From contig NZ_FNQM01000005.1 in the NCBI RefSeq assembly GCF_900107585.1, positions 1 through 64,000 on the forward strand: a DNA stretch of 64,000 nucleotides. Direction: 5' to 3'. The notes beneath the pieces were generated by a model. That model was not told the origin of the DNA and searched no databases. It saw nothing but the letters and a program-made list of their open reading frames with translations. The position numbers and the translations under genes were made by a program. This stretch comes from Rubrimonas cliftonensis. Lineage in GTDB: Bacteria > Pseudomonadota > Alphaproteobacteria > Rhodobacterales > Rhodobacteraceae. Positions 1-64,000 of this stretch are shown one piece after another (the stretch's first letter is position 1; each line of letters starts with the position of its first letter).

Positions 1-716
1 GAATTCTCGCCGATCGGCTCGCCGAGGTGCGTGGTCTGCTCGGGATCGACCAGCATCTCCTCGTCGGGGCCCATCGAGTAGGCGCGCCAGACGCGCTCGC
101 CGGTGTTCATGTCATAGGCCGTGGTGTGGCCGCGCACGCCGAACTCGCCGCCGGAGATGCCGACGATGATCTTGTCCTTCACCGGCAGCACGGTGGCGGT
201 GTTGGTCTCGCCGACGGAGGGGTCGCCGTTCACGGCGGTCCAGACTACGCGGCCCGACTTGGCGTCGAGCGCGACGAGGGTGGTGTCAGCCTGATGGAGG
301 AAGATCTTGCCGTCGGCGTAGGCGGGGCCGCGGTTGACGGTGTCACAGCACATGACCGCGATGACGTCCGGGTCCTGCTTCGGCTCGTACCTCCAGATGA
401 TCTTGCCGTCGTTGTTCAGATCGAGGGCGTAGACCTTGTTCGGGAACGGCGAGTGGACGTACATGATGTCGCCGATGACCAGAGGGCCGCCCTCATGGCC
501 GCGCAGCACGCCGGTCGAGAACGACCATGCGACCTGGAGATCGCCTACGTTGTCGCGATTGATCTGGGTCAGCTTGGAGTAGCGGGTGTTGGCGTAGTCG
601 CCGGTCTGGAGAACCCAGCCGTTCGGGTTCGAGCTAAGCGTCGTGACGCTGTCGTTGGCGATGGCCGGCGCGGCGAGCATGGTGCCGGCGAGCAGAGCAG
701 CTGTGAGCTTTTTCAT
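1..716 (-). CDS. xoxF: PQQ-dependent methanol dehydrogenase, XoxF-type, N-terminal part
   Basis: Periplasmic quinoprotein that oxidises methanol (XoxF enzymes use a lanthanide with PQQ). The window holds the first 238 codons; the rest lies beyond the left edge. The start at 716 has a GGAGG box and is followed by a Sec signal peptide ([20 protein letters not shown]). The mature part shows the family hallmarks [25 protein letters not shown], the vicinal disulfide motif CCDTVNRG that stacks on PQQ, and [12 protein letters not shown]. The wording is closer to XoxF than to MxaF as I recall them, but the Asp that separates lanthanide from calcium enzymes is outside the window. It lies downstream of the relay metallohydrolase and formaldehyde-oxidation genes on the same strand, with a 307-nt leader of its own. 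The reading frame is intact. Confidence 0.88.
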
Positions 717-1023
717 TGTTCCTCCATGGGGCGGACTCCCGAGATTCCGCCGCGCCCGTTGGCGCCTTTCGGCGCATGTTCGGGCATTCATTTGTTCGAC
801 GACTCTTGCCGCCAGAGCTCATGAGCGTTCCCTGAGACGCTCTCTCACTCTTTTCTCAAGATAGCCGGCTAGCGCTCGGATGCAAGATGGATCAAGCCTG
901 CTTTTAGCAACTTTTTTGCTCAAAAAGGCGCTTACGGATCAGACAAAAGCGTACACCCGAACGGGTGATGACGAGGCGCCGCAGGGAGGCCGCTTCGGCG
1001 CACGCGCTTTCGGCGCCCGAGGT
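717..1023 (-). promoter_or_regulatory. 307-nt gap upstream of xoxF, probable promoter region
   Basis: No gene is supported here. Seen on the minus strand: a small hairpin CACCC/GGGTG (954-967) followed a few bases later by TTTT, which could be a weak terminator for the metallohydrolase gene. There is also an AT-rich imperfect inverted repeat, TTTTAGCAA (902-910) against TTGCTcAAAA (916-925), unusual in this GC-rich sequence. An operator or promoter role for xoxF is inference; no clear -35/-10 pair could be fixed. Confidence 0.35.
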
Positions 1024-2055
1024 CTATTCCCACTCGAGCTGCTGGTAGGCCGCGGTCGCGTTGCGCGTGTTGAACGCGTCGAAGAGCAGCCAGCCGTCGC
1101 GGGCGCCCTGTCCGATTCGCTCGGTGGCGCCGAGCATCGGCTCTCCGGCGGCGATCGCCGCGCGGGTGTCCGCGATGAGCGTGTCGAGATAGCCGGTGAT
1201 CGGGCCGGCCGCGTCGGGCCACGCCGCCGCGGCTGGGCCATGGCCGGGAACGACGCGCTTGGCGGGCGCCTCGACCAGCGCCGCGAGCTCCCTGCGCCAG
1301 CCGAGCAGCGATCCGTCGAGCGCGGGGACATGCCCCATGAAGAGCAGGTCGCCGAGAAACAACGTTCCGGTCTCGATGTCGCGGACGCTCAGATCGTTGT
1401 CGGTATGCGCGACTGGATGCGCGCGCAGGACGAGCGTGCGGCCGCCGAGGTCGATCTCGCGCGTCGTCGCCACGCCCTCGTCGGGCGACACGATGCGCGC
1501 GTCCTCGAAGGCCGGGCCGAGAAGCCGCGACATCGCCGCCATGTAGGTCTGCGCGCGCGCCGCGAGGGCGGGGCCGAGCCGTTCGGCGCCTGTGACGCGC
1601 GCGCCGGCGTCGACGAAGACGCCGGCGCCGAGCACATGGTCGGGGTGCATGTGCGTGAGGATCAGCCAGCGCACCGGCAGGTCGGTGCGGGCGCGGATCT
1701 CGGCGAGCAGGCTCCGCGCCACGCCGGGCGCGCCGCCGGCGTCGATCACCGCCACGGCCTCCCCGCCGATGACGAAGCCGGCGTTGGAGACGTCGCCGCC
1801 GTTTGCGGCCTCCGGCTCCTCATGGCGTCCGCGATGGACGAAGACGCCCGGCGCGATTTCGGTGACGGTGAAGCCGGGCGTCTCGCCGACCGGAACGCAG
1901 GGCCATTCCTGCGCCTGCTCAGCCCGCGGCAGGGCGGCGACGGCCGCATCCGCTGCGGCGACGCAGGCGGCGCGGTCGCCGCCGCCCGGCAGGCGCTCCA
2001 TGCGGCACGCGCCGGGGTCGGCGGCCATGCAGACGGTCAGCAGAACCTCCCACAT
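1024..2055 (-). CDS. Quinoprotein relay system zinc metallohydrolase (MBL fold)
   Basis: Metallo-beta-lactamase-fold hydrolase of the group found beside PQQ alcohol dehydrogenases (quinoprotein relay system metallohydrolases); its substrate is not established. The 343-residue protein has the zinc motif THMHPDH, a downstream His (AHPVAHTDNDL), Asp in FLGDLLF, and PGHGP as the last ligand region. Residues 1-55 are a separate Cys-containing segment with Cys spacing and a W-x-C end much like the small protein encoded at 4234-4449. The start at 2055 has an AGGAGG box. It lies 18 nt after frmB on the same strand and upstream of xoxF, so it is probably transcribed with the formaldehyde genes. No clear signal peptide. 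Confidence 0.85.
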   Translation of the reverse strand: MWEVLLTVCMAADPGACRMERLPGGGDRAACVAAADAAVAALPRAEQAQEWPCVPVGETPGFTVTEIAPGVFVHRGRHEEPEAANGGDVSNAGFVIGGEAVAVIDAGGAPGVARSLLAEIRARTDLPVRWLILTHMHPDHVLGAGVFVDAGARVTGAERLGPALAARAQTYMAAMSRLLGPAFEDARIVSPDEGVATTREIDLGGRTLVLRAHPVAHTDNDLSVRDIETGTLFLGDLLFMGHVPALDGSLLGWRRELAALVEAPAKRVVPGHGPAAAAWPDAAGPITGYLDTLIADTRAAIAAGEPMLGATERIGQGARDGWLLFDAFNTRNATAAYQQLEWE

Positions 2056-2073
2056 GGGCCGCCTCCTGTCAGG

Positions 2074-2898
2074 TCAGAGCCGCTCGGCGTGCCAGCGGAC
2101 ATGGTCCTCCATGAAGGAGGCGACGAAGTAGTAGCTGTGGTCGTAGCCGGTCTGCATGCGGAACACGCTCGGGGTGCGGGTTTCCGCCAGCGCCCCGGCC
2201 AGCGCCTCGGGCTTCAGCAGGTCGAGGAACTGGTCCGACGCGCCCTGGTCCACGAGGATGTCGCCGTCCCAGCCGGTCTCGCGCAGCAGCAGCGTGCTGT
2301 CATGGGGCGCCCAGGCGCTCTCGTCGGCCCCGAGATAGGCGCCGAGCTGCTTGCGGCCCCAGTCGCTCGCCGTGGGGTGCGCGATCGGCGCGAAGGCCGA
2401 GAGCGAGCGGAACAGCTCGGGGTTCGACAGCGCCAGCGTGATCGCGCCGTGCCCGCCCATCGAGTGCCCCGACACGCCCATGCGGTCGGTCTCGATGGGG
2501 AACTCCGACGCGACCAGCCCGGTCAGCTCGTCGACGATGTAGCTGCGCATCTGGAAATGCGGCTTCCAGGGCTCCTCGGTCGCATCGACGTAGAAGCCGG
2601 CGCCCTGGCCGAGATCATAGGCGTCGTCGTTGGCGACGCCCTCGCCGCGCGGCGAGGTGTCGGGGAAGACGAGCGCCAAGCCCTCCTGCGCCGCCCAGCC
2701 CTGCGCGCCCGCCTTGGTCATGGCGTTCTCATGGGTGCAGGTGAGGCCCGACAGCCACCACAGGCACGGCACCGGGCCGAACTTCGCCGCCGGCGGGAGA
2801 TAGACCGCGAAGGTCATCTCGCAGTTCGTGATTTTCGACATGTGCTTGTAGACGCCCTGGACGCCTTCGAAGCTGCGGTTCTCCGAGACTTTCTCCAT
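2074..2898 (-). CDS. frmB: S-formylglutathione hydrolase
   Basis: Cytosolic esterase that hydrolyses S-formylglutathione to formate and glutathione, the second step of glutathione-linked formaldehyde oxidation. The 274-residue protein has the esterase D family layout: WWLSGLTCTHENAM (oxyanion region), the nucleophile elbow GHSMGGHGA, and a late catalytic His in TGYDHSYYF. The start at 2898 (MEKVSENRSF) is preferred to upstream alternatives because it has a GGGGAGAG box and matches the family N-terminus. It lies downstream of frmA on the same strand, but an intrinsic terminator sits between them, 32 nt before this start. Confidence 0.95.
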   Translation of the reverse strand: MEKVSENRSFEGVQGVYKHMSKITNCEMTFAVYLPPAAKFGPVPCLWWLSGLTCTHENAMTKAGAQGWAAQEGLALVFPDTSPRGEGVANDDAYDLGQGAGFYVDATEEPWKPHFQMRSYIVDELTGLVASEFPIETDRMGVSGHSMGGHGAITLALSNPELFRSLSAFAPIAHPTASDWGRKQLGAYLGADESAWAPHDSTLLLRETGWDGDILVDQGASDQFLDLLKPEALAGALAETRTPSVFRMQTGYDHSYYFVASFMEDHVRWHAERL

Positions 2899-2930
2899 CT
2901 CGCGCTCTCCCCAGATGTGATGCTGACATG

Positions 2931-2965
2931 AAAAAGGGACCTCCGCCATGCTCGGCGGAGGTCCC
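2931..2965 (-). terminator. Rho-independent terminator between frmA and frmB
   Basis: A perfect 12-bp stem GGGACCTCCGCC/GGCGGAGGTCCC (2936-2947 and 2954-2965) with a 6-nt loop is followed on the minus strand by five Ts (2935-2931). It starts 18 nt past the frmA stop and ends 32 nt before the frmB start codon, leaving almost no room for a separate frmB promoter. It therefore probably acts as a leaky terminator that sets the frmA:frmB ratio, or an attenuator. Confidence 0.85.
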
Positions 2966-2983
2966 TTCATGGCGTTGCGAAGA

Positions 2984-4114
<1,131 letters not shown>

Positions 4115-4233
4115 GGCGATTTCCCCCTCAGGATCGTGGATGCACGCATGCCGTGCACGCAGGTTCGCGACGAACCCTAGGGGCAGCTTTGCGCGGCGCC
4201 AAGCAAGTTCACACGCGCGTCATCGTCGCGCCC

Positions 4234-4449
4234 TCAGATCACCTCATCGGGTGATGTGAATCCGCAACGCCATGATTTAACTTCCCATTTACGATTGAGC
4301 TGCTGCCACAGCGCGATCTCGCGAACCGAGTAGTACACGCACAGCTGCGGGTCGCCGCCCTGCACGGTGATGCGCACGCGATGGTCCCTGCACTCCGCCG
4401 GCGCAGCGAGGAGGCAGGCTGTCACGATCATTTCAAGCGCGCCGTTCAT
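4234..4449 (-). CDS. Small Cys-containing protein resembling the metallohydrolase N-terminus
   Basis: A 71-residue protein of unknown function. The start at 4449 is chosen for its GGGAGAA box; an in-frame start 8 codons upstream has none. It contains four Cys, reads VTACLLAAPAECRDHRV near the start and ends ...VKSWRCGF. The first 55 residues of the metallohydrolase at 1024-2055 show the same pattern (VTVCMAADPGACRMERL ... EWPC), so the two look like separate and fused copies of one small domain. Similar stand-alone proteins are, as I recall, common in Rhodobacterales. It is divergent from the secreted-protein gene at 4542 and upstream of frmA. No signal peptide or membrane segment. Confidence 0.65.
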   Translation of the reverse strand: MNGALEMIVTACLLAAPAECRDHRVRITVQGGDPQLCVYYSVREIALWQQLNRKWEVKSWRCGFTSPDEVI

Positions 4450-4541
4450 GGCGTTCTCCCTTCGAAGGTCCACCCTTGCAATTCATCAGCGTCGGAAACT
4501 AGCGTCGCCCACGAATGATGCAAAAACAAATGGAGGAAATC

Positions 4542-5153
4542 ATGCGCACCGTTCTGGCGCTCGCCTCGCTTGCGCTGATTGTTGCGCATGGCGGCCCTTC
4601 CGCCGCCGCTGAGCCGGTGGACCTGCTTTTCAACACGCCGCACATGGCGGAAGTCGCGCCGGGGCGGACGTTGCGCTACGACCATGACCGCGCGTCCGAC
4701 CCCGCGCTGGGGATCGGGCCCGACCTCGACGCCGTCATCGCAGTGGAGACCGGCGACGGCCGCGCGACCCGTTTCGTGATGGACGCCGACGGCGCTCCGC
4801 GTGGTTTCGACGTCAGCGAGGGCGTGCCGGGCAATCCGCTGCTGGCCGTGTTTCTGGAGAACACGCTGCGGGCGTCGGCCAAGGCGACCGGCGGCAGCCC
4901 GTTCTACCTGCGCAACCGGATGCGGGAGGCGCTGGCCGACCGGCTCGAGACCGTCGAGCAGGACCATGTGTTCGCAATGCGCCCGTTCGCCGGCGACGCC
5001 AACGCGACGCGGCTAGGCGATTTCGAGCAGCTCGTGATGACCTTCGAGGTGTCGGTGGACGCGCCGGGGATGCTGGTCGCGCTGAGCGCCCAGGCGGGCC
5101 CCGACGAGGCCCCGGTCTACAGAGAGGAGATCCGCCTTGAAACGACCGACTAG
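4542..5153 (+). CDS. Secreted protein of unknown function in the C1 cluster
   Basis: A 203-residue protein I do not recognise. The start at 4542 follows a GGAGGAA box; a nearer-promoter ATG nine codons upstream lacks one. It begins with a clear Sec signal peptide (MRTVLALASLALIVAHG, cleavage probably after SAAA). The mature part is acidic, without Cys or membrane segments, and contains DLLFNTPHMAEVAPG and LRYDHDRASDP. It shares its last 17 nt with the next secreted-protein gene, so they are an operon and probably act in the same compartment. Position beside methanol and formaldehyde oxidation suggests a periplasmic role linked to the quinoprotein, but that is inference from context only. Confidence 0.72.
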   Translation: MRTVLALASLALIVAHGGPSAAAEPVDLLFNTPHMAEVAPGRTLRYDHDRASDPALGIGPDLDAVIAVETGDGRATRFVMDADGAPRGFDVSEGVPGNPLLAVFLENTLRASAKATGGSPFYLRNRMREALADRLETVEQDHVFAMRPFAGDANATRLGDFEQLVMTFEVSVDAPGMLVALSAQAGPDEAPVYREEIRLETTD

Positions 5154-5508
5154 AACGCGCGTCGCCGCCGCGTCGCTCGCCGCCGCCCTCGCCGCCGGAC
5201 TGCACTCGGGGGCCGCGCTGGCGCAGGCCGTCAACGACTACCCGACCGCGGTGCGCGCCGACTACGTGTTCGGCTGCATGGCGGCGAACGGCTCCGACGC
5301 CGAGACGCTGCAGAAATGCGCCTGCTCCGTCGATCACATCGCGGGGATCCTGCCCTACGAGGCCTATGTCAACGCCGAGACCGTCCTGCGCACGGTGATG
5401 GTGACGGGCGAGCGCGTCGCGGCCTTCCGCGGCTCCGCCCGGCATCAGGAGATGGTGGCCGATCTGCGCCGCGCGCAGGCCGAGGCCGACATGGTCTGCT
5501 TCCAGTAG
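5137..5508 (+). CDS. Small secreted four-Cys protein, unknown function
   Basis: A 123-residue protein with an Arg-rich N-region and a long hydrophobic signal peptide ending ALAQA. The start is TTG at 5137, supported by a GAGGAG box 7 nt upstream and by the signal peptide beginning there; the first internal ATG would remove it. The mature part holds four Cys (FGCMA, KCACS and a C-terminal VCFQ), suggesting two periplasmic disulfides, and the phrase ILPYEAYVNAETV. It overlaps the preceding secreted-protein gene by 17 nt. Homologues near PQQ dehydrogenases are familiar to me from Rhodobacterales but have no known function. Confidence 0.7.
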   Translation: MKRPTRTRVAAASLAAALAAGLHSGAALAQAVNDYPTAVRADYVFGCMAANGSDAETLQKCACSVDHIAGILPYEAYVNAETVLRTVMVTGERVAAFRGSARHQEMVADLRRAQAEADMVCFQ

Positions 5509-5653
5509 GCCGCCCCTCGCGCGGCCCGGCCCTGCGGCCCGTCAGGGGGGCCGTCTGCCCGGTCGGTTCGTCAAGCGGATGGCGCGGCGCCGCAGCATCG
5601 GCTAAGAGCGCCCCGGGCCGCCATCTGGGCCGGACAGTTCGGGAGCGCCGCAG

Positions 5654-7455
<1,802 letters not shown>

Positions 7456-7474
<19 letters not shown>

Positions 7475-7514
7475 TCCGCGACGCTTCGCATCTTGCAATG
7501 CAGAGTGCGAAGCG
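7456..7514 (+). repeat. Three alternating inverted copies of GCGAAGCG at the typA 3' end
   Basis: GCGAAGCG (7456-7463), CGCTTCGCA (7482-7490) and TGCGAAGCG (7506-7514) are one octamer in +, - and + orientation. The middle copy can pair with either neighbour, giving two mutually exclusive hairpins; the second has a perfect 9-bp stem. The first copy lies in the last codons of typA. No T-run follows, so this may be a factor-dependent 3' end or a repetitive extragenic element rather than a classical terminator. Confidence 0.6.
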
Positions 7515-7673
7515 GGTCGGCTGACAGGGCCGGAACCTGGCGACATCGCGTCGCTCGCCAGGCCGCACCCGCGGGGCGCGAGTTATCGCCCCGGAACTCA
7601 ACCGTATGCGAATGAAGGGGTTTTTCGCCGGGTCGGGCGAAAATAGGGCGTGAATGCGGCGCGCGGCGCGCAA

Positions 7674-7691
7674 CTGGCACGGCCCTTGCGA
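7674..7691 (+). promoter_or_regulatory. Sigma-54-type -24/-12 promoter before the HTH regulator
   Basis: CTGGCACGGCCCTTGCGA fits the sigma-54 consensus TGGCAC-N5-TTGC exactly in sequence and spacing (TGGCAC at 7675, TTGC at 7686); only the final base is G rather than A/T. Transcription would start near 7701, 27 nt before the ATG at 7728. No activator site could be assigned. In a genome this GC-rich a chance match is possible, but position and spacing are right. Confidence 0.6.
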
Positions 7692-7727
7692 CTGTCGATC
7701 TGCAATCGCCAGTTGGAGGGCCAGATT

Positions 7728-8093
7728 ATGAAACATCCTGTTGACGTGCACGTTGGTAAGCGCGTCCGTCACCGTCGCTGGATGCTCGGCATGACCCAGC
7801 AGCAGCTCGCCGAGAAGGTCGGCATCAAGTTCCAGCAGATCCAGAAGTACGAGACCGGGATGAACCGCATCTCGGCCTCCCGTCTCTGGGACATCGCGGA
7901 TGCGATGGACGTGAACATCGGCTTCTTCTTCGAGGGCGTCGACGGCGAGGAGGCCGCGGAGACGATGATGGAGCACGCCGGCGGCGACATCATGGCCGAC
8001 CGCGAGGCGATCGAGCTGGTGCGCAGCTACAACGCCATCCCCGAGGAGCAGCGCAAGCGCCTGTTCGACCTCGCCCGCGTGCTGAGCGCCTGA
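7728..8093 (+). CDS. XRE-family helix-turn-helix regulator
   Basis: A 121-residue DNA-binding regulator. The N-terminal XRE/Cro-type HTH (residues about 8-65) reads VGKRVRHRRWMLGMTQQQLAE, then KFQQIQKYETGMNRISASRLW, a very conserved alphaproteobacterial form. The acidic C-terminal half (EGVDGEEAAETMMEHAGG) has no recognised ligand domain. The start at 7728 is fixed by a GGAGGG box and the family N-terminus (MKHPVDVHVGKR); longer in-frame starts run through the promoter. It is a single gene behind a sigma-54-like promoter, which suggests nitrogen or other enhancer-dependent control. Its targets cannot be read from the sequence. Confidence 0.9.
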   Translation: MKHPVDVHVGKRVRHRRWMLGMTQQQLAEKVGIKFQQIQKYETGMNRISASRLWDIADAMDVNIGFFFEGVDGEEAAETMMEHAGGDIMADREAIELVRSYNAIPEEQRKRLFDLARVLSA

Positions 8094-8216
8094 TCGCACG
8101 AAGACCCTCGCCGGGCGCCGCGCGCCCGGCCGCCCTCCGCGCGCATTGACCTGCGCGCGGACGCGCGCCACCACTGACGCCTCAAGCGCGATGCGCAGCA
8201 GCCGACGTGAGCGCCG

Positions 8217-9050
8217 ATGACAGCCGATGCGCCTTCACCCGTTCCGCAGGCGATGCTCGACGCGCTCGTCGCAGCGGCGCATGCGGTGGCAGACGCTGCG
8301 CGACCCGTCACTCTTCGGTGGTTCCGCGCGCCCGCCCTCGCCGTCGACGACAAGGCCGAGCCCGGCGCCTTCGACCCGGTGACGGTCGCGGACCGTGACG
8401 CCGAGGCGGCCATGCGCGCCGTCCTGACGCGGCTCCGTCCCGAGGACGGCGTGATCGGCGAGGAGAGCGGCGCCACCGCAGGCCGCAGCGGTTTCACCTG
8501 GGTGCTCGACCCGATCGACGGCACCCGCGCCTTCATCGCCGGCGCGCCGACATGGGGCGTGCTCGTCGCCGCCAGCGACGGCGTGCGCCCGGTCGTCGGC
8601 GTGATCGACCAGCCCTTCACCGGCGAGCGGTTCGAGGGCGTCGTCAGCGGCGCCATGCGCGTGGCGCGCTGGACGCGGGGCGACGAGCGGCGCGCCCTGG
8701 CGACGCGCCCCTGCGCCCGTCTGGAAGATGCGACGCTGCTCTCGACCTATCCCGAGATCGGCGACGCGGCTGAGTCGGCCGCCTTCGACGCGGTGCGGCG
8801 GCGGGTGCGCCTGACGCGCTTCGGGCTCGACTGCACCGGCTACGCGCTGGTCGCGCTGGGCTGCGCGGATCTCGTGATCGAGGCTGGCCTCCAGCCCTAC
8901 GACGTGCAGGCGGTGATCCCCGTCGTCGAAGGGGCGGGCGGCGTGATCACCGGCTGGAAGGGCGAGCCCTGCGCACAGGGCGGGCGCGTCGTGGCCGCGG
9001 GCGACCCCCGCGTTCACGACGCCGCGCTGGAGATCCTTTCGCGCGCCTGA
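8217..9050 (+). CDS. hisN: Inositol monophosphatase-family phosphatase, probable histidinol-phosphatase
   Basis: Magnesium-dependent phosphatase of the IMPase fold. Many alphaproteobacterial members of this subgroup dephosphorylate histidinol phosphate (HisN); inositol phosphate or PAP are alternatives. The 277-residue protein has the metal-site motifs FDPVTVADRDAE, GEE (IGEESG), the signature WVLDPIDGTRAF, and the late motif LQPYDVQAVIPVVEGAGG. The start at 8217 has no strong ribosome site; nearby alternatives are no better. It is a single gene, convergent with putA across a 138-nt gap that holds only a GC-rich inverted repeat (about 9138-9169). Confidence 0.82.
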   Translation: MTADAPSPVPQAMLDALVAAAHAVADAARPVTLRWFRAPALAVDDKAEPGAFDPVTVADRDAEAAMRAVLTRLRPEDGVIGEESGATAGRSGFTWVLDPIDGTRAFIAGAPTWGVLVAASDGVRPVVGVIDQPFTGERFEGVVSGAMRVARWTRGDERRALATRPCARLEDATLLSTYPEIGDAAESAAFDAVRRRVRLTRFGLDCTGYALVALGCADLVIEAGLQPYDVQAVIPVVEGAGGVITGWKGEPCAQGGRVVAAGDPRVHDAALEILSRA

Positions 9051-9188
9051 GCGTCACCCTCGCCCGCACCCCGCGCATCGGCCCCAGCGTCAACCGCGCG
9101 GCCGTGCGTCCACCGTGGCGCGCGCCCAAGCCGCGGCCCGCCCGCCGTCTCGCGAAGGCGAACGGGCGGTCGGGGCGCGCGGCGCGCT

Positions 9189-12100
9189 TCAGGCGGCGGC
9201 GGCCAGCAGCGCGGCGTCGCCGCCGGCGGCGGTCAGGTCCACGCTCACGACCCGCTCCACCGCATAGAGACTGGCCGCGTCGCCCGCCGTGACAAGCGGC
9301 GTCAGCGCTCCCTTGCGCGCTGCCATGGCGCCGCGCACGGCCTCCGCAGGCCCGTCCCAGCCGACGCAGGCGACGGCGGTCTCGGCGAAGACCTCCGGCG
9401 GCGGCGTCCCGTCAAGCGCCGCGACCGGCGCGACCGCGGCCAGGGCCGCGAGCGCCTGCGTCGCGCCCGGCGCGACGGCGAGCACGGCGCAGCCCATCGC
9501 CAGCGCCTTGACCGCCTGCGCCGTCAACGCCTCGGCGTCCGGCCCGAGGCAGAGCGCGACGCCGCGCGGGGCGAGGCGGAGCTGGTTGGCCTCGCCGGTC
9601 GGCCCCGGCAGATCGATCGGCCCCATGTCCACCGCCGCGGCCTCCGCCATGGCGGCGTGGGCCTTGCCGCGCAGCGCGGCGCGCAGCGCGGCGACGCGGT
9701 CTCCGCGCGCCGCCCACGCCGCCGCGCCGGCCTTCTCAAGCCCCGCCAGCGCCGACGCGACCGCCGCCGCAGGCGCCGCCGGAGCGGCCTGCGCGGACTT
9801 CCCGGCGAAGCCCCCCAACCGGAACCGGCGCAGGTAGTGCGGCCCGCCGGCCTTCGGTCCGGTACCCGAGAGGCCCTCGCCGCCGAAGGGCTGCGAGCCC
9901 ACGACCGCGCCGATCTGGTTGCGGTTGACATAGACGTTGCCGACCTTCAGCGCGTCGACCAGCGCCTGCACCCGGCCGTCGATGCGGGTATGCAGCCCGA
10001 AGGTCAGTCCGAAGCCGCGCGCGTTCACCGCCTGGGCGACCTTCAGCGCGTCGCCCTCGAAGGTGGCGACATGCAGCACCGGGCCGAACACCTCGCGGGG
10101 CATGTCGGCGATGGCGTTCACCCGCACCATCGCGGGCCCGGCGAAGCACCCGCCCTGCGGCGGCGCCAGCTTCTTGATCAGCCGCCCCTCCGCCTCGGCC
10201 TGCGCGACATAGCCCTCGATGTCGGCCTGCGCCTCGGCGTCGATCACCGGGCCGGCGTCGACGTCGCGGCCCCAGGGGTCGCCGATGGCGAGCGCGTCCA
10301 TCGCGCCCTCGATCATCTCGATCAGGCCCTTCGCGATGTCCTTCTGGACGTAGAGCACGCGCAGCGCCGAGCAGCGCTGGCCGGCGCTCTGGAAGGCGCT
10401 CGCCACGATGTCGCGCACCGCCTGTTCGGGCAGCGCCGTGCTGTCGACGAGCATCGCGTTGAGCCCGCCGGTCTCCGCGATCAGCATCGCCGCCGGCGCC
10501 GTCTTCGCGAGCTGGCGCTCGATGGCCTTCGCCGTGTCGGTCGAGCCGGTGAAGCAGACGCCGGCGATGCGCGGGTCGGCGGTCAGCGCCGCGCCGACGG
10601 TCGGGCCGTCGCCGAGCGCTAGCCTCAGCGCGTCGGCCGGCACGCCCGCCGCATGCAGCAGAGCGACGGCGCGGGCGGCGACCAGCGGCGTCTGCTCCGC
10701 AGGCTTGGCGACCACCGCGTTGCCGGTGACGAGCGCGGCGGCGACCTGCCCGCTGAAGATCGCGAGCGGGAAGTTCCACGGCGAGACGCAGACGATCACG
10801 CCCCGCGCGCTCGTCCCGGCCTCGGCCTCCGCGGCCTGCGCCGCGTAGTAGCGCAGGAAGTCCACCGCCTCGCGCAGCTCGGCCACCGCGTCGAGCGGCG
10901 TCTTGCCGGCCTCGCGCGCCACCAGCGCGAACAGCTCGCCCGCGTTGGCCTCGTAGAGATCGGCGGCGCGGCGGAGCGCCCCGGCGCGCTCGGCGACCGG
11001 CGTCGCGGCCCAGCCCGGCTGGGCGGCCTGCGCGGCGCCGACCGCCGCCGACGCCTCCTCGCCCGTCAGTTCGCGGGCCAAGCCAACCAGATCGTCGGGG
11101 CGGGCTGGATTGCGGAGTTCGCGGGCTTCCCCCGACCCGTCGCCGCCTTCCCAGCGGAACGGCGACGCGAAGGGCGCGCGGGCGGCTTCGTAGGCGGCCC
11201 ATTCGCCAGGGTCGGTCAGATCCCAGCCCTGCGAATTGCGCCGCTCCGCCCCCCACAGCGCGGCGGGCGCCGGGATCAGCGGGTGACGCTCGCCGCCGGT
11301 CTCCGCCACGACCGCTAGCGGGTCGGCGGCGATGGTCTCGGGCGCCACGTCCTCGTCGACGATCTGGTGCACGAAGCTGGAGTTCGCGCCGTTCTCCAGC
11401 AGCCGGCGCACGAGATAGGCGAGCAGGTCGCGGTGGGCGCCGACGGGGGCGTAGATGCGGCAGCGCACGCCCTCGCGCACCCGCAGCGCCTCGTGCAGCG
11501 CCTCGCCCATGCCATGCAGGCGCTGGAATTCGAAGTCCTCGCGCCGGGCGCCCGCCATGCGCAGCACCGCCGCGGCGGAATGGGCGTTGTGGGTGGCGAA
11601 CTGCGGATAGATGCGCTCGCGCATCCCCATGAGCCTGCGCGCGCAGCCCAGATAGTTGGCGTCGGTGTGCGCCTTGCGGGTGAATACGGGATAGTCGGAG
11701 AGTCCCAGCGTCTGCGCCCGGCGGACCTCCGTATCCCAGTAGGCGCCCTTGACGAGCCGCACCATGATGCGCCGGTCGAGCGCCTCGGCGAGCCCGTGGA
11801 GCCAGTCGATCGCGGGCGCGGCGCGCAGGCCATAGGCCTGAACGACGACGCCGAAGCCGTCCCACCCTTTCAGCGACGGGTCGGCGAGCGCGCGGGCGAT
11901 GACGTCGAGGGAGGGCTCCAGCCGGTCGGCCTCCTCCGCGTCGACGTTCAGGCCGACGCCGGCGGCCTTCGCCGCGCGCGCCAGCTCCAGCAGCCGCCCG
12001 GCGAGCGCGGGGCCGGCCTCCGCCATCCGCCCCGCCTCGTAGCGCGGATGCAGCGCGGAGAGCTTCACCGAGAGGCCGGGGTTGGCGCGCACGTCGCCGC

Positions 12101-12800
12101 CCTTCGCCGCCTTGGCCACCGCTGCCATGGCGCCGGCGTAGGAGTCGAAGTAGCGGTCGGCGTCGGCGTGGGTCCGGGCGGCCTCGCCCAGCATGTCGAA
12201 GGAGTAGGCGTAGCCCTTCGCCACCAGCGGCGCGCCGTTCTTCAGCGCCTCGCCAATGTCGCGGCCCAGCACGAACTGGGCGCCCATCTCGCGCATGGCG
12301 GCGCCGCAGGCGCGGCGGATCACCGGCTCGCCCATGCGCCGCACGAGGCCCCGCAGCGCGCCGACCACGCCCTCGCCTTCATCTTCCAGCACGCGCCCCG
12401 TCAGCATCAGCGCCCAGGTCGAGGCGTTGACCAGCACCGAGCCCGAGTCGCCGAGATGCGCCGCCCAGTCATGCGGCGCAATCTTGTCCTCGATCAGCGC
12501 GTCGACCGTGGCGGCGTCGGGCACGCGCAGCAGCGCCTCCGCCAGACACATCAGCGCGACGCCCTCGCGGGTCGAGAGGCCGTATTCGGCGAGGAAGGTC
12601 TCCATCACGCCCGGCCCGTCGCCGCCGCGCACCGCGCGCACCAGCCCGGCCGCATCGGCGGAGATCGCCGCGCGCTCCTCCGCCGACAGCTCGGCCGCGG
12701 CGAGCGCGGCGTTCACCGCCGCAGGCTCGCCGGCGGTCATGGCGGCGCGAAGCGCGTCGCGGCCGGGTTCCGGCGTCGTGTGGGTCTGGGCATGGGTCAT
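9189..12800 (-). CDS. putA: Bifunctional proline dehydrogenase / glutamate-semialdehyde dehydrogenase PutA
   Basis: Converts proline to glutamate in two steps: FAD-linked proline dehydrogenase, then NAD-linked P5C dehydrogenase, with substrate channelling. The 1203-residue protein shows the PRODH barrel (about residues 150-480, with EFQRLHGMGEALHEAL and RIYAPVG), the aldehyde dehydrogenase domain (VSPWNFPLAIFSGQ, FTGSTDTAK, catalytic Cys in AGQRCSALRV) and a C-terminal degenerate ALDH-like domain. There is no N-terminal ribbon-helix-helix, so it is enzyme only, as in other alphaproteobacteria. The start at 12800 is chosen for its AGGAGG box 8 nt upstream; ATGs at 12821 and 12836 lack one. It is divergent from putR. 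Confidence 0.96.
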   Translation of the reverse strand: MTHAQTHTTPEPGRDALRAAMTAGEPAAVNAALAAAELSAEERAAISADAAGLVRAVRGGDGPGVMETFLAEYGLSTREGVALMCLAEALLRVPDAATVDALIEDKIAPHDWAAHLGDSGSVLVNASTWALMLTGRVLEDEGEGVVGALRGLVRRMGEPVIRRACGAAMREMGAQFVLGRDIGEALKNGAPLVAKGYAYSFDMLGEAARTHADADRYFDSYAGAMAAVAKAAKGGDVRANPGLSVKLSALHPRYEAGRMAEAGPALAGRLLELARAAKAAGVGLNVDAEEADRLEPSLDVIARALADPSLKGWDGFGVVVQAYGLRAAPAIDWLHGLAEALDRRIMVRLVKGAYWDTEVRRAQTLGLSDYPVFTRKAHTDANYLGCARRLMGMRERIYPQFATHNAHSAAAVLRMAGARREDFEFQRLHGMGEALHEALRVREGVRCRIYAPVGAHRDLLAYLVRRLLENGANSSFVHQIVDEDVAPETIAADPLAVVAETGGERHPLIPAPAALWGAERRNSQGWDLTDPGEWAAYEAARAPFASPFRWEGGDGSGEARELRNPARPDDLVGLARELTGEEASAAVGAAQAAQPGWAATPVAERAGALRRAADLYEANAGELFALVAREAGKTPLDAVAELREAVDFLRYYAAQAAEAEAGTSARGVIVCVSPWNFPLAIFSGQVAAALVTGNAVVAKPAEQTPLVAARAVALLHAAGVPADALRLALGDGPTVGAALTADPRIAGVCFTGSTDTAKAIERQLAKTAPAAMLIAETGGLNAMLVDSTALPEQAVRDIVASAFQSAGQRCSALRVLYVQKDIAKGLIEMIEGAMDALAIGDPWGRDVDAGPVIDAEAQADIEGYVAQAEAEGRLIKKLAPPQGGCFAGPAMVRVNAIADMPREVFGPVLHVATFEGDALKVAQAVNARGFGLTFGLHTRIDGRVQALVDALKVGNVYVNRNQIGAVVGSQPFGGEGLSGTGPKAGGPHYLRRFRLGGFAGKSAQAAPAAPAAAVASALAGLEKAGAAAWAARGDRVAALRAALRGKAHAAMAEAAAVDMGPIDLPGPTGEANQLRLAPRGVALCLGPDAEALTAQAVKALAMGCAVLAVAPGATQALAALAAVAPVAALDGTPPPEVFAETAVACVGWDGPAEAVRGAMAARKGALTPLVTAGDAASLYAVERVVSVDLTAAGGDAALLAAAA

Positions 12801-12892
12801 GGCGAGCGCCTCCTGCGTCATCGTCGCATCATACATGGCGTCCCACTAGGCGCCCGTCCGCGAATGCAGGACGCTTCAGGTCATTCGGCCTT

Positions 12893-12920
12893 TTGTTGCG
12901 CCCATTTACGGTGCTATCGT
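12893..12920 (+). promoter_or_regulatory. Candidate putR promoter, possibly giving a leaderless mRNA
   Basis: TTGTTG (12893-12898) and TATCGT (12915-12920), 16 bp apart, form a plausible housekeeping promoter in the 127-nt putA/putR gap. The start site would fall at about 12927, directly at the putR ATG (12928), which has no ribosome-binding site. PutR would be expected to bind in this gap; no clear palindrome was fixed. Confidence 0.4.
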
Positions 12921-12927
12921 CCCGCCA

Positions 12928-13386
12928 ATGGTGGAGAAGCAGGATGATCTGGACGCCGCCGACCGCAGGCTGCTGGCCGCGCTGGCCGAGGACGGGCGCC
13001 TCAGCCTCGCCGCGCTCGCTGCGCGCGCGGGCCTCACCAAGTCGCCGACGCAGGCGCGGGTGCGGCGGCTGGAGCGGATCGGCGCGATCCGCGGCTACGG
13101 CGCGCGGCTCGACCACGCCCGGCTCGGCCTCGGCCACATCGCCTTCGTGCAGGTGACGCTGAGCGACACCCGCTCCGCCGCGCTCGCAGCTTTCAACGCC
13201 GCCGCGCGGGACGCGCCGGGCATCGTGGAGTGCCACATGATCGCGGGCGGCTTCGACTACCTGCTGAAGGTGCGCACGCGCGACATCGCGGGCTTTCGCA
13301 GGCTGCTCGGCGAAACCATCTCGGCGCTGCCCCATGTGGCGCAGACCTCGACCTTCGTGGTGATGGAGGCGGTTAAGGAGGGCTGA
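12928..13386 (+). CDS. putR: Lrp/AsnC-family proline utilisation regulator PutR
   Basis: Proline-responsive activator of putA in alphaproteobacteria. The 152-residue protein has an N-terminal HTH (DAADRRLLAALAEDGRLSLAALAARAGLTKSPTQARVRRLE) and a C-terminal RAM ligand-binding and oligomerisation domain (HIAFVQVTLS, GIVECHMIAGGFDYLLKVRTRD). SPTQARVRRLE is typical of the PutR subgroup. It is transcribed divergently from putA, the usual arrangement. The ATG lacks a Shine-Dalgarno box and a promoter-like pair sits immediately upstream, so translation may be leaderless. Confidence 0.92.
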   Translation: MVEKQDDLDAADRRLLAALAEDGRLSLAALAARAGLTKSPTQARVRRLERIGAIRGYGARLDHARLGLGHIAFVQVTLSDTRSAALAAFNAAARDAPGIVECHMIAGGFDYLLKVRTRDIAGFRRLLGETISALPHVAQTSTFVVMEAVKEG

Positions 13387-13517
13387 CGTTCCCGCCCGCC
13401 TCCCCGTCGGCGGCCTGCGGACGCCCGGGCTTCACCAAGCCGGATCGCCAAGCTAGAAGGACGCCGGTCGCGCGGGACAGACGCGGCGAGGGGCGCAGGA
13501 CGGGGGCGGCGGGGCAC

Positions 13518-14747
13518 ATGGCGGCAGGCACGGAGGGCGCGAAGCCCGGCGACGCGGATCTTCTTGGCGGCGCCGTCCACCGCTCGGCCGCGCTGAGCCG
13601 CGAGGGGCTTCTGGAGCGGGCCTTCACCAGCGCGTTCTCCGGCCTCGTCTACGCCCAGATCTGGGAGGATCCCGCCGTCGACCTCGCGGCGCTGGAGCTG
13701 AAGCCCGGCTCGACCATCGCCGCCATCGCCTCGGGCGGCTGCAACGTCATGAGCTACCTGACGGCGGACCCGGCGCGGGTGATCGCCGTCGATCTCAACC
13801 CGCACCATGTCGCGCTGGTGCGGCTGAAGGCCGCCGCCGCCCGCACGCTGCCCGATCACGCGGCGTTCCTGCGCATGTTCGGCAGCGGGGAGCACCCGCA
13901 GAACCCCGCGCTCTACGACGCGCATGTGCGCGCGGGGCTCGACGCCGGGACGCGCGGGTACTGGGAGGGCGGGAGCCTGCGCGGGCGGCGCATCGGCATG
14001 TTCGTCGCCGGGCTCTACCGCCAGGGGCTGCTCGGCCGCTTCATCATGGTCGCGAACTGGGCGGCGCGGCGCTACGGCGTCGACCTCTCCGAGATCGCCG
14101 CCTGCCGCACCGTCGATGAGCAGCGGCGCTTCTTCGAGACGCGCATCTCACCGATGCTGGACCGCCGGCTCGTGCGCTGGATCACGCGGCGCAAGGCGTC
14201 GCTCTTCGGGCTCGGCATCCCGCCGGCGCAGTACGACGCGCTGGCCGGGGACAGGCCGATGGCGGAGGTGCTGCGCGAGCGTCTCGGCAGGCTGGCCTGC
14301 GGCTTTCCGATGAGCGAGAACTACTTCGCGTGGCAGGCCTTCTGCGGCGGCTATGGCGAGAACGGGCCGTTCCCGCCCTATCTGCAGGCGGAGAACTGGG
14401 ACGCGGTGCGCAGCCGCGCCGACCGCGTGAGCGTCGAGAACGTCTCGATGACGGACCGTCTCGCCGCCGCCGAGCCCGGCTCGGTGGACGCCGTCGTGCT
14501 GCTCGATGCGCAGGACTGGATGACCGACGGGCAGCTCAACGCGATCTGGACGGCGATCACCCGCGCCGCCGCGCCCGGCGCGCGCGTCATCTACCGCACC
14601 GCCGGCGAGGAGACGATCCTTCCGGGCCGCGTCAAGCACGAGACGCTCGACCGCTGGGAGTACCTTGCCGAGCGCTCGGCCGCGCTGCACCGGGCGGACC
14701 GGTCGGCCATCTACGGCGGCTTTCACATCTACAAACTGAAGGGCTGA
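13518..14747 (+). CDS. btaA: BtaA, SAM:diacylglycerol 3-amino-3-carboxypropyltransferase
   Basis: First step of betaine lipid (DGTS) synthesis: transfers the aminocarboxypropyl group of S-adenosylmethionine to diacylglycerol, giving a phosphorus-free membrane lipid. The 409-residue DUF3419-family protein has the conserved N-terminus (FSGLVYAQIWEDPAVD), the SAM-binding loop AIASGGCNVMSYL followed by VIAVDLNPHH, and SENYFAWQAFCGGYG. It is followed 4 nt later by btaB, so the two form an operon as in Rhodobacter. In that group expression rises on phosphate limitation; no Pho box was identified here. Confidence 0.94.
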   Translation: MAAGTEGAKPGDADLLGGAVHRSAALSREGLLERAFTSAFSGLVYAQIWEDPAVDLAALELKPGSTIAAIASGGCNVMSYLTADPARVIAVDLNPHHVALVRLKAAAARTLPDHAAFLRMFGSGEHPQNPALYDAHVRAGLDAGTRGYWEGGSLRGRRIGMFVAGLYRQGLLGRFIMVANWAARRYGVDLSEIAACRTVDEQRRFFETRISPMLDRRLVRWITRRKASLFGLGIPPAQYDALAGDRPMAEVLRERLGRLACGFPMSENYFAWQAFCGGYGENGPFPPYLQAENWDAVRSRADRVSVENVSMTDRLAAAEPGSVDAVVLLDAQDWMTDGQLNAIWTAITRAAAPGARVIYRTAGEETILPGRVKHETLDRWEYLAERSAALHRADRSAIYGGFHIYKLKG

Positions 14748-14751
14748 GCCG

Positions 14752-15408
14752 ATGGCGCGCGACCACGCGGCGCTGATGGACGGCGTCTATCGCCGCCAGC
14801 GCCACATCTACGACGCCACGCGGAAGTTCTTCCTGTTCGGCCGCGACGGGCTGATCGAGGATCTGCGGCCTGCGGCGGGCGACCGCGTGCTCGAGGTCGG
14901 CTGCGGCACCGGGCGCAACCTCGTCCTCGCTGCGCGGCGCTGGCCGCAGGCGCGCTTCTTCGGCTTCGACATCTCCGAGGCGATGCTGGAGACGGCGCGC
15001 GAGAGCGTCGCGCGGGCCGGGCTGGAGGGCCGCATCCGCCTCGCGCAGGGCGACGCGACCGGTTTCGACCCCGCCGCGATGTTCGGCGAGCCGGCGTTCG
15101 ACCGCGTGGCCTTCTCCTACACGCTCTCGATGATCCCGGACTGGCGCGGCGCGCTGCGGGCCGGTTTCGCGGTCGTCGCGCCGGGCGGGCTGGCGATGGC
15201 GGTCGATTTCGGCGATCAGGCCGGCTATCCGGCGCTGGCGCGCAGGGGCCTGCGCGGCTGGCTCGGCCTGTTTCACGTCGCGCCGCGCGACGACATCGCC
15301 GCCGCCTGGGCCGAGGCCGCGCAGGCGGCGGGGCTGACCGACCCCAAGGCGCGCAGCCTCTATAGCGGCTACGCCGTGGCGCTGACGGCCGAACGCCCCG
15401 CAGGCTGA
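14752..15408 (+). CDS. btaB: BtaB, betaine lipid N-methyltransferase
   Basis: Class I SAM-dependent methyltransferase that trimethylates the amino group of the btaA product (DGHS) to DGTS. The 218-residue protein has motif I VLEVGCGTGRN, the acidic loop FGFDISEAML, and FSYTLSMIPDW. The 4-nt spacing to btaA and the AAGGG before the start support co-translation. Pairing with btaA is what assigns the substrate; the sequence alone would say only small-molecule methyltransferase. Confidence 0.92.
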   Translation: MARDHAALMDGVYRRQRHIYDATRKFFLFGRDGLIEDLRPAAGDRVLEVGCGTGRNLVLAARRWPQARFFGFDISEAMLETARESVARAGLEGRIRLAQGDATGFDPAAMFGEPAFDRVAFSYTLSMIPDWRGALRAGFAVVAPGGLAMAVDFGDQAGYPALARRGLRGWLGLFHVAPRDDIAAAWAEAAQAAGLTDPKARSLYSGYAVALTAERPAG

Positions 15409-15502
15409 GGCGCTGCGAGACCTGTCGCGCGCGGCGCCGCTTGCAACGGCGCGGTCGCCCTGAGCCTAATGGCGCGAAGCTGTCAGGGGGGAGGCGGGGC
15501 GC

Positions 15503-16723
15503 ATGTCGATCATCCGGGTCTCGATGCTGGCCGACGCGCTCTACGCGCCCGACGAGGCAGGCAACATCGACGTCGCGCCGTTCTCGCGCGCGAAGGGCAA
15601 GGACCGCCGGGGCAGGGGGGCGATGCGGCTATACAAGCGCGGCGCGCGCCCCAAGCCGGGCGACCCGCTCTTCGCCTATCTCGCCCGCTCGCTGCAGATC
15701 GAGGCGATGCATCTGCCGCCGGACGCGCCGGTGACGGTGATGGTCCACGGGTTCCAGTTCGACCCCGCGACCATCGTGATGACGCCGCCGCACCACCACA
15801 AGGCGGACAATCCGCACGCCCGGCTCTATCACTTCGAGCGGCACGAGCTGGCGCGCGAGATGCGGGCGCATTCCACGAGCTGGCCGCTCGGCCTCGGCTT
15901 CGCGAACGAGGACGGCGGGCGCGACGGCCTGTGCATAGGCTTCGGCTGGTACTCCAACCCCGGCTTCTTCTCGTCGCTGTTCCACCATGGCGAGAACTTC
16001 TACGCCCGCGCCTACAACAACGCCGAAGTGGCGGCGTGGCAGCTCGTCTGCGTGCTGGAGGTGCTGGCGGAAATCCTGCAGCGGCCCATCGACGTCTTCT
16101 GCCATTCGCTCGGCAGCCGGGTGGTCGTGCGCGCGGTGGCGATGGCGACCTCGCCGCTGCCGAACCTCGCCGCGATGCATGTCGAGCCGAAGGAGCGCTG
16201 GGTGGTCCGCCCCGTGCTGCGCTGGCTCGACCGGGTGCTGCTGCTGGCCGGCGCGGAGAAGGTGCTGGAGGCGCAGCTCATGCTGACGCACCTGAACGGC
16301 TGGGCGGCCGCGGTGCGGCCCGAGCGCCGGCCCTGCTTCTTCAACGTCCTCAGCCGCGAGAACGACGTGCTGGACAAGCTCGGCGAGAATTTCGGCCCCG
16401 CCGCGCCGGGCTCGAAGCAGGTGATCGGCCACAACGGGCTGGAGAAGCTCGACCCGTCATGGGTGGACATCCAGCTCGATGATACCGACGTGGCGGCGTG
16501 GTTTCTCGCGCGCGATTATCGCGTCAGCGGGGACGACAGCCAGGGCGTCTTCGCCGTGATGGACCATTGGATCCACTACACCTGGCCCGACAACATGCGC
16601 CTCTATCGCGACATCCTGCGCGATCGGGACAGGTGGAGCGTGGCGGGGCTGAAATCGACCGACCCTTCGCTGTTCGACACGCTGAGGATCAATCGCGGCC
16701 CCGGCCGGCGCGGGTTCGACTGA
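15503..16723 (+). CDS. Alpha/beta-hydrolase-like protein of unknown function
   Basis: A 406-residue cytosolic protein. Two hydrolase-fold landmarks are visible: the oxyanion strand TVMVHGFQFD (about residue 77) and the nucleophile elbow FCHSLGSRVV (about residue 197), where Cys replaces the usual first Gly. A late His may complete the triad (MDHWIHYTW). It also carries a run PPHHHKADNPHARLYHFERHE and a Trp-rich middle. No signal peptide or membrane span. The start at 15503 has a strong GGGGGGAGG box. It lies 94 nt after btaB on the same strand, so an esterase or lipase role in lipid turnover is possible but unproven. A tandem repeat overlaps its stop codon. Confidence 0.72.
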   Translation: MSIIRVSMLADALYAPDEAGNIDVAPFSRAKGKDRRGRGAMRLYKRGARPKPGDPLFAYLARSLQIEAMHLPPDAPVTVMVHGFQFDPATIVMTPPHHHKADNPHARLYHFERHELAREMRAHSTSWPLGLGFANEDGGRDGLCIGFGWYSNPGFFSSLFHHGENFYARAYNNAEVAAWQLVCVLEVLAEILQRPIDVFCHSLGSRVVVRAVAMATSPLPNLAAMHVEPKERWVVRPVLRWLDRVLLLAGAEKVLEAQLMLTHLNGWAAAVRPERRPCFFNVLSRENDVLDKLGENFGPAAPGSKQVIGHNGLEKLDPSWVDIQLDDTDVAAWFLARDYRVSGDDSQGVFAVMDHWIHYTWPDNMRLYRDILRDRDRWSVAGLKSTDPSLFDTLRINRGPGRRGFD

Positions 16724-16759
16724 CGCGGCTGGGACTGATGCGGCTGGGACTGACGCGGC
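16718..16759. repeat. 15-bp tandem repeat, 2.8 copies, across a stop codon
   Basis: GACTGACGCGGCTGG (16718-16732), GACTGATGCGGCTGG (16733-16747) and GACTGACGCGGC (16748-16759) are tandem copies with one mismatch. The first contains the stop codon of the hydrolase gene; the array fills most of the gap before the convergent GDPD-like gene. It looks like recent slippage duplication. Confidence 0.85.
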
Positions 16760-16766
16760 GCCGGGT

Positions 16767-17597
16767 TCAGGCGGCGGCGCCGGCGTCCGGCGCTGTCGCG
16801 ACGCGGGTCTCCGAGGCTGCGTGGCTCTCGCGTCCCTTGGCGGAGATGATCGCATAGTCGTAGCCGCCATGGGCCGCCTCGCGCCGCGCCTGCGCCCGTG
16901 AGCCCAGCCCGTAGAGCGCCACCGTAAGCCCCTCGGACGCCGCCAGCGCCGCCAGCGCCGGGTTCCAGAAGAGCCGGTGCAGGCACAGCCCGTCGACGCC
17001 GGCGGGCAGCGCCGAGATGCCGTGACCGGGCGCGACGAGCTTGATGTTGATGTTGTGGCGGTTGTGCTTCTCCAGCCGCGGCGTGAAGTTCTGCGCCGAC
17101 CAGAAGAACGGGAACGAGTTGCACAGGTAGAGGTCGTCGATGCGCCGCGCCGCACGACCGGCCGCCGCCCGCCTGCCGGCGCGCTGCGAGACGATGGGGG
17201 CGACGCAGAAAAGTATCTTCGCCTCGGGCAGGGTTTCGCGGATCGCCGCGACCTCGCCCTCGTGCCAGCACGCGAACACGATCTCCGCCGCCGGCGGGCG
17301 GCGCGCGATGGTCAGCGCCGCGGCCCGGGCCGCGGTCTCGCACTTCACGTCCAGCAGCAGCAGCCTCGGCGCCTCGGGCAGCGAGGTGAGCGCCCGCAAC
17401 ACCTCGTCGAAGCAGTGCCCGCGGAGCTTCCGCGGTGCGCCTCCGGCCAGGATCAGGGGTGCGTGGCGCACGGTGAGACTGCCTGCAGCGTCGAGGCGCA
17501 GATCGAGTTCGGCCCCGTCGAAGCCGCGCACACGCCGCGGGTCCAGGCTGTCGAGCCGCTCCCCGTCCCGCAGAATTCGATGGGCTATGAACCGCAT
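16767..17597 (-). CDS. Glycerophosphodiester phosphodiesterase-like protein
   Basis: Probable GDPD-family enzyme, which hydrolyses glycerophosphodiesters from phospholipid head groups to glycerol-3-phosphate and an alcohol. The 276-residue protein starts MRFIAHRILRDGERLDS, then GFDGAELDLRLDAAGSLTVRHAP, matching the family HR...ExD...H pattern, but HRI replaces the usual HRG and the C-terminal half diverges, so activity is uncertain. The start at 17597 gives the fold its normal N-terminus and has a weak AAGG; an ATG 12 codons upstream has no ribosome site. It is convergent with the alpha/beta hydrolase and divergent from gpmI. Confidence 0.72.
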   Translation of the reverse strand: MRFIAHRILRDGERLDSLDPRRVRGFDGAELDLRLDAAGSLTVRHAPLILAGGAPRKLRGHCFDEVLRALTSLPEAPRLLLLDVKCETAARAAALTIARRPPAAEIVFACWHEGEVAAIRETLPEAKILFCVAPIVSQRAGRRAAAGRAARRIDDLYLCNSFPFFWSAQNFTPRLEKHNRHNINIKLVAPGHGISALPAGVDGLCLHRLFWNPALAALAASEGLTVALYGLGSRAQARREAAHGGYDYAIISAKGRESHAASETRVATAPDAGAAA

Positions 17598-17811
17598 CGT
17601 TCGACCTTGGCTGTTATTTCCTTCCGGGGCCATACCTGAAAATTCAAGCGTGCGCGCGACTTTCCGGCATGTCTGACGAAAAATTCACCGAAGCGACAAG
17701 CATTCGATACGCGGGCGCCGCAAAGCCGTCGCACGCCTGCCCTAGGCCCGGCGCCTTGCGCCCGCAGCGCGCGCGCGGCACTGTCGCCGCCGCAATCTGG
17801 ACGGGAAAACG

Positions 17812-19329
17812 ATGGCCTATCGACCGGTGGTTCTGTGCATTCTCGACGGCTGGGGGCTCGCCGACGCCGGCGGGTCGAACGCCGTGTCGCAGGCGCGCAC
17901 GCCGGTCTTCGACGACCTGACGGCGAACCGGCCGACCGCCACGCTCGTCACCAGCGGCGAGAACGTCGGCCTGCCGAAGGGCCAGATGGGCAATTCCGAG
18001 GTCGGTCACGTCAACATCGGCGCCGGCCGGGTGGTCTGGATGGATCTGCCGAGGATCGACCGGGCCATCGCCACCGGCGCCTTCGCCGCCAACCCGACGC
18101 TGAAGGCCTTCGCCGCGCCGCTGCGTGAGAACGGGCGCGTCGCCCATGTGATGGGGCTCATGAGCCCCGGCGGCGTCCACAGCCACCAGCGCCACCTCGC
18201 CGCAGCGGCGCAGGCGCTGGCCGCGATGGGCGTGGAGGTCCGCGTCCACGCCTTTCTCGACGGCCGCGACGTCCCCCCGAAAAGCGCGCTCTCCGCGCTG
18301 GACGCCTTCATGGCCGACGCGCCGCAGGCGCGCATCGCCACCGTCTCGGGCCGCTTCCACGCGATGGACCGCGACAGGCGCTGGGAGCGCGTGGAGGCCG
18401 CCTACGACGCCGTCGCGCTCGGCCGCGGCGAGAAGGCGCCTTCCGCCCGCTCGGCGATCGAGGCCGCCTACGCCCGCGGAGAGACCGACGAGTTCGTGAC
18501 GCCCACCGTGATCGGCGACTACGTCGGCATGGCAGAGGGCGACGGCGCGCTCTGCGTCAACTTCCGCGCGGACAGGATGCGCGAGCTGCTCGCCGCGCTC
18601 GGCGACCCGGATTTCGACGGATTCGAGCGGCCGGGCTGGCCGCGGCCGGGCGCGATGTGCGGCATGACCTCCTATTCCGAGGCGCATGACCGCTACATGA
18701 CCGCGCTCTACCCGCCCAGCCCGCCGAAGAACACGCTGGGCGACTGGGTGGCGCAGCACGGCCTGCGCCAGTTCCGCGTCGCCGAGACCGAGAAGTATCC
18801 CCATGTGACCTTCTTTCTCAACGGCGGCGTCGAGGACGCCTATCCCGGCGAGGACCGGCACATGGCGCCGAGCCCGAAGGTGCGCACCTACGACCTTGCG
18901 CCCGAGATGTCGGCGGCGGAGGTGACGGAGAAGCTCGTCGGCGCGATCGCCTCGGGCGGCTACGATCTGATCGTCGCGAACTACGCCAACCCCGACATGG
19001 TGGGCCACACCGGCGATCTAGCCGCGGCGGTCAGGGCGGTGGAGACGGTGGACGCCTGTCTCGGCCAGGTGGTGGAGGCGGTGCGGCGCTCGGGCGGGGC
19101 GATGCTCGTCTTCGCCGACCACGGCAACTGCGAGCAGATGACGGACCCCGAGACCGGCGGACCGCACACTGCGCACACGCTCAACCCGGTGCCGCTGATC
19201 CTCGTCGGCGGGCCGTCGGGGGCGAAGCTGAGCGCGGGAAGGCTCGCCGACGTGGCGCCCACGGCGCTAGCGCTGATGGACCTCGCCCAGCCGACCGAGA
19301 TGAGCGGCCGCTCGCTCCTTGGGCGATGA
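17812..19329 (+). CDS. gpmI: 2,3-bisphosphoglycerate-independent phosphoglycerate mutase
   Basis: Interconverts 3- and 2-phosphoglycerate in glycolysis and gluconeogenesis using two Mn ions and a phosphoserine intermediate. The 505-residue length is standard. Landmarks: LCILDGWG (first metal Asp), phosphoserine Ser62 in KGQMGNSEVGHVNIGAG, HIS-type motifs SPGGVHSHQRH and FLDGRDVPP, and the second metal site NPDMVGHTG with FADHGNCE. The start at 17812 has a GGACGGGAA box; the 214-nt divergent gap to the GDPD-like gene must hold both promoters. The stop overlaps the next start (ATGA). Confidence 0.96.
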   Translation: MAYRPVVLCILDGWGLADAGGSNAVSQARTPVFDDLTANRPTATLVTSGENVGLPKGQMGNSEVGHVNIGAGRVVWMDLPRIDRAIATGAFAANPTLKAFAAPLRENGRVAHVMGLMSPGGVHSHQRHLAAAAQALAAMGVEVRVHAFLDGRDVPPKSALSALDAFMADAPQARIATVSGRFHAMDRDRRWERVEAAYDAVALGRGEKAPSARSAIEAAYARGETDEFVTPTVIGDYVGMAEGDGALCVNFRADRMRELLAALGDPDFDGFERPGWPRPGAMCGMTSYSEAHDRYMTALYPPSPPKNTLGDWVAQHGLRQFRVAETEKYPHVTFFLNGGVEDAYPGEDRHMAPSPKVRTYDLAPEMSAAEVTEKLVGAIASGGYDLIVANYANPDMVGHTGDLAAAVRAVETVDACLGQVVEAVRRSGGAMLVFADHGNCEQMTDPETGGPHTAHTLNPVPLILVGGPSGAKLSAGRLADVAPTALALMDLAQPTEMSGRSLLGR

Positions 19330-19757
19330 CCTCGCAACGAACCTCGCCCGAAGACCGGTCGCGGCGCGCGGACGAGGCGGAGACGCCTTCGCGCGCCGTC
19401 GCGCGCGAGGCGCATCGCGCGTCCTGCCCCGGCCCTGTCGCTCTGCGCGCGGGCGAACCGATGCGCCTGACAGGGCGCGGGGACATCTGGGACGGGTGGC
19501 GCCGGCTCTGGGACGTCGCCGCGGATAGGCGCGAAGGCTGGGTTCCGGGCGATCTGCCGGCGTCCGCGGAGACCTGCGGCGCCGCCGGGGACGCGGGCGG
19601 CCGCGTCGCGACTGCGGCGCGCGACTACGGCGCCGCTGAACTCGACTGCGCGCCGGGCGATGCGCTCGCCGTTCTTGAGCGCCGCCACGGCTGGGCGCTC
19701 TGCCGGGACGCGCGCGGCGCCGTCGGCTGGATACCCTTGCGGCGGCTAGATGTCTGA
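19326..19757 (+). CDS. SH3-domain protein between gpmI and the EnvC-like gene
   Basis: A 143-residue cytosolic or loosely targeted protein without a signal peptide. Two SH3-like units are visible: GEPMRLTGRGDIWDGWRRLW with REGWVPGD (about residues 43-75) and AARDYGAAELDCAPGD with WALCRDARGAVGWIPLRRLDV (about 97-143), both with the ALDY-like opening and the GWxP strand. The first about 40 residues are charged and probably disordered. It overlaps gpmI by 4 nt and the next gene by 8 nt, so it is translationally coupled within this operon. Binding partner unknown; a cell-wall or protein-protein role is inference. Confidence 0.72.
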   Translation: MTSQRTSPEDRSRRADEAETPSRAVAREAHRASCPGPVALRAGEPMRLTGRGDIWDGWRRLWDVAADRREGWVPGDLPASAETCGAAGDAGGRVATAARDYGAAELDCAPGDALAVLERRHGWALCRDARGAVGWIPLRRLDV

Positions 19758-20808
19758 GCGCGGGGCGGACCGCGCGCTCGCGCTCAGGGCGGCGGCGACG
19801 CTGGCGCTGACCGCATGGCTGACGGCCGTCCCCTGGCTCGCGCAGGCGCAGGAGGATGCGGCGCTCGCGCGTCTGGCCGAGGCGCGCGCGGCGCTGCGCG
19901 CCGCGGAGCGGGCGCGGGCGGTCGCGGCCGAGGATCTGCGCCCCGAACAGGCCCGCGCCTTCGCGACGCTGGCGGCGCTCGACCGGATCGGCCGGGCCCC
20001 GCCGCTGGCGCTGCTCACCCATCCCGGCGGCCCCGCCCAGGCGGCCCGCGCCGCGATGACGCTCGCAGCGGCGGCCCCGGCGCTCGCCGCGCGCGGCGCC
20101 GCGATACGGGCCGGGATCGCCCGGTTGAACGGCGCGCGGGAGGCCGCGGCCGCGTCGGCCGCGCGCCTCGCCGTGTCGGCGCAGGCCGCGCGCGCCCCCG
20201 CGACCGCCGCGCCCCCGCAATCCGGCCCGGCCCCGACGCCGCGGCCGGAGGCCGTCGCCGGCCCGGCCGACCCGCAGGAGACCGCCGACGCGGTGCGGCG
20301 GCTGCTCGGCGCCCTCGCGGCGATGGATGCGCCGCTCGAGACCGTCGGCGGGACGCCGCCGCCGGAGCCATGGCGCGCGCCGGTCGCGGGCCCCGCCCGG
20401 CCAGGCCCGGGGACGGGCGCGACGGTGCTCGCCGCGCCGCACGCCGGCGTGCGCGCGCCGATGGTCGCCAGCGTGCGCTACGCGGGCCCCGACGGCGGGC
20501 CCGGCCCCGCCCTGACGGTGGTGCTTGAGCCAGCGGCGGGCGTGCTGGTTGCGCTTCGCGGTCTCGGCGCCATCTCTGTCGCTGCGGGGGACACGGTGGC
20601 CGCCGGCGCGCTCCTCGGCGCCATGGCCGGTCCGCCCCCGGACGCCGACCCGAGCGCTGACCCGGCGGCCGACGAGTTTTTGATTGACGCGTCGGCGTCA
20701 AACGGGACGATTCAGCCCGAGGCGCTTTATATCGAGGTTACGCGCGCCGGCGCGGCGACCGATCCGGCCGACTGGTTCCGGTTCACTGACGAAAGGACGA
20801 CACGGTGA
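19750..20808 (+). CDS. Degenerate EnvC/LytM-like murein hydrolase activator
   Basis: A 352-residue exported protein: an N-terminal hydrophobic signal segment (about residues 9-33, ending AQA), a long Ala/Arg-rich coiled coil (about 34-175), a Pro-rich linker, and a C-terminal LytM/peptidase M23-like barrel (about 232-345, VLAAPHAGVRAPMVASVRYAGP ... PEALYIEVTRAG). The zinc-binding His/Asp residues of active M23 enzymes are absent, as in EnvC-type proteins that switch on amidases rather than cut murein. Its place between gpmI and ctpA matches the conserved Rhodobacterales order. It overlaps both neighbours (8 nt and 1 nt). Confidence 0.78.
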   Translation: MSERGADRALALRAAATLALTAWLTAVPWLAQAQEDAALARLAEARAALRAAERARAVAAEDLRPEQARAFATLAALDRIGRAPPLALLTHPGGPAQAARAAMTLAAAAPALAARGAAIRAGIARLNGAREAAAASAARLAVSAQAARAPATAAPPQSGPAPTPRPEAVAGPADPQETADAVRRLLGALAAMDAPLETVGGTPPPEPWRAPVAGPARPGPGTGATVLAAPHAGVRAPMVASVRYAGPDGGPGPALTVVLEPAAGVLVALRGLGAISVAAGDTVAAGALLGAMAGPPPDADPSADPAADEFLIDASASNGTIQPEALYIEVTRAGAATDPADWFRFTDERTTR

Positions 20809-22136
20809 TGCGAAAGCTTGCGATGGCGGCGATGGCGGGCGTCGCGGCCGGCGTGCTGGCGACGACCCAGTTCGCTGGGCCGCTCGCGGCGCAGCAGACC
20901 TCGACGCGCTCGACGTACGAGCATCTCGACCTGTTCGGCGACATCTTCGAGCGCGTGCGCTCGGGCTATGTCGAGGAAGTCGACGAGCAGAAGCTCATCG
21001 AGGCGGCGATCAACGGGATGCTCGCCTCGCTCGATCCGCACTCGTCCTACCTGCCGCCGGAGAATTTCGAGGACATGCGGGTGCAGACCCGCGGCGAGTT
21101 CGGCGGCCTCGGCATCGAGGTCACGATGGAGGACGGCCTCGTGAAGGTCGTCGCGCCGATGGACGAGACGCCGGCGGCTCAGGCGGGCGTGCTCGCGGGC
21201 GACCTCATCAGCCACATCGACGACGAGCCGGTGATGGGGCTGACGCTGTCGGAGGCGGTGGACAAGATGCGCGGGCCGGTCGGCTCCGACATCAAGGTGA
21301 CGATCCTGCGGCCGGAGGCTGAGGGGCCGCTCGACATCACCATCACGCGCGACGTCATCAAGATCCGGGCCGTGCGCACGCGCGTCGAGGGCGACGTCGG
21401 CGTGCTGCGCATCACGACCTTCAACGAACAGACCTTCGAGAACCTGCGCGCCGGCATCAAGGAGGTGCAGGACGAGCTTGGCGGCGAGAACGCCGTGAAG
21501 GGCTACGTCGTCGACCTGCGCAACAACCCCGGCGGCCTGCTGAACCAGGCGATCGCGGTCTCCGACGCGTTCCTGGAGACCGGGGAGATCGTCTCGACCC
21601 GCGGCCGCGACCTTTCCGACAGCGACCGCTACAACGCCAAGGCGGGCGACCTGACCAGCGGCAAGCCGCTGGTGGTGCTGATCAACGAGGGCTCGGCATC
21701 GGCGTCGGAGATCGTCGCCGGCGCCCTGCAGGACCATCGCCGCGCGATCATCGTCGGCGCGAAGTCCTTCGGGAAGGGCTCGGTGCAGACCATCATGCCG
21801 CTGTCCGGCGAGGGCGCGATGCGGCTGACGACGGCGCGCTACTACACGCCGTCGGGTCGCTCGATCCAGGCTCTCGGCATCGAGCCCGACATCCTCGTGG
21901 AGCAGCGCACCCTCGGCAACGGCGCCGAGGAGGCCGAGCAGCCGGCGCGTCGCACGCGCTCGGAGGCCGATCTCCGCGGCAGCCTCGAGAACGTGCTCAC
22001 CGACGAGGAGCGCGAGCAGATGGACGCCGAGCGCGCCCGCCACGAGGCCACCAACAGGCTCCGCAACGAAGATCTGCAGCTGGCCTACGCGCTCGACCTG
22101 CTGACCGGCCTCTCGGTCTACAGCCAGGCGCAGTAG
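20808..22136 (+). CDS. ctpA: Carboxy-terminal processing protease CtpA (S41)
   Basis: Periplasmic serine/lysine protease that trims C-termini and helps control murein hydrolases. The 442-residue protein has a signal peptide ([24 protein letters not shown]), the S41 N-terminal helical part with [12 protein letters not shown], a PDZ domain (about 90-170, [12 protein letters not shown]), and the catalytic core: [25 protein letters not shown] with the nucleophile Ser, and [11 protein letters not shown] with the general-base Lys. The start is the ATG at 20808 overlapping the previous stop (TGATG); the GTG three bases upstream is less likely. Confidence 0.95.
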
Positions 22137-22149
22137 GCGGCTGTTCCTC

Positions 22150-22178
22150 CGGCGGCGGCGCGGACGGCGCCGCCGCCG
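22150..22178 (+). other. Very stable GC hairpin between ctpA and rppH
   Basis: A perfect 11-bp stem CGGCGGCGGCG/CGCCGCCGCCG (22150-22160, 22168-22178) with a 7-nt loop lies 14 nt after the ctpA stop. There is no T-run, so it is not a standard intrinsic terminator; it may stabilise the ctpA 3' end or mark a factor-dependent stop. Confidence 0.45.
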
Positions 22179-22200
22179 ACATCCTGACGGCGGCCCGCCC

Positions 22201-22680
22201 ATGATGACCCCATCCGAGCTTCCTTATCGGCCCTGCGTCGGCGTGGCGCTCATCGGCCCGGGCCGCCGGCTGTTCGCCGGGCAGCGCATCGACAACCCCG
22301 GCCCCGCCTGGCAGATGCCCCAGGGCGGCGTCGACAAGGGCGAGGCGCCCCGCGACGCTGCGCTGCGGGAGCTCTTCGAGGAGACTGGCGTGCGGCCGGA
22401 TCGCGTCGAGATCCTGCGCGAGACGCCTGGCTGGATCGACTACGACCTGCCGCCGGAACTGGTCGGCAAGCTCTGGAAGGGGCGCTATCGCGGGCAGACC
22501 CAGAAATGGTTCGCCATGCGCTTTCTCGGGGACGACGCGGAAATCGACATCTCTGGCCCGCCGCCGGAGTTCAGCCGCTGGGCCTGGATGGATCGCGGCG
22601 CTCTCGCCGAAAGCATCGTTCCCTTCAAGCGCGATGTGTATCGCGCCGTGTTCGAGGCGTTCGGCGACCTGATCGACTGA
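22201..22680 (+). CDS. rppH: RNA 5'-pyrophosphohydrolase (Nudix)
   Basis: Removes pyrophosphate from the 5' triphosphate of mRNAs, triggering RNase-dependent decay. The 159-residue protein has the RppH N-terminus [12 protein letters not shown] and [13 protein letters not shown], leading into the Nudix box [23 protein letters not shown], then the family signature [17 protein letters not shown]. The start is ATGATG at 22201/22204 with no obvious ribosome site. It lies 64 nt after ctpA on the same strand, as in other Rhodobacterales. Confidence 0.95.
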
Positions 22681-22819
22681 GCCGCGTTCGTCTCGCCTTC
22701 GGCCAATGAAATCTCAAATCCGTCCTTGTTTGGGGACCGACGACTTTTCTTCCGTTAACCGCATGGGGCTAGTCCTTTCAGCGACACCGCAGTGAGTGGT
22801 TGTGCGAAGGGGAGTCGAA

Positions 22820-22927
22820 ATGCCCATGACTGAAAGGCGGCGCCGCCGGACCGGCCCAGTCGGTCAGCCTTCGAAGAAGGGCTGCGCGCGACCGGTGGTT
22901 GCGCCCGATTCGCGGGCCCCGAAATGA
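22820..22927 (+). CDS. 35-codon leader ORF coupled to the chemoreceptor fusion gene
   Basis: An ORF of 35 codons begins at the ATG at 22820 with a good AGGGGAG box and ends with TGA at 22925-22927, overlapping the ATG of the fusion gene (ATGA). The peptide is very basic near its start ([10 protein letters not shown]), includes PSKKGC and ends DSRAPK; it resembles nothing I know. The downstream gene has no ribosome site of its own, so terminating ribosomes probably restart there. Whether the peptide has a function or only couples translation is unknown. A TTAACC (22757-22762) upstream is a possible CtrA half-site, weakly supported. Confidence 0.5.
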
Positions 22928-25023
22928 TTCGCTTCTCGCTGAGGCCCCGTGGCCCGCAGACTTCGCCCGTCGCGATGGCCGCCAGCGGCGTGGCGGCGCC
23001 CCGCGACGCCGTCCAGCCCGCCCCGCCCGCCGAGCCCGACCAGACGCAGGTGGACATCGAGCGCCTCGCCGGCGTGATGAAGTCGGTCGTGGACGGCGCC
23101 CTCGACACGCCGATGCCGAGGGCCGCCTCCGCCGACTTCGCGCCGCTTTATGCGCTGACCTCCGGGCTGATCAACCGCCTGCGGGAGACCCAGCAGCTTC
23201 TCGACGACCAGACCCTCTCGGAAGGCCTGGCCGAGCGCCGTCGCCGGGCCGAGGCGCGCGACACGGGCGACGTCTTCAACGGGACGGTCGCCAAGGCGCT
23301 GCGCCGCATCGAGGAGATGAGCGCCGCGTGCGCCGGCGCGACCGAGACGGCGACGGACGCCATCGACCAGATGAACACGCGCGCCGGCGAGATCGACTCC
23401 GCGGCGCGCCGCGTCGCGGACATGACCGCGTCGGCCGGCCAGCTTGTCCAGGAGGTCGCCGCAAGCTCGGACCGCGCCGCCGTCACCGCGTCTGACCTCA
23501 CCAGCGCCGCCAACCGCATCAACGACGTGACCGACCTGATCCAGAACATCGCCTTCCAGACCAACCTGCTGGCGCTGAACGCCTCCATCGAGGCGGCGCG
23601 CGCCGGCGACCACGGCAAGGGCTTCGCCGTCGTCGCGTCGGAGGTCCGCCAGCTCGCCAACCGGACGTCCAGCGCGACGACCGAGGTGCAGCAGATGGTG
23701 ACGGGCCTGCGCGATGTCGTCAGCCATGTGGAGACCATCGTCGACAAGCTGCGCGAATCGGGCGCGCGCCTCACGGAGACCACGGATGACGTCAGCCGCG
23801 CCGTGGAGGAGCAGTCCGTCGCGACGGCGCAGATCGGGACGAACGCCCGGCAGGGCGTGGAGAAAATGGGCGAGGTCCGCAGCCGCGTCAACGACATCGA
23901 GAAGAGCATCGTCGGGTTGGGGACGTCGGTCGACGTGTTCCTCGGCCGCCTCACCTCCGAACCCGGCGTCGCCGACGACGCGATCTTCTTCGGCCAGACG
24001 GCGCCGTTCATGGGGCCGCTGAAGACGACCGGCCAGGCCGTGCGGGACGGCATCCTGACGGCGTTCTCGCAGATCAACGACGAGGGCGGGGTCCACGGGC
24101 GCTCGCTGGAGCTCGTCGCGGAGGACGACAGCTACGACCCCAAGATCGCCGTGCGCAACGTCTGCGACATGCTGCGCGAAAGCCGCATCTTCGGCCTGCT
24201 CGGCCCGGTCGGCACGCCGACCTCGGCGATGACCGAGAAGGTCGCCCGCGGCGGAGAAGTCCCGTTCGTCGGCCCGCTGACCGGCGCCGCGTTCCTGCGC
24301 GACCCCGCGCTCGCGCATGTCGTCAACCTGCGCGCCAGCTACGACGAGGAGGTTGCCGCCCTCGTGAAGTCGCTTGTCCGTCTCAACGGCGTCAAGCGCT
24401 TCGGCCTGATGTTCCAGGGCGACGCCTTCGGACAGACGATCCGCGGCGCCCTGGGCCGGGCGCTGAAGGGGAGCGAGGCGACGCTCGTCGCCGAGGCCTC
24501 CTACCAGCGGTCCGACGGGGACATCGGACCCGCGACCGCCGCGCTCGCGGGCGTCGGCGCGGACGCGATCCTGCTCGGCGGCACGGCGGTCCCGTCGGCG
24601 GCATTCGTGCAGGCGATGCGCCGGGCTGGCTATGGCGGCCGCTTCGCCGCGATCTCGTTCAACAGCGGCCTCGACTTCGTCGCGGCGGCCGGCCCGGCGG
24701 GCGAAGGAACGCTCACCTCCCAGGTCGTGCCGCTGGTCGCGCCGGGTGCGGACGGCGTCGCCGGCGCCTTCCTTGCGGCCGGAGGGCGGGTGGGCGACCA
24801 CGCCGGGCTGGAGGGCTACATGATCGGCCGCTTCGTCACCGAGATTCTGGAGCGATGCGGCCCGAACCCGACGCGCGCCGACTTCCTGGCGGCGCTGCGC
24901 GGCGAAGCCGACACGGTGGAGATCGACGGCTACCCGCTCAAGATCGGGCCTGGCGCGCGGCAGGCGAGCGACCGCGTCTTCCTTGCGGAGCTTTCGTCCG
25001 GAGGCGTCAGGGCGGCCGCCTGA
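22924..25023 (+). CDS. Soluble chemoreceptor signalling domain fused to a periplasmic-binding-protein fold
   Basis: A 699-residue protein with unusual architecture. Residues about 1-40 are Pro/Ala-rich; about 45-345 are a methyl-accepting chemotaxis signalling coiled coil whose hairpin tip is canonical ([20 protein letters not shown] then [20 protein letters not shown]). Residues about 355-690 are a branched-chain amino-acid/amide type binding protein ([59 protein letters not shown]). No signal peptide, HAMP domain or membrane helix is present, so the binding fold should be cytoplasmic and attached C-terminally, the reverse of ordinary receptors. It probably talks to CheA/CheW. The start at 22924 lacks a ribosome site and seems coupled to the leader ORF. 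No chemotaxis genes are nearby; the next gene is a formate/nitrite channel. Confidence 0.88.
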
Positions 25024-25121
25024 GGCCGGACCGCGCGGCGCGCCGGCCGCCCTGTCGCGGCCCGCGCTTGTGTTTGGGTGAGCGCCCCGAAAGCCCGGGG
25101 CGGCGTTGGAGAGAATGTGCG

Positions 25122-26048
25122 ATGGTCGATTCGGATCGGAACGCGACGGCGCCGCAGGGCGCTCAGGAAACCATGCTCACGCCCTCGCAGATCGGCGACG
25201 CGCTCGTGGCCTCATGCGTGGCCAAGGCTTCGGCGTCGGCGCGCGCCACCTTCGCGCTCGGCGTGCTCGGCGGCGCCTTCATCGCCTTCGGCGGAGCGTT
25301 CTTCACCGCCGTGATGGTCGGTGCGGAGCCGGGCCTCGGCGCCGCCAGGATGCTGGGCGGTCTTGTGTTCTCCCTCGGCCTCGCGCTCGTGCTCGTCGCC
25401 GGCGCGGAGCTTTTCACCGGCAACGCCATGATGCTGCTGGCGGTTTGGCGCGGCGCAATGGGCGTGCTCCCGATGCTGCGCAACTGGGGCCTCGTTCTGG
25501 CTGGCAACGCCGCCGGCGCCCTCGCCGTAGTGGCGCTGATGAGCGCGGGAGGGCTCTTTTCCGGCGGGCACGGCGCCGTCGCCGCGGCGATCGCGGAGGG
25601 CAAGTTCGCCGAACCGACCTCGGTGGCGCTGGCGCGCGGGGTGATGTGCAACGTCCTCGTGTGTCTTGCGGTTTGGATGAGCCTGGCCACGCGCAACGCC
25701 ACCGGCAAGGTCGTCGCCGTGGCGCTGCCCGTGGCGGCCTTCATCACGATCGGCTTCGAGCACTCCGTCGCGAACCTCTACCTGCTGCCGGCGGGTCTGG
25801 TGAGCGGCGCGGCGGGCGGCTTGCCGGACCTGATGGGCAACCTGCCTGCAGTGCTCCTCGGCAACCTCGTGGGCGCGGGGCTCGTCGCCGGCCTCTACGC
25901 CTGGGCTCTGGACCCGTCGCCCGCCCCTGCAAGCGGCCGCAGGCCCGCCGCGCAGGCGATCCCGCAGGCCCGCCCGGGCATGCCGAGCCTCGCCGCGCCG
26001 CGGCCCGCTCCGGTGGCGAAGGCTGAGCCGACGGCGGCCCGTCACTAG
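25122..26048 (+). CDS. focA: Formate/nitrite transporter family channel
   Basis: Pentameric inner-membrane channel of the FNT family, which moves formate, nitrite or hydrosulfide. The 308-residue protein has six predicted membrane segments between about residues 45 and 265, with family motifs GGAFIAFGGAFF, AGAELFTGNAMM, GVMCNVLVCLAVWMS, and GFEHSVANLYLLPAG. A 40-residue Pro/Ala-rich cytosolic tail follows. The start at 25122 has a GGAGAG box; a CG-rich hairpin (25083-25102) precedes it. Formate is the end product of the glutathione pathway at the left of the window, but nitrite is equally possible. It lies 98 nt after the chemoreceptor fusion on the same strand. Confidence 0.88.
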   Translation: MVDSDRNATAPQGAQETMLTPSQIGDALVASCVAKASASARATFALGVLGGAFIAFGGAFFTAVMVGAEPGLGAARMLGGLVFSLGLALVLVAGAELFTGNAMMLLAVWRGAMGVLPMLRNWGLVLAGNAAGALAVVALMSAGGLFSGGHGAVAAAIAEGKFAEPTSVALARGVMCNVLVCLAVWMSLATRNATGKVVAVALPVAAFITIGFEHSVANLYLLPAGLVSGAAGGLPDLMGNLPAVLLGNLVGAGLVAGLYAWALDPSPAPASGRRPAAQAIPQARPGMPSLAAPRPAPVAKAEPTAARH

Positions 26049-26055
26049 CGCGGTT

Positions 26056-26080
26056 TTCGACCTGACCGCGTCAGGTCGAA
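26056..26080 (+). terminator. Hairpin just after focA
   Basis: A perfect 11-bp stem TTCGACCTGAC/GTCAGGTCGAA (26056-26066, 26070-26080) with a 3-nt loop begins 7 nt after the focA stop. It lacks a T-run, so it may protect the focA 3' end or act with Rho; the stretch 26049-26365 holds no gene other than the candidate RNA listed next. Confidence 0.5.
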
Positions 26081-26120
26081 CGCTCTACGTCATTGCCTTG
26101 CAACGATTTCAGAGTCGCTG

Positions 26121-26216
26121 ACCGAGCCGTTCAGCCCGGAAGGCGGTCCAGGCGCAAACCGCGCCGGACCGACGCGCCCGGCTCTCGAAAACGCGCCGAT
26201 TCGGCGCGTTTTTTGA
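26121..26216 (+). ncRNA. Candidate small RNA ending in an intrinsic terminator
   Basis: Between focA and the small ORF at 26366 the plus strand can fold into an ordered structure. An outer stem GAGCCG/CGGCTC (26124-26129, 26179-26184) encloses an inner stem GGTCCaGGCGC/GCGCCGGACC (26145-26155, 26161-26170, one bulged A), followed at once by a strong terminator. This stem-stem-terminator layout is typical of Hfq-type small RNAs, but it could also be the focA 3' UTR. The 5' end is a guess; no confident promoter was found. Confidence 0.35.
26187..26214 (+). terminator. Rho-independent terminator
   Basis: AAAACGCGCC/GGCGCGTTTT (10-bp stem, 5-nt loop) runs directly into six Ts. It ends the transcript coming from focA or from the candidate small RNA, and isolates the next gene. 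Confidence 0.85.
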
Positions 26217-26365
26217 ATCGACGCCTCAATTTTTCAGATAGTTGGCGGCGGTGTCCTCCCCCGAAACCGCGATACCGAATTGGCGACTACGACAAAGGTT
26301 GGAAAGCGGTCAGTTTTAGGCAAATGAACCGCGGGCCGCCGGGCCCTCCCCAGGAGACCAGGACC

Positions 26366-26566
26366 ATGACGCAGTCGCCGTTCTTCGATGCTCTCGAGAC
26401 CGCCCGTGACAGCGCCCGCTCGGCAGGCTTCTTCCGTCTCGCCGAGCATCTCGACGATGCGCTGCTCATGGCCGCGTCCGAGCGCTGCGAGGCGATCATG
26501 GCGGCCGCCAGCATGCCCTCCAACCGCGCGGCCCTGCGCCGCGCCGAGCAGCTCGTCACGCTCTGA
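26366..26566 (+). CDS. Small conserved alphaproteobacterial protein, unknown function
   Basis: A 66-residue all-helical protein (MTQSPFFDALETARDSARSA..., then LAEHLDDALLMAASER) without signal peptide or membrane segment. The start at 26366 follows a CAGGAGACCAGGA region; longer in-frame starts have no support and run through the terminator. Similar short proteins occur in other Rhodobacterales, but I know no function. It stands alone between a terminator and the convergent ureG. Confidence 0.7.
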   Translation: MTQSPFFDALETARDSARSAGFFRLAEHLDDALLMAASERCEAIMAAASMPSNRAALRRAEQLVTL

Positions 26567-26768
26567 CGCCTGCGCCCCGAACGACGGCGGGCTCCGTCGC
26601 CCGTCCCAGGCATCGCCAGAACGGCGATATCGCCAGCGAGGTCGGCGCGCCAGGGGAGCCAGAAGGGCTCCGCATACGGTCGCCGGCCCGCAGGCTCCGG
26701 CTCAAGGGGTCGGCGCGACGGGCGCCGGCCCCAGCGTCCGTTCCAGCCCGGGAGACGCCGCCGCGCGC

Positions 26769-27404
<636 letters not shown>

Positions 27405-27441
27405 GGCGGCGCGGCTCCTCGGCGCGTGTTCTTGGGGGAGA

Positions 27442-28089
27442 TCAGGTGCGGAACAGGCGCACGGCCTGCGTCTCGTGGCGCATGGCGGCGATGTCGGCGG
27501 CGAAGGCGGCGCCGCCGAGGTCGTCGAGCCCTGCGCCCGCCGCCTCCGCCGCGACGGCGGCGCAGAGCGGCGCCAGCGCGGCGAGCGCGCGCTGGCCCTC
27601 GGTCTGCCCGAGCGGGACGAGCCGCACGGCGACCGAGACGAGATTGGCGGCGAAGGCCTGCAGATAGAGCGTCAGGGCGGTCTCGAGCGGCGCGCCGGCC
27701 GCCGCGGCGGCGCGGCCCACCGCGACCGGATAGGGCGCCGGCCCGCCGTCTCCCGCCCCCCATGCCTGCGCCGTGGTGCGGGCGAAGGCGGCGCCCTGGG
27801 CCTCGGTCTCCAGCAGGCGTTCGCGGCTGACGGCCAGCGCCGCAGCCAGCTCCGCAGGTGCGAGGTCGTCGGGCGCGCGATGGGCCGCGGCGAGCAGGAT
27901 GGCGTCGTTGCGCCCGGAGCCCCGCGCCAGAACGTCGCCGACCCAGGCCTGCAGCGTCTGCGCGTCGCGCACCGCCCCGTCGGCGACGGCGCGCTCGAGG
28001 CCATGGGAATAGGCGAAGGCGCCCACGGGGTAGCCCGGCGAGAGCCAGGCGACGAGCGCCTGAACGGCGGCGGCGGAAGCGTCACTCAC
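27442..28089 (-). CDS. ureF: Urease accessory protein UreF
   Basis: All-helical scaffold that bridges UreG and UreD/H during nickel insertion into urease. The 215-residue protein has the family opening [20 protein letters not shown] and the core [26 protein letters not shown]. The start is taken as GTG at 28089, which gives the normal family N-terminus and overlaps the yrhK stop by 8 nt; a TTG five codons upstream is a weaker choice. It is in an operon with ureE, yrhK and ureG. Confidence 0.92.
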
Positions 28090-28363
28090 GGGCGCGGTCC
28101 GCAAGCCTGTCGATCTGGCCCCGGCGCCGGTCGCGCAGCTCGCGCGCGAGCCGCAGCGACGGCTTCGCCGCGAAGCACAGCGAGCCGATGAGAAACATCC
28201 ATATCCCCGCCGTTACGGTCGCCCCGTTGAAGAACAGGATCGAGCCGACGACGAAAAAGACCGCCGCGGCGAAGTCGACGACCGTGTAGGCGACCTCGAA
28301 CTCGGCATAGAGCCGGGCGCTCTCGGTGTCGCGGGTGCGGGCGTCGGGGTGGAACAGCCTCAT
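28082..28363 (-). CDS. YrhK-domain membrane protein in the urease accessory operon
   Basis: A 93-residue protein with two membrane segments (TVVDFAAAVFFVVGSILFF and TAGIWMFLIGSLCFAAKPS) and a basic C-terminal tail, matching the YrhK-like domain, function unknown. It overlaps ureE by 4 nt and ureF by 8 nt, so it is translated with them. Insertion of a YrhK gene between ureE and ureF is, as I recall, seen in other Rhodobacterales; a link to nickel or urea handling is guesswork. Confidence 0.75.
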   Translation of the reverse strand: MRLFHPDARTRDTESARLYAEFEVAYTVVDFAAAVFFVVGSILFFNGATVTAGIWMFLIGSLCFAAKPSLRLARELRDRRRGQIDRLADRARE

Positions 28364-28884
28364 GGGGCCGGCTCGCGCAGATGGGCGTTGGGGTCGGCGT
28401 GGGCGTCATGGCCGTGATGATGCGCGTGGGTGCGGCCGCGGCCATAGGCGCCGCCTTCGGGCGTGAAGGGCGCGGTCACGGGCGTCACGGTCGCGCCGAG
28501 CCCGGCGAGCATCGCCTCGATCACATGGTCCCGCCGGATCAGCAGGCGCCCGGCCTCGATGACGACGGGCAGGTGGCGGTTGCCGAGATGCCACGCCAGC
28601 CGCGCCAGCGCCTGCGGCGTCTCGGCCGCCACGGCCGTCAGCGGTTCGGGCGCGGCGCGCACGCGAACATGGCGGCCGTCCTCAAGCTGCAGCGCCGCGC
28701 CGTCGGGAAGTTCCGCCGCCTCCGGCAGGTCGAGCAGGAAGGGCAGGCCGTCATCGGTCGAGAGCGCAGCGCGCCGCCGCCATCTGCCGTCATGGTCAAG
28801 CGTCACGACGCCGGCGCAGGCGCCCGTGGCGCCGGTTTCGACCGCTATCGCCCTCAAGCCTTCGCCCATGCCCAGCTCCGTCAT
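28360..28884 (-). CDS. ureE: Urease nickel metallochaperone UreE
   Basis: Nickel-binding chaperone that supplies UreG. The 174-residue protein has an N-terminal peptide-binding barrel (RAIAVETGATGACAGVVTLDHDGR, FLLDLPEAAELPDGAALQLEDG), the metal-binding ferredoxin-like domain (LAWHLGNRHLPVVIEAGRLLIRRDHVIEAML) and a His-rich tail (THAHHHGHDAHADPNAH). An ATG at 28869 has a better ribosome box (GGAG) and may be the true start. It lies 61 nt downstream of lysR on the same strand, where ureC would normally be. Confidence 0.93.
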   Translation of the reverse strand: MTELGMGEGLRAIAVETGATGACAGVVTLDHDGRWRRRAALSTDDGLPFLLDLPEAAELPDGAALQLEDGRHVRVRAAPEPLTAVAAETPQALARLAWHLGNRHLPVVIEAGRLLIRRDHVIEAMLAGLGATVTPVTAPFTPEGGAYGRGRTHAHHHGHDAHADPNAHLREPAP

Positions 28885-28945
28885 GCAGCTTCGACGCCGG
28901 GGCGCAGGTTCGCCCGCCTGCGCCGCTTCGGCAAGGCGGTGCGGG

Positions 28946-29845
28946 TCAGCTTTCCGCCTCCGACAGTGCGCGGGCGAGCTGATCGGTGAATTTTGCGGCG
29001 GCCACCGGCAGCGTGCGCCCACGCAGCTGGCAGAGGTAGAGCAGCCCGGGCGCGAGGTCGCGGGCGTCGATGGCCCGCGCGACAAGCTCGCCGCGTTCCG
29101 GCGGCAGGCCGATGGGGATCTGGAAGGTCACCACCTGCTCCGCCAGCGCGTAGCACCGCAGGAACTCGAAGCTGCTCGACACCACCGCCGGCCTGAGCCT
29201 GACGCTGGAGCGCGCGAGCGCCGCGTCGAGCAGGTGGCGCACGCCGTAGGGAATGGTCGGCGCGGCCACCGGCCAGCGCAGGCACTCGCGCAGGCGCACC
29301 GGCCCGCGCCCGGCGGCGAGCGGATGATCCGCCGCCATCACCGCCATGACCGGCTGCGGCGCGGCGAGCAGCACCTGCACCTCCGCCAGCCGCACCGGCT
29401 CGAACACCAAGGCGATGTCGGCCTCATGCGCGACGAGCGCCTGCTCGGCCACGTCGCGGTCGCGCAATTCGACGCTGAAGGTGACGGCGGGGTGGCCGGC
29501 GCGATAGGCGGCGATGTGGCGGGGCAGGAAGAACGGCAGCAGCGCCTGGCTGCAGGCGATGGCGACATGGCCGCGCCGCTCGCCGGCGAGGTCGGCGATC
29601 TGGCTGCGGACCCGTTCCATATCGGCGACCTGGGCGCGGAAGTGGTGGATCACCAGCTCGCCCGCCGGGTTCAGCCGCACGCCCCTCGGCAGCCTCTCGA
29701 AGACGGGCGCGCCGAGCTCCGCCTCGAAGGCGAGGATGCGCCGGTTGAGTGCGGTGTGGGTGACGGCGAGCTGCTCGGCCGCCTTGCGGATCGAGCCGGC
29801 GCGCGCCACGGCGTCGATCGCCCGCAGCGTCGTCTGGTGTCGCAT
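28946..29845 (-). CDS. LysR-family transcriptional regulator
   Basis: A 299-residue regulator with an N-terminal winged HTH (LRAIDAVARAGSIRKAAEQLAVTHTALNRRILAFEAELGAPVFER) and a LysR substrate-binding domain. The start at 29845 is chosen for its CAGGAGA box. It is divergent from the BMP-type transporter and amidase operon, the usual place for a LysR regulator of that operon, with a GGTGCG/CGCACC inverted repeat in the shared 135-nt gap. Its effector is unknown; an amide such as biuret or formamide is a reasonable guess. ureE follows it on the same strand. Confidence 0.93.
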   Translation of the reverse strand: MRHQTTLRAIDAVARAGSIRKAAEQLAVTHTALNRRILAFEAELGAPVFERLPRGVRLNPAGELVIHHFRAQVADMERVRSQIADLAGERRGHVAIACSQALLPFFLPRHIAAYRAGHPAVTFSVELRDRDVAEQALVAHEADIALVFEPVRLAEVQVLLAAPQPVMAVMAADHPLAAGRGPVRLRECLRWPVAAPTIPYGVRHLLDAALARSSVRLRPAVVSSSFEFLRCYALAEQVVTFQIPIGLPPERGELVARAIDARDLAPGLLYLCQLRGRTLPVAAAKFTDQLARALSEAES

Positions 29846-29862
29846 GGCGTGTCTCCTGATGT

Positions 29863-29879
29863 GGTGCGTTTTTCGCACC
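29863..29879. promoter_or_regulatory. Inverted repeat in the lysR / transporter gap
   Basis: GGTGCG-TTTTT-CGCACC is a perfect 6-bp inverted repeat with a 5-nt AT spacer, 18 nt from the lysR start and 102 nt from the divergent binding-protein gene. Its size and place suit a LysR binding site, although it does not contain the standard T-N11-A core exactly. Confidence 0.4.
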
Positions 29880-29980
29880 GCTCCGGCGCGAGAATAGCAG
29901 ACGACATTTCCAGACGCCGCTCCCTAAGCTTTCCCGGAACGGAATCCGGCGCGGGCGCGCCGAGACGGGAGTTATCGGCG

Positions 29981-31102
29981 ATGACGATGTTCAAGGGCGC
30001 GGGCCGGCTCAGCCGGCGCGGCTTTCTCGGGGCGGGCGCGGGCGCCGCGGCGCTGGCGGCGGGGCTGCGCCCCGCGCACGCGGCGGGGCTGACGGTCGGC
30101 TTCATCTATGTCGGCCCGAAGGACGATTTCGGCTACAATCAGGCCCATGCCGAGGGCGCCGCGGCGGTCAAGGCGATGGCCGGCGTGACGGTCATCGAGG
30201 AGGAGAACGTCGCCGAGACCGTCGACGTCCAGAAGTCGATGGAGTCGATGATCCAGTTCGACGGCGCGTCGCTGCTGTTCCCGACCAGCTTCGGCTACTT
30301 CGACCCGCACATTCTGGCGCTGGCGCCGAAGCATCCCGACGTGCGGTTCCAGCACGCCGGGGGCCTGTGGAGCGCCGAGAAGCACCCCGCCAATGTCGGC
30401 TCCTATTTCGGCTACATCGGCATGGGGCAGTATCTCAACGGCGTCGTCGCCGGGCACATGAGCAAGACGAAGAAGCTCGGTTTCGTGGCCGCCAAGCCGA
30501 TCCCGCAGGTGCTGATGAACATCAACAGCTTCCTGCTGGGCGCGCGCTCGGTCGACCCGTCGATCACCTGCCAGGTGATCTTCACCGGCGAATGGTCGCT
30601 GGCGGTCAAGGAGGCCGAGGCGACCAACGCGCTCATCGACCAGGGCGCCGACGTGATCACCGCCCATGTCGACGGGCCGAAGGTGACGATGGAGACCGCC
30701 GCCGGGCGCGGCGCCTGGGTCTGCGGCTACCACGCCGACCAGACGGCGCTGGCGCCGGAAAAATACCTCACCGGGGCGGAGTGGAACTGGCCGGTGGTCT
30801 ACACCCGCATGGCGCAGACCATGCTCGACGGCGGGACCATCGACAATTTCGTGCGCGGCGGCCTCGCCGACGACTTCATCAAGATGAGCCCGCTCGGCCC
30901 CGCCGTGACTGACGCCGCGCGCGCCCAGTTCGAGGCGACGAAGGCCGAGATCATGAAGGGCGGCTTCGCTGCCATCAAGGGGCCGCTCATGAGCAACACA
31001 GGCGCGGTGGTCGCGGCCGCCGGCGAGGCGTTCGAGGAGACGGACGTGCGGCTTGAGAGCATGGACTACCTCGTGGAAGGCGTGATCGGCGCGACCTCGT
31101 GA
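29981..31102 (+). CDS. BMP-family ABC transporter substrate-binding protein
   Basis: Periplasmic binding protein of the Bmp/Med (nucleoside-type) family. The 373-residue precursor has a twin-arginine-like signal ([19 protein letters not shown]). The mature fold shows VGFIYVGPKDDFGYNQAHAEG, FPTSFGYFDPHILALA and GYHADQTALAPEKYLTGAEW. Members transport nucleosides or other small ligands; here the operon carries formamidase and biuret amidohydrolase, so an amide or ureide ligand is more likely. The start at 29981 has a GGGAG box. It overlaps the first permease by 4 nt (GTGA). Confidence 0.9.
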   Translation: MTMFKGAGRLSRRGFLGAGAGAAALAAGLRPAHAAGLTVGFIYVGPKDDFGYNQAHAEGAAAVKAMAGVTVIEEENVAETVDVQKSMESMIQFDGASLLFPTSFGYFDPHILALAPKHPDVRFQHAGGLWSAEKHPANVGSYFGYIGMGQYLNGVVAGHMSKTKKLGFVAAKPIPQVLMNINSFLLGARSVDPSITCQVIFTGEWSLAVKEAEATNALIDQGADVITAHVDGPKVTMETAAGRGAWVCGYHADQTALAPEKYLTGAEWNWPVVYTRMAQTMLDGGTIDNFVRGGLADDFIKMSPLGPAVTDAARAQFEATKAEIMKGGFAAIKGPLMSNTGAVVAAAGEAFEETDVRLESMDYLVEGVIGATS

Positions 31103-32208
31103 CCGACGCCGCCGCCTCCCGCGCCCTTGCGGCGCCCTCGGCGGAGGGAGCGCTCGCCGCCCTCGCCCGCCGGGCGGAGGCGGTGGCGATCCCGCTCGGC
31201 GCGCTGCTGGCGGGGGTGGCGGCGTTCAGCCTGTTTCTCGCCCTGCTCGGCCACTCCCCGGCGGAATTCTTCGCGTTGGTCTGGCGCGGCGGCTTCGGCA
31301 CGGCTTTCAGCTGGGAGAACACGCTGTCGCGCGCGGCGCCGCTGCTGCTGGCGGCGCTCTGCGTCGCGCTGCCGGCGCGGCTGGGGCTGGTGGTGATCGG
31401 CGGCGAGGGCGCCATCGTGCTCGGCGGGCTGGCCGCGGGCGCGACGGCGATGGTCGTCGGATGGGCCCCGGGCGCGCTCGGCCTGCCGCTGATGGCGCTG
31501 GCGGCGATGGCGGTGGGCGGCGCCTGGATCGGCGCGGTCGGCTGGCTGCGCCACCATCGCGGCGTCAACGAGACCATCGCCAGCCTGCTCATGGCCTACA
31601 TCGCCATCGCGCTGTTGAACCATCTCGTCGAGGGGCCGTTGCGCGACCCCGCCTCGCTCAACAAGCCCTCCACCCCGCCGCTGCCCGACTGGCTGCGCAT
31701 CGGCGAGATCCCCGGCGTCGGCGTCCATTGGGGGCTCGCCTTCGGCGCGCTGGCCTGCGTGCTGGCCTGGGTGCTGATCGAGCGCACGCGCTGGGGCTTC
31801 GCGGCGCGCATCGCCGGCGGCAACGTGCGCGCGGCGCAGTTGCAGGGCCTGCCGGTCGGCGCGCTGATCCTCGGCTTCACCGCGCTGGCCGGCGCCATGG
31901 CGGGGCTGGTGGGCTTCTTCGAGGTGGCGGCGGTGCACGGCGCGGCCAACGGCTCGCTGATCTCGGGCTACGGCTACGCCGGCATCCTCATCGCGTTTCT
32001 CGCGCGTCACAACCCGCTGGCGATCATCCCCGTGGCGGTGCTGGTCGGCGGGCTGGAGGCCTCCGGCGGGCTGGTGCAGCGGCGCATGGACCTGCCCGAC
32101 GCCACCGTTCTGGTGCTGGAGGGGATGGTGTTCGTCGCGATCCTGCTCGGCGAGACGCTCTATGGCCGCTTCCGAATGTTCCGCCCCGAGCTCTGGGGGC
32201 GCGCATGA
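31099..32208 (+). CDS. ABC transporter permease, BPD_transp_2 type (first)
   Basis: Inner-membrane permease of the nucleoside/branched-chain amino-acid type, pairing with the next gene. The 369-residue protein has about eight to ten hydrophobic segments from residue 30 on. Typical stretches are LGLVVIGGEGAIVLGGLAAG, NETIASLLMAYIAIALLNHLVEGP and the coupling region RIAGGNVRAAQLQGLPVG. GTG start at 31099 overlapping the binding-protein stop; the stop overlaps the next permease (ATGA). Confidence 0.92.
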   Translation: MTDAAASRALAAPSAEGALAALARRAEAVAIPLGALLAGVAAFSLFLALLGHSPAEFFALVWRGGFGTAFSWENTLSRAAPLLLAALCVALPARLGLVVIGGEGAIVLGGLAAGATAMVVGWAPGALGLPLMALAAMAVGGAWIGAVGWLRHHRGVNETIASLLMAYIAIALLNHLVEGPLRDPASLNKPSTPPLPDWLRIGEIPGVGVHWGLAFGALACVLAWVLIERTRWGFAARIAGGNVRAAQLQGLPVGALILGFTALAGAMAGLVGFFEVAAVHGAANGSLISGYGYAGILIAFLARHNPLAIIPVAVLVGGLEASGGLVQRRMDLPDATVLVLEGMVFVAILLGETLYGRFRMFRPELWGRA

Positions 32209-33131
32209 GCGAGACCGACCTCGGCCTCTGGGGCGTGCCGCTGGCGATGCTGGCCGGCGCCATCCGCGTCTCCACGCCCTTCCTGTTCGTCTCGCTGGGC
32301 GAATGCCTCACCGAGCGTTCGGGCCGCATCAACCTGGGGCTCGAGGGGACGCTCGTCTTCGGCGCGATGGCCGGCTACGCGATCGCCTACGAGACCGGCT
32401 CGCCTTGGCTTGGCGTGCTGGCGGCGGCTGTCTGCGGCGCGGGCTTCGGGCTGGCGCATGGCGCCATGTGCTCGCTGGCGCGGGTGAACGACATCGCCAT
32501 CGGCATCGCGCTGATGCTGCTGGGGATGGGCCTCGCCTTCTTCTTCGGCAAGCCCTACGTCCAGCCCGTCGCGCCGGACCTGCCGTCGATCCCGTTCGGC
32601 TTCTGGTCCGACATCCCCCAGCTGCGCGCGGCGCTCGACGTCAACGCGCTGTTTCTCGTCGGCGTGGCGCTGGCGCTGGCGATGGCGTGGATGTTCCGCG
32701 CGACGCGCATCGGCCTCGTGATCCGCGCGACCGGCGACGGGGCGGAGGCCGCGCGCGCGCTGGGCGTCGATCCGGTGCGGGTGCGGACGCTGGCGACGGC
32801 GGCGGGCGGCGCGCTGGCCGGCGTCGGCGGCGCCTATCTCTCGCTCTACTATCCCGGCTCGTGGAACGAGGGGATCAGTTCGGGTCAGGGCCTGATGGCT
32901 GTGGCGCTGGTGATCTTCGCGCGGTGGAAGCCGGTCAACTGCCTGTGGGCGGCGCTCCTGTTCGGCGGCGCCGGCGCGCTGGGGCCGGCGCTCCAGTCGG
33001 TCGGCGTGACGGGCGGCTACTACCTGTTCTACGCCGCCCCCTACGTCCTCACCCTCGGCCTGCTGATCGCCGCAAGCTCGCCCTCGCGCGCGCTGGCCGG
33101 CGCCCCGGCGGCCCTTGGCTTCAACCGATAG
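32205..33131 (+). CDS. ABC transporter permease, BPD_transp_2 type (second)
   Basis: Second permease of the BMP-type transporter. The 308-residue protein opens with a conserved segment (TPFLFVSLGECLTERSGRIN, then LGLEGTLVFGAMAGY) and has the cytoplasmic coupling loop RATGDGAEAARALGVDPVRVR followed by GGALAGVGGAYLSLYYPGSW. The start at 32205 overlaps the first permease by 4 nt. It is followed 11 nt later by the formamidase gene, so transport and hydrolysis genes share one transcript. Confidence 0.92.
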   Translation: MSETDLGLWGVPLAMLAGAIRVSTPFLFVSLGECLTERSGRINLGLEGTLVFGAMAGYAIAYETGSPWLGVLAAAVCGAGFGLAHGAMCSLARVNDIAIGIALMLLGMGLAFFFGKPYVQPVAPDLPSIPFGFWSDIPQLRAALDVNALFLVGVALALAMAWMFRATRIGLVIRATGDGAEAARALGVDPVRVRTLATAAGGALAGVGGAYLSLYYPGSWNEGISSGQGLMAVALVIFARWKPVNCLWAALLFGGAGALGPALQSVGVTGGYYLFYAAPYVLTLGLLIAASSPSRALAGAPAALGFNR

Positions 33132-33142
33132 GAGTGACGCCC

Positions 33143-34159
33143 ATGAGCGGCCTAGGCGGTCTCAACAAATCCCCTGACGGCGTGGTGCTGGGGATGGTTC
33201 AACTCCAGCTTCCCGTGGTGGAGACGCCCGAGCAGCTTGCGGCGCAGACCCGGCGCATCGTCGACATGGTCGCCAAGGCGCGGCGCAATCTGCCGACGAT
33301 GGACCTCGTGGTGTTCCCCGAATACGCCTTGCACGGCCTGTCGATGGACACCAACCCCGCCATCATGTGCCGCCGCGACGGACCCGAGACGGCGGCCTTC
33401 GCCAAGGCCTGCCGCGACAACGCCATCTGGGGCTGCTTCTCGATCATGGAGCTGAACCCGGGCGGGATGCCCTACAACGTCGGGCTGATCTACGACGACA
33501 GGGGCGAGGAGCGGCTCTACTACCGCAAGCTGCACCCCTGGGTTCCCGTCGAGCCGTGGGAGCCGGGCGACCTCGGCATTCCCGTGATCGACGGGCCGAA
33601 CGGCTGCAGGCTGGCGCTGATCATCTGCCATGACGGGATGTTCCCCGAGATGGCGCGCGAATGCGCCTACAAGGGCGCCGAGATCATGCTGCGCACGGCG
33701 GGCTACACCGCGCCGATCCGCGAGAGCTGGCGCTTCACCAACCAGGCCAACGCCTTCTGCAACCTGATGGTGACGGCCAACGTCTGCATGTGCGGCAGCG
33801 ACGGCACGTTCGACTCGATGGGCGAGGGGATGATCGTGAACTTCGACGGCTCGATCATCGCCCACGCCACCCAAGGGCGTCCAGACGAGATCATCACCGC
33901 AGAGGTGCGGCCCGACCTCGTGCGCGAGGCGCGGCTCGGCTGGGGGGTGGAGAACAACCTCTACCAGCTCGGCCATCGCGGCTATGTCGCGGTGAAGGGC
34001 GGCGCGCGGGACTGCCCCTACACCTACATGACCGACCTCGCCGCCGGCCGCTACCGCCTGCCCTATGAGGACGCCGTGAAGGTGAGCGACGGCACGTCCT
34101 GCGGCTTCCCCGCGCCGACGCGGCTATATGGCGAGACTAGGCTGGAGGCCGCGGAATGA
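33143..34159 (+). CDS. amiF: Formamidase AmiF (nitrilase superfamily)
   Basis: Hydrolyses formamide to formate and ammonia. The 338-residue protein matches AmiF rather than the broader aliphatic amidase AmiE: opening [22 protein letters not shown], then the triad Glu60 ([10 protein letters not shown]), Lys129 (YYRKLHPW) and Cys162 ([19 protein letters not shown]). The C-terminal part [20 protein letters not shown] is also typical. Ribosome box AGGAG before the start. It lies inside the transporter operon and overlaps biuH by 4 nt. The formate made could join the C1 pathway. Other short amides cannot be excluded as substrates. Confidence 0.92.
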
Positions 34160-34860
34160 ACGCGCCAAGCCTCGCGCTGAAGCCCGGCGCCGTCGCCGCG
34201 GACCCCTATGCCTGGCCGTGGAACGGCGACCTGCGGCCCGAGAACACCGCGCTGATCGTCATCGACATGCAGACCGACTTCTGCGGGAAGGGCGGCTATG
34301 TGGACAAGATGGGCTACGACCTGTCGCTGACCCGCGCGCCGATCGAGCCCATCAAGGCGGTGCTGGCGGCGATGCGGGCCTGGGGCGGGCATGTGTTCCA
34401 CACCCGCGAGGGCCATCGCCCCGACCTCGCCGACCTTCCGGCCAACAAGCGCTGGCGCTCGCGCCAGATCGGCGCCGGCATCGGCGACCCCGGCCCCTGC
34501 GGGCGCATCCTCGTGCGCGGCGAGCCGGGCTGGGAGATCATCGAGGAGCTGGCGCCGATGCCCGGCGAGCCGGTCATCGACAAGCCCGGCAAGGGCAGCT
34601 TCTGCGCCACCGACCTTGAACTGATGCTGCGCACGCGCGGCGTCGACAACCTGATCCTGACCGGCATCACCACCGATGTCTGCGTCCACACCACCATGCG
34701 CGAGGCCAACGACCGCGGCTTCGAGTGCCTTGTCCTCGCCGACTGCTGCGGCGCCACCGACCCCGGCAATCACGACGCCGCGCTGAAGATGGTGACGATG
34801 CAGGGCGGCGTGTTCGGCGCCGTGGGCGACAGCGGCGCGTTCGTCGCGGCGCTCAAGTGA
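34156..34860 (+). CDS. biuH: Biuret amidohydrolase (isochorismatase-like cysteine hydrolase)
   Basis: Hydrolyses biuret to allophanate and ammonia. The 234-residue protein has the cysteine-hydrolase triad Asp37 ([10 protein letters not shown]), Lys143 ([10 protein letters not shown]) and Cys176 ([11 protein letters not shown]), plus Gln216 ([11 protein letters not shown]). As I recall these are the catalytic and substrate residues of the characterised Rhizobium BiuH, shifted by one position. The stretches [13 protein letters not shown] and [19 protein letters not shown] are also BiuH-like. It overlaps amiF by 4 nt and the ATPase gene by 4 nt. Allophanate hydrolase, the next enzyme, is encoded at 43682-45523. 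Confidence 0.9.
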
Positions 34861-36374
34861 CCGTCGCCGCCGCCACCGCCAAGGGCGCGCCGGGGCTGGA
34901 GACGGTCGGCATGACCATGCGCTTCGGGGCCTTCACGGCGCTGGAGGACGTCTCCATCGCCGTCGCGCCCGGCACGGTGCACGCGCTGCTCGGCGAGAAC
35001 GGCGCCGGCAAGTCCACGCTCGTGAAATGCGTGATGGGCGTGCAGAAGGCGAGCGACGGGCAGATCATGGTGGCGGGCCGCGAGGTGGATGTTCCCAGCC
35101 CGCGCGCCGCGCACGCGATGGGCCTCGGCATGGTCTACCAGCATTTCACGCTGGCGCCCTCGCTGACCGCCGCGGAGAACCTCGTGCTGAGCCGCGACGA
35201 CGCGCCGGCGGTGATCGACTGGGCGAAGGAGCGCGCCGGCCTTGAGGCGTTCATGGGGGGCATGCCGTTCCGCGTGGCGCTGGAGACGCCGGTGGGCCGG
35301 CTTGCGGCCGGCGAGCGGCAGCGGCTGGAGATCCTCAAGCAGCTCTATCTCGGCCGCCGCTTCCTCATCCTCGACGAGCCGACCTCGGTGCTGACGCCGG
35401 AGGAGGCCGACGAGGCGCTGGGTTTCATCCGCGCGCTGGCGCGCTCGGGCGACATCACCGTGCTGATGATCACCCACAAGTTCCGCGAGGTCGACGCCTT
35501 CTGCGACGAGGTCAGCATCCTGCGCCGCGGCCGCCATGTCGGCGGCGGGCGGGCGGCGACGCTGAGCCATGGCGCGATGGCGGAGATGATGATCGGCGCG
35601 CCGCCGCCGGAGCGCCCGAAGCGGGCGCCGAAGAACCCGGGGCCCGCGGCGCTCTCGGTGCGCGGGCTGTGCGCGCGCGACCGTTCCGGGCTCAAGACCA
35701 TCGAGATCGAGGATTTCGAGGTGCGCGCGGGCGAGATCGTCGGCGTCGCGGGCGTGTCCGGCAATGGCCAGATGGAGCTTGTGGAGGCGCTGGCCGGCCA
35801 GCGGCCCATCCAGGCGGGGACGGTCGCCGTGATGGGGGCGCCGTTCCACGCCACGCGCGCCGAGGCGCAGGCCCACGGCGTGCGCTGGCTGCCCGAGGAG
35901 CCGCTGCGCAACGCCTGCGCGCCGGGGATGAGCGTGGCGGAGAACGTGGCTTTTCGCAGCTTCGACGCGAACGGCTTCTGGGTCTCGGCCGCGGCGCTGC
36001 GCAAGGTGGCGGCGCCGCTCGCCAGCGCCTTCAACGTGAAATGCGCCAGCATCGACGCGCCGATCTCGACGCTCTCGGGCGGCAACGTCCAGCGCGCGGC
36101 GCTGGCGCGGGAGCTGTCGGGCGACGTTCGTCTGCTGATCTGCGCCAACCCGTGCTTCGGGCTCGACTTCGGCGCGGCCGGCGAGATCCGCGCCCGGCTG
36201 ATGGCGGCGCGCGACGCCGGCGCGGCGGTGCTGCTCATCTCCGAGGACCTCGATGAGGTGATGGACCTGTCCGACCGCGTGGTGGTGATGTCGGAGGGCC
36301 GGATCGCCTATCAGGCGGCCGCGGCCGAGGCCGACCGCGCCGAGATCGGCCGGCGCATGGCGGGCAGGCGCTGA
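34857..36374 (+). CDS. BMP-type ABC transporter ATP-binding protein (double NBD)
   Basis: Energising subunit of the transporter at 29981-33131. The 505-residue protein has two nucleotide-binding domains. The first is complete ([14 protein letters not shown], Walker [13 protein letters not shown]-loop MITHKFRE) but with AAGERQR in place of the LSGGQ signature; the second keeps [11 protein letters not shown] but has a degenerate Walker A (GVSGNGQME). Complementary half-sites are normal in this subfamily. GTG start at 34857 inside the biuH stop (GTGA). The stop shares one base with the next start. Confidence 0.92.
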
Positions 36375-37042
36375 TGCGCGCGGAGCCCTTCGACTTTCCG
36401 TTCGAGCGCGCGGAGACGGCGCTGATCGTGATCGACATGCAGCGCGACTTCATCGAGCCGGGCGGCTTCGGCGCGGCGCTCGGCAACGACGTCTCAAGGC
36501 TGGCCGCCATCACGCCGACCGTGGCCCGGTTGATCGCGGGGTTCCGCCGGGCGGGGCTGCCGGTGATCCACACCCGCGAGTGCCACCGCCCGGACCTTTC
36601 CGACTGCCCGCCCGCCAAGCGCCTGCGCGGCGCGCCTTCCTTGCGCATCGGCGACGCGGGGCCGATGGGGCGCATCCTCGTCGCCGGCGAGCCGGGTGCG
36701 GAGATCGTGACCGACTGCGCCCCGGCGCCCGGCGAGACGGTGATCGACAAGCCCGGCAAGGGCGCCTTTTACGCGACGCCGCTGAGCGACGTGCTGGCCG
36801 GGCTCGGCGTGAGCCGGCTGGTCTTCGCCGGCGTCACCACCGAGGTCTGCGTGCAGACGACGATGCGCGAGGCCAACGACCGCGGCTTCGACTGCCTGCT
36901 CGCGACCGACGCCACCGAAAGCTATTTTCCCGAGTTCAAGGCCGCCGCCATCGCCATGATCACAGCCCAGGGCGGCATCGTCGGCTGGGCGGCGCCGACG
37001 GACGCGATACTGGAGGCGCTCGATGTCCCGGCCCCCGCCTGA
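36374..37042 (+). CDS. Second isochorismatase-family cysteine hydrolase, BiuH paralogue
   Basis: A 222-residue relative of biuH with the intact triad Asp21 ([10 protein letters not shown]), Lys126 ([10 protein letters not shown]) and Cys159 ([11 protein letters not shown]), followed by the same MREANDRGF, and a Gln199 (MITAQGG) at the position of BiuH Gln216. The N-terminal 16 residues are missing relative to biuH and the substrate loops differ ([17 protein letters not shown]). It could act on biuret, a carbamoyl compound or another ureide. It overlaps the ATPase gene by 1 nt and the cupin gene by 20 nt. Confidence 0.82.
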
Positions 37043-37385
37043 CGCCGCTCCCGAGCCCTTCGCGGTGCCCGGCCTCCTCTCGGGCGGCTGGCGCGACGCG
37101 ACGTTCGAGCCGTTCCGCGAGGGCGTTGAGATCTGCCACCTGCTGCGCGGAGAACCCGCGCTGGCGCTGCTGCGCTACGCCCCCGGCGCCGGCGTGCCGG
37201 CGCACGCCCATCCCGGCCTCGAGACCATCCTTGTGCTCGAAGGCGCCCAGACCGACGAGCGCGGCCGACGGGAGGCCGGGGCGCTGGTGGTCAACACGCC
37301 GGGCTCAAGCCACTCCGTCTGGAGCGACGAGGGCTGCGTCGTGCTTATCCAGTGGACGAAGCCGGTCGCGTTCCTCGACGTCTGA
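37023..37385 (+). CDS. Cupin-domain protein
   Basis: A 120-residue single-domain cupin. Motif 1 is [25 protein letters not shown] (two His, one Glu), motif 2 is [13 protein letters not shown], giving a likely metal site. The form resembles ChrR-type cupins. It is the last gene of the BMP-transporter operon and overlaps the second cysteine hydrolase by 20 nt. It could be a small enzyme or a metabolite sensor; the sequence does not decide. Confidence 0.78.
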
Positions 37386-37414
37386 CCTTCCCGCGACGGC
37401 TTGGCCTATGTGAG

Positions 37415-37426
37415 ATTGCATGCAAT
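37415..37426. promoter_or_regulatory. Palindromic operator ATTGCATGCAAT before gntR
   Basis: A perfect 12-bp palindrome lies 28 nt upstream of the proposed gntR start. A near-identical copy (one mismatch) is at 38310-38321 in front of the peptide-type transporter operon. The shape fits an FCD-class GntR operator. Its overlap with earlier in-frame start codons argues that gntR begins downstream. Confidence 0.6.
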
Positions 37427-37454
37427 GCTGCGCGCGATGAGTGCAGGAGCATCC

Positions 37455-38150
37455 ATGGCGGGCGGGACGGGAACGCAGGCCGGCGCGCCGCGCGAGACGG
37501 CCGTGGCGCTCCTGGTGAAGCGGCTTTCGGCGCAGATCGTCGAGGGCGCGCTCGCGCCGGGCGTGCGGCTGGACGAGCAGTCGCTGGCGGAGGCCTTCGG
37601 CGTGTCGCGCACGCCGGTGCGCGAGGCGCTGGCGCAGCTTGCGGCGATGGGGCTGGTCGAGCGCCGCCCGCATCGCGGCGTTGTTGTGGCGGGGCTGTCG
37701 CTGGAGCGGCTGCTGCACCTGTTCGAACTGATGACGGAGCTCGAAGGCGTCTGCGCCCGGCTCGCCGCGCTGCGAATGACCAACGCCGAGCGCGCCCGCC
37801 TGCTGGCCGGTCACGAGGCCGCCCGCAGGCTCGCCGAAGCCGAGGACGTCGAGGGCTACGCCGACGCCAACCGCCTGTTCCATCTCGCTATCTACGATGG
37901 CGCCCACAATCCCGCGCTGGTCGAGACGACGCGCGACGTGCGCAATCGCGTGGCGCCTTTCCGCCGCGCTCAGTTCCAGGTGCATGGCAGGCCCTCGCTG
38001 AGCTGGGGAGAGCACGACGCGGTGGTGTCCGCGATCCTTGCGCAGGACGCCGAGACCGCCTGCTCGGCCATGCGCGAGCATATTCTCAAGGTGAAGGACG
38101 CCTATCGCGCCTTCGCTCATCTTGGCGCGCCCGAAGCCACCTATCCCTGA
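37455..38150 (+). CDS. GntR-family (FCD) transcriptional regulator
   Basis: A 231-residue regulator: winged HTH (LVKRLSAQIVEGALAPGVRLDEQSLAEAFGVSRTPVREAL, residues about 17-75) and an all-helical FCD ligand-binding domain with the metal/ligand residues DANRLFHLAIYDGAHNP and SLSWGEHDAVVSAI. The start at 37455 has a GCAGGAG box 6 nt upstream; earlier in-frame codons overlap a palindrome and lack one. It sits between the two transporter operons and a matching palindrome precedes both this gene and the next operon, so it probably represses itself and that operon, released by a ureide or allophanate-type ligand. Confidence 0.92.
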   Translation: MAGGTGTQAGAPRETAVALLVKRLSAQIVEGALAPGVRLDEQSLAEAFGVSRTPVREALAQLAAMGLVERRPHRGVVVAGLSLERLLHLFELMTELEGVCARLAALRMTNAERARLLAGHEAARRLAEAEDVEGYADANRLFHLAIYDGAHNPALVETTRDVRNRVAPFRRAQFQVHGRPSLSWGEHDAVVSAILAQDAETACSAMREHILKVKDAYRAFAHLGAPEATYP

Positions 38151-38157
38151 GTATGCG

Positions 38158-38176
38158 GCGCCGCAAAATGCGGCGC
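38158..38176 (+). terminator. Hairpin after gntR
   Basis: GCGCCGCA/TGCGGCGC (8-bp perfect stem, 3-nt loop AAA) begins 8 nt after the gntR stop. There is no T-run, so termination strength is uncertain. It may separate gntR from the sigma-54 promoter downstream. Confidence 0.45.
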
Positions 38177-38279
38177 TGAACGGACCCGCCGCCGAAGCAG
38201 CAGGCGCCGCTCGCAACGCCGGGTCGCGCGGCGCGCCGACCGCCCGTTGAAAAACCTGACTGATCCGCGGTAGCGGACC

Positions 38280-38296
38280 TTGGCCCGCATCTTGCA
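38280..38296 (+). promoter_or_regulatory. Sigma-54-type promoter of the second transporter operon
   Basis: TTGGCCCGCATCTTGCA matches TTGGCACG-N4-TTGCW with a single change (A to C) and exact spacing (TGGC at 38281, TTGC at 38292). The start site would be near 38306, a few bases before the palindrome at 38310. Sigma-54 control with an NtrC-like activator would suit a nitrogen-scavenging operon. No upstream activator site could be assigned with confidence. Confidence 0.65.
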
Positions 38297-38309
38297 CTTC
38301 TCCTGTTGA

Positions 38310-38321
38310 ATTGCATGCGAT
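38310..38321. promoter_or_regulatory. Second GntR-type operator, overlapping the initial transcribed region
   Basis: ATTGCATGCGAT differs by one base from the perfect palindrome at 37415-37426. It lies just downstream of the predicted sigma-54 start site, where bound repressor would block promoter clearance. It is 42 nt before the start codon of the binding-protein gene. Confidence 0.58.
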
Positions 38322-38363
38322 CCTGCACACAAGAGCCGCAGGCGCCATCGATGGGAGAGACTG

Positions 38364-39977
38364 ATGCAGAGACGCGATTTCATGCGCGGGGCCGGCGCCG
38401 TGACGCTCGGCGCCGCCGCGCTTCCCTTCCTGAAAGTCCTGCCCGCCGCGGCGCAGGGCGCCGACACGGTGGTGATGGTGATGGGCCAGACCATCAACAG
38501 CCTCGATCTGCACCGCACCGGCACCAACCGCCCGAGCTACCAGATCGCCGTCAACGCCTATGACCGGCTGGTGGAGTTCGGCGTCAAGACGCTGCCGGAC
38601 GGCTCGCTGTCCTACGACTACGCGACGCTGGTTCCCGGCGTGGCGGAGTCGTGGTCATTCTCCGACGACGGCCTCGTGATCACCTTCAGGCTGCGCCCCG
38701 AAGGAAAATTCCAGGACGGCTCGCCGATCACGGCGCAGGACGTGAAGTGGTCCTACGACCGCGCCGTGACGGTCGGCGGCTTCCCCTCCACCCAGATGCG
38801 CGCCGGCGGGCTGGAGAGCCCCGAGCAGTTCGAGGCGGTGGACGACCTCACCTTCAGGGTGACGCTCAAGCGGCCCTCGAAACTCAGCCTGCCCGACATG
38901 GCGGTGCCGGTGCCTTTCATCCTCAACAGCAGGCTTGCGTTGGCGAATGCGACCGCCGACGACCCCTGGGCGCTGGAATACGTCCACAAGAACACGGTCG
39001 GTTCCGGCCCGTTCCGGGTGACGCGGTGGGAGCCGGGGCAGTCGCTCGTCTATGAGCGCAACGACGGCTACACCTCCGGCCCGGTTCCCCAGATCGCCCG
39101 CGTCATCGTGCGCGAGGTGCCGTCGCCGGCCACCCGCCGCGCGCTGATCGAGCGCGGCGACGTGCAGATGAGCTTCGACATCCCCAACAAGGACGCCAAG
39201 GAACTGGAGGGGACCGACGGGCTGACGGTCAACACCACCCCTGTCGAGAACGCCATCTACATCCTCGGCACGAACCTCAATTTCGAGCCGTTCAAGAACA
39301 AGCTGGTGCGTCAGGCGGTGGCGTGGTCGGTGCCCTATGACGACGTGTTCCAGACCGCCGCCTACGGGCGCGGCGTGCCGATGCATGGCGGCAAGTCTTT
39401 CACGCCCGAGACGATCGAGTGGCCGCAGCCCTTCCCCTATTCGACCGATCTCGACCGGGCGAAGGCCCTGCTGGAGGAGGCCGGCTACGGCGCCGGCTTC
39501 GAGGTTCCGTTCTACATCGACCTCTCGCAGAGCGACTGGATGGAGCCCGCCGCGCTGCTGATCCAGGAGAACCTCGCGAAGATCGGCATCAGCGCGCCGC
39601 TGGAGAAGGTGCCGGGCGCGAACTGGCGCACGGCCTCGCTGGTGGAGAAGCGCCTGCCGCTGCATCTGGAGACTTTTGGCGGCTGGCTCAACTATCCCTG
39701 CTACTACTTCTACTGGGCCTATCTTGAGGGCAACCTGTTCAACTCGGCGAATTATCGCAACGAGGAGATCGAGGCGATGGTGCCGAAGGCGCTGCACCTG
39801 CCCGTCGACGACCCCGAATACATCGCGATGTGCAAGCGCATGATCGAGATCGCATGGGACGAGGTTCCTCGCATCGCGCTGTGGCAGCCGGCGGTCAACG
39901 CCGCCTACCGCGACATGACCGGCTACGAGTACTGGTTCCACCGCCAGCCGACGATCCGCGGCTGGAAGCGGGCCTGA
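38364..39977 (+). CDS. ABC transporter substrate-binding protein, peptide/nickel (SBP_bac_5) type
   Basis: Periplasmic binding protein of the DppA/OppA family, 537 residues. It has a twin-arginine-like signal (MQRRDFMRGAGAVTLGAAA). Typical parts: YDRLVEFGVKTLPDGSLSYD, LVPGVAESWSFSDDGLVITF, RLRPEGKFQDGSPITAQDVK, and LVRQAVAWSVPYDDVF. The family handles peptides, opines and other small ligands; the operon ends with allophanate hydrolase, so a ureide or amide ligand is likely. Ribosome box GGGAGAG before 38364. Confidence 0.93.
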   Translation: MQRRDFMRGAGAVTLGAAALPFLKVLPAAAQGADTVVMVMGQTINSLDLHRTGTNRPSYQIAVNAYDRLVEFGVKTLPDGSLSYDYATLVPGVAESWSFSDDGLVITFRLRPEGKFQDGSPITAQDVKWSYDRAVTVGGFPSTQMRAGGLESPEQFEAVDDLTFRVTLKRPSKLSLPDMAVPVPFILNSRLALANATADDPWALEYVHKNTVGSGPFRVTRWEPGQSLVYERNDGYTSGPVPQIARVIVREVPSPATRRALIERGDVQMSFDIPNKDAKELEGTDGLTVNTTPVENAIYILGTNLNFEPFKNKLVRQAVAWSVPYDDVFQTAAYGRGVPMHGGKSFTPETIEWPQPFPYSTDLDRAKALLEEAGYGAGFEVPFYIDLSQSDWMEPAALLIQENLAKIGISAPLEKVPGANWRTASLVEKRLPLHLETFGGWLNYPCYYFYWAYLEGNLFNSANYRNEEIEAMVPKALHLPVDDPEYIAMCKRMIEIAWDEVPRIALWQPAVNAAYRDMTGYEYWFHRQPTIRGWKRA

Positions 39978-39979
39978 CC

Positions 39980-41167
39980 ATGGCCGAGAGCGGCGGACAC
40001 GGCGTCGGCGGCGCGGCGGGGGTGATGGGCGGCTCGGCCCCCTACGCCCGGCGCGGGCCGTCGCCCACCGCGCTCGGCCGCTGGCTCAAGGGCGAGCGGC
40101 TGGGCGAGGACGCCGCCATTGCGCTGGCGGCGGGCAGGGCGGCGGCGCGGGCGCGGGCGCGGATGATCGGCCGCCGCGTGCTGCTGTCGCTGCCGGCGCT
40201 CGTCGGCGTCGTGATCGTCAGCTTCGTGCTGACGCGCGCGCTGCCGGGCGACCCTGCCGCCTATTTCGCCGGGCCGGCGGCGGACGCGCAGTCCATCGCC
40301 GAGATCCGCGCCCAGCTGGGGCTGGACCGTTCGCTGCCCGAGCAGTTCCTCGTCTATGTCGGCGACCTGCTGGGCGGCGACCTCGGCCAGTCGATCTCCA
40401 CCGGCCAGCCGGTGCTGGAGGAACTGGCGCGGCGCCTGCCCGCCTCGCTGGAGTTGACGCTCTCGGCGCTGATCCTCTCCACGCTGGTTGCGGTGCCGCT
40501 GGGCGTGGCGGCGGCGGCGCGACAGGGAACATGGGTGGACCACGCCTGCCGCGCTGTGGTGACGGCGGGCGTCTCGCTGCCGACCTTCTTCACCGGCATC
40601 GCGCTGGTCTATGTCTTCTACTATGTCCTGGGTTGGGCTCCGGCGCCGCTCGGTCGGCTCGATCTTCTCTACTTTCCGCCCGAGCCCGTCACCGGCTTCT
40701 ACACCGTCGACGCGGTGCTGGCCGGCGAATTGGAGACGCTGCGCGGCGCGCTGGCGCAACTCGCGCTGCCGGCGGTCACGCTGGCGCTGTTCACCATGGC
40801 GCCGCTGGCGCGCATGGCGCGGGCGGCGATGCTGGAGGCGCTGGGCTCGGACTATGTGCGCACGGCGCGCGCGGCGGGGCTGTCGCCGACGCGGGTGCTC
40901 TACGGCGTCGCCTTCTCCAACGCCATGCTGCCGGTGGTGACGACGCTCGGCATGGTGTTCAGCTTCACCCTCGGCGCCAATGTGCTGGTGGAGAAGGTGT
41001 TCGCCTGGCCCGGCGTCGGCTCCTACGCCGTCGAGGCGCTGGTGGTGTCGGACTACGCCGCCGTGCAGGGCTTCGTGCTGGCGATGGCGGTGCTGTTCGT
41101 GGCGCTGAACCTTCTGATCGACGTGATCTACACCCTCATCGACCCCAGAACGAGGCAGGGCGCATGA
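39980..41167 (+). CDS. ABC transporter permease, DppB type, with N-terminal extension
   Basis: Inner-membrane permease of the peptide-type transporter. From about residue 62 it is a normal DppB (MIGRRVLLSLPALVGVVIVSF, LTRALPGDPAAYFAG, six membrane segments, EAA loop LEALGSDYVRTARAAGLSPTRVLYG). The first 61 residues are an Arg/Gly/Ala-rich extension without membrane segments. The start at 39980 lies 2 nt after the binding-protein stop; an internal ATG at 40163 would give a standard-length protein but has no ribosome box. Confidence 0.9.
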   Translation: MAESGGHGVGGAAGVMGGSAPYARRGPSPTALGRWLKGERLGEDAAIALAAGRAAARARARMIGRRVLLSLPALVGVVIVSFVLTRALPGDPAAYFAGPAADAQSIAEIRAQLGLDRSLPEQFLVYVGDLLGGDLGQSISTGQPVLEELARRLPASLELTLSALILSTLVAVPLGVAAAARQGTWVDHACRAVVTAGVSLPTFFTGIALVYVFYYVLGWAPAPLGRLDLLYFPPEPVTGFYTVDAVLAGELETLRGALAQLALPAVTLALFTMAPLARMARAAMLEALGSDYVRTARAAGLSPTRVLYGVAFSNAMLPVVTTLGMVFSFTLGANVLVEKVFAWPGVGSYAVEALVVSDYAAVQGFVLAMAVLFVALNLLIDVIYTLIDPRTRQGA

Positions 41168-42042
41168 CCGCAGCGACGCCGGCGCGGCCCACGGGCCTGC
41201 GCGCCTTCCTCGCCCATGGCGCCTATGTGCTGCGGGACAATCCGGTGACGCTGATAGCCTTCGCGCTGTTCCTGTTCATCGTCTTCTGCGCGGTGTTCGG
41301 GCCCTTGCTGGCGCCCTACGACCCGCTGGAGAGCAACGCGGCGCGGGCGCTTCAGCCGCCCTCGGCGGACCACTGGTTCGGCACCGACAGCCTCGGGCGC
41401 GACGTGTTCAGCCGGGTGCTGGTCGCGACGCGGCTCGACCTCGCCATTTCCGTCGCCGCCGTGGCGCTATCGTTCTGCGCGGGCTCCGCAATCGGGGCTG
41501 CGGCGGGCTACTGGGGCGGCTGGGTGGACGCGGTGACGGGGCGGGTGGTGGACACCATCATGGCCTTCCCGCTGTTCGTGCTGGCGATGGGCATCGTCGC
41601 GGCGCTCGGCAACACGGTGGAGAACATCGTCTACGCCACCGCCATCATCAACCTGCCCTTCTACGCCCGCGTGGCGCGCGCGGAAGTGGCGATCCGGCGC
41701 GAGGCGGGCTTCGCGCAGGCCGCAAGGCTGGCCGGCAACTCCGACCTGCGCGTGCTGGCGCTGCACATCTTCCCCAACGCGCTGCCGCCGATGATGGTGC
41801 AGCTGTCGCTCAACATGGGCTGGGCGATCCTGAACGCCGCAGGGCTCTCGTTCATCGGCCTCGGCGTGCGGCCGCCGACGCCGGAATGGGGGATCATGGT
41901 GGCCGAGGGCGCCAACTTCATCGTCTCCGGCGAGTGGTGGCTGGCGATCTTCCCGGGGCTGGCGCTGATGCTCGCGGTCTTCACCTTCAACCTGTTGGGC
42001 GACGGGCTGCGTGACCTCGTGGACCCGCGGAGGCGCACATGA
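41164..42042 (+). CDS. ABC transporter permease, DppC type
   Basis: Second permease, 292 residues, with the DppC hallmarks LLAPYDPLESNAARALQPPS, HWFGTDSLGRDVFSRVLVATR, the EAA loop REAGFAQAARLAGNSDLRVLAL, and the C-terminal [17 protein letters not shown]. Start at 41164 overlaps the first permease (ATGA); stop overlaps the ATPase gene (ATGA), so all subunits are translationally coupled. Confidence 0.94.
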   Translation: MTAATPARPTGLRAFLAHGAYVLRDNPVTLIAFALFLFIVFCAVFGPLLAPYDPLESNAARALQPPSADHWFGTDSLGRDVFSRVLVATRLDLAISVAAVALSFCAGSAIGAAAGYWGGWVDAVTGRVVDTIMAFPLFVLAMGIVAALGNTVENIVYATAIINLPFYARVARAEVAIRREAGFAQAARLAGNSDLRVLALHIFPNALPPMMVQLSLNMGWAILNAAGLSFIGLGVRPPTPEWGIMVAEGANFIVSGEWWLAIFPGLALMLAVFTFNLLGDGLRDLVDPRRRT

Positions 42043-43694
42043 CGGCCCTGCTCGACGTTTCCGACCTGCGGGTGGAGTTCGCCACCCGCCACGGCGTCGT
42101 CTCCGCCGTGCAGGACGTCTCCTTCACGCTGGAGAAGGGCGAGACGCTGGGCGTGGTGGGCGAATCGGGTTCGGGAAAATCCGTCACCTCCTACGCGGTG
42201 ATGCGCATCCTCGACCGGGGCGGGCGCATCGCGGAGGGGCGCGTCAGCTATGCGGGCGTCGACCTGCGCGCGGCCAGCGAGCGCGAGATGGGGGCGATCC
42301 GGGGCCGCGAGATCGGCATGATCTTTCAGAACCCGCGCGCCGCGCTCAACCCGATCCGCAAGGTCGGGCGGCAGATCGGCGACGTGCTGATCCGCCATGC
42401 CCGCGCCACCCGCCAGACCGCCCACGACAGGGCCGTGGAGGCGCTGAGGGCGGTGGAGATCCGCAACCCCGAGGCGCGCGCCCACGCCTATCCGTTCGAG
42501 CTGTCGGGCGGAATGTGCCAGCGCGTCGTCATCGCGCTGGCGCTGGCCTGCGACCCGCGCCTGCTGATCGCCGACGAGCCGACCACCGGGCTCGACGTCA
42601 CCACGCAGAAGGCGGTGATGGACCTGATCGCGGGGCTGACCCGTGCGCGGGGGATGAGCGCGATCCTCATCACCCACGACCTCGGGCTGGCGGCGGCCTA
42701 CTGCGACCGCATCGCGGTCATGAAGGACGGCCAGGTGGTGGAGACGGCGCCCTCGGCGCAGGTCTTCGCCCGACCGGCCCACGCCTACACCGCCAAGTTG
42801 ATGCGCGCGACGGCGCGGCCCGGCGCGCGCTTGCGCGACCTGCTGGAGACGCCGAAGCCCGAGGCGCCGCGCCCCGCGCCCGGCGCGGCCCTTCTGGTGG
42901 TGGAGAGCCTCGCCAAGACCTTCGCCGACGGGGTGCGCGCGGTGAAGGGCGTCAGCTTCACGATCCGCGAGGGCGAGAGCCTCGGGCTGGTGGGCGAATC
43001 CGGCTGCGGCAAGTCCACCACCTCCTCGATGGTGATGCGGCTGCTCGACCCGAGCTCGGGGCGTATCCTGCTTGGCGGCGAGGACATCGGCACCGTGCCG
43101 GCGGCGCACTTCCCGCGCGACCGGCGGCGCGGCGCGATCCAGATGGTGTTCCAGGACGCGACCGACAGCCTCAACCCCCGCTTCACCGCGCGCCGCGCCA
43201 TCGCCGACCCGCTGATGCGCCTGACGGCGCTGGGCGGTCGGGAGCGCGCCGCGAAGGTGGAGGCGCTGGCGGAGCAGGTCGGGCTGCCGCTCCATCTGCT
43301 CGACCGGTTCCCGCACCAGCTTTCGGGCGGGCAGAAGGCGCGCGTCGGCATCGCGCGCGCGCTGGCGACCTCGCCGAAGCTGCTGATCCTCGACGAGCCG
43401 ACGGCGGCGCTCGACGTCTCGATCCAGGCCGTCGTGCTGAACCTGCTGGCTGATCTGCGCGCCGAACTCGGCATGAGCTATCTTTTCGTGAGCCACGATC
43501 TGCACGTCGTGCGCCTGCTCTGCGACCGGGTGATGGTGATGCGCGGCGGCGAGATCGTGGAGGAGGGCGACGCCGAGACGGTGATGGAGCGCCCCGCTCA
43601 CCCCTACACGCGCAGCCTGCTCGACGCCGCGCCCGTCCCGCCGGCGCTCGCCGCGGAGACGCCCCTGATGGAGACCGCCCGATGCGCGCCCTGA
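42039..43694 (+). CDS. Fused DppD-DppF-type ABC ATPase
   Basis: A 551-residue protein carrying both ATPase halves of a peptide-type transporter. The first domain has [32 protein letters not shown] and [16 protein letters not shown]. The second has [32 protein letters not shown] and [16 protein letters not shown]. Each ends with the oligopeptide-type extension ([24 protein letters not shown]). Both sites look fully active, unlike the BMP-type ATPase in the previous operon. It overlaps atzF by 13 nt. Confidence 0.94.
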
Positions 43695-45523
43695 GTTTCG
43701 ACCGCGACAGCCTGCACGCCCATTACGCCGCCGGCGGCGACCCCGTCGCCGTTCTGGCCGAGGCGCACCGGCGGCTCGCGGCGGCGGAGAACCCCGGCGT
43801 GTTCATCGCCCTGACCCCGCTGGAGGCGGCGCAGGCGGCGGCGCGCGCGCTGCCGCCCTTCGACCCGGCGGCCTTCCCGCTCTGGGGCCTGCCCTTCGCG
43901 GTGAAGGACAACATCGACGTCGCCGGCCTGCCGACGACCGCCGCGTGCCCGGCCTTCGCCTATGAGCCCGAGGTCGACGCCCCGGTGGTGGCGCGGCTGA
44001 AGGCGGCGGGCGCGATCTGCCTCGGCAAGACCAACCTCGACCAGTTCGCCACCGGCCTGAACGGGCTGCGGACGCCCTATCCGGCGCCGAGGAACGCGCT
44101 CGATCCGGCGATCCCGCCGGGCGGCTCCTCGTCGGGCTCGGCGGTGGCGGTGGCGATGGGCGTGGCGAGCTTCGCGCTGGGGACGGACACGGCGGGCTCG
44201 GGCCGGGTGCCGGCGGGGCTGAACAACATCGTCGGGCTGAAGCCGTCGCTCGGCGCGATCTCGACGCGCGGCGTCGTGCCGGCCTGCCGGACGCTTGATG
44301 CGGTGTCGGTGTTCGCGCTGACCGTCGCCGACGCCTGGGCGGCCTTCGCCGCCGCCGCCGCCCACGATCCGCTCGACAGCTTCTCCCGAGACCGTCCCGC
44401 GCAGGGTTTCGGCTCCGCGCCGGAGCGGCTCCGGCTCGGCGTCCCGACGCCCGCCACGCGCCGCTTCTCCGGCGACGCGGCGCAGGCGGCGAGCTTCGAG
44501 GCGGCGCTGGGGCGGCTGGCCTCGCTCGGCGCGGAGATCGTGGAGGTGGACTTCCAGCCCTTCTACGACTGCGCCGCGCTGCTCTACGAAGGGGCCTGGG
44601 TGGCGGAGCGGCTGCACGCGGTCGCCGCCTTCCGCGCCGCCAACCCCGGCGCCCTGCACCCTGTCACGGAGCAGATCGTCGGCGGCGCGACGACGCTCTC
44701 GGCGGTGGACGCGTTCGACGGCGTCTATCGGCTTGCGGAGGCGCGTCGCGTCACCGCGCCGATCCTCGCCGGCGTCGACGCGCTGGCGGTCCCGACTTTT
44801 CCCGCCTTTCACACCGTCGCCGAGCTGGAGGCCGACCCGATCGGGCCCAACAGCGATTTCGGAACCTACACGAATTTCGTGAACCTGCTCGACCTGTGCG
44901 GGATCGCCGTGCCGGTCGACCCGCGCGCCGACGGGCGGCCGGGCTCGGTGACGCTGCTGGCGGCGGCGGGGCGGGACGGGCTGACCGCCTCGTTGGCCGC
45001 GGCGCTGCATGGGCTCTGCGCGCCGCGGCTGGGCGCGACGACGGCCGTCGCCCCGCCGGCGCCGACCGCGCCTGCGCCCCTGGGCCCCGACGAGGCGGAG
45101 GTGCTGGTGGTCGGCGCCCACATGCGCGGCATGGCGCTGGCGCCGCAGATGACAGCCCATGGCGCGCGCTTCCTGCGCGAGACCGCGACCGCGCCGCGCT
45201 ACCGGCTGAAGGCGCTGCCGGGAACGCCGGCGCGGCCCGGCCTCGTGCGCGTGGCCCAGACTGGGGGGGCGCAGACTGGGGGGGCGGACACTGGCGGGGC
45301 GGCGATCAGGGCCGAGGTCTGGGCGATGCCGCTGGACCGGATCGGGCCGTTCCTCGCCGGCATTCCCGCGCCGCTGGGCCTCGGCCGGGTGACGCTCGAG
45401 GACGGCGGCGAGGTGATCGGCTTCCTTGCGGAGGCCGCCGCCTGCGAGACGGCGCAGGACATCACCGCCCATGGCGGCTGGCGCGCCTGGGTGGCGCAGG
45501 ACGCGGCCGCCGTTCCGGCCTGA
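43682..45523 (+). CDS. atzF: Allophanate hydrolase
   Basis: Hydrolyses allophanate, the product of biuret hydrolysis or urea carboxylation, finally to two NH3 and two CO2. The 613-residue protein has the amidase-signature triad Lys75 ([10 protein letters not shown]), Ser149 ([14 protein letters not shown]) and Ser173 ([12 protein letters not shown]). It also has the C-terminal domain (about 475-605) found in AtzF and DUR1,2-type enzymes ([37 protein letters not shown]). It ends the peptide-type transporter operon. No urea carboxylase is present, so allophanate probably comes from biuH. Residues 526-540 are a three-fold 5-residue repeat. Confidence 0.94.
45257..45301 (+). repeat. In-frame 15-bp triplicate in atzF
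   Basis: Two identical copies of CAGACTGGGGGGGCG (45257-45271, 45272-45286) and a third with three changes (45287-45301) encode [15 protein letters not shown] within the C-terminal domain. The runs of seven Gs make the site prone to slippage, but the frame is open here. Confidence 0.88.
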
Positions 45524-45645
45524 GTTGCGGCGGCTTTCGCCGTCGGAGCGCAGCGCCGCTTGAGGGCGGATCGCCTGCGAGCGGGGTCCGGGGCGTCGCA
45601 TCGGCGCGAAGGCTGCGGGCGGCCGGGCCCCGCGCGGCAGGCAAA

Positions 45646-45670
45646 CGGCCCCGGATCAGATCCGGGGCCG
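45646..45670. terminator. Hairpin between convergent atzF and ftsZ
   Basis: CGGCCCCGGAT/ATCCGGGGCCG, an 11-bp perfect stem with a 3-nt loop, lies midway in the 208-nt gap between two convergent genes. T-runs are short on both sides (TTTG on the minus strand), so it is probably a modest bidirectional terminator. Confidence 0.6.
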
Positions 45671-45731
45671 CGCGTCGTTTCAGACGGGCCGCCCTGCGGC
45701 GCCCCCTGCAGCGCGCGCGGGCGCTTCGGGC

Positions 45732-47372
45732 TCAGTTCGCCTGGCGGCGCAGGAAGGCGGGAACCTCCATGCGGGCGTCCTCGTCGTCGTGGGGGTGCTG
45801 CGTCGGCGCGGCCTCCGGCTCGCGTCGCACCGCGCCGGGCCGGGGCACGAAGGAGGGCTGCTCCTTATCGCGCGCCGCGGCGCCGGTCATCCGCGTGATG
45901 AGGTTGTTGAAGCCGAAGCGTGCGGGCCGATCCTCGGCGTCGGCCGCCTGCCGCTGCTGGTGGGCCGGCGCCGCCGCGCGCACGGCCTGCGGGCGCTGGA
46001 CGGGGCGCATCTCGGCGCGGGATTCCTGAGCGCCGGGCACGAAGGGATGGTCGCGGGCGGGCTCGGCCGCCGCCAGGGCGGGCCGGGCGAGCGAGCCGTC
46101 GTCGAGGTCGAACAGCGCGTCCGGCGCCACCGCGCCGTCGTCCTCGTCGCGGTCGAGCGAGAAGAGGTTGGCGGAGGCGATGCGCGCCGCCGCCTCGTCC
46201 TGCCGCTGGCGGTCGGCTTCGCGGCGGGGGGCCGACCGCTCCACGGGCTCGCGCGCCATGGCGGGCTGGGGGGCGGGCGGCGGGGCGGGCTGGGCCATTG
46301 GCTGGGGCGCCTGGTGGGCGGCGGCGGCTGGGCGCGGCGCCTCACGCATTTCGCGCCGACCCTCGACGCGGCTCTCGCCGGCCTCGGGCCGCTGGGCCTG
46401 CGCCATGGCGGCGTCGATGCCGGTCGCGACGACCGAGACGCGCATGACCTCGGTCATCTCCGGGTCGAGCGTGGAGCCGACGATGATGTTCGCCTCCGGG
46501 TCGACTTCCGCGCGGATGCGGTTGGCCGCCTCGTCCAGCTCGAACAGCGTCAGGTCGTAGCCGCCGGTGATGTTGATCAGCACGCCGCGGGCGCCCTTGA
46601 GGCTCACCTCGTCGAGCAGCGGGTTGGCGATGGCCTTCTCGGCGGCGTCGATGGCGCGGGTCTCGCCCGACGCCTCGCCGGTGCCCATCATCGCCTTGCC
46701 CATCTCGTCCATCACCGAGCGCACGTCGGCGAAGTCGAGGTTGATGAGGCCGGGGCGCACCATCAGGTCGGTCACGCCCTTGACGCCCTGGTACAGCACG
46801 TCGTCGGCCATCATGAAGGCCTCGGCGAAGGTGGTGCGCTCATTGGCGATGCGGAACAGGTTCTGGTTGGGGATGATGATGAGCGTGTCCACCACCTGCT
46901 GAAGCTCGGCGATGCCGCCCTCGGCCTGGTTCATCCGCTTCGTGCCCTCGAAGTGAAAGGGCTTGGTGACGACGCCGACGGTCAGGATGCCCATCTCGCG
47001 CGCCGCGCGGGCGATCACCGGGGCGGCGCCGGTGCCGGTGCCGCCGCCCATGCCGGCGGTGATGAAGCACATGTGGGAGCCGGCGAGATGGTCGACGATC
47101 TCCTCGAGGCTCTCCTCGGCGGCCTGCGCGCCAACGCCGGGCTTGGCGCCGGCGCCGAGCCCCTGGGTTACGTTGGCCCCGAGCTGGAGCTGGCGCGGCG
47201 CGGAGTTCTGCGCCAGCGCCTGCGCGTCGGTGTTCGCCACCACGAACTCCGCGCCCTCCAGCTGCTTCTGGATCATGTTGTTGACCGCGTTGCCCCCGGC
47301 GCCGCCGACGCCGAAGACCGTGATGCGGGGCCGGAGGTCATGGGCCTCGGGCGACTTGAGGTTGAGCGCCAT
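45732..47372 (-). CDS. ftsZ: Cell division GTPase FtsZ
   Basis: Tubulin homologue that forms the Z ring. The 546-residue protein has the N-terminal GTP-binding core ([13 protein letters not shown], tubulin signature [12 protein letters not shown] at about 107-118) and the T7 synergy loop ([13 protein letters not shown]). The core ends near residue 320, followed by a long Ala/Arg/Glu-rich disordered linker (about 320-530) typical of alphaproteobacteria, and the conserved C-terminal peptide [11 protein letters not shown] that binds FtsA. The start at 47372 has a weak AGGCGGA. It is last of the dcw cluster, with a 93-nt AT-richer gap to ftsA that must hold its own promoter. Confidence 0.97.
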
Positions 47373-47465
47373 CGTGGGTTCCGCCTGTTTGTTCTGTTGC
47401 TCGATCGGGTGATTTTTTCGTTGATTGCTCAGAGTGTATGCGAATTCAGGTCGTTTTTCGACACA

Positions 47466-48839
47466 TCACCAGTTCTCCTTGAACCAGCGCACGGCGCGGG
47501 CGACGCGCCCTCTCCCTGCGGCGGCGGACGGGGCGTCATAGTCCCAGAGTTCGTCGCGGGGCCGCGCGGCGTAGACCGCGAGGCCGACGCCCGCCGCGAA
47601 GGCGGGGCCGGCGGCGTTCTGCGGCAGGCCGGCGATGCGCATCGGCCGACCGACGCGGGTGCGGCGGCCGAGGATGCGCTGGGCGGCCTCCTCCAGCCCC
47701 GGCAGCTGCGCGGCGCCGCCCGTCAGCACGATGCGCCGGCCGGGCAGGTGCTCGAAGCCGGCCGCGCGCAGCCGGTCGCGCACCGTCTCCAGCGTCTCCT
47801 CCAGCCGCGGGCGGATCACGCCGATCAGCACGGCGCGGGAGATGCGGCGGCGCTCGTGGGGGTCGTCGTCGCCGAGCCGTGGCGCCTCGATCATCTCGCG
47901 GTCGTCGAGGCCGGTGGCGACGGCGCCGCCATGCAGCGTCTTGACGCGCTCGGCGTCGGCCTGCGGCATGGCGAGCCCCTGGGCGATGTCGAGCGTGACG
48001 TGGTCGCCGCCGAGCCGCACGCTCTGGGCGTGGATCATGTGGCCGCGCAGGAAGATCGAGAGCGAGGTGGCGCCGGCCCCCATGTCGACGCAGGCGGCGC
48101 CGAGGCGCTGCTCGTCCTCCACGAGGCTCGAAAGGCCGGCGGCGTAGGCGCCCGAGACGACGCCCGCGAGCTCGAGGTCGGCGCCGCGCACGCACTGGGC
48201 GAGGTTGCGCAGCGGTCCGGCGGCGACCGTCAGCACATGGGCGTCGCAGCCGAGCCGCTCGCCGCTCATGCCGCGCGGGTCGTTGAGGCCGCCGACGCCG
48301 TCGATCTCGAAATTGACCGGCTGGGCGTGCAGCAGCGCGCGGCCCTCCTCGCGCGGCAGCCGGCAGCTGGTGGCGGCGCGGGCGACGTCGCGCGCGCAGA
48401 CGGCGACGCCCTCGACCATGGCGAGCCCGTGCGCCGCGGCGCTGCGCGGGCGGCCGCCGGAAAGCGTCGCGACCGCCTGATCGACGCGCTCGCCCGCCAT
48501 CTTCTCGGCCAGCTCCAGCGCGGCGCGGACGGAGCGGCCGGCCTCCTCCATGTCCACGATCTCGCCGAGGCGCACGCCGCCGGAGCGCACCACGCCGACG
48601 CCGACGACGCGCACCGCGCCCAGCGCGTCATGCGCGCCGGCGTCGCCGGCCTCCGCCATCTCCTGCGCGCGGGCGAGGCGCTGGGCGTCGATGCGCAGGA
48701 TGAAGCAGGCGGTCTTGGCCGAGCCGAGATCGATCGCCGCCACCAGACCGCGGCGCGCCGCCGCCCTCAGCCGCTCGCGCATCGCGCGCAGCCCGTTCAG
48801 GGTCGGGCCGTGGAGGGAGACGCCGGGATGCGCCGTCAT
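47466..48839 (-). CDS. ftsA: Cell division protein FtsA
   Basis: Actin-like ATPase that tethers FtsZ to the membrane. The 457-residue protein shows phosphate 1 (AAIDLGSAKTACFILR), the SHS2/1C region (LSGGRPRS), phosphate 2 (AACVDMGAGATSLSIF), the adenosine motif (IVLTGGAAQLPGL) and a C-terminal amphipathic helix (GRVARAVRWFKENW) for membrane binding. The start at 48839 has a GAAGGAGA box and overlaps ftsQ by 4 nt. A GTCG-TTTTT-CGAC repeat (47450-47462) follows its stop. Confidence 0.95.
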   Translation of the reverse strand: MTAHPGVSLHGPTLNGLRAMRERLRAAARRGLVAAIDLGSAKTACFILRIDAQRLARAQEMAEAGDAGAHDALGAVRVVGVGVVRSGGVRLGEIVDMEEAGRSVRAALELAEKMAGERVDQAVATLSGGRPRSAAAHGLAMVEGVAVCARDVARAATSCRLPREEGRALLHAQPVNFEIDGVGGLNDPRGMSGERLGCDAHVLTVAAGPLRNLAQCVRGADLELAGVVSGAYAAGLSSLVEDEQRLGAACVDMGAGATSLSIFLRGHMIHAQSVRLGGDHVTLDIAQGLAMPQADAERVKTLHGGAVATGLDDREMIEAPRLGDDDPHERRRISRAVLIGVIRPRLEETLETVRDRLRAAGFEHLPGRRIVLTGGAAQLPGLEEAAQRILGRRTRVGRPMRIAGLPQNAAGPAFAAGVGLAVYAARPRDELWDYDAPSAAAGRGRVARAVRWFKENW

Positions 48840-49708
48840 GTCTGGTTCTCCTTCTGAAGACCGGTCAGCGCGCGCTCCGTCAGCCGCACGGTGGGGCGGC
48901 CGGGCAGCCGCAGGTCCACCGCCGCGAGGTCGCGGTCGAAGAGCGCGATGCGCTCGTGCATCCGGGCGGCCTGCGCCATGGCGGCGGGGGCGCCGGTCTC
49001 GGGCAGCATCAGCGTCATGGTCTCGCCCGGCGCCGGGCCGAGCAGCGCCACGTCCCACCGCCGCGCGCCGATGCGCGTCAGCGCCACCACGCGGGGGCGC
49101 AGCGGGCCGGAAACGGTGAGCACCGCCAGCGCGTCCGCCACCGCCTCGGCCGCGCCGGGCCCGACGACGAGCGGCAGCTCCGCGTGATCGGCTCTGGAGA
49201 ACGCCGGCTCGATCACCGCGCCGCCCGCGTCGACAAGCACCGGCTCGCCCTCGATGCGCCAGATCGCGGCGGCCTTGCGCTGGCGCACGATCACGCGCAG
49301 CGCCTCCGGCGCCTCCAGATGCACCTCCGCCCCCGCCACCCAGCCGAGACTCTCCACGCGGCGACGCACCACCGCGGGGTCGAGATCGAGCGAGGAGGCG
49401 CCGGTCGCGTCGGTCAGCGCGGCGAGGATCTCGCCCTCCAGCCCCGCGTCGGCGCCAGCGACCTTGATGCGGCGGATGGCGAACTCGGGCCGCGCCGTCA
49501 GCGCCGCGCGCGCCTCGGCCAGCTTCGCCTGCGCCGCCGCGTGCACCGCCGGGTCCGAGGCCAGCATGGCCGCCGCCGCCGCCAGCGCCAGCGCCGGGAG
49601 ATGGGTCGTGGCGGCGCGACGCACCCAGCGCCGCCGCCACAGCCGGTTGAGCCGCCGCCGCAGCCGCCCCGGCTCGGCGGGGCGCGCGCCCGAGCTCACC
49701 GGTCGCAT
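48836..49708 (-). CDS. ftsQ: Cell division protein FtsQ
   Basis: Bitopic divisome protein linking early and late division proteins. The 290-residue protein has a very basic cytoplasmic N-terminus ([15 protein letters not shown]), one membrane helix (about residues 38-58), the POTRA domain ([20 protein letters not shown]), and the FtsQ beta domain ([28 protein letters not shown]). The start at 49708 has a GGTGGAGG box and overlaps ddl by 13 nt; the stop overlaps ftsA by 4 nt. Confidence 0.92.
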
Positions 49709-50607
49709 GAGGCGTCCTCCACCATCCAGCGGCAGAGCGCGGGGAAGTCGACGCCGACCGACGCCGCCTGCTCGGGCGCGAGCGAGGTGCCGGTCATGCC
49801 GGGCTGGGTGTTGATCTCCAGCGCGATCAGCCCGTCGAGCCCGCGCGCCTCGTCCCAGCGCAGGTCGGTGCGCGAGACGCCGCGGGCGCCGACGGCGCGA
49901 TGGGTCTTCAGGGCGATGTCGAGGCAGGCGTCGAACACCTCGGCGGGCAGTTCGGCGGGGCAGACATGGCGCGAACCGCCGGGGCTGTATTTCGCGTGAT
50001 AGTCGTACCAGCCGGCGGAGACGATGTCGGTCACGGTCAGCGCGCGGTCGCCCATCACGGCGACGGTCAGCTCGCGCCCCGGAACGAAGGCCTCGACCAT
50101 CAGCGTCTCCGGCGCGTCCGGACCCAGCCGGGCGGGCCCGTTGGCGCCCTCGGCGACGATGTGGACGCCGACCGAGGAGCCCTCGTTGTAGGGCTTCACG
50201 ACATAGGGCGGCGCCATCGGGTGCCCGCTCGCGACGGCCTCCCGCGAGGCCAGCAGGCTTTCCGCGACCGGCACGCCGGCGGCGGCGAAGGCCGTCTTGG
50301 CGCGCGCCTTGTCCATCGCCAGAGCCGAGGCCAGCACGCCGGAATGAGTGTAGGGGATCGCCATCAGTTCGAGCAGGCCCTGCACGCAGCCGTCCTCGCC
50401 CCAGCGCCCGTGCAGGGCGTTGAAGGCGACGTCGGGGGCGACGTCGGCCAGCCTGGCGGGAAGGTCCCGCCCGGCGTCGATCTCCGTCACTGCGTAGCCC
50501 GCCTGACGCAGCGCCTCGGCGCAGGCCGCGCCGGACGCAAGGGAAACCTCGCGTTCGGCGGACAGACCGCCCTTCAGCACGGCGATGCGGGGCGTCCTGC
50601 TCGACAT
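49696..50607 (-). CDS. ddl: D-alanine--D-alanine ligase
   Basis: ATP-grasp enzyme making the D-Ala-D-Ala dipeptide of peptidoglycan. The 303-residue protein has [36 protein letters not shown], the ATP loop [16 protein letters not shown], and the metal/substrate motif [19 protein letters not shown]. Start at 50607. It lies 135 nt downstream of murB, the largest gap inside the dcw run apart from its ends, so it may have its own promoter. Confidence 0.96.
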
Positions 50608-50742
50608 GCCCGCCTCGATGTCCGGCTCCGGTTAACGCCCGGGGCCATTTTGTGTTCGCGCCGGAGTTCCGGCGCCGCCTGATTCGCGCCCCGGATTTTT
50701 CCGGTGGCGTGTAATGTTGGCCCCGTTGCCTCAGAGCCTGTC
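50608..50742 (-). promoter_or_regulatory. murB-ddl gap with two hairpins
   Basis: The 135-nt gap holds a near-perfect palindrome GCGCCGGA-GT-TCCGGCGC (50658-50675) and a second inverted repeat CCGGA-TTTT-TCCGG (about 50691-50704). Neither has a T-run on the minus strand. They could modulate read-through from murB into ddl-ftsQAZ or flank a promoter for that segment. Confidence 0.35.
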
Positions 50743-51735
50743 TCAAGTCGTCAGGGGAATCCCTATCCGCTTGACTTCCCATACTAACTGAACGCCCGTG
50801 GTTTCCAAAACCTTACCGCGAACGATTTCTCCCAAATTTTCCAGATCGGCTGCGGTGGCGTCGCCGGTGTTGACCAGAAAGTTCGGGTGCATGGGCGACA
50901 TCCGGGCGCCGCCGAGGGTCATCCCGCGACATCCTGCGTCATCGATCAGCTTCCAGGCCTTCATCTCGTGGGTGTCGTCGGCGTGTCCCGTCGAGCTGAA
51001 GCCGGCGGGGTTGCGGAAGGTCGAGCCGGCGGTGCGCTCGCGCACCGGCTGGCTCTCGGCGCGGCGCTTCAGCAGCGCCTCCATGCGGTCGAGTATCGCC
51101 TCGGGCGCGTCGGGGCGGCCGTCGAAGCCCGCCTCGATGAAGATGAGGTCGTCGGGCAGGCCGCAGTCGCGGTAGCCGAACGCCATGTCCTCGGGCGCCA
51201 GCGCGACGCGCCGACCCTTGCGGTCGATGGCGACGGCGCCGGTGAACACGTCCGCCACATAGGCGCCGTAGCAGCCGGCGTTCATGCGCACCGCGCCGCC
51301 GACGGCGCCGGGAATGGTGCGCAAAAACTCCAGCCCCGAGATCCCGTAGCTGGCGGCGGCCTTGGCGAGCTGCGCGTCGAGCAGCGCCGCGCCGGCGCGC
51401 AGGCCGGTCTCGCCCTCGCGCCTGAGCGCGTTGAAGCCGCGCCCCAGCCGGATCGAGACGCCCGGCACGCCGCCGTCGCGCACGATCAGGTTCGAGCCGA
51501 CGCCGAGCACGGTCACGGGGATGTCCGGGGCGAGGGCGGCGAGGAACTGCGACAGGTCGTCGGCGTCCTCGGGCTGGAACAGCACCTCCGCCGGCCCGCC
51601 GACGCGCAGCCATGTCAGCTCGTCCAGCGGGCGCATCGGCGTCAGCGCGCCGCGGGCGCGGGGCAGGCTGGCGAGCAGGGCCAGCCCGTGCAGACCCTCG
51701 CCGGCCCGTGTCGCCGCGGCCTCCGGCTCAGCCAT
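50743..51735 (-). CDS. murB: UDP-N-acetylenolpyruvoylglucosamine reductase
   Basis: FAD enzyme that reduces UDP-GlcNAc-enolpyruvate to UDP-MurNAc. The 330-residue protein has the FAD motif [50 protein letters not shown], and the catalytic Ser in [12 protein letters not shown]. The start at 51735 matches the family N-terminus and overlaps the glutathione S-transferase gene by 8 nt; an in-frame codon 10 residues upstream is less likely. Confidence 0.95.
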
Positions 51736-52387
51736 GGGCCGCCTCGATCTCCATCCACTCCTCAAGGCATGTCCCGATGGGCTGGTCCAGCGGCGCGAAG
51801 GCGGGGCGGGCGGTCACGCGCGCCAGCCAGGCCGCGACGTTGGGCGTGGCCGGCGGCGCGCCGTGCGGCAGCAGCAGCGCCCGCCGCGCCGAGATCGCCG
51901 GCCCGATGTCGGCGAAGGAGAAGCCGCCGCACAGGTGCTCGCGCCCCTCCAGCGCCCGCTCCAGCACCGCCACGCGCGCCGCAAGCGCCGCGGCGGCGTG
52001 CTCCAGCATCGAGATGTCCTGCAGCGCCTTCGGCGTGCGCACGGTCGGGAAGAACAGCGCGGCGACGGCAGGGTAGAGCGTGGCGGTGTTCCACGTCGTC
52101 CACTGGTCGGCCAGCGCGAAGTCGGCCTCGTCGGTCCACAGCGCGCCATGGCCGTAGGCGCGCGCCAGATAGCGCAGGATGGCGTCGGACTCGAACAGCA
52201 CCAGCTCGCCGTCCTTCAGCGTCGGGACATAGCCGTTGGGGTTGATCGCGCGATACGCCGGGTCGTCCATGCCGCCGAAGCCGCCGCCGACGCGCACATG
52301 CTCGAACGCCAGCCCCAGCTCGCGCAGCGCCCAGAGCGCCTTCTGGACGTTTGACGAGTTCTTCCGGCCCCAAAGCGTCATGCTCAT
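51728..52387 (-). CDS. Glutathione S-transferase-family protein inside the dcw cluster
   Basis: A 219-residue GST-like protein: N-terminal thioredoxin fold ([42 protein letters not shown] with the cis-Pro and the glutathione-binding ES) and an all-helical C-terminal domain ([19 protein letters not shown]). The substrate is unknown. It is wedged between murC (4-nt overlap) and murB (8-nt overlap), where other Rhodobacterales often have a small DUF gene or nothing, so it must be co-translated with cell-wall enzymes. Glutathione is also used for formaldehyde oxidation in this organism, but no link is shown. Confidence 0.88.
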
Positions 52388-53796
52388 GCCGCGCGTTCCT
52401 TCTCCAGCGCCTCGGGCAGCCCCTGCGCCCAGGCGGTGATTGATCCGGCGCCGAGGCAAACCACCATGTCGCCGGGGCCGGCTTCGGCGGCGACGAGCCG
52501 CGCGAGGTCGTCGGGCCCCTCGATGGCGCGCACGCCGCGATGGCCATGGGCGCGCAGTCCGCCGCAGAGCGCGTCCCGGCTGACGCCCGGCACCGGCGCC
52601 TCCCCGGCGGCGTAGACGTCGGCGATCGCCACCACGTCGGCGTCGTTGAAGCAGGCGCAGAACTCGGTGAACAGATCCTGCAGGCGGGAGTAGCGGTGCG
52701 GCTGGTGCACGGCGATCAGCTTGCCCTGCGTGGCGGCCCGCGCGGCCTTGAGCACGGCGGCGATCTCGACGGGGTGGTGGCCGTAGTCGTCGATGATCTC
52801 GGCGCCGTTCCACGCGCCGACGCGGGTGAAGCGCCGCCGCACGCCCTTGAAGCCCGACAGCCCCTTCGCGATGGCCTCGTCGCCGATCTTCAGCTCGCGG
52901 GCGACGGCGAGGGCTGCGAGCGCGTTGAGGACGTTGTGCTCGCCGGGCATGGGCAGGGCGAGGCCCTCCATGCGCTCGTGTCCTTCGGCCGTGCGGATCA
53001 CCACGTCGAAGCGGTTGGCGCCGTCGCGCCACGCCATGTTCTCCGCCCGCACGTCGGCCTGGCGCGAGAAGCCGTAGGTGACCACGCGGCGGTCGTCGAT
53101 CTTGCCGATCAGGCTCTGCACCTCTGGGTGGTCGATGCAGCAGACGGCCAGCCCGTAGAACGGGATGTTGGAGACGAAGGTGAGGAAGGCGTCGCGCACG
53201 CCGTCGAAGTCGCCGTAATGGTCCAGGTGTTCGGGGTCGATGTTGGTGACGATGGCCACCGTCGCCGGCAGCTTGACGAAGGTGCCGTCGCTCTCGTCGG
53301 CCTCCACCACCATCCAGTCGCCGGCCCCCAGCCGCGCGTTGGAGCCGTATGCCTGGATGATGCCGCCGTTGACCACCGTGGGGTCCATGCCGCCGGCGTC
53401 GAGCAGGGCGGCGACCATCGAGGTGGTGGTGGTCTTGCCGTGGGTGCCGGCGACGGCGACGTTCTGGCGCAGGCGCATCAGCTCCGCCAGCATCTCGGCC
53501 CGCCGCACCACCGGCAGCGCGCGCGCGCGGGCCGCGTCCAGTTCGGGGTTGCCGGGCTTGATGGCCGAGGAGATCACCACGACCTTCGCGGCGCCGAGGT
53601 TCTCGGCGCGCTGGCCGATGTGGACCGTCGCGCCGAGCGCCCGCAGGCGCTCGATGATCGGGCTCTCCTTCAGGTCGGAGCCCTGCACCTGATAGCCGAG
53701 GTTCAGCAGCACCTCGGCGATGCCGGACATGCCGATCCCGCCGATGCCGACGAAATGCAGCACGCCGATGTCGAGCGGCAGGGCTGTGGTCATCAT
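52384..53796 (-). CDS. murC: UDP-N-acetylmuramate--L-alanine ligase
   Basis: Adds L-Ala to UDP-MurNAc, the first amino-acid step of the peptidoglycan stem. The 470-residue protein has [17 protein letters not shown], the ATP loop [26 protein letters not shown], the Mur ligase middle-domain motif [13 protein letters not shown], and [10 protein letters not shown]. The start at 53796 (ATGATG) has a GGGAGAA box and overlaps murG by 4 nt. Confidence 0.97.
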
Positions 53797-54899
53797 GGGG
53801 CTTCTCCCTCGATCCGTTCTCCCGCGGCCAGCCGCTCCACGAGTTCGGCCAGCCGGTCCGCCGCGTCGGGCCGCGCCAGCCGCGCCGCCGTCGCCGCCAT
53901 CGCCGCCAGTTCGGCGTCGTCGGCCAGCAGCTGCGCGAGCCTGCCCGCCAGCGCCTCCGGCGTCAGCGCGTCCTCGGCGATCACCACCGCGCCGCCGGCC
54001 TCGGCCAGCGCCCTCGCGTTCGCCGTCTGGTGGTCGTCCATCGCCGCCGCGTATGGCGTCAGGATGGCGGGCCGGCCCATGGCGCACAACTCCGCGACCG
54101 TGGACGCCCCGGCGCGGGCGATGACCAGATGCGCCGCCGCGAGCCGCCCCGGCATGTCCGCGAAGAAGGGCGCGACCTCCGCCGTCACGCCGTGCAGCGC
54201 CGCGCGGGCGGCGTCAAGATCCTCCGGGCGGGCCTGCAGCGTCACGCGCAGGCGGGCGCGCAGGCGTTCGGGCAGCAGCCGCAGCGCGGCCGGCACGACG
54301 CGCGCGAAGAGCGCCGCACCCTGGCTGCCGCCGAATGCGAGCAGCTCGATCGCCCCGTCGCCGGGCGGGGCGTAGCGCGCGCGCGCCGCGAGGATCGCCG
54401 GGCGCACCGGGTTGCCCATGCGCAGCAGCCGCGCGCCCGGCGGCGGGTTGCGCAGCGGCCATGTTCCGCAGGCGACCGCGCCCACCCGCGGCGCGAACAG
54501 GCGGTTGACCCGGCCCAGCACGCCGTTCTGCTCGTGGATCAGCCGCGGCAGGCCCAGCGCCCAGGCGGCCGCGAGCGCGGGAAAGGCGGGGTAGCCGCCG
54601 AAACCCGCGACGCAGGCCGGGCGGTCGGCGCGCATCCAGCCCCAGGCCTGCGCGGCGCCCTTCAGCAACGTCAGCGGCGCGCCGAGCCGCGTCAGCGCGC
54701 CGCCCTGCGCCGTCGTCGCCGCCGCGGCCTCGCGCTTCGCGACCTCGGGCGGGAAGCCGTCCGCGTAGCGGGCGCCGCGCGCGTCGGTCGAGAGCGTCAC
54801 CCGCCAGCCGCGCGCCAGCATCGCCTCCGCCAGCGCCTGCGCAGGGAACATGTGCCCGCCGGTGCCTCCGGCTGCGATGACCAGCAGCGGCGCGCTCAC
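53793..54899 (-). CDS. murG: UDP-GlcNAc:lipid I GlcNAc transferase
   Basis: Membrane-associated GT-B enzyme that converts lipid I to lipid II. The 368-residue protein has the G-loop [20 protein letters not shown], the second G-loop [19 protein letters not shown], and the donor-site stretch [25 protein letters not shown] start at 54899, 28 nt after the ftsW stop. The stop overlaps the murC start. Confidence 0.96.
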
Positions 54900-54927
54900 G
54901 CGACCGCCCCTAAGGCGGAACCCGCGC

Positions 54928-56070
54928 TCACAGCTGGCCCTCCGACCGCGCGCGCCGCCGCGTCAGCGCCAGCAGCATCCCAAGCGTCAGCCCGGTCGCC
55001 ACCAGCGAGGAGCCACCATAGGAGATCAGCGGCAGTGTCATGCCCTTGGCGGGAAAGAGGCGTATCGCCACGCCCATGTTGACGATCGCCTGCATCCCGA
55101 ACTGCGCCGCCAGCCCCACGCCGGCGAGTCGGATGAACATGTCCTCCTCCCGCAGCAGCCGCAGCACCGAGCGCCCGACGATCGCGAGGTAGAGCACGAT
55201 GATCAGCAGGCAGAGCGCCAGCCCGTACTCCTCCGCCGCCACCGCGATGATGAAGTCGGTGTGCGCGTCGGGCAGGCTCCATTTCACCGTGCCCTCGCCT
55301 ACGCCGACGCCGAACAGGCCCCCGGTCACGATGGCGTCGGTGGCGTAGCCGATCTGGGTCAGCGGCTCGGCGTCCGACAGCAGATAGCTGTCGATGCGCG
55401 AGGCGAAATGGCTCGACGCGCCGTAGGCGACCACGCCGGCGCCGATCACCAGCCCGCCCAGCCCGATCAGCAGCAGGATCGGCGCGCCGGCGACGAAATA
55501 CATCATCCCCCAAGTCGCGACGATCAGCGTCGCCTGGCCGAAATCGGGCTGCAGGGCCAGCGTCGCCGCCACCGCGGCCGTCACCAGAAGCGACAGCAGC
55601 GCCCCCGGCGGGCCGTTGGGGTGCGCCGACGCGGAGAGCAGCCAGGCGGCGAACACCGCGAACACCGGCTTGAGGAACTCCGAGGGCTGGACGGAGAGAA
55701 ACCCCAGCGACACCCAGCGCACCGCGCCCTTGCCGAAATCCGTGCCGTAGAACGGCAGCAGCAGCACCGCCGCGAAGCCCGCGCCGAACGCCAGCGCGCT
55801 CAGTCGCCGGAGCTGGCGCGGGGTGGCCATCGACAGCGTGACGATCGTCGCGAAGCACAGCACGCCGAAGAACGCCTGCCGGGTGACGTAGTGAAAATGC
55901 GGCAACCCGTTCTTGGCGGCCAGTGGCGGCGAGGCGGCCAGACCCAGCACCATCCCGATCAGGAACAGCCCGCCGGCCGCCCAGAGCGTTCCCTGATCCA
56001 CCGTGCGCCACCACCGCCCGAGGATGGACGCGTCGCGGCCGGGCGACGCGCCGAGCGCCATGGTCCTCAT
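54928..56070 (-). CDS. ftsW: Peptidoglycan glycosyltransferase FtsW
   Basis: SEDS-family septal glycan polymerase working with FtsI. The 380-residue protein has about ten membrane segments, the motif [21 protein letters not shown], the catalytic-region loop [20 protein letters not shown] with [19 protein letters not shown], and the end motif [18 protein letters not shown]. The start at 56070 has a GAGGAGGG box and overlaps murD by 4 nt. Confidence 0.96.
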
Positions 56071-57500
56071 CGCGGTCCCTCCTCGCCGTCCGTCTGCCCG
56101 CCGTCCGGCTCGGCGACGACCGCCTGCGCGAGCGCGGCGAACGCCTCGCCGCGCGCCTCGAAGTCGCGGAACTGGTCGAAGCTGGCGCAGGCGGGGCTGA
56201 GCAGCACCACGTCGCCCGGCTCGGCCTCCGTCGCCGCGCGCGCCACGGCGGTCGCGAGGTCGCCGCACAGCTCATGGGGCGTGGCGCCCAGCGCCGCGGC
56301 GAAGTCCTGCGCCGCCTGCCCGATGAGATAGGCCTTGGCCACCCGCCCGAACAGCGGCGCTAGCGGCGCGATCCCGCCCTCCTTGGGCACGCCGCCGGCG
56401 ATCCACCGCACGCGCTCGAAGCTCAGCAGCGCCTTCTCCGCGGCGTCGGCGTTGGTGGCCTTGCTGTCGTTGACGAAGCGCACGCCGTTCCGCTCTCCGA
56501 GAAGCTGGAGGCGGTGGGGCAGGCCGGGGAAGCTGCGCAGCCCCGCCTCGATCGCCTTCGGCCCCAGCCCCAGCACGCGGGCCGCGCCATAGGCGGCGCA
56601 GGCGTTCTGGTGGTTGTGGGCGCCGATCAGGCCAGGGCAGGCGCGCAGGTCGAGCGCCGCCGCCTGCTCGCCGCGCCGCCGCTCGGTGAGGAACGCCCTG
56701 TTCATGAAAACCGACCAGCCGGGGCCCCTCAGCCGCGCGCCGCTGGCGATCTCGATCAGCCGCGCGCCCTCGGGGTCGGCCTCGCGCGACTGCGCGGCTA
56801 GGAAGCGCCCGTGGCGGTCGTCCACGCCGATGACGCAGGCCGAGGGCGCGCCCAGTTCGAACAGCCGCCGCTTGGCCGCGAAATAGCCGCCCTCGCCGCC
56901 ATGGCGGTCGAGGTGGTCCGGCGAGAGGTTGAGAAACACCGCCACGTCCGGCGCCAGCGCGCGCGCGAGCTCAAGCTGATAGGACGACAGCTCCAGCACC
57001 ACGGTCTCGCCGTCCGCCAGCGGGTCGAGATCGAGCACGCCGCGGCCGATGTTGCCGCCCATCTGCACCGGTCGGCCCGCGCCCCGCAGGATGTGGGCGA
57101 TCAGCGCGGTGGTGGTCGACTTGCCGTTGGAGCCGGTGACGGCGACGACGCGCGCCTCGGCGTCCGTCATCGCCATGCCGCGGAAAAAGAGGCCCACGTC
57201 GTTGTCGAGCTGCGCGCCGGCGGCCTGCGCCTGCGCCACGGCCGGGTGCGGCGCGGGGTAGAGGTGCGGTACGCCGGGCGAGACGACGAGCAGCCCCATG
57301 CCTTTGCGCCAGGGCCCCTCCCGCGCGAGGTCTTCCACCGCGAAGCCCTCGGCCTCGGCGGCGGCGCGGCCGGCCTCGCCGTCGTCCCAGCACACCGGCG
57401 TCGCCTGCCCCGCCGCCAGCGCGCGCGCCGTCGCCAGCCCCGAGCGGCCCATGCCCAGCACGCCGACGCGCCGGCCCTCGTATCCGCGGACGGCGATCAC
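56067..57500 (-). CDS. murD: UDP-N-acetylmuramoyl-L-alanine--D-glutamate ligase
   Basis: Adds D-Glu to UDP-MurNAc-L-Ala. The 477-residue protein has the N-terminal Rossmann motif [16 protein letters not shown], the ATP loop [37 protein letters not shown], and [18 protein letters not shown] start at 57500 inside the mraY stop (GTGA); the stop overlaps ftsW (ATGA). Confidence 0.96.
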
Positions 57501-58585
57501 CGCAGCTTCAGCGTCGCCAGCCCGATCAGGGCGAGGATGACCGAGATGATCCAGAAGCGGATGACGATGGTCTCCTCCCGCCAGCCCTTCTTCTCGAAGT
57601 GGTGGTGGATCGGCGCCATCAGGAACACCCGCCGCCCGGTGCGCTTGAACCAGAACACCTGGATGATGACGCTCATCGCCTCCGCCACGAAAAGCCCGCC
57701 GACGACGCCGAGCACGATCTCGTGCTTTGTCGCCACCGCGATGGCGCCGAGCGCGCCGCCCAGCGCCAGCGAGCCGGTGTCGCCCATGAACACCATCGCC
57801 GGCGGGGCGTTCCACCACAGAAAGCCCAGCCCCGCCCCCATCAGCGCCGCGGCGAAGATGGCGATCTCGCCGGTGCCGGGAACGTAGTGCAGTTGCAGGT
57901 AGTCGGTGAAGTCGGTGCGGCCGACGACATAGGCGATGGCCCCCAGCGTGCCGCCGGCGATCATCACCGGCATGATCGCGAGCCCGTCGAGCCCGTCGGT
58001 CAGGTTCACCGCGTTGGCGCTGCCCACGATCACCAGCATGGCGAAGGGGAAGAACAGCACGCCCGCGTCGATCAGCGCGTCCTTGAACACCGGCAGCGCG
58101 ATGCGGCCCGAGAGCGCGTCCGGCTGGAGCCACGCCGCCCAGACGCTCGCGCCGAGCGCGATCGCCAGCCCCAGCAGGAAGCGCGTGCGCGAGGACACGC
58201 CCTTCACCGAGAATTTCGTGACCTTGGCGAAGTCGTCCCAGAAGCCGATGGCGCCGAAGCCCAGCGTCACCAGCACCACCAGCCACACGAAGCCGTTGTC
58301 GAGCCGGCTCCAGAGCAGCGTCGAGAGCACCAGCGCGCCCAGGATCATCACGCCGCCCATGGTGGGCGTGCCGGCCTTGGCGACGATGTGGCTCTGCGGG
58401 CCGTCGTCGCGGATCGGCTGGCCCTTCTTCTGCATCCGCCTGAGCGCGCGGATCACGGCGGGGCCGAACACGAAGCCCAGCACCAGCGCCGTCATGAAGG
58501 CGCCGCCCGCGCGAAAGGTGATGTAGCGGAACAGGTTGAACAGGTCGCCGCCTTCCGACAGCGGGACAAGCAGGTGATACAGCAT
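57497..58585 (-). CDS. mraY: Phospho-N-acetylmuramoyl-pentapeptide transferase
   Basis: Integral membrane enzyme making lipid I from UDP-MurNAc-pentapeptide and undecaprenyl phosphate. The 362-residue protein has ten predicted membrane helices and the family motifs [28 protein letters not shown] (catalytic Asp pair), [14 protein letters not shown], and [16 protein letters not shown]. The start at 58585 shares one base with the murF stop. Confidence 0.97.
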
Positions 58586-60054
58586 CAGGTCTCCTCCGGG
58601 GCGGATGCGTCGCGGGCCTGCCCCAGGGCTTTCACGGCGCGCACGACGGCGCCCATCTGCACGGTCTTGGAGCCCTTGACCATGAGCACGTCGCCGGCGT
58701 CGAGCATCCGCTTCAGCCGGTCGGCGGCGGCGCGGCTGTCGGGGAACCAGCCGCCGGCCTGCGCCTTGGGCAGCGCCGCATGCAGCGCGCGCATGCGTTC
58801 GCCCACCGTGAACACGAGATCAACCTCGCCCAGCGCAGGGTGGTCGGCGATGCCCGCGTGCAGCGCCGTCTCCTGCTCGCCCAGCTCCATCATGTCGCCG
58901 AGGCAGGCGATCCGGCGGCCGCGCGCGATGCGGCCCACCCCGTCCTCCACCGGCGCGGCGGCGAGCACCTCGAGCGCCGCGCCCACCGAGGCGGGGTTGG
59001 CGTTGTAGCTTTCGTCGATCAGCTCGATCACGCCGTCGCCGTCGGGGCCGACATGCACCCGCCAGCGCGCCCCGCGCCCCTCCGGCGCCCGCCAGGCCGC
59101 CAGCGCCAGCGCCGCGCGGGCCAGGTCTGCGCCCGCGGCCTGCGCCGCCGCCAGCGCGCCGACCGCGTTCAGCGCGAGGTGGCGGCCCGGTGCGCCGATC
59201 TTGAAGACGAGGTCAAGCCCGCCGACGCGCGCCTCCACCACCGTCGCCGGCCCGCGAAGCTGCGCGGAGACGAGCCGCGCGTCGCAGCCTTCGCCCTCGC
59301 CGAAGGAGACGATCTCCAGCCCATGCGCCCGCGCCGCGCCGGCCAGCCGGTCGAACCAGCGGTTGTCGCGGTTGAGCACCGCGACGCCGCCGGCCGCGAC
59401 GCCCTCGAAGATCTCCGCCTTCGCGTCGGCGACGCCCGCCTCGTCGGCGAAGTTGCCGATATGGGCGGCGGTGACGGTGGTGATCAGCGCCACCTCGGGC
59501 CGCGCCAGCCGCGACAGCGGCGCGATCTCGCCGGCGTGGTTCATCCCCATCTCGATCACGAGGAACCGCGCGTCGCGCGGGCTGCGCGCCAGCGTCAGCG
59601 GCACGCCCCAGTGGTTGTTGAAGCTGCCCTCCGGCGCATGGGTCGCCGCCTGCGCGCTGAGCATTGCGCGCAGCATCTCCTTCACGCCGGTCTTGCCGAC
59701 CGAGCCGGTGACGCCGATCACCCGCGCCTCCGGCGCCAGCCGCGCCCGCGCCGCAGCGGCGAGGCCGCGCAGCCCCTCCAGCGTGTCGCCGACCATCAGC
59801 AGCCGGCCCGGCGCGGCGAAGCCGTCGGGCGGATGGGAGACCAGCGCCGCCGCCGCGCCCTTCTCCAGCGCGTCGCCGACGAAGCCGTGGCCGTCGCGCG
59901 CGTCGCCCTTCAGCGCCACGAACAGCGCGCCGGGCGCAAGGCTGCGCGTGTCGATGGAGACGCTCGTCGCCGCCCAGTCGCCGTCGACGCGCCCTCCTGT
60001 CGCCGCCGCCGCCTCCGCGGCGGTCCAGAGCGCGTCGCTCCCGCCGCCGCTCAT
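58585..60054 (-). CDS. murF: UDP-MurNAc-tripeptide--D-Ala-D-Ala ligase
   Basis: Adds the D-Ala-D-Ala dipeptide made by Ddl. The 489-residue protein has [16 protein letters not shown], the ATP loop [42 protein letters not shown], and the C-terminal [16 protein letters not shown]. The start at 60054 overlaps murE by 4 nt. Confidence 0.96.
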
Positions 60055-61586
60055 GGCGCGTCCTCTCCGTCAAGGTCGCTTTCGATGTCCGCGTCCAGCC
60101 CGTCGAGCGCCGCCACGGCGGCGCGCGCGGCTTCGGCGTCGTCGAAGGGCGTGACCTCGCGCCCGACGATCTGGCCGGTCTCGTGGCCCTTTCCGGCGAT
60201 CAGGAGGCGGTCGCGCGGCCCCAGCGCGTCCACCCCGCGCAGGATCGCCTCGGCCCGGTCGCCGACCTCCTCCGCCCGCCCGTCGCCCCCGCAGCCCGCC
60301 AGCACCGCGGCGCGGATGGCGGCGGGGTCTTCCGAGCGCGGGTTGTCGTCGGTGACGATGACGACATCGGCCCGCGCCGCCGCGGCGGCGCCCATCAGCG
60401 GGCGCTTGCCGGCGTCGCGGTCGCCGCCGGCGCCGAACGCCACGATCAGCCGCCCCGGCGTGTGCAGCCGCAGCGCGTCGAGCGCGGCGGCCAGCGCGTC
60501 GGGCTTGTGCGCGTAGTCGACATAGATCCTCGCGCCGTTCGCCCGCGTCGCGACATGCTCCATCCGCCCGCGCACGCCGACGAGCCGCGGCAGGGCGGCG
60601 AAGACGGCTCCGGCCTCGGACCCGGCGCCGATGGCCAGCGCCGCCGCCGCCAACGCGTTCGCGCCCTGGAAGCCGCCGATCAGCGGCAGCTCGACGCTGT
60701 GTTCGCGGCCTTCCCACGAGAAGCGCGCGGTCTGGCCCTCGGCGTGGAAGCTGGCGTCGAGCAGCCGGAGTTCGGCGCCCTCGGCGGTCCCGACGCGGAT
60801 CGCGCGCAGGCCGCGGGCCGCCGCGATCTGCGCCGCCACCGGCGCCAGCGGGCTGTCGGCGTTGATCACCGCCGCCGCCCCCGCCGGCAGCACCTCCGCG
60901 AACAGCCGCAGCTTGGCGCTCGCGTAGTCGGCCATGTCCGGGTGGTAGTCGAGATGGTCGCGCCCGAGATTGAGGAACGCGCCCGCCGCCAGCCTGACGC
61001 CGTCGAGCCGGCGCTGGGCGAGGCCGTGGCTGGAGGCCTCCATGGCGCAATGCGTCACGCCTTCGGCCGCCATCGCCGCCAGCGCCCGGTGCAGCGAAAT
61101 CGGCTCGGGCGTCGTCGCCGCGAGCGCGGCCGTCACCGCGCCCTCGACGCCGATGGTGCCGAGATTGGCCGCCCGCAGCCCCATCGCCGCCCAGAGCTGG
61201 CGCGTGAAGCTCGCCGCCGAGGTCTTGCCGGCGGTGCCGGTGACGGCGACGACCGTGCCGGGCTGCGCGCCGAAGAACCGCGCCGCCGCCAGCGCCAGCC
61301 GCCGCCGCGGATCGGCGTCCACGATGAAGGGGACCGGGAAGCCGCCGACGTCCTCGCGCGCCCGCAGCGCGCCGTCGAGGCTGCAGATCACCGCGACCGC
61401 GCCCATGCGCAGCGCGTATTGCGCGAATTCCGCGCCGTCGAGCGCGCCGCCCTTCAGCGCGGCGAAGACGAAGCCGGGCTTCGTCTCGCGGCTGTCCACG
61501 CACAGGCCCGCCACCGCCGCCGAGGGGTCGGGCGCGGGGCCGAGGATCAGGCCGTCGCAGAGGCCGAGGCTGTGGAGTGTCGCCAT
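60051..61586 (-). CDS. murE: UDP-MurNAc-dipeptide--meso-diaminopimelate ligase
   Basis: Adds the third residue of the stem peptide. The 511-residue protein has CVDSRETKPGFVFAAL, the ATP loop AVTGTAGKTSAASFTRQL, the carbamoyl-Lys region and MEASSHGLAQRR, LNLGRDHLDYH, and the motif DNPRSEDP that specifies meso-diaminopimelate rather than lysine. The start at 61586 (MATLHSLGL) has a GAGGGCC box and leaves a 7-nt gap to ftsI; an ATG six codons upstream would overlap ftsI and lacks a box. Confidence 0.95.
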   Translation of the reverse strand: MATLHSLGLCDGLILGPAPDPSAAVAGLCVDSRETKPGFVFAALKGGALDGAEFAQYALRMGAVAVICSLDGALRAREDVGGFPVPFIVDADPRRRLALAAARFFGAQPGTVVAVTGTAGKTSAASFTRQLWAAMGLRAANLGTIGVEGAVTAALAATTPEPISLHRALAAMAAEGVTHCAMEASSHGLAQRRLDGVRLAAGAFLNLGRDHLDYHPDMADYASAKLRLFAEVLPAGAAAVINADSPLAPVAAQIAAARGLRAIRVGTAEGAELRLLDASFHAEGQTARFSWEGREHSVELPLIGGFQGANALAAAALAIGAGSEAGAVFAALPRLVGVRGRMEHVATRANGARIYVDYAHKPDALAAALDALRLHTPGRLIVAFGAGGDRDAGKRPLMGAAAAARADVVIVTDDNPRSEDPAAIRAAVLAGCGGDGRAEEVGDRAEAILRGVDALGPRDRLLIAGKGHETGQIVGREVTPFDDAEAARAAVAALDGLDADIESDLDGEDAP

Positions 61587-61593
61587 CGGGCCC

Positions 61594-63438
61594 TCATCCG
61601 CCATTGGCCGCGAGCAGCGCGCCCGGCGCCGCGCCCGCGGCCGCATCTGGGAAGCGCGGCTTCAGGCCCAGCAGCGGCGCGAGCCGGCGGATCGCCTCGC
61701 CCGCGGCCGGGGCGGCGATGGCGCCGGCGGTGCGGCGCGGCTTCGGCCCCGTCGTGTCGGCGCCCTCGTCGATGGACAGCACGAGCACATAGGCGGGGTC
61801 GTCGATCGGGAACACGCCCGCGAAGGTCGCCAGCGTGCGCTCGCCGTCGTAACCCGGGCCGTTGCGGTTCAGCTTCTCCGCCGTGCCGGTCTTGCCGCCG
61901 ACCGGGTAGCCGGGCGCGTCGGCGCTGCGCCCGCTGCCGCGGGTGACGACGGCGCGCAGCACCTCGCGCATGTGCTCGGAGGCGCGGGCGGAGAGCACGC
62001 GCGCCTCCTCTCCCGGCGGCGCGGCGTCCGGGTCGAGCGTGGGGCGGACGCGGAAGCCGCCGTTGACGAGCGCGGCGTAGGCCGCGGCCAGATGCACCTG
62101 GCTGGTGGAGACGCCGTAGCCGAAGCTGACCGTGATGGTGGAGACCTCCGACCAGCGCTTCGGCAGCTTCGGCGCGCCGAGCCCGGCCTCGGGCAGCTCC
62201 AGCGTCGAGGGCTCGGTGATCCCGATGTCGCGGAGGAACGCCTGGTAGGGCGCAGCGCCCACGGCCAGCGCGACGCGCGCGGTCGCCACGTTGGAGCTCT
62301 TGGCCATCACGTCGGAAATCGCCATCTCATCGGGCATCCGGTAGTAGTCGCGGAAGCGGTGTCGGCCCCACACCAGCGGCCCCTTCGCGTCGATCATGTC
62401 GTTCATGCCGATCACGCCGCGGTCTAGCGCGAGCGCCGCGACGAACGGCTTGAACACCGAGCCGAACTCGTAGACGTCCTGCGCCGGGCGCACCCTCATG
62501 CGCGAAGCCTCGTCGGGGTCCGCCAGCGAGGGCGGGGCGTTGGGGTCGAAGTCGGGCAGCGAGACCAGCGCGGCGACCGCGCCGGTGCGCACGTCCATTA
62601 GCGTCGCGAAGACGGCGCTGGCGTTGGTCGCGGCGCGGGCGGCCTCCAGCGTCTCGGTCAGCGCCGCCTGCGCGCGCAGGTCGATGGACAGGCGCAGCGG
62701 CGCGCCCTCGCGGGCGGGGTCGCGCAGCGCGGCGTCATGCTGAAGCTCCACGCCCGCGCGGCCCAGCACCTGCGCGCCGCGCACGCCCTCCTCGCCGGCC
62801 CGCGCGCCGCCCAGGACATGCGCCGCCATCCGGCCGGCCGGATAGACCCGCACCTCCCGCGCCCCGAAGTAGAGGCCCGGCAGGCCGAGGTCGTGGAGCG
62901 TTTGGCGCTCCTCGGGCGTCACCGGGCGCTTGATCCAGGCGAAGCGCCGCCCGGCGGTCAGCCTTTCGCGCAGCGCGTCCTCGTCGAGGCCGGGCAGGGC
63001 GGCGGCGATGCGCCCGACGGCGGCGCCCGGCGCGTCCATCTCGTGCGGGTGGGCGTAGGCCGACCACGCCGGCAGGTTCATCGCCAGGGGACGGCCGGCG
63101 CGGTCGACGATCTCGGCGCGCTCGGCGTAGACCGGCCCGGCGTCGACGCTGCGCGGCTCAACAGGTTCGGCGAGCGCCAGGCTCGCCATGCGCAGCGCGA
63201 CGGTGAGAAACCCCATCGCAAAAACGCCCGCCACCAGCGCAAGGCGCCACTCGGCCTGCGCCGAGGGCGTCTCCTCCTCCCGGCGGCGCTGCGCCGCCCC
63301 GCTGAGCAGCGCCGCAAGCGGCTCAGGCGTCGTCAGCGGCAGGCGCCCGCCCGGCCTAGCGTCGGGGCGCGCTTCGGGCCCCATTTCGGGGCGATCCGCG
63401 ATCCGCGCGTCGCGGGTTCCGGGGTCGCGCAGGGTCAT
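61594..63438 (-). CDS. ftsI: Septal peptidoglycan transpeptidase FtsI (PBP3)
   Basis: Class B penicillin-binding protein that cross-links septal murein together with FtsW. The 614-residue protein has a 65-residue cytoplasmic tail, one membrane helix (LALVAGVFAMGFLTVALRMA), the non-catalytic pedestal domain (EIVDRAGRPLAMNL), and the transpeptidase domain with active-site Ser in FGSVFKPF, SSN (AKSSNVA) and KTGTA (GGKTGTAEK). The start at 63438 overlaps ftsL by 4 nt. Confidence 0.96.
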   Translation of the reverse strand: MTLRDPGTRDARIADRPEMGPEARPDARPGGRLPLTTPEPLAALLSGAAQRRREEETPSAQAEWRLALVAGVFAMGFLTVALRMASLALAEPVEPRSVDAGPVYAERAEIVDRAGRPLAMNLPAWSAYAHPHEMDAPGAAVGRIAAALPGLDEDALRERLTAGRRFAWIKRPVTPEERQTLHDLGLPGLYFGAREVRVYPAGRMAAHVLGGARAGEEGVRGAQVLGRAGVELQHDAALRDPAREGAPLRLSIDLRAQAALTETLEAARAATNASAVFATLMDVRTGAVAALVSLPDFDPNAPPSLADPDEASRMRVRPAQDVYEFGSVFKPFVAALALDRGVIGMNDMIDAKGPLVWGRHRFRDYYRMPDEMAISDVMAKSSNVATARVALAVGAAPYQAFLRDIGITEPSTLELPEAGLGAPKLPKRWSEVSTITVSFGYGVSTSQVHLAAAYAALVNGGFRVRPTLDPDAAPPGEEARVLSARASEHMREVLRAVVTRGSGRSADAPGYPVGGKTGTAEKLNRNGPGYDGERTLATFAGVFPIDDPAYVLVLSIDEGADTTGPKPRRTAGAIAAPAAGEAIRRLAPLLGLKPRFPDAAAGAAPGALLAANGG

Positions 63439-63782
63439 GGCGCGGCCTCCGGGGCCATGAAGACCGCGGGATCCGCCCGCGCCCAGAACGCCTCGGGCGG
63501 CGGCGTGGGCAGCGCGTCGAACGCCGCGAACGCGTCCGCCGAGAGCGGCGCAAGCGCCAGCTCCGTCCCGTTCGCCGCGGCGAGCCTGCGCAGGCGGTCG
63601 GGCGCGGAGAGGTGGGCGATCTCGGCGCGCAGCACCACGATGGCCTCGCGCTCGCGCCGGATCTCGCCGCGCAGGGCGGCGACGCGGTCGAGCCCCGCCT
63701 GCGCGGCGTAGTTGACCCGGTAGGCCCACACCGCGCTGGCGGCGACCATCGCGGCGGCGGCGAAATAGAGCGGCCCCCTCAT
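63435..63782 (-). CDS. ftsL: Cell division protein FtsL
   Basis: Small bitopic divisome protein acting with FtsB and FtsQ. The 115-residue protein has a short basic N-terminus, a membrane helix ([19 protein letters not shown]), a leucine-zipper-like coiled coil ([28 protein letters not shown]) and a Pro/Ala-rich tail. Identified mostly by its place between rsmH and ftsI and this topology, since FtsL sequences vary. It overlaps both neighbours. Confidence 0.88.
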
Positions 63783-64000
63783 GGCGCGCCCCGCGCCGAA
63801 CGCAGGCCCATGGCCGCGAGGTCGAGCGTCGGCGCACCCAGCATGGCGGGTTCGATCGGCCCCGCCGGCGCGCCGGTGCGCCGCGCCGCGCGCAGCTTGG
63901 CCGAGCGCGCGCGGGGGTTTCGGCGCAGCTCCTCCTCGCCCGGCCCCTCGGCGCGGCGCGTCAGCAGCTCGAAGCGCGGCGCGTCGGCTGTCGTCTCCGG
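63779..64000 (-). CDS. rsmH: 16S rRNA m4C1402 methyltransferase RsmH, C-terminal part
   Basis: The last 73 codons of RsmH (MraW), which N4-methylates C1402 of 16S rRNA; the rest lies beyond the right edge. The visible end reads [20 protein letters not shown] then [16 protein letters not shown], the standard family C-terminus, followed by an extra tail of about 30 residues ending LRSARGAP. The stop overlaps the ftsL start (ATGA). rsmH heads the dcw cluster in most bacteria, so the operon promoter should be just outside the window. Confidence 0.9.

Follow-up and report, generated by a model that had tools for sequence, protein, structure and literature searches.

As a rule, a binding protein and its chemoreceptor are separate molecules that come together on the outer side of the inner membrane. 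The locus analysed here raises the question of how the two come to appear as one chain, on the other side of that membrane and with the binding protein at the other terminus of the receptor, and of what such a protein could do. It lies in the window, by which we mean the whole stretch of 64,000 nucleotides of Rubrimonas cliftonensis DNA that was analysed. Our answer is that the gene probably codes for a soluble chemoreceptor carrying a captured exported sensory binding protein, which would sense a cytosolic solute and couple to CheA.

The sequence-only reading of this DNA had described a single reading frame of 699 residues in which a methyl-accepting chemotaxis protein (MCP) hairpin is followed by a binding-protein fold, and our data agree with it. 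The frame opens with an ATG at 22924, its stop codon ends at 25023, and Pfam placed both domains in one chain, in the expected order and far above their cut-offs: MCPsignal (PF00015) at residues 191-328 (107.9 bits against a cut-off of 34.6, 6.8e-31) and Peripla_BP_6 (PF13458) at residues 354-694 (151.8 bits against 31.7, 4.9e-44; profile positions 2-342 of 343). Both domains were also above cut-off in all six fusions of this layout that we found (see below). By sequence, the binding domain had its closest solved structures in 3lop and 4kv7 and the MCP half in Tsr (MCP I), and the best NCBIfam match was the Vibrio Aer2 model (E 2.3e-27), at only 95.6 bits against a cut-off of 1200. No in-frame start codon was found 5' of 22924, and because this start codon has no clear ribosome-binding site the exact N-terminus of the protein is unsure.

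Features of the fusion gene and its product, with positions in the window and the basis of each assignment
Feature	Residues	Position	Strand	Basis
Whole fusion gene, MCP hairpin then type I binding-protein domain	699 aa	22924..25023	+	ORF, Pfam, homologs
HAMP-like segment (doubtful)	40-90	23041..23193	+	McpB_HAMP_1st under cut-off; helix-loop-helix in model; Aer2 E 0.82
Long helix with N-terminal arm of hairpin	70-226	23131..23601	+	Model
Segment between HAMP-like part and hairpin	96-127	23209..23304	+	E100, G101, E104, R107, R108 and R112 invariant in six fusions
Conserved hairpin tip region	206-244	23539..23655	+	Pfam, alignment
C-terminal arm of hairpin, up to junction	232-344	23617..23955	+	Model
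Linker and junction (SEPGV...), equivalent to mature N-terminus of exported relatives	345-352	23956..23979	+	Alignment, model
Type I binding-protein domain	353-699	23980..25020	+	Pfam; model pLDDT 94.7; 4kv7 Z 46.4

It had also been stated that the protein lacks a signal peptide, a HAMP domain and any membrane helix. With regard to membrane and export segments this was borne out in the six fusions: in a Kyte-Doolittle scan, no 19-residue window reached a mean hydropathy of 1.7 (maximum 1.58, in the window protein), and no 12-residue window reached 1.7 within the first 60 residues (maximum 1.67, in the Poseidonocella protein, where it is interrupted by charged residues). The protein would then be located in the cytoplasm. 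The absence of HAMP, however, is not established, as McpB_HAMP_1st matched residues 40-88 of the window fusion at 22.9 bits, below its cut-off of 27; Pfam did not find this domain in the other five fusions. Additionally, an N-terminal profile of the six fusions retrieved one PDB chain, that of Aer2 (4i3m), at a non-significant E of 0.82, and hhalign against nine HAMP and four HAMP_2 domains gave weak probabilities of 3.5 and 8.0. The full-length model, which was built from six sequences and reached a pLDDT of only 65.9, shows helices at 40-56, 70-226 and 232-344 and the binding domain from 353 on, with a loop between the first helix and the long helix starting at 70.

Fusions of the same layout were found in five other genomes, namely G255, a Rhodobacteraceae MAG (L093, the same fusion protein as in G1024), a Rhodospirillum MAG (L094), Mangrovicoccus sp. 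HB161399 (L095) and Poseidonocella sp. HB161398 (L096), which argues for a real small family and not for an accident of a single genome. The six distinct proteins have 683-708 residues, depending on the start codons chosen, and the window protein is 34-39% identical to the other five (35% over residues 30-694 for the G255 fusion). Surveys that scored the two or three best candidates in each genome found the full fusion in two of 295 evenly drawn members of the family (the source genome of the window and G255); among 385 genomes at class level and 398 at phylum level, only that source genome had it. Of three genomes from the genus to which G255 belongs, two carry the fusion. A non-exhaustive scan of a contig collection, based on the junction and binding domain as aligned in three fusions and run as two short peptide patterns, returned 53 loci including four fusions (L093-L096), and a single-sequence scan of the same genome contig collection returned no relative. 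The three-fusion alignment had no relative in viral contigs, and none of 4374 matching plasmid records covered 80% of the fusion protein in one place. The best plasmid match, from Ruegeria TM1040, consists of two annotated genes and was discarded, as was L090, which aligned to some MCP columns and is a binding protein with an N-terminal extension. In three Desulfovibrio-type binding proteins (L111, L112 and L113), a long Ala/Pro/Gly/Ser-rich region precedes the binding domain.

The existence of five homologs with the same junction excludes in practice a frameshift or an assembly error as the origin of the join, and this origin was rejected. More generally, it is extremely improbable that the protein is exported or membrane-bound through a signal that was missed, or that it is an artefact of a frameshift, of assembly or of chance fusion: the unclear ribosome-binding site and the unsure N-terminus leave some room for this, but the six homologs have no hydrophobic segment, no upstream in-frame start is available, the junction is the same in six genomes and the dN/dS values given below are low in two pairs.

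The C-terminal domain had been read as a type I binding fold, and structure prediction confirmed that the fold is complete and two-lobed. Modelled alone from 45 sequences, the domain reached a pLDDT of 94.7 and superposed on 4kv7 with a Z of 46.4 and an rmsd of 1.9 over 343 residues. Further structural matches were 3lop (Z 45.8) and leucine-, aromatic-acid- and urea-binding proteins, and AmiC was also retrieved (1pea, Z 37.1; 1qnl, Z 37.0) at 17-18% identity.

The origin of this domain is indicated by its junction and by its free relatives, which are about 28-41% identical to it and mostly exported single-domain proteins. The junction reads (S/A)EPG(V/I) in the alignment of the six fusions, whereas the free relative L023 reads AEPGVSDDAVMFGQ right after its signal peptide, with related forms in other free proteins; since the junction motif thus corresponds to the mature N-terminus of the free relatives, the mature protein appears to have been joined directly to the end of the hairpin. 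By a crude test, a signal-peptide-like segment was present in 33 of 39 free proteins and in none of the six fusions, and some of the six free proteins failing the test look wrongly started. We also inspected the surroundings of 20 free loci with sufficient flanking sequence, 19 of them picked from the top search matches (L057-L075) plus L089. A sensor gene directly adjoins the binding-protein gene in 18 of these, at gaps of -134 to 163 bases, and the sensors comprise 12 MCPs, four histidine kinases, one CHASE-GGDEF-EAL protein and one guanylate-cyclase protein (14 of the 18 typed by Pfam and L063, L070, L074 and L075 by sequence motif only; in L059 the binding protein was placed by search match). 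The remaining two, L060 and L064, have no adjoining sensor, their neighbours being a PBP-OmpA protein and a DUF4175 protein. Of 14 partners scanned, two matched the TorS sensor domain (TorS_sensor_domain, PF21689) above its cut-off and another two did so at a score under it. In many sensor partners, no Pfam model matched the input domain over cut-off. Because sensors adjoin these genes and some partners match the TorS sensor domain, we named the free relatives TorT-like sensory binding proteins. The mature-type start together with the sensory nature of the nearest relatives makes the C-terminal half of the fusion look like a captured TorT-like sensory binding protein without its signal peptide. 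G1023, a genome that shares its genus with two fusion carriers, has a two-gene version with a binding protein beside an MCP (L089), although in the tree this binding protein is not the one closest to the fusions.

The captured domain differs from the free proteins at conserved positions. Near-invariant glycines at 506 and 509 were lost in all six fusions, together with a near-invariant tyrosine at position 555, now Ala or Pro, which we take to lie within the loop that carries the ligand-contacting tyrosine in leucine-binding protein. Among the moderately conserved columns, the window protein keeps the fewest, 32 of 61, and the other fusions 37-40. As far as alignments can tell, the three losses shared by all six fusions suggest an altered pocket or a lost docking face, and they could mean a changed or weakened site. 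They would also fit a binding domain that no longer senses any solute and has been retained to mediate protein interaction or positioning, for instance at a transporter, an enzyme or the cell pole, the signal coming instead from the N-terminal segment, whose six invariant charged or glycine positions are a possible second input. In line with such a role, the part of the literature available on the Helicobacter pylori receptor TlpD reports that its polar localisation needs an intact C-terminus (PMC13001251). We nevertheless consider loss of sensing quite unlikely, given that the fusions keep 34-37 of the 42 columns that are at least 95% conserved in 39 free proteins, including GTPT (430-433) and TG (453-454), and that the binding domain evolves under low dN/dS. 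In the two closest fusion pairs the binding domain has ratios of 0.24 and 0.15, the MCP half 0.30 and 0.11 and the N-terminal part 0.35 and 0.46; these values have no confidence limits and include one with a dS of 1.39, synonymous changes being near saturation in the second pair.

Phylogenetic analysis showed a common origin of the six binding domains, which form one clade in an 84-row tree (SH-aLRT 100) and still do so, again at 100, when the window row is left out and five remain; two fusions have an odd letter make-up in this tree. The MCP halves also form one clade in a 50-row tree, at a support of 87, which becomes 83 on removal of the Rhodospirillum row; removal of the window row, however, leaves five MCP halves that need two changes and make no single clade, so that a single origin of the MCP half is only weakly indicated. 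Both are quick trees with long-branch warnings, from which near-identical, short and weak rows had been dropped, and the window protein sits on long end branches in both as a diverged member. With the MCP half alone as query, all other fusions except that of G255 ranked right behind it, and the G255 fusion came after three receptors of the Rhodospirillum MAG. For the MCP half, the simplest reading would be a single fusion event that then spread; its replacement by another MCP half or a second fusion event may have occurred instead. Furthermore, the MCP half is placed among receptors from other alphaproteobacteria, apart from most of those of Rhodobacteraceae. MCPs paired with free binding proteins occur in the fusions' half of this tree (L069, L072 and L073) and in the other half (L058, L059, L063, L071, L074, L075 and L166), and the MCP half may derive from an MCP of the kind usually paired with these binding proteins.

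On the signalling side, the kinase-contact tip is conserved in the alignment of all six fusions. The canonical methylation motif, searched as [ASTG]2xx[EQ]2xx[ASTG]2 at 70-120 residues from the tip, was found in none of them and in 20 of 24 other MCPs (25 controls minus one without a readable tip; one of the 24 is a 171-residue fragment without the motif), and a looser form in one fusion, that of Rhodospirillum, and in 21 of the 24. Six of nine controls in the fusions' half of the MCP tree have the strict motif. The six fusions may still have atypical methylation sites, and a missing motif does not exclude an MCP, because TlpD too is reported, in the portion of its description available, to be without such sites. 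In addition, the usual docking tail for CheR and CheB is absent, since the C-terminus is occupied by the binding domain. The C-terminal arm of the window fusion aligns as 7 residues shorter than that of Tsr, and an EQ landmark lies 68 residues from the tip in two of the six fusions, whereas in the MCPs of the opposite half of the tree it lies at 75 in 23 of 33 and at 68 in 2 of 33.

The window genome can in principle perform chemotaxis, as it has matches for one CheA dimerisation domain, two CheR and four flagellins; it also has eleven Peripla_BP_6 matches, ten of them over cut-off, one being the fusion gene itself. The fusion would couple to this one CheA. Alternatively, it could be a ligand sensor that does not act on flagellar chemotaxis via the CheA of this genome, working in a separate or uncoupled array, a proposal that draws on the shorter arm, the displaced EQ landmark, the missing canonical methylation motif and the grouping of the MCP half away from most receptors of the family. 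We think it unlikely because the tip that contacts the kinase is conserved throughout and, with only one CheA dimerisation domain found in the genome, no second kinase is in view. The fusion receptor may not mix with the other receptors of its host.

The gene neighbourhood was no guide to the ligand, as the neighbours of the fusions vary. The window gene stands between a NUDIX gene upstream and, 98 bases downstream on the same strand, a gene for a formate/nitrite transporter (FNT; 25122-26048, +). No FNT relative was found by tblastn in the stretches around the other five fusions, and a link to formate or nitrite, which would have had this downstream gene as its only basis, was not adopted. 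The scanned neighbours of the other five code for pirin, a peptidoglycan-binding protein, radical SAM, LytTR, thioesterase and LysR proteins or have no Pfam match; the pirin gene recurs within the pair G255/SP126 and the others are unrelated to one another. Neither a partner ABC permease or ATPase nor a flanking sensor gene was present at the window gene or among these scanned neighbours, the permease at 31102-32205 standing together with a Bmp-type binding protein at a distance of about 5-6 kb. The region 26769-34159 of the window contains a CobW/HypB/UreG-family GTPase (-) followed by plus-strand genes for a Bmp-type binding protein, a permease and a carbon-nitrogen hydrolase, a possible nitrogen-compound cluster.

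All these data leave the receptor proposed at the outset, membrane-free and with a captured binding protein at its C-terminus, as a layout well supported by six genomes, one binding-domain clade, a junction of the mature N-terminus type, an intact predicted fold and low dN/dS. As for its working, two chains would pair through the long MCP hairpin, the tip of which would contact CheW and CheA, and the C-terminal hairpin helix (to about residue 344) would continue through a short linker into the two-lobed domain. The ancestor of the latter would be an exported sensory binding protein, of a type whose gene usually adjoins that of a transmembrane sensor, and fusion to the MCP with loss of the signal peptide would have moved the domain to the cytoplasm. 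Closure of the lobes on a small cytosolic solute could then shift the C-terminal helix ends against the N-terminal helices, with the C-terminal helices perhaps pressing on the HAMP-like segment, and this shift would change kinase control at the hairpin tip. Generalised to the group, the proposal becomes more tentative, and we give it slightly less than an even chance: a cytoplasmic family would have arisen by capture of a TorT-like protein at the C-terminal end of the hairpin, with its signal peptide lost and its docking face or pocket changed, and would read an internal metabolite, the C-terminal helix relaying the signal inwards in the absence of the usual methylation sites.

If the soluble receptor works in this way, it would offer a natural test of how a clam-shell domain with a well-understood closing motion can drive a hairpin receptor from the C-terminal helix, as well as a compact model for taxis on internal metabolites. 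The analysis further suggests that, in alphaproteobacteria, exported sensory binding proteins paired with MCPs, kinases and second-messenger enzymes encoded next to them form a larger set.

With regard to precedents, no description of MCPsignal together with Peripla_BP_6 was found in the literature searched, mostly in non-subscription journals, so that a database entry or a mention in other sources may exist. Publications naming both Peripla_BP and MCPsignal contain, in their available parts, no description of the fusion layout; one of them, in the portion available, lists Peripla_BP_5 as a ligand-binding domain cluster of one sequence (PMC8547431).

The exported relatives of the binding domain recall pairs of the TorT/TorS type, in which an exported type I binding protein works with a transmembrane sensor. 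As there, the nearest free relatives adjoin sensors, most often MCPs (12 of 20 loci), but in TorT/TorS two proteins meet outside the membrane, whereas the fusion is one chain with no membrane part. A type I binding-protein fold inside the cell has its counterpart in AmiC of Pseudomonas aeruginosa, which works in the cytoplasm, senses a small molecule and controls an antiterminator; unlike the fusion, AmiC is a separate protein and is not joined to an MCP. Among membrane-free receptors, Aer2 carries poly-HAMP and a haem PAS domain before its hairpin and, in contrast to the fusion, no binding protein behind it. This membrane-free character is shared not only with Aer2/McpB but, as far as the available part of the report goes, with TlpT and TlpC of Rhodobacter sphaeroides, which are cytoplasmic receptors (PMC3964821).

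The nearest parallel in domain order is TlpD, described in the accessible portion of the source as a soluble receptor whose C-terminal CZB domain acts on the hairpin (PMC12871147). Judged from that portion, both proteins are soluble, have the sensor domain after the hairpin and are without the usual methylation sites; they differ in that TlpD has a small zinc-binding helical CZB domain and an N-terminal PAS domain, where the fusion has a type I domain of about 350 residues with two lobes, akin to exported proteins, and the doubtful HAMP-like segment. The sequence-only reading had held that both the order of domains and the compartment are reversed from the usual receptor. The reversed order was indeed seen and the reversed compartment is the probable reading, but neither is unique, given the C-terminal sensor reported for TlpD and the cytoplasmic fold of AmiC. 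Membrane-free receptors, C-terminal sensors and cytoplasmic type I folds are each known singly, and what appears new, within the literature searched, is their combination in a receptor related to periplasmic sensory binding proteins.
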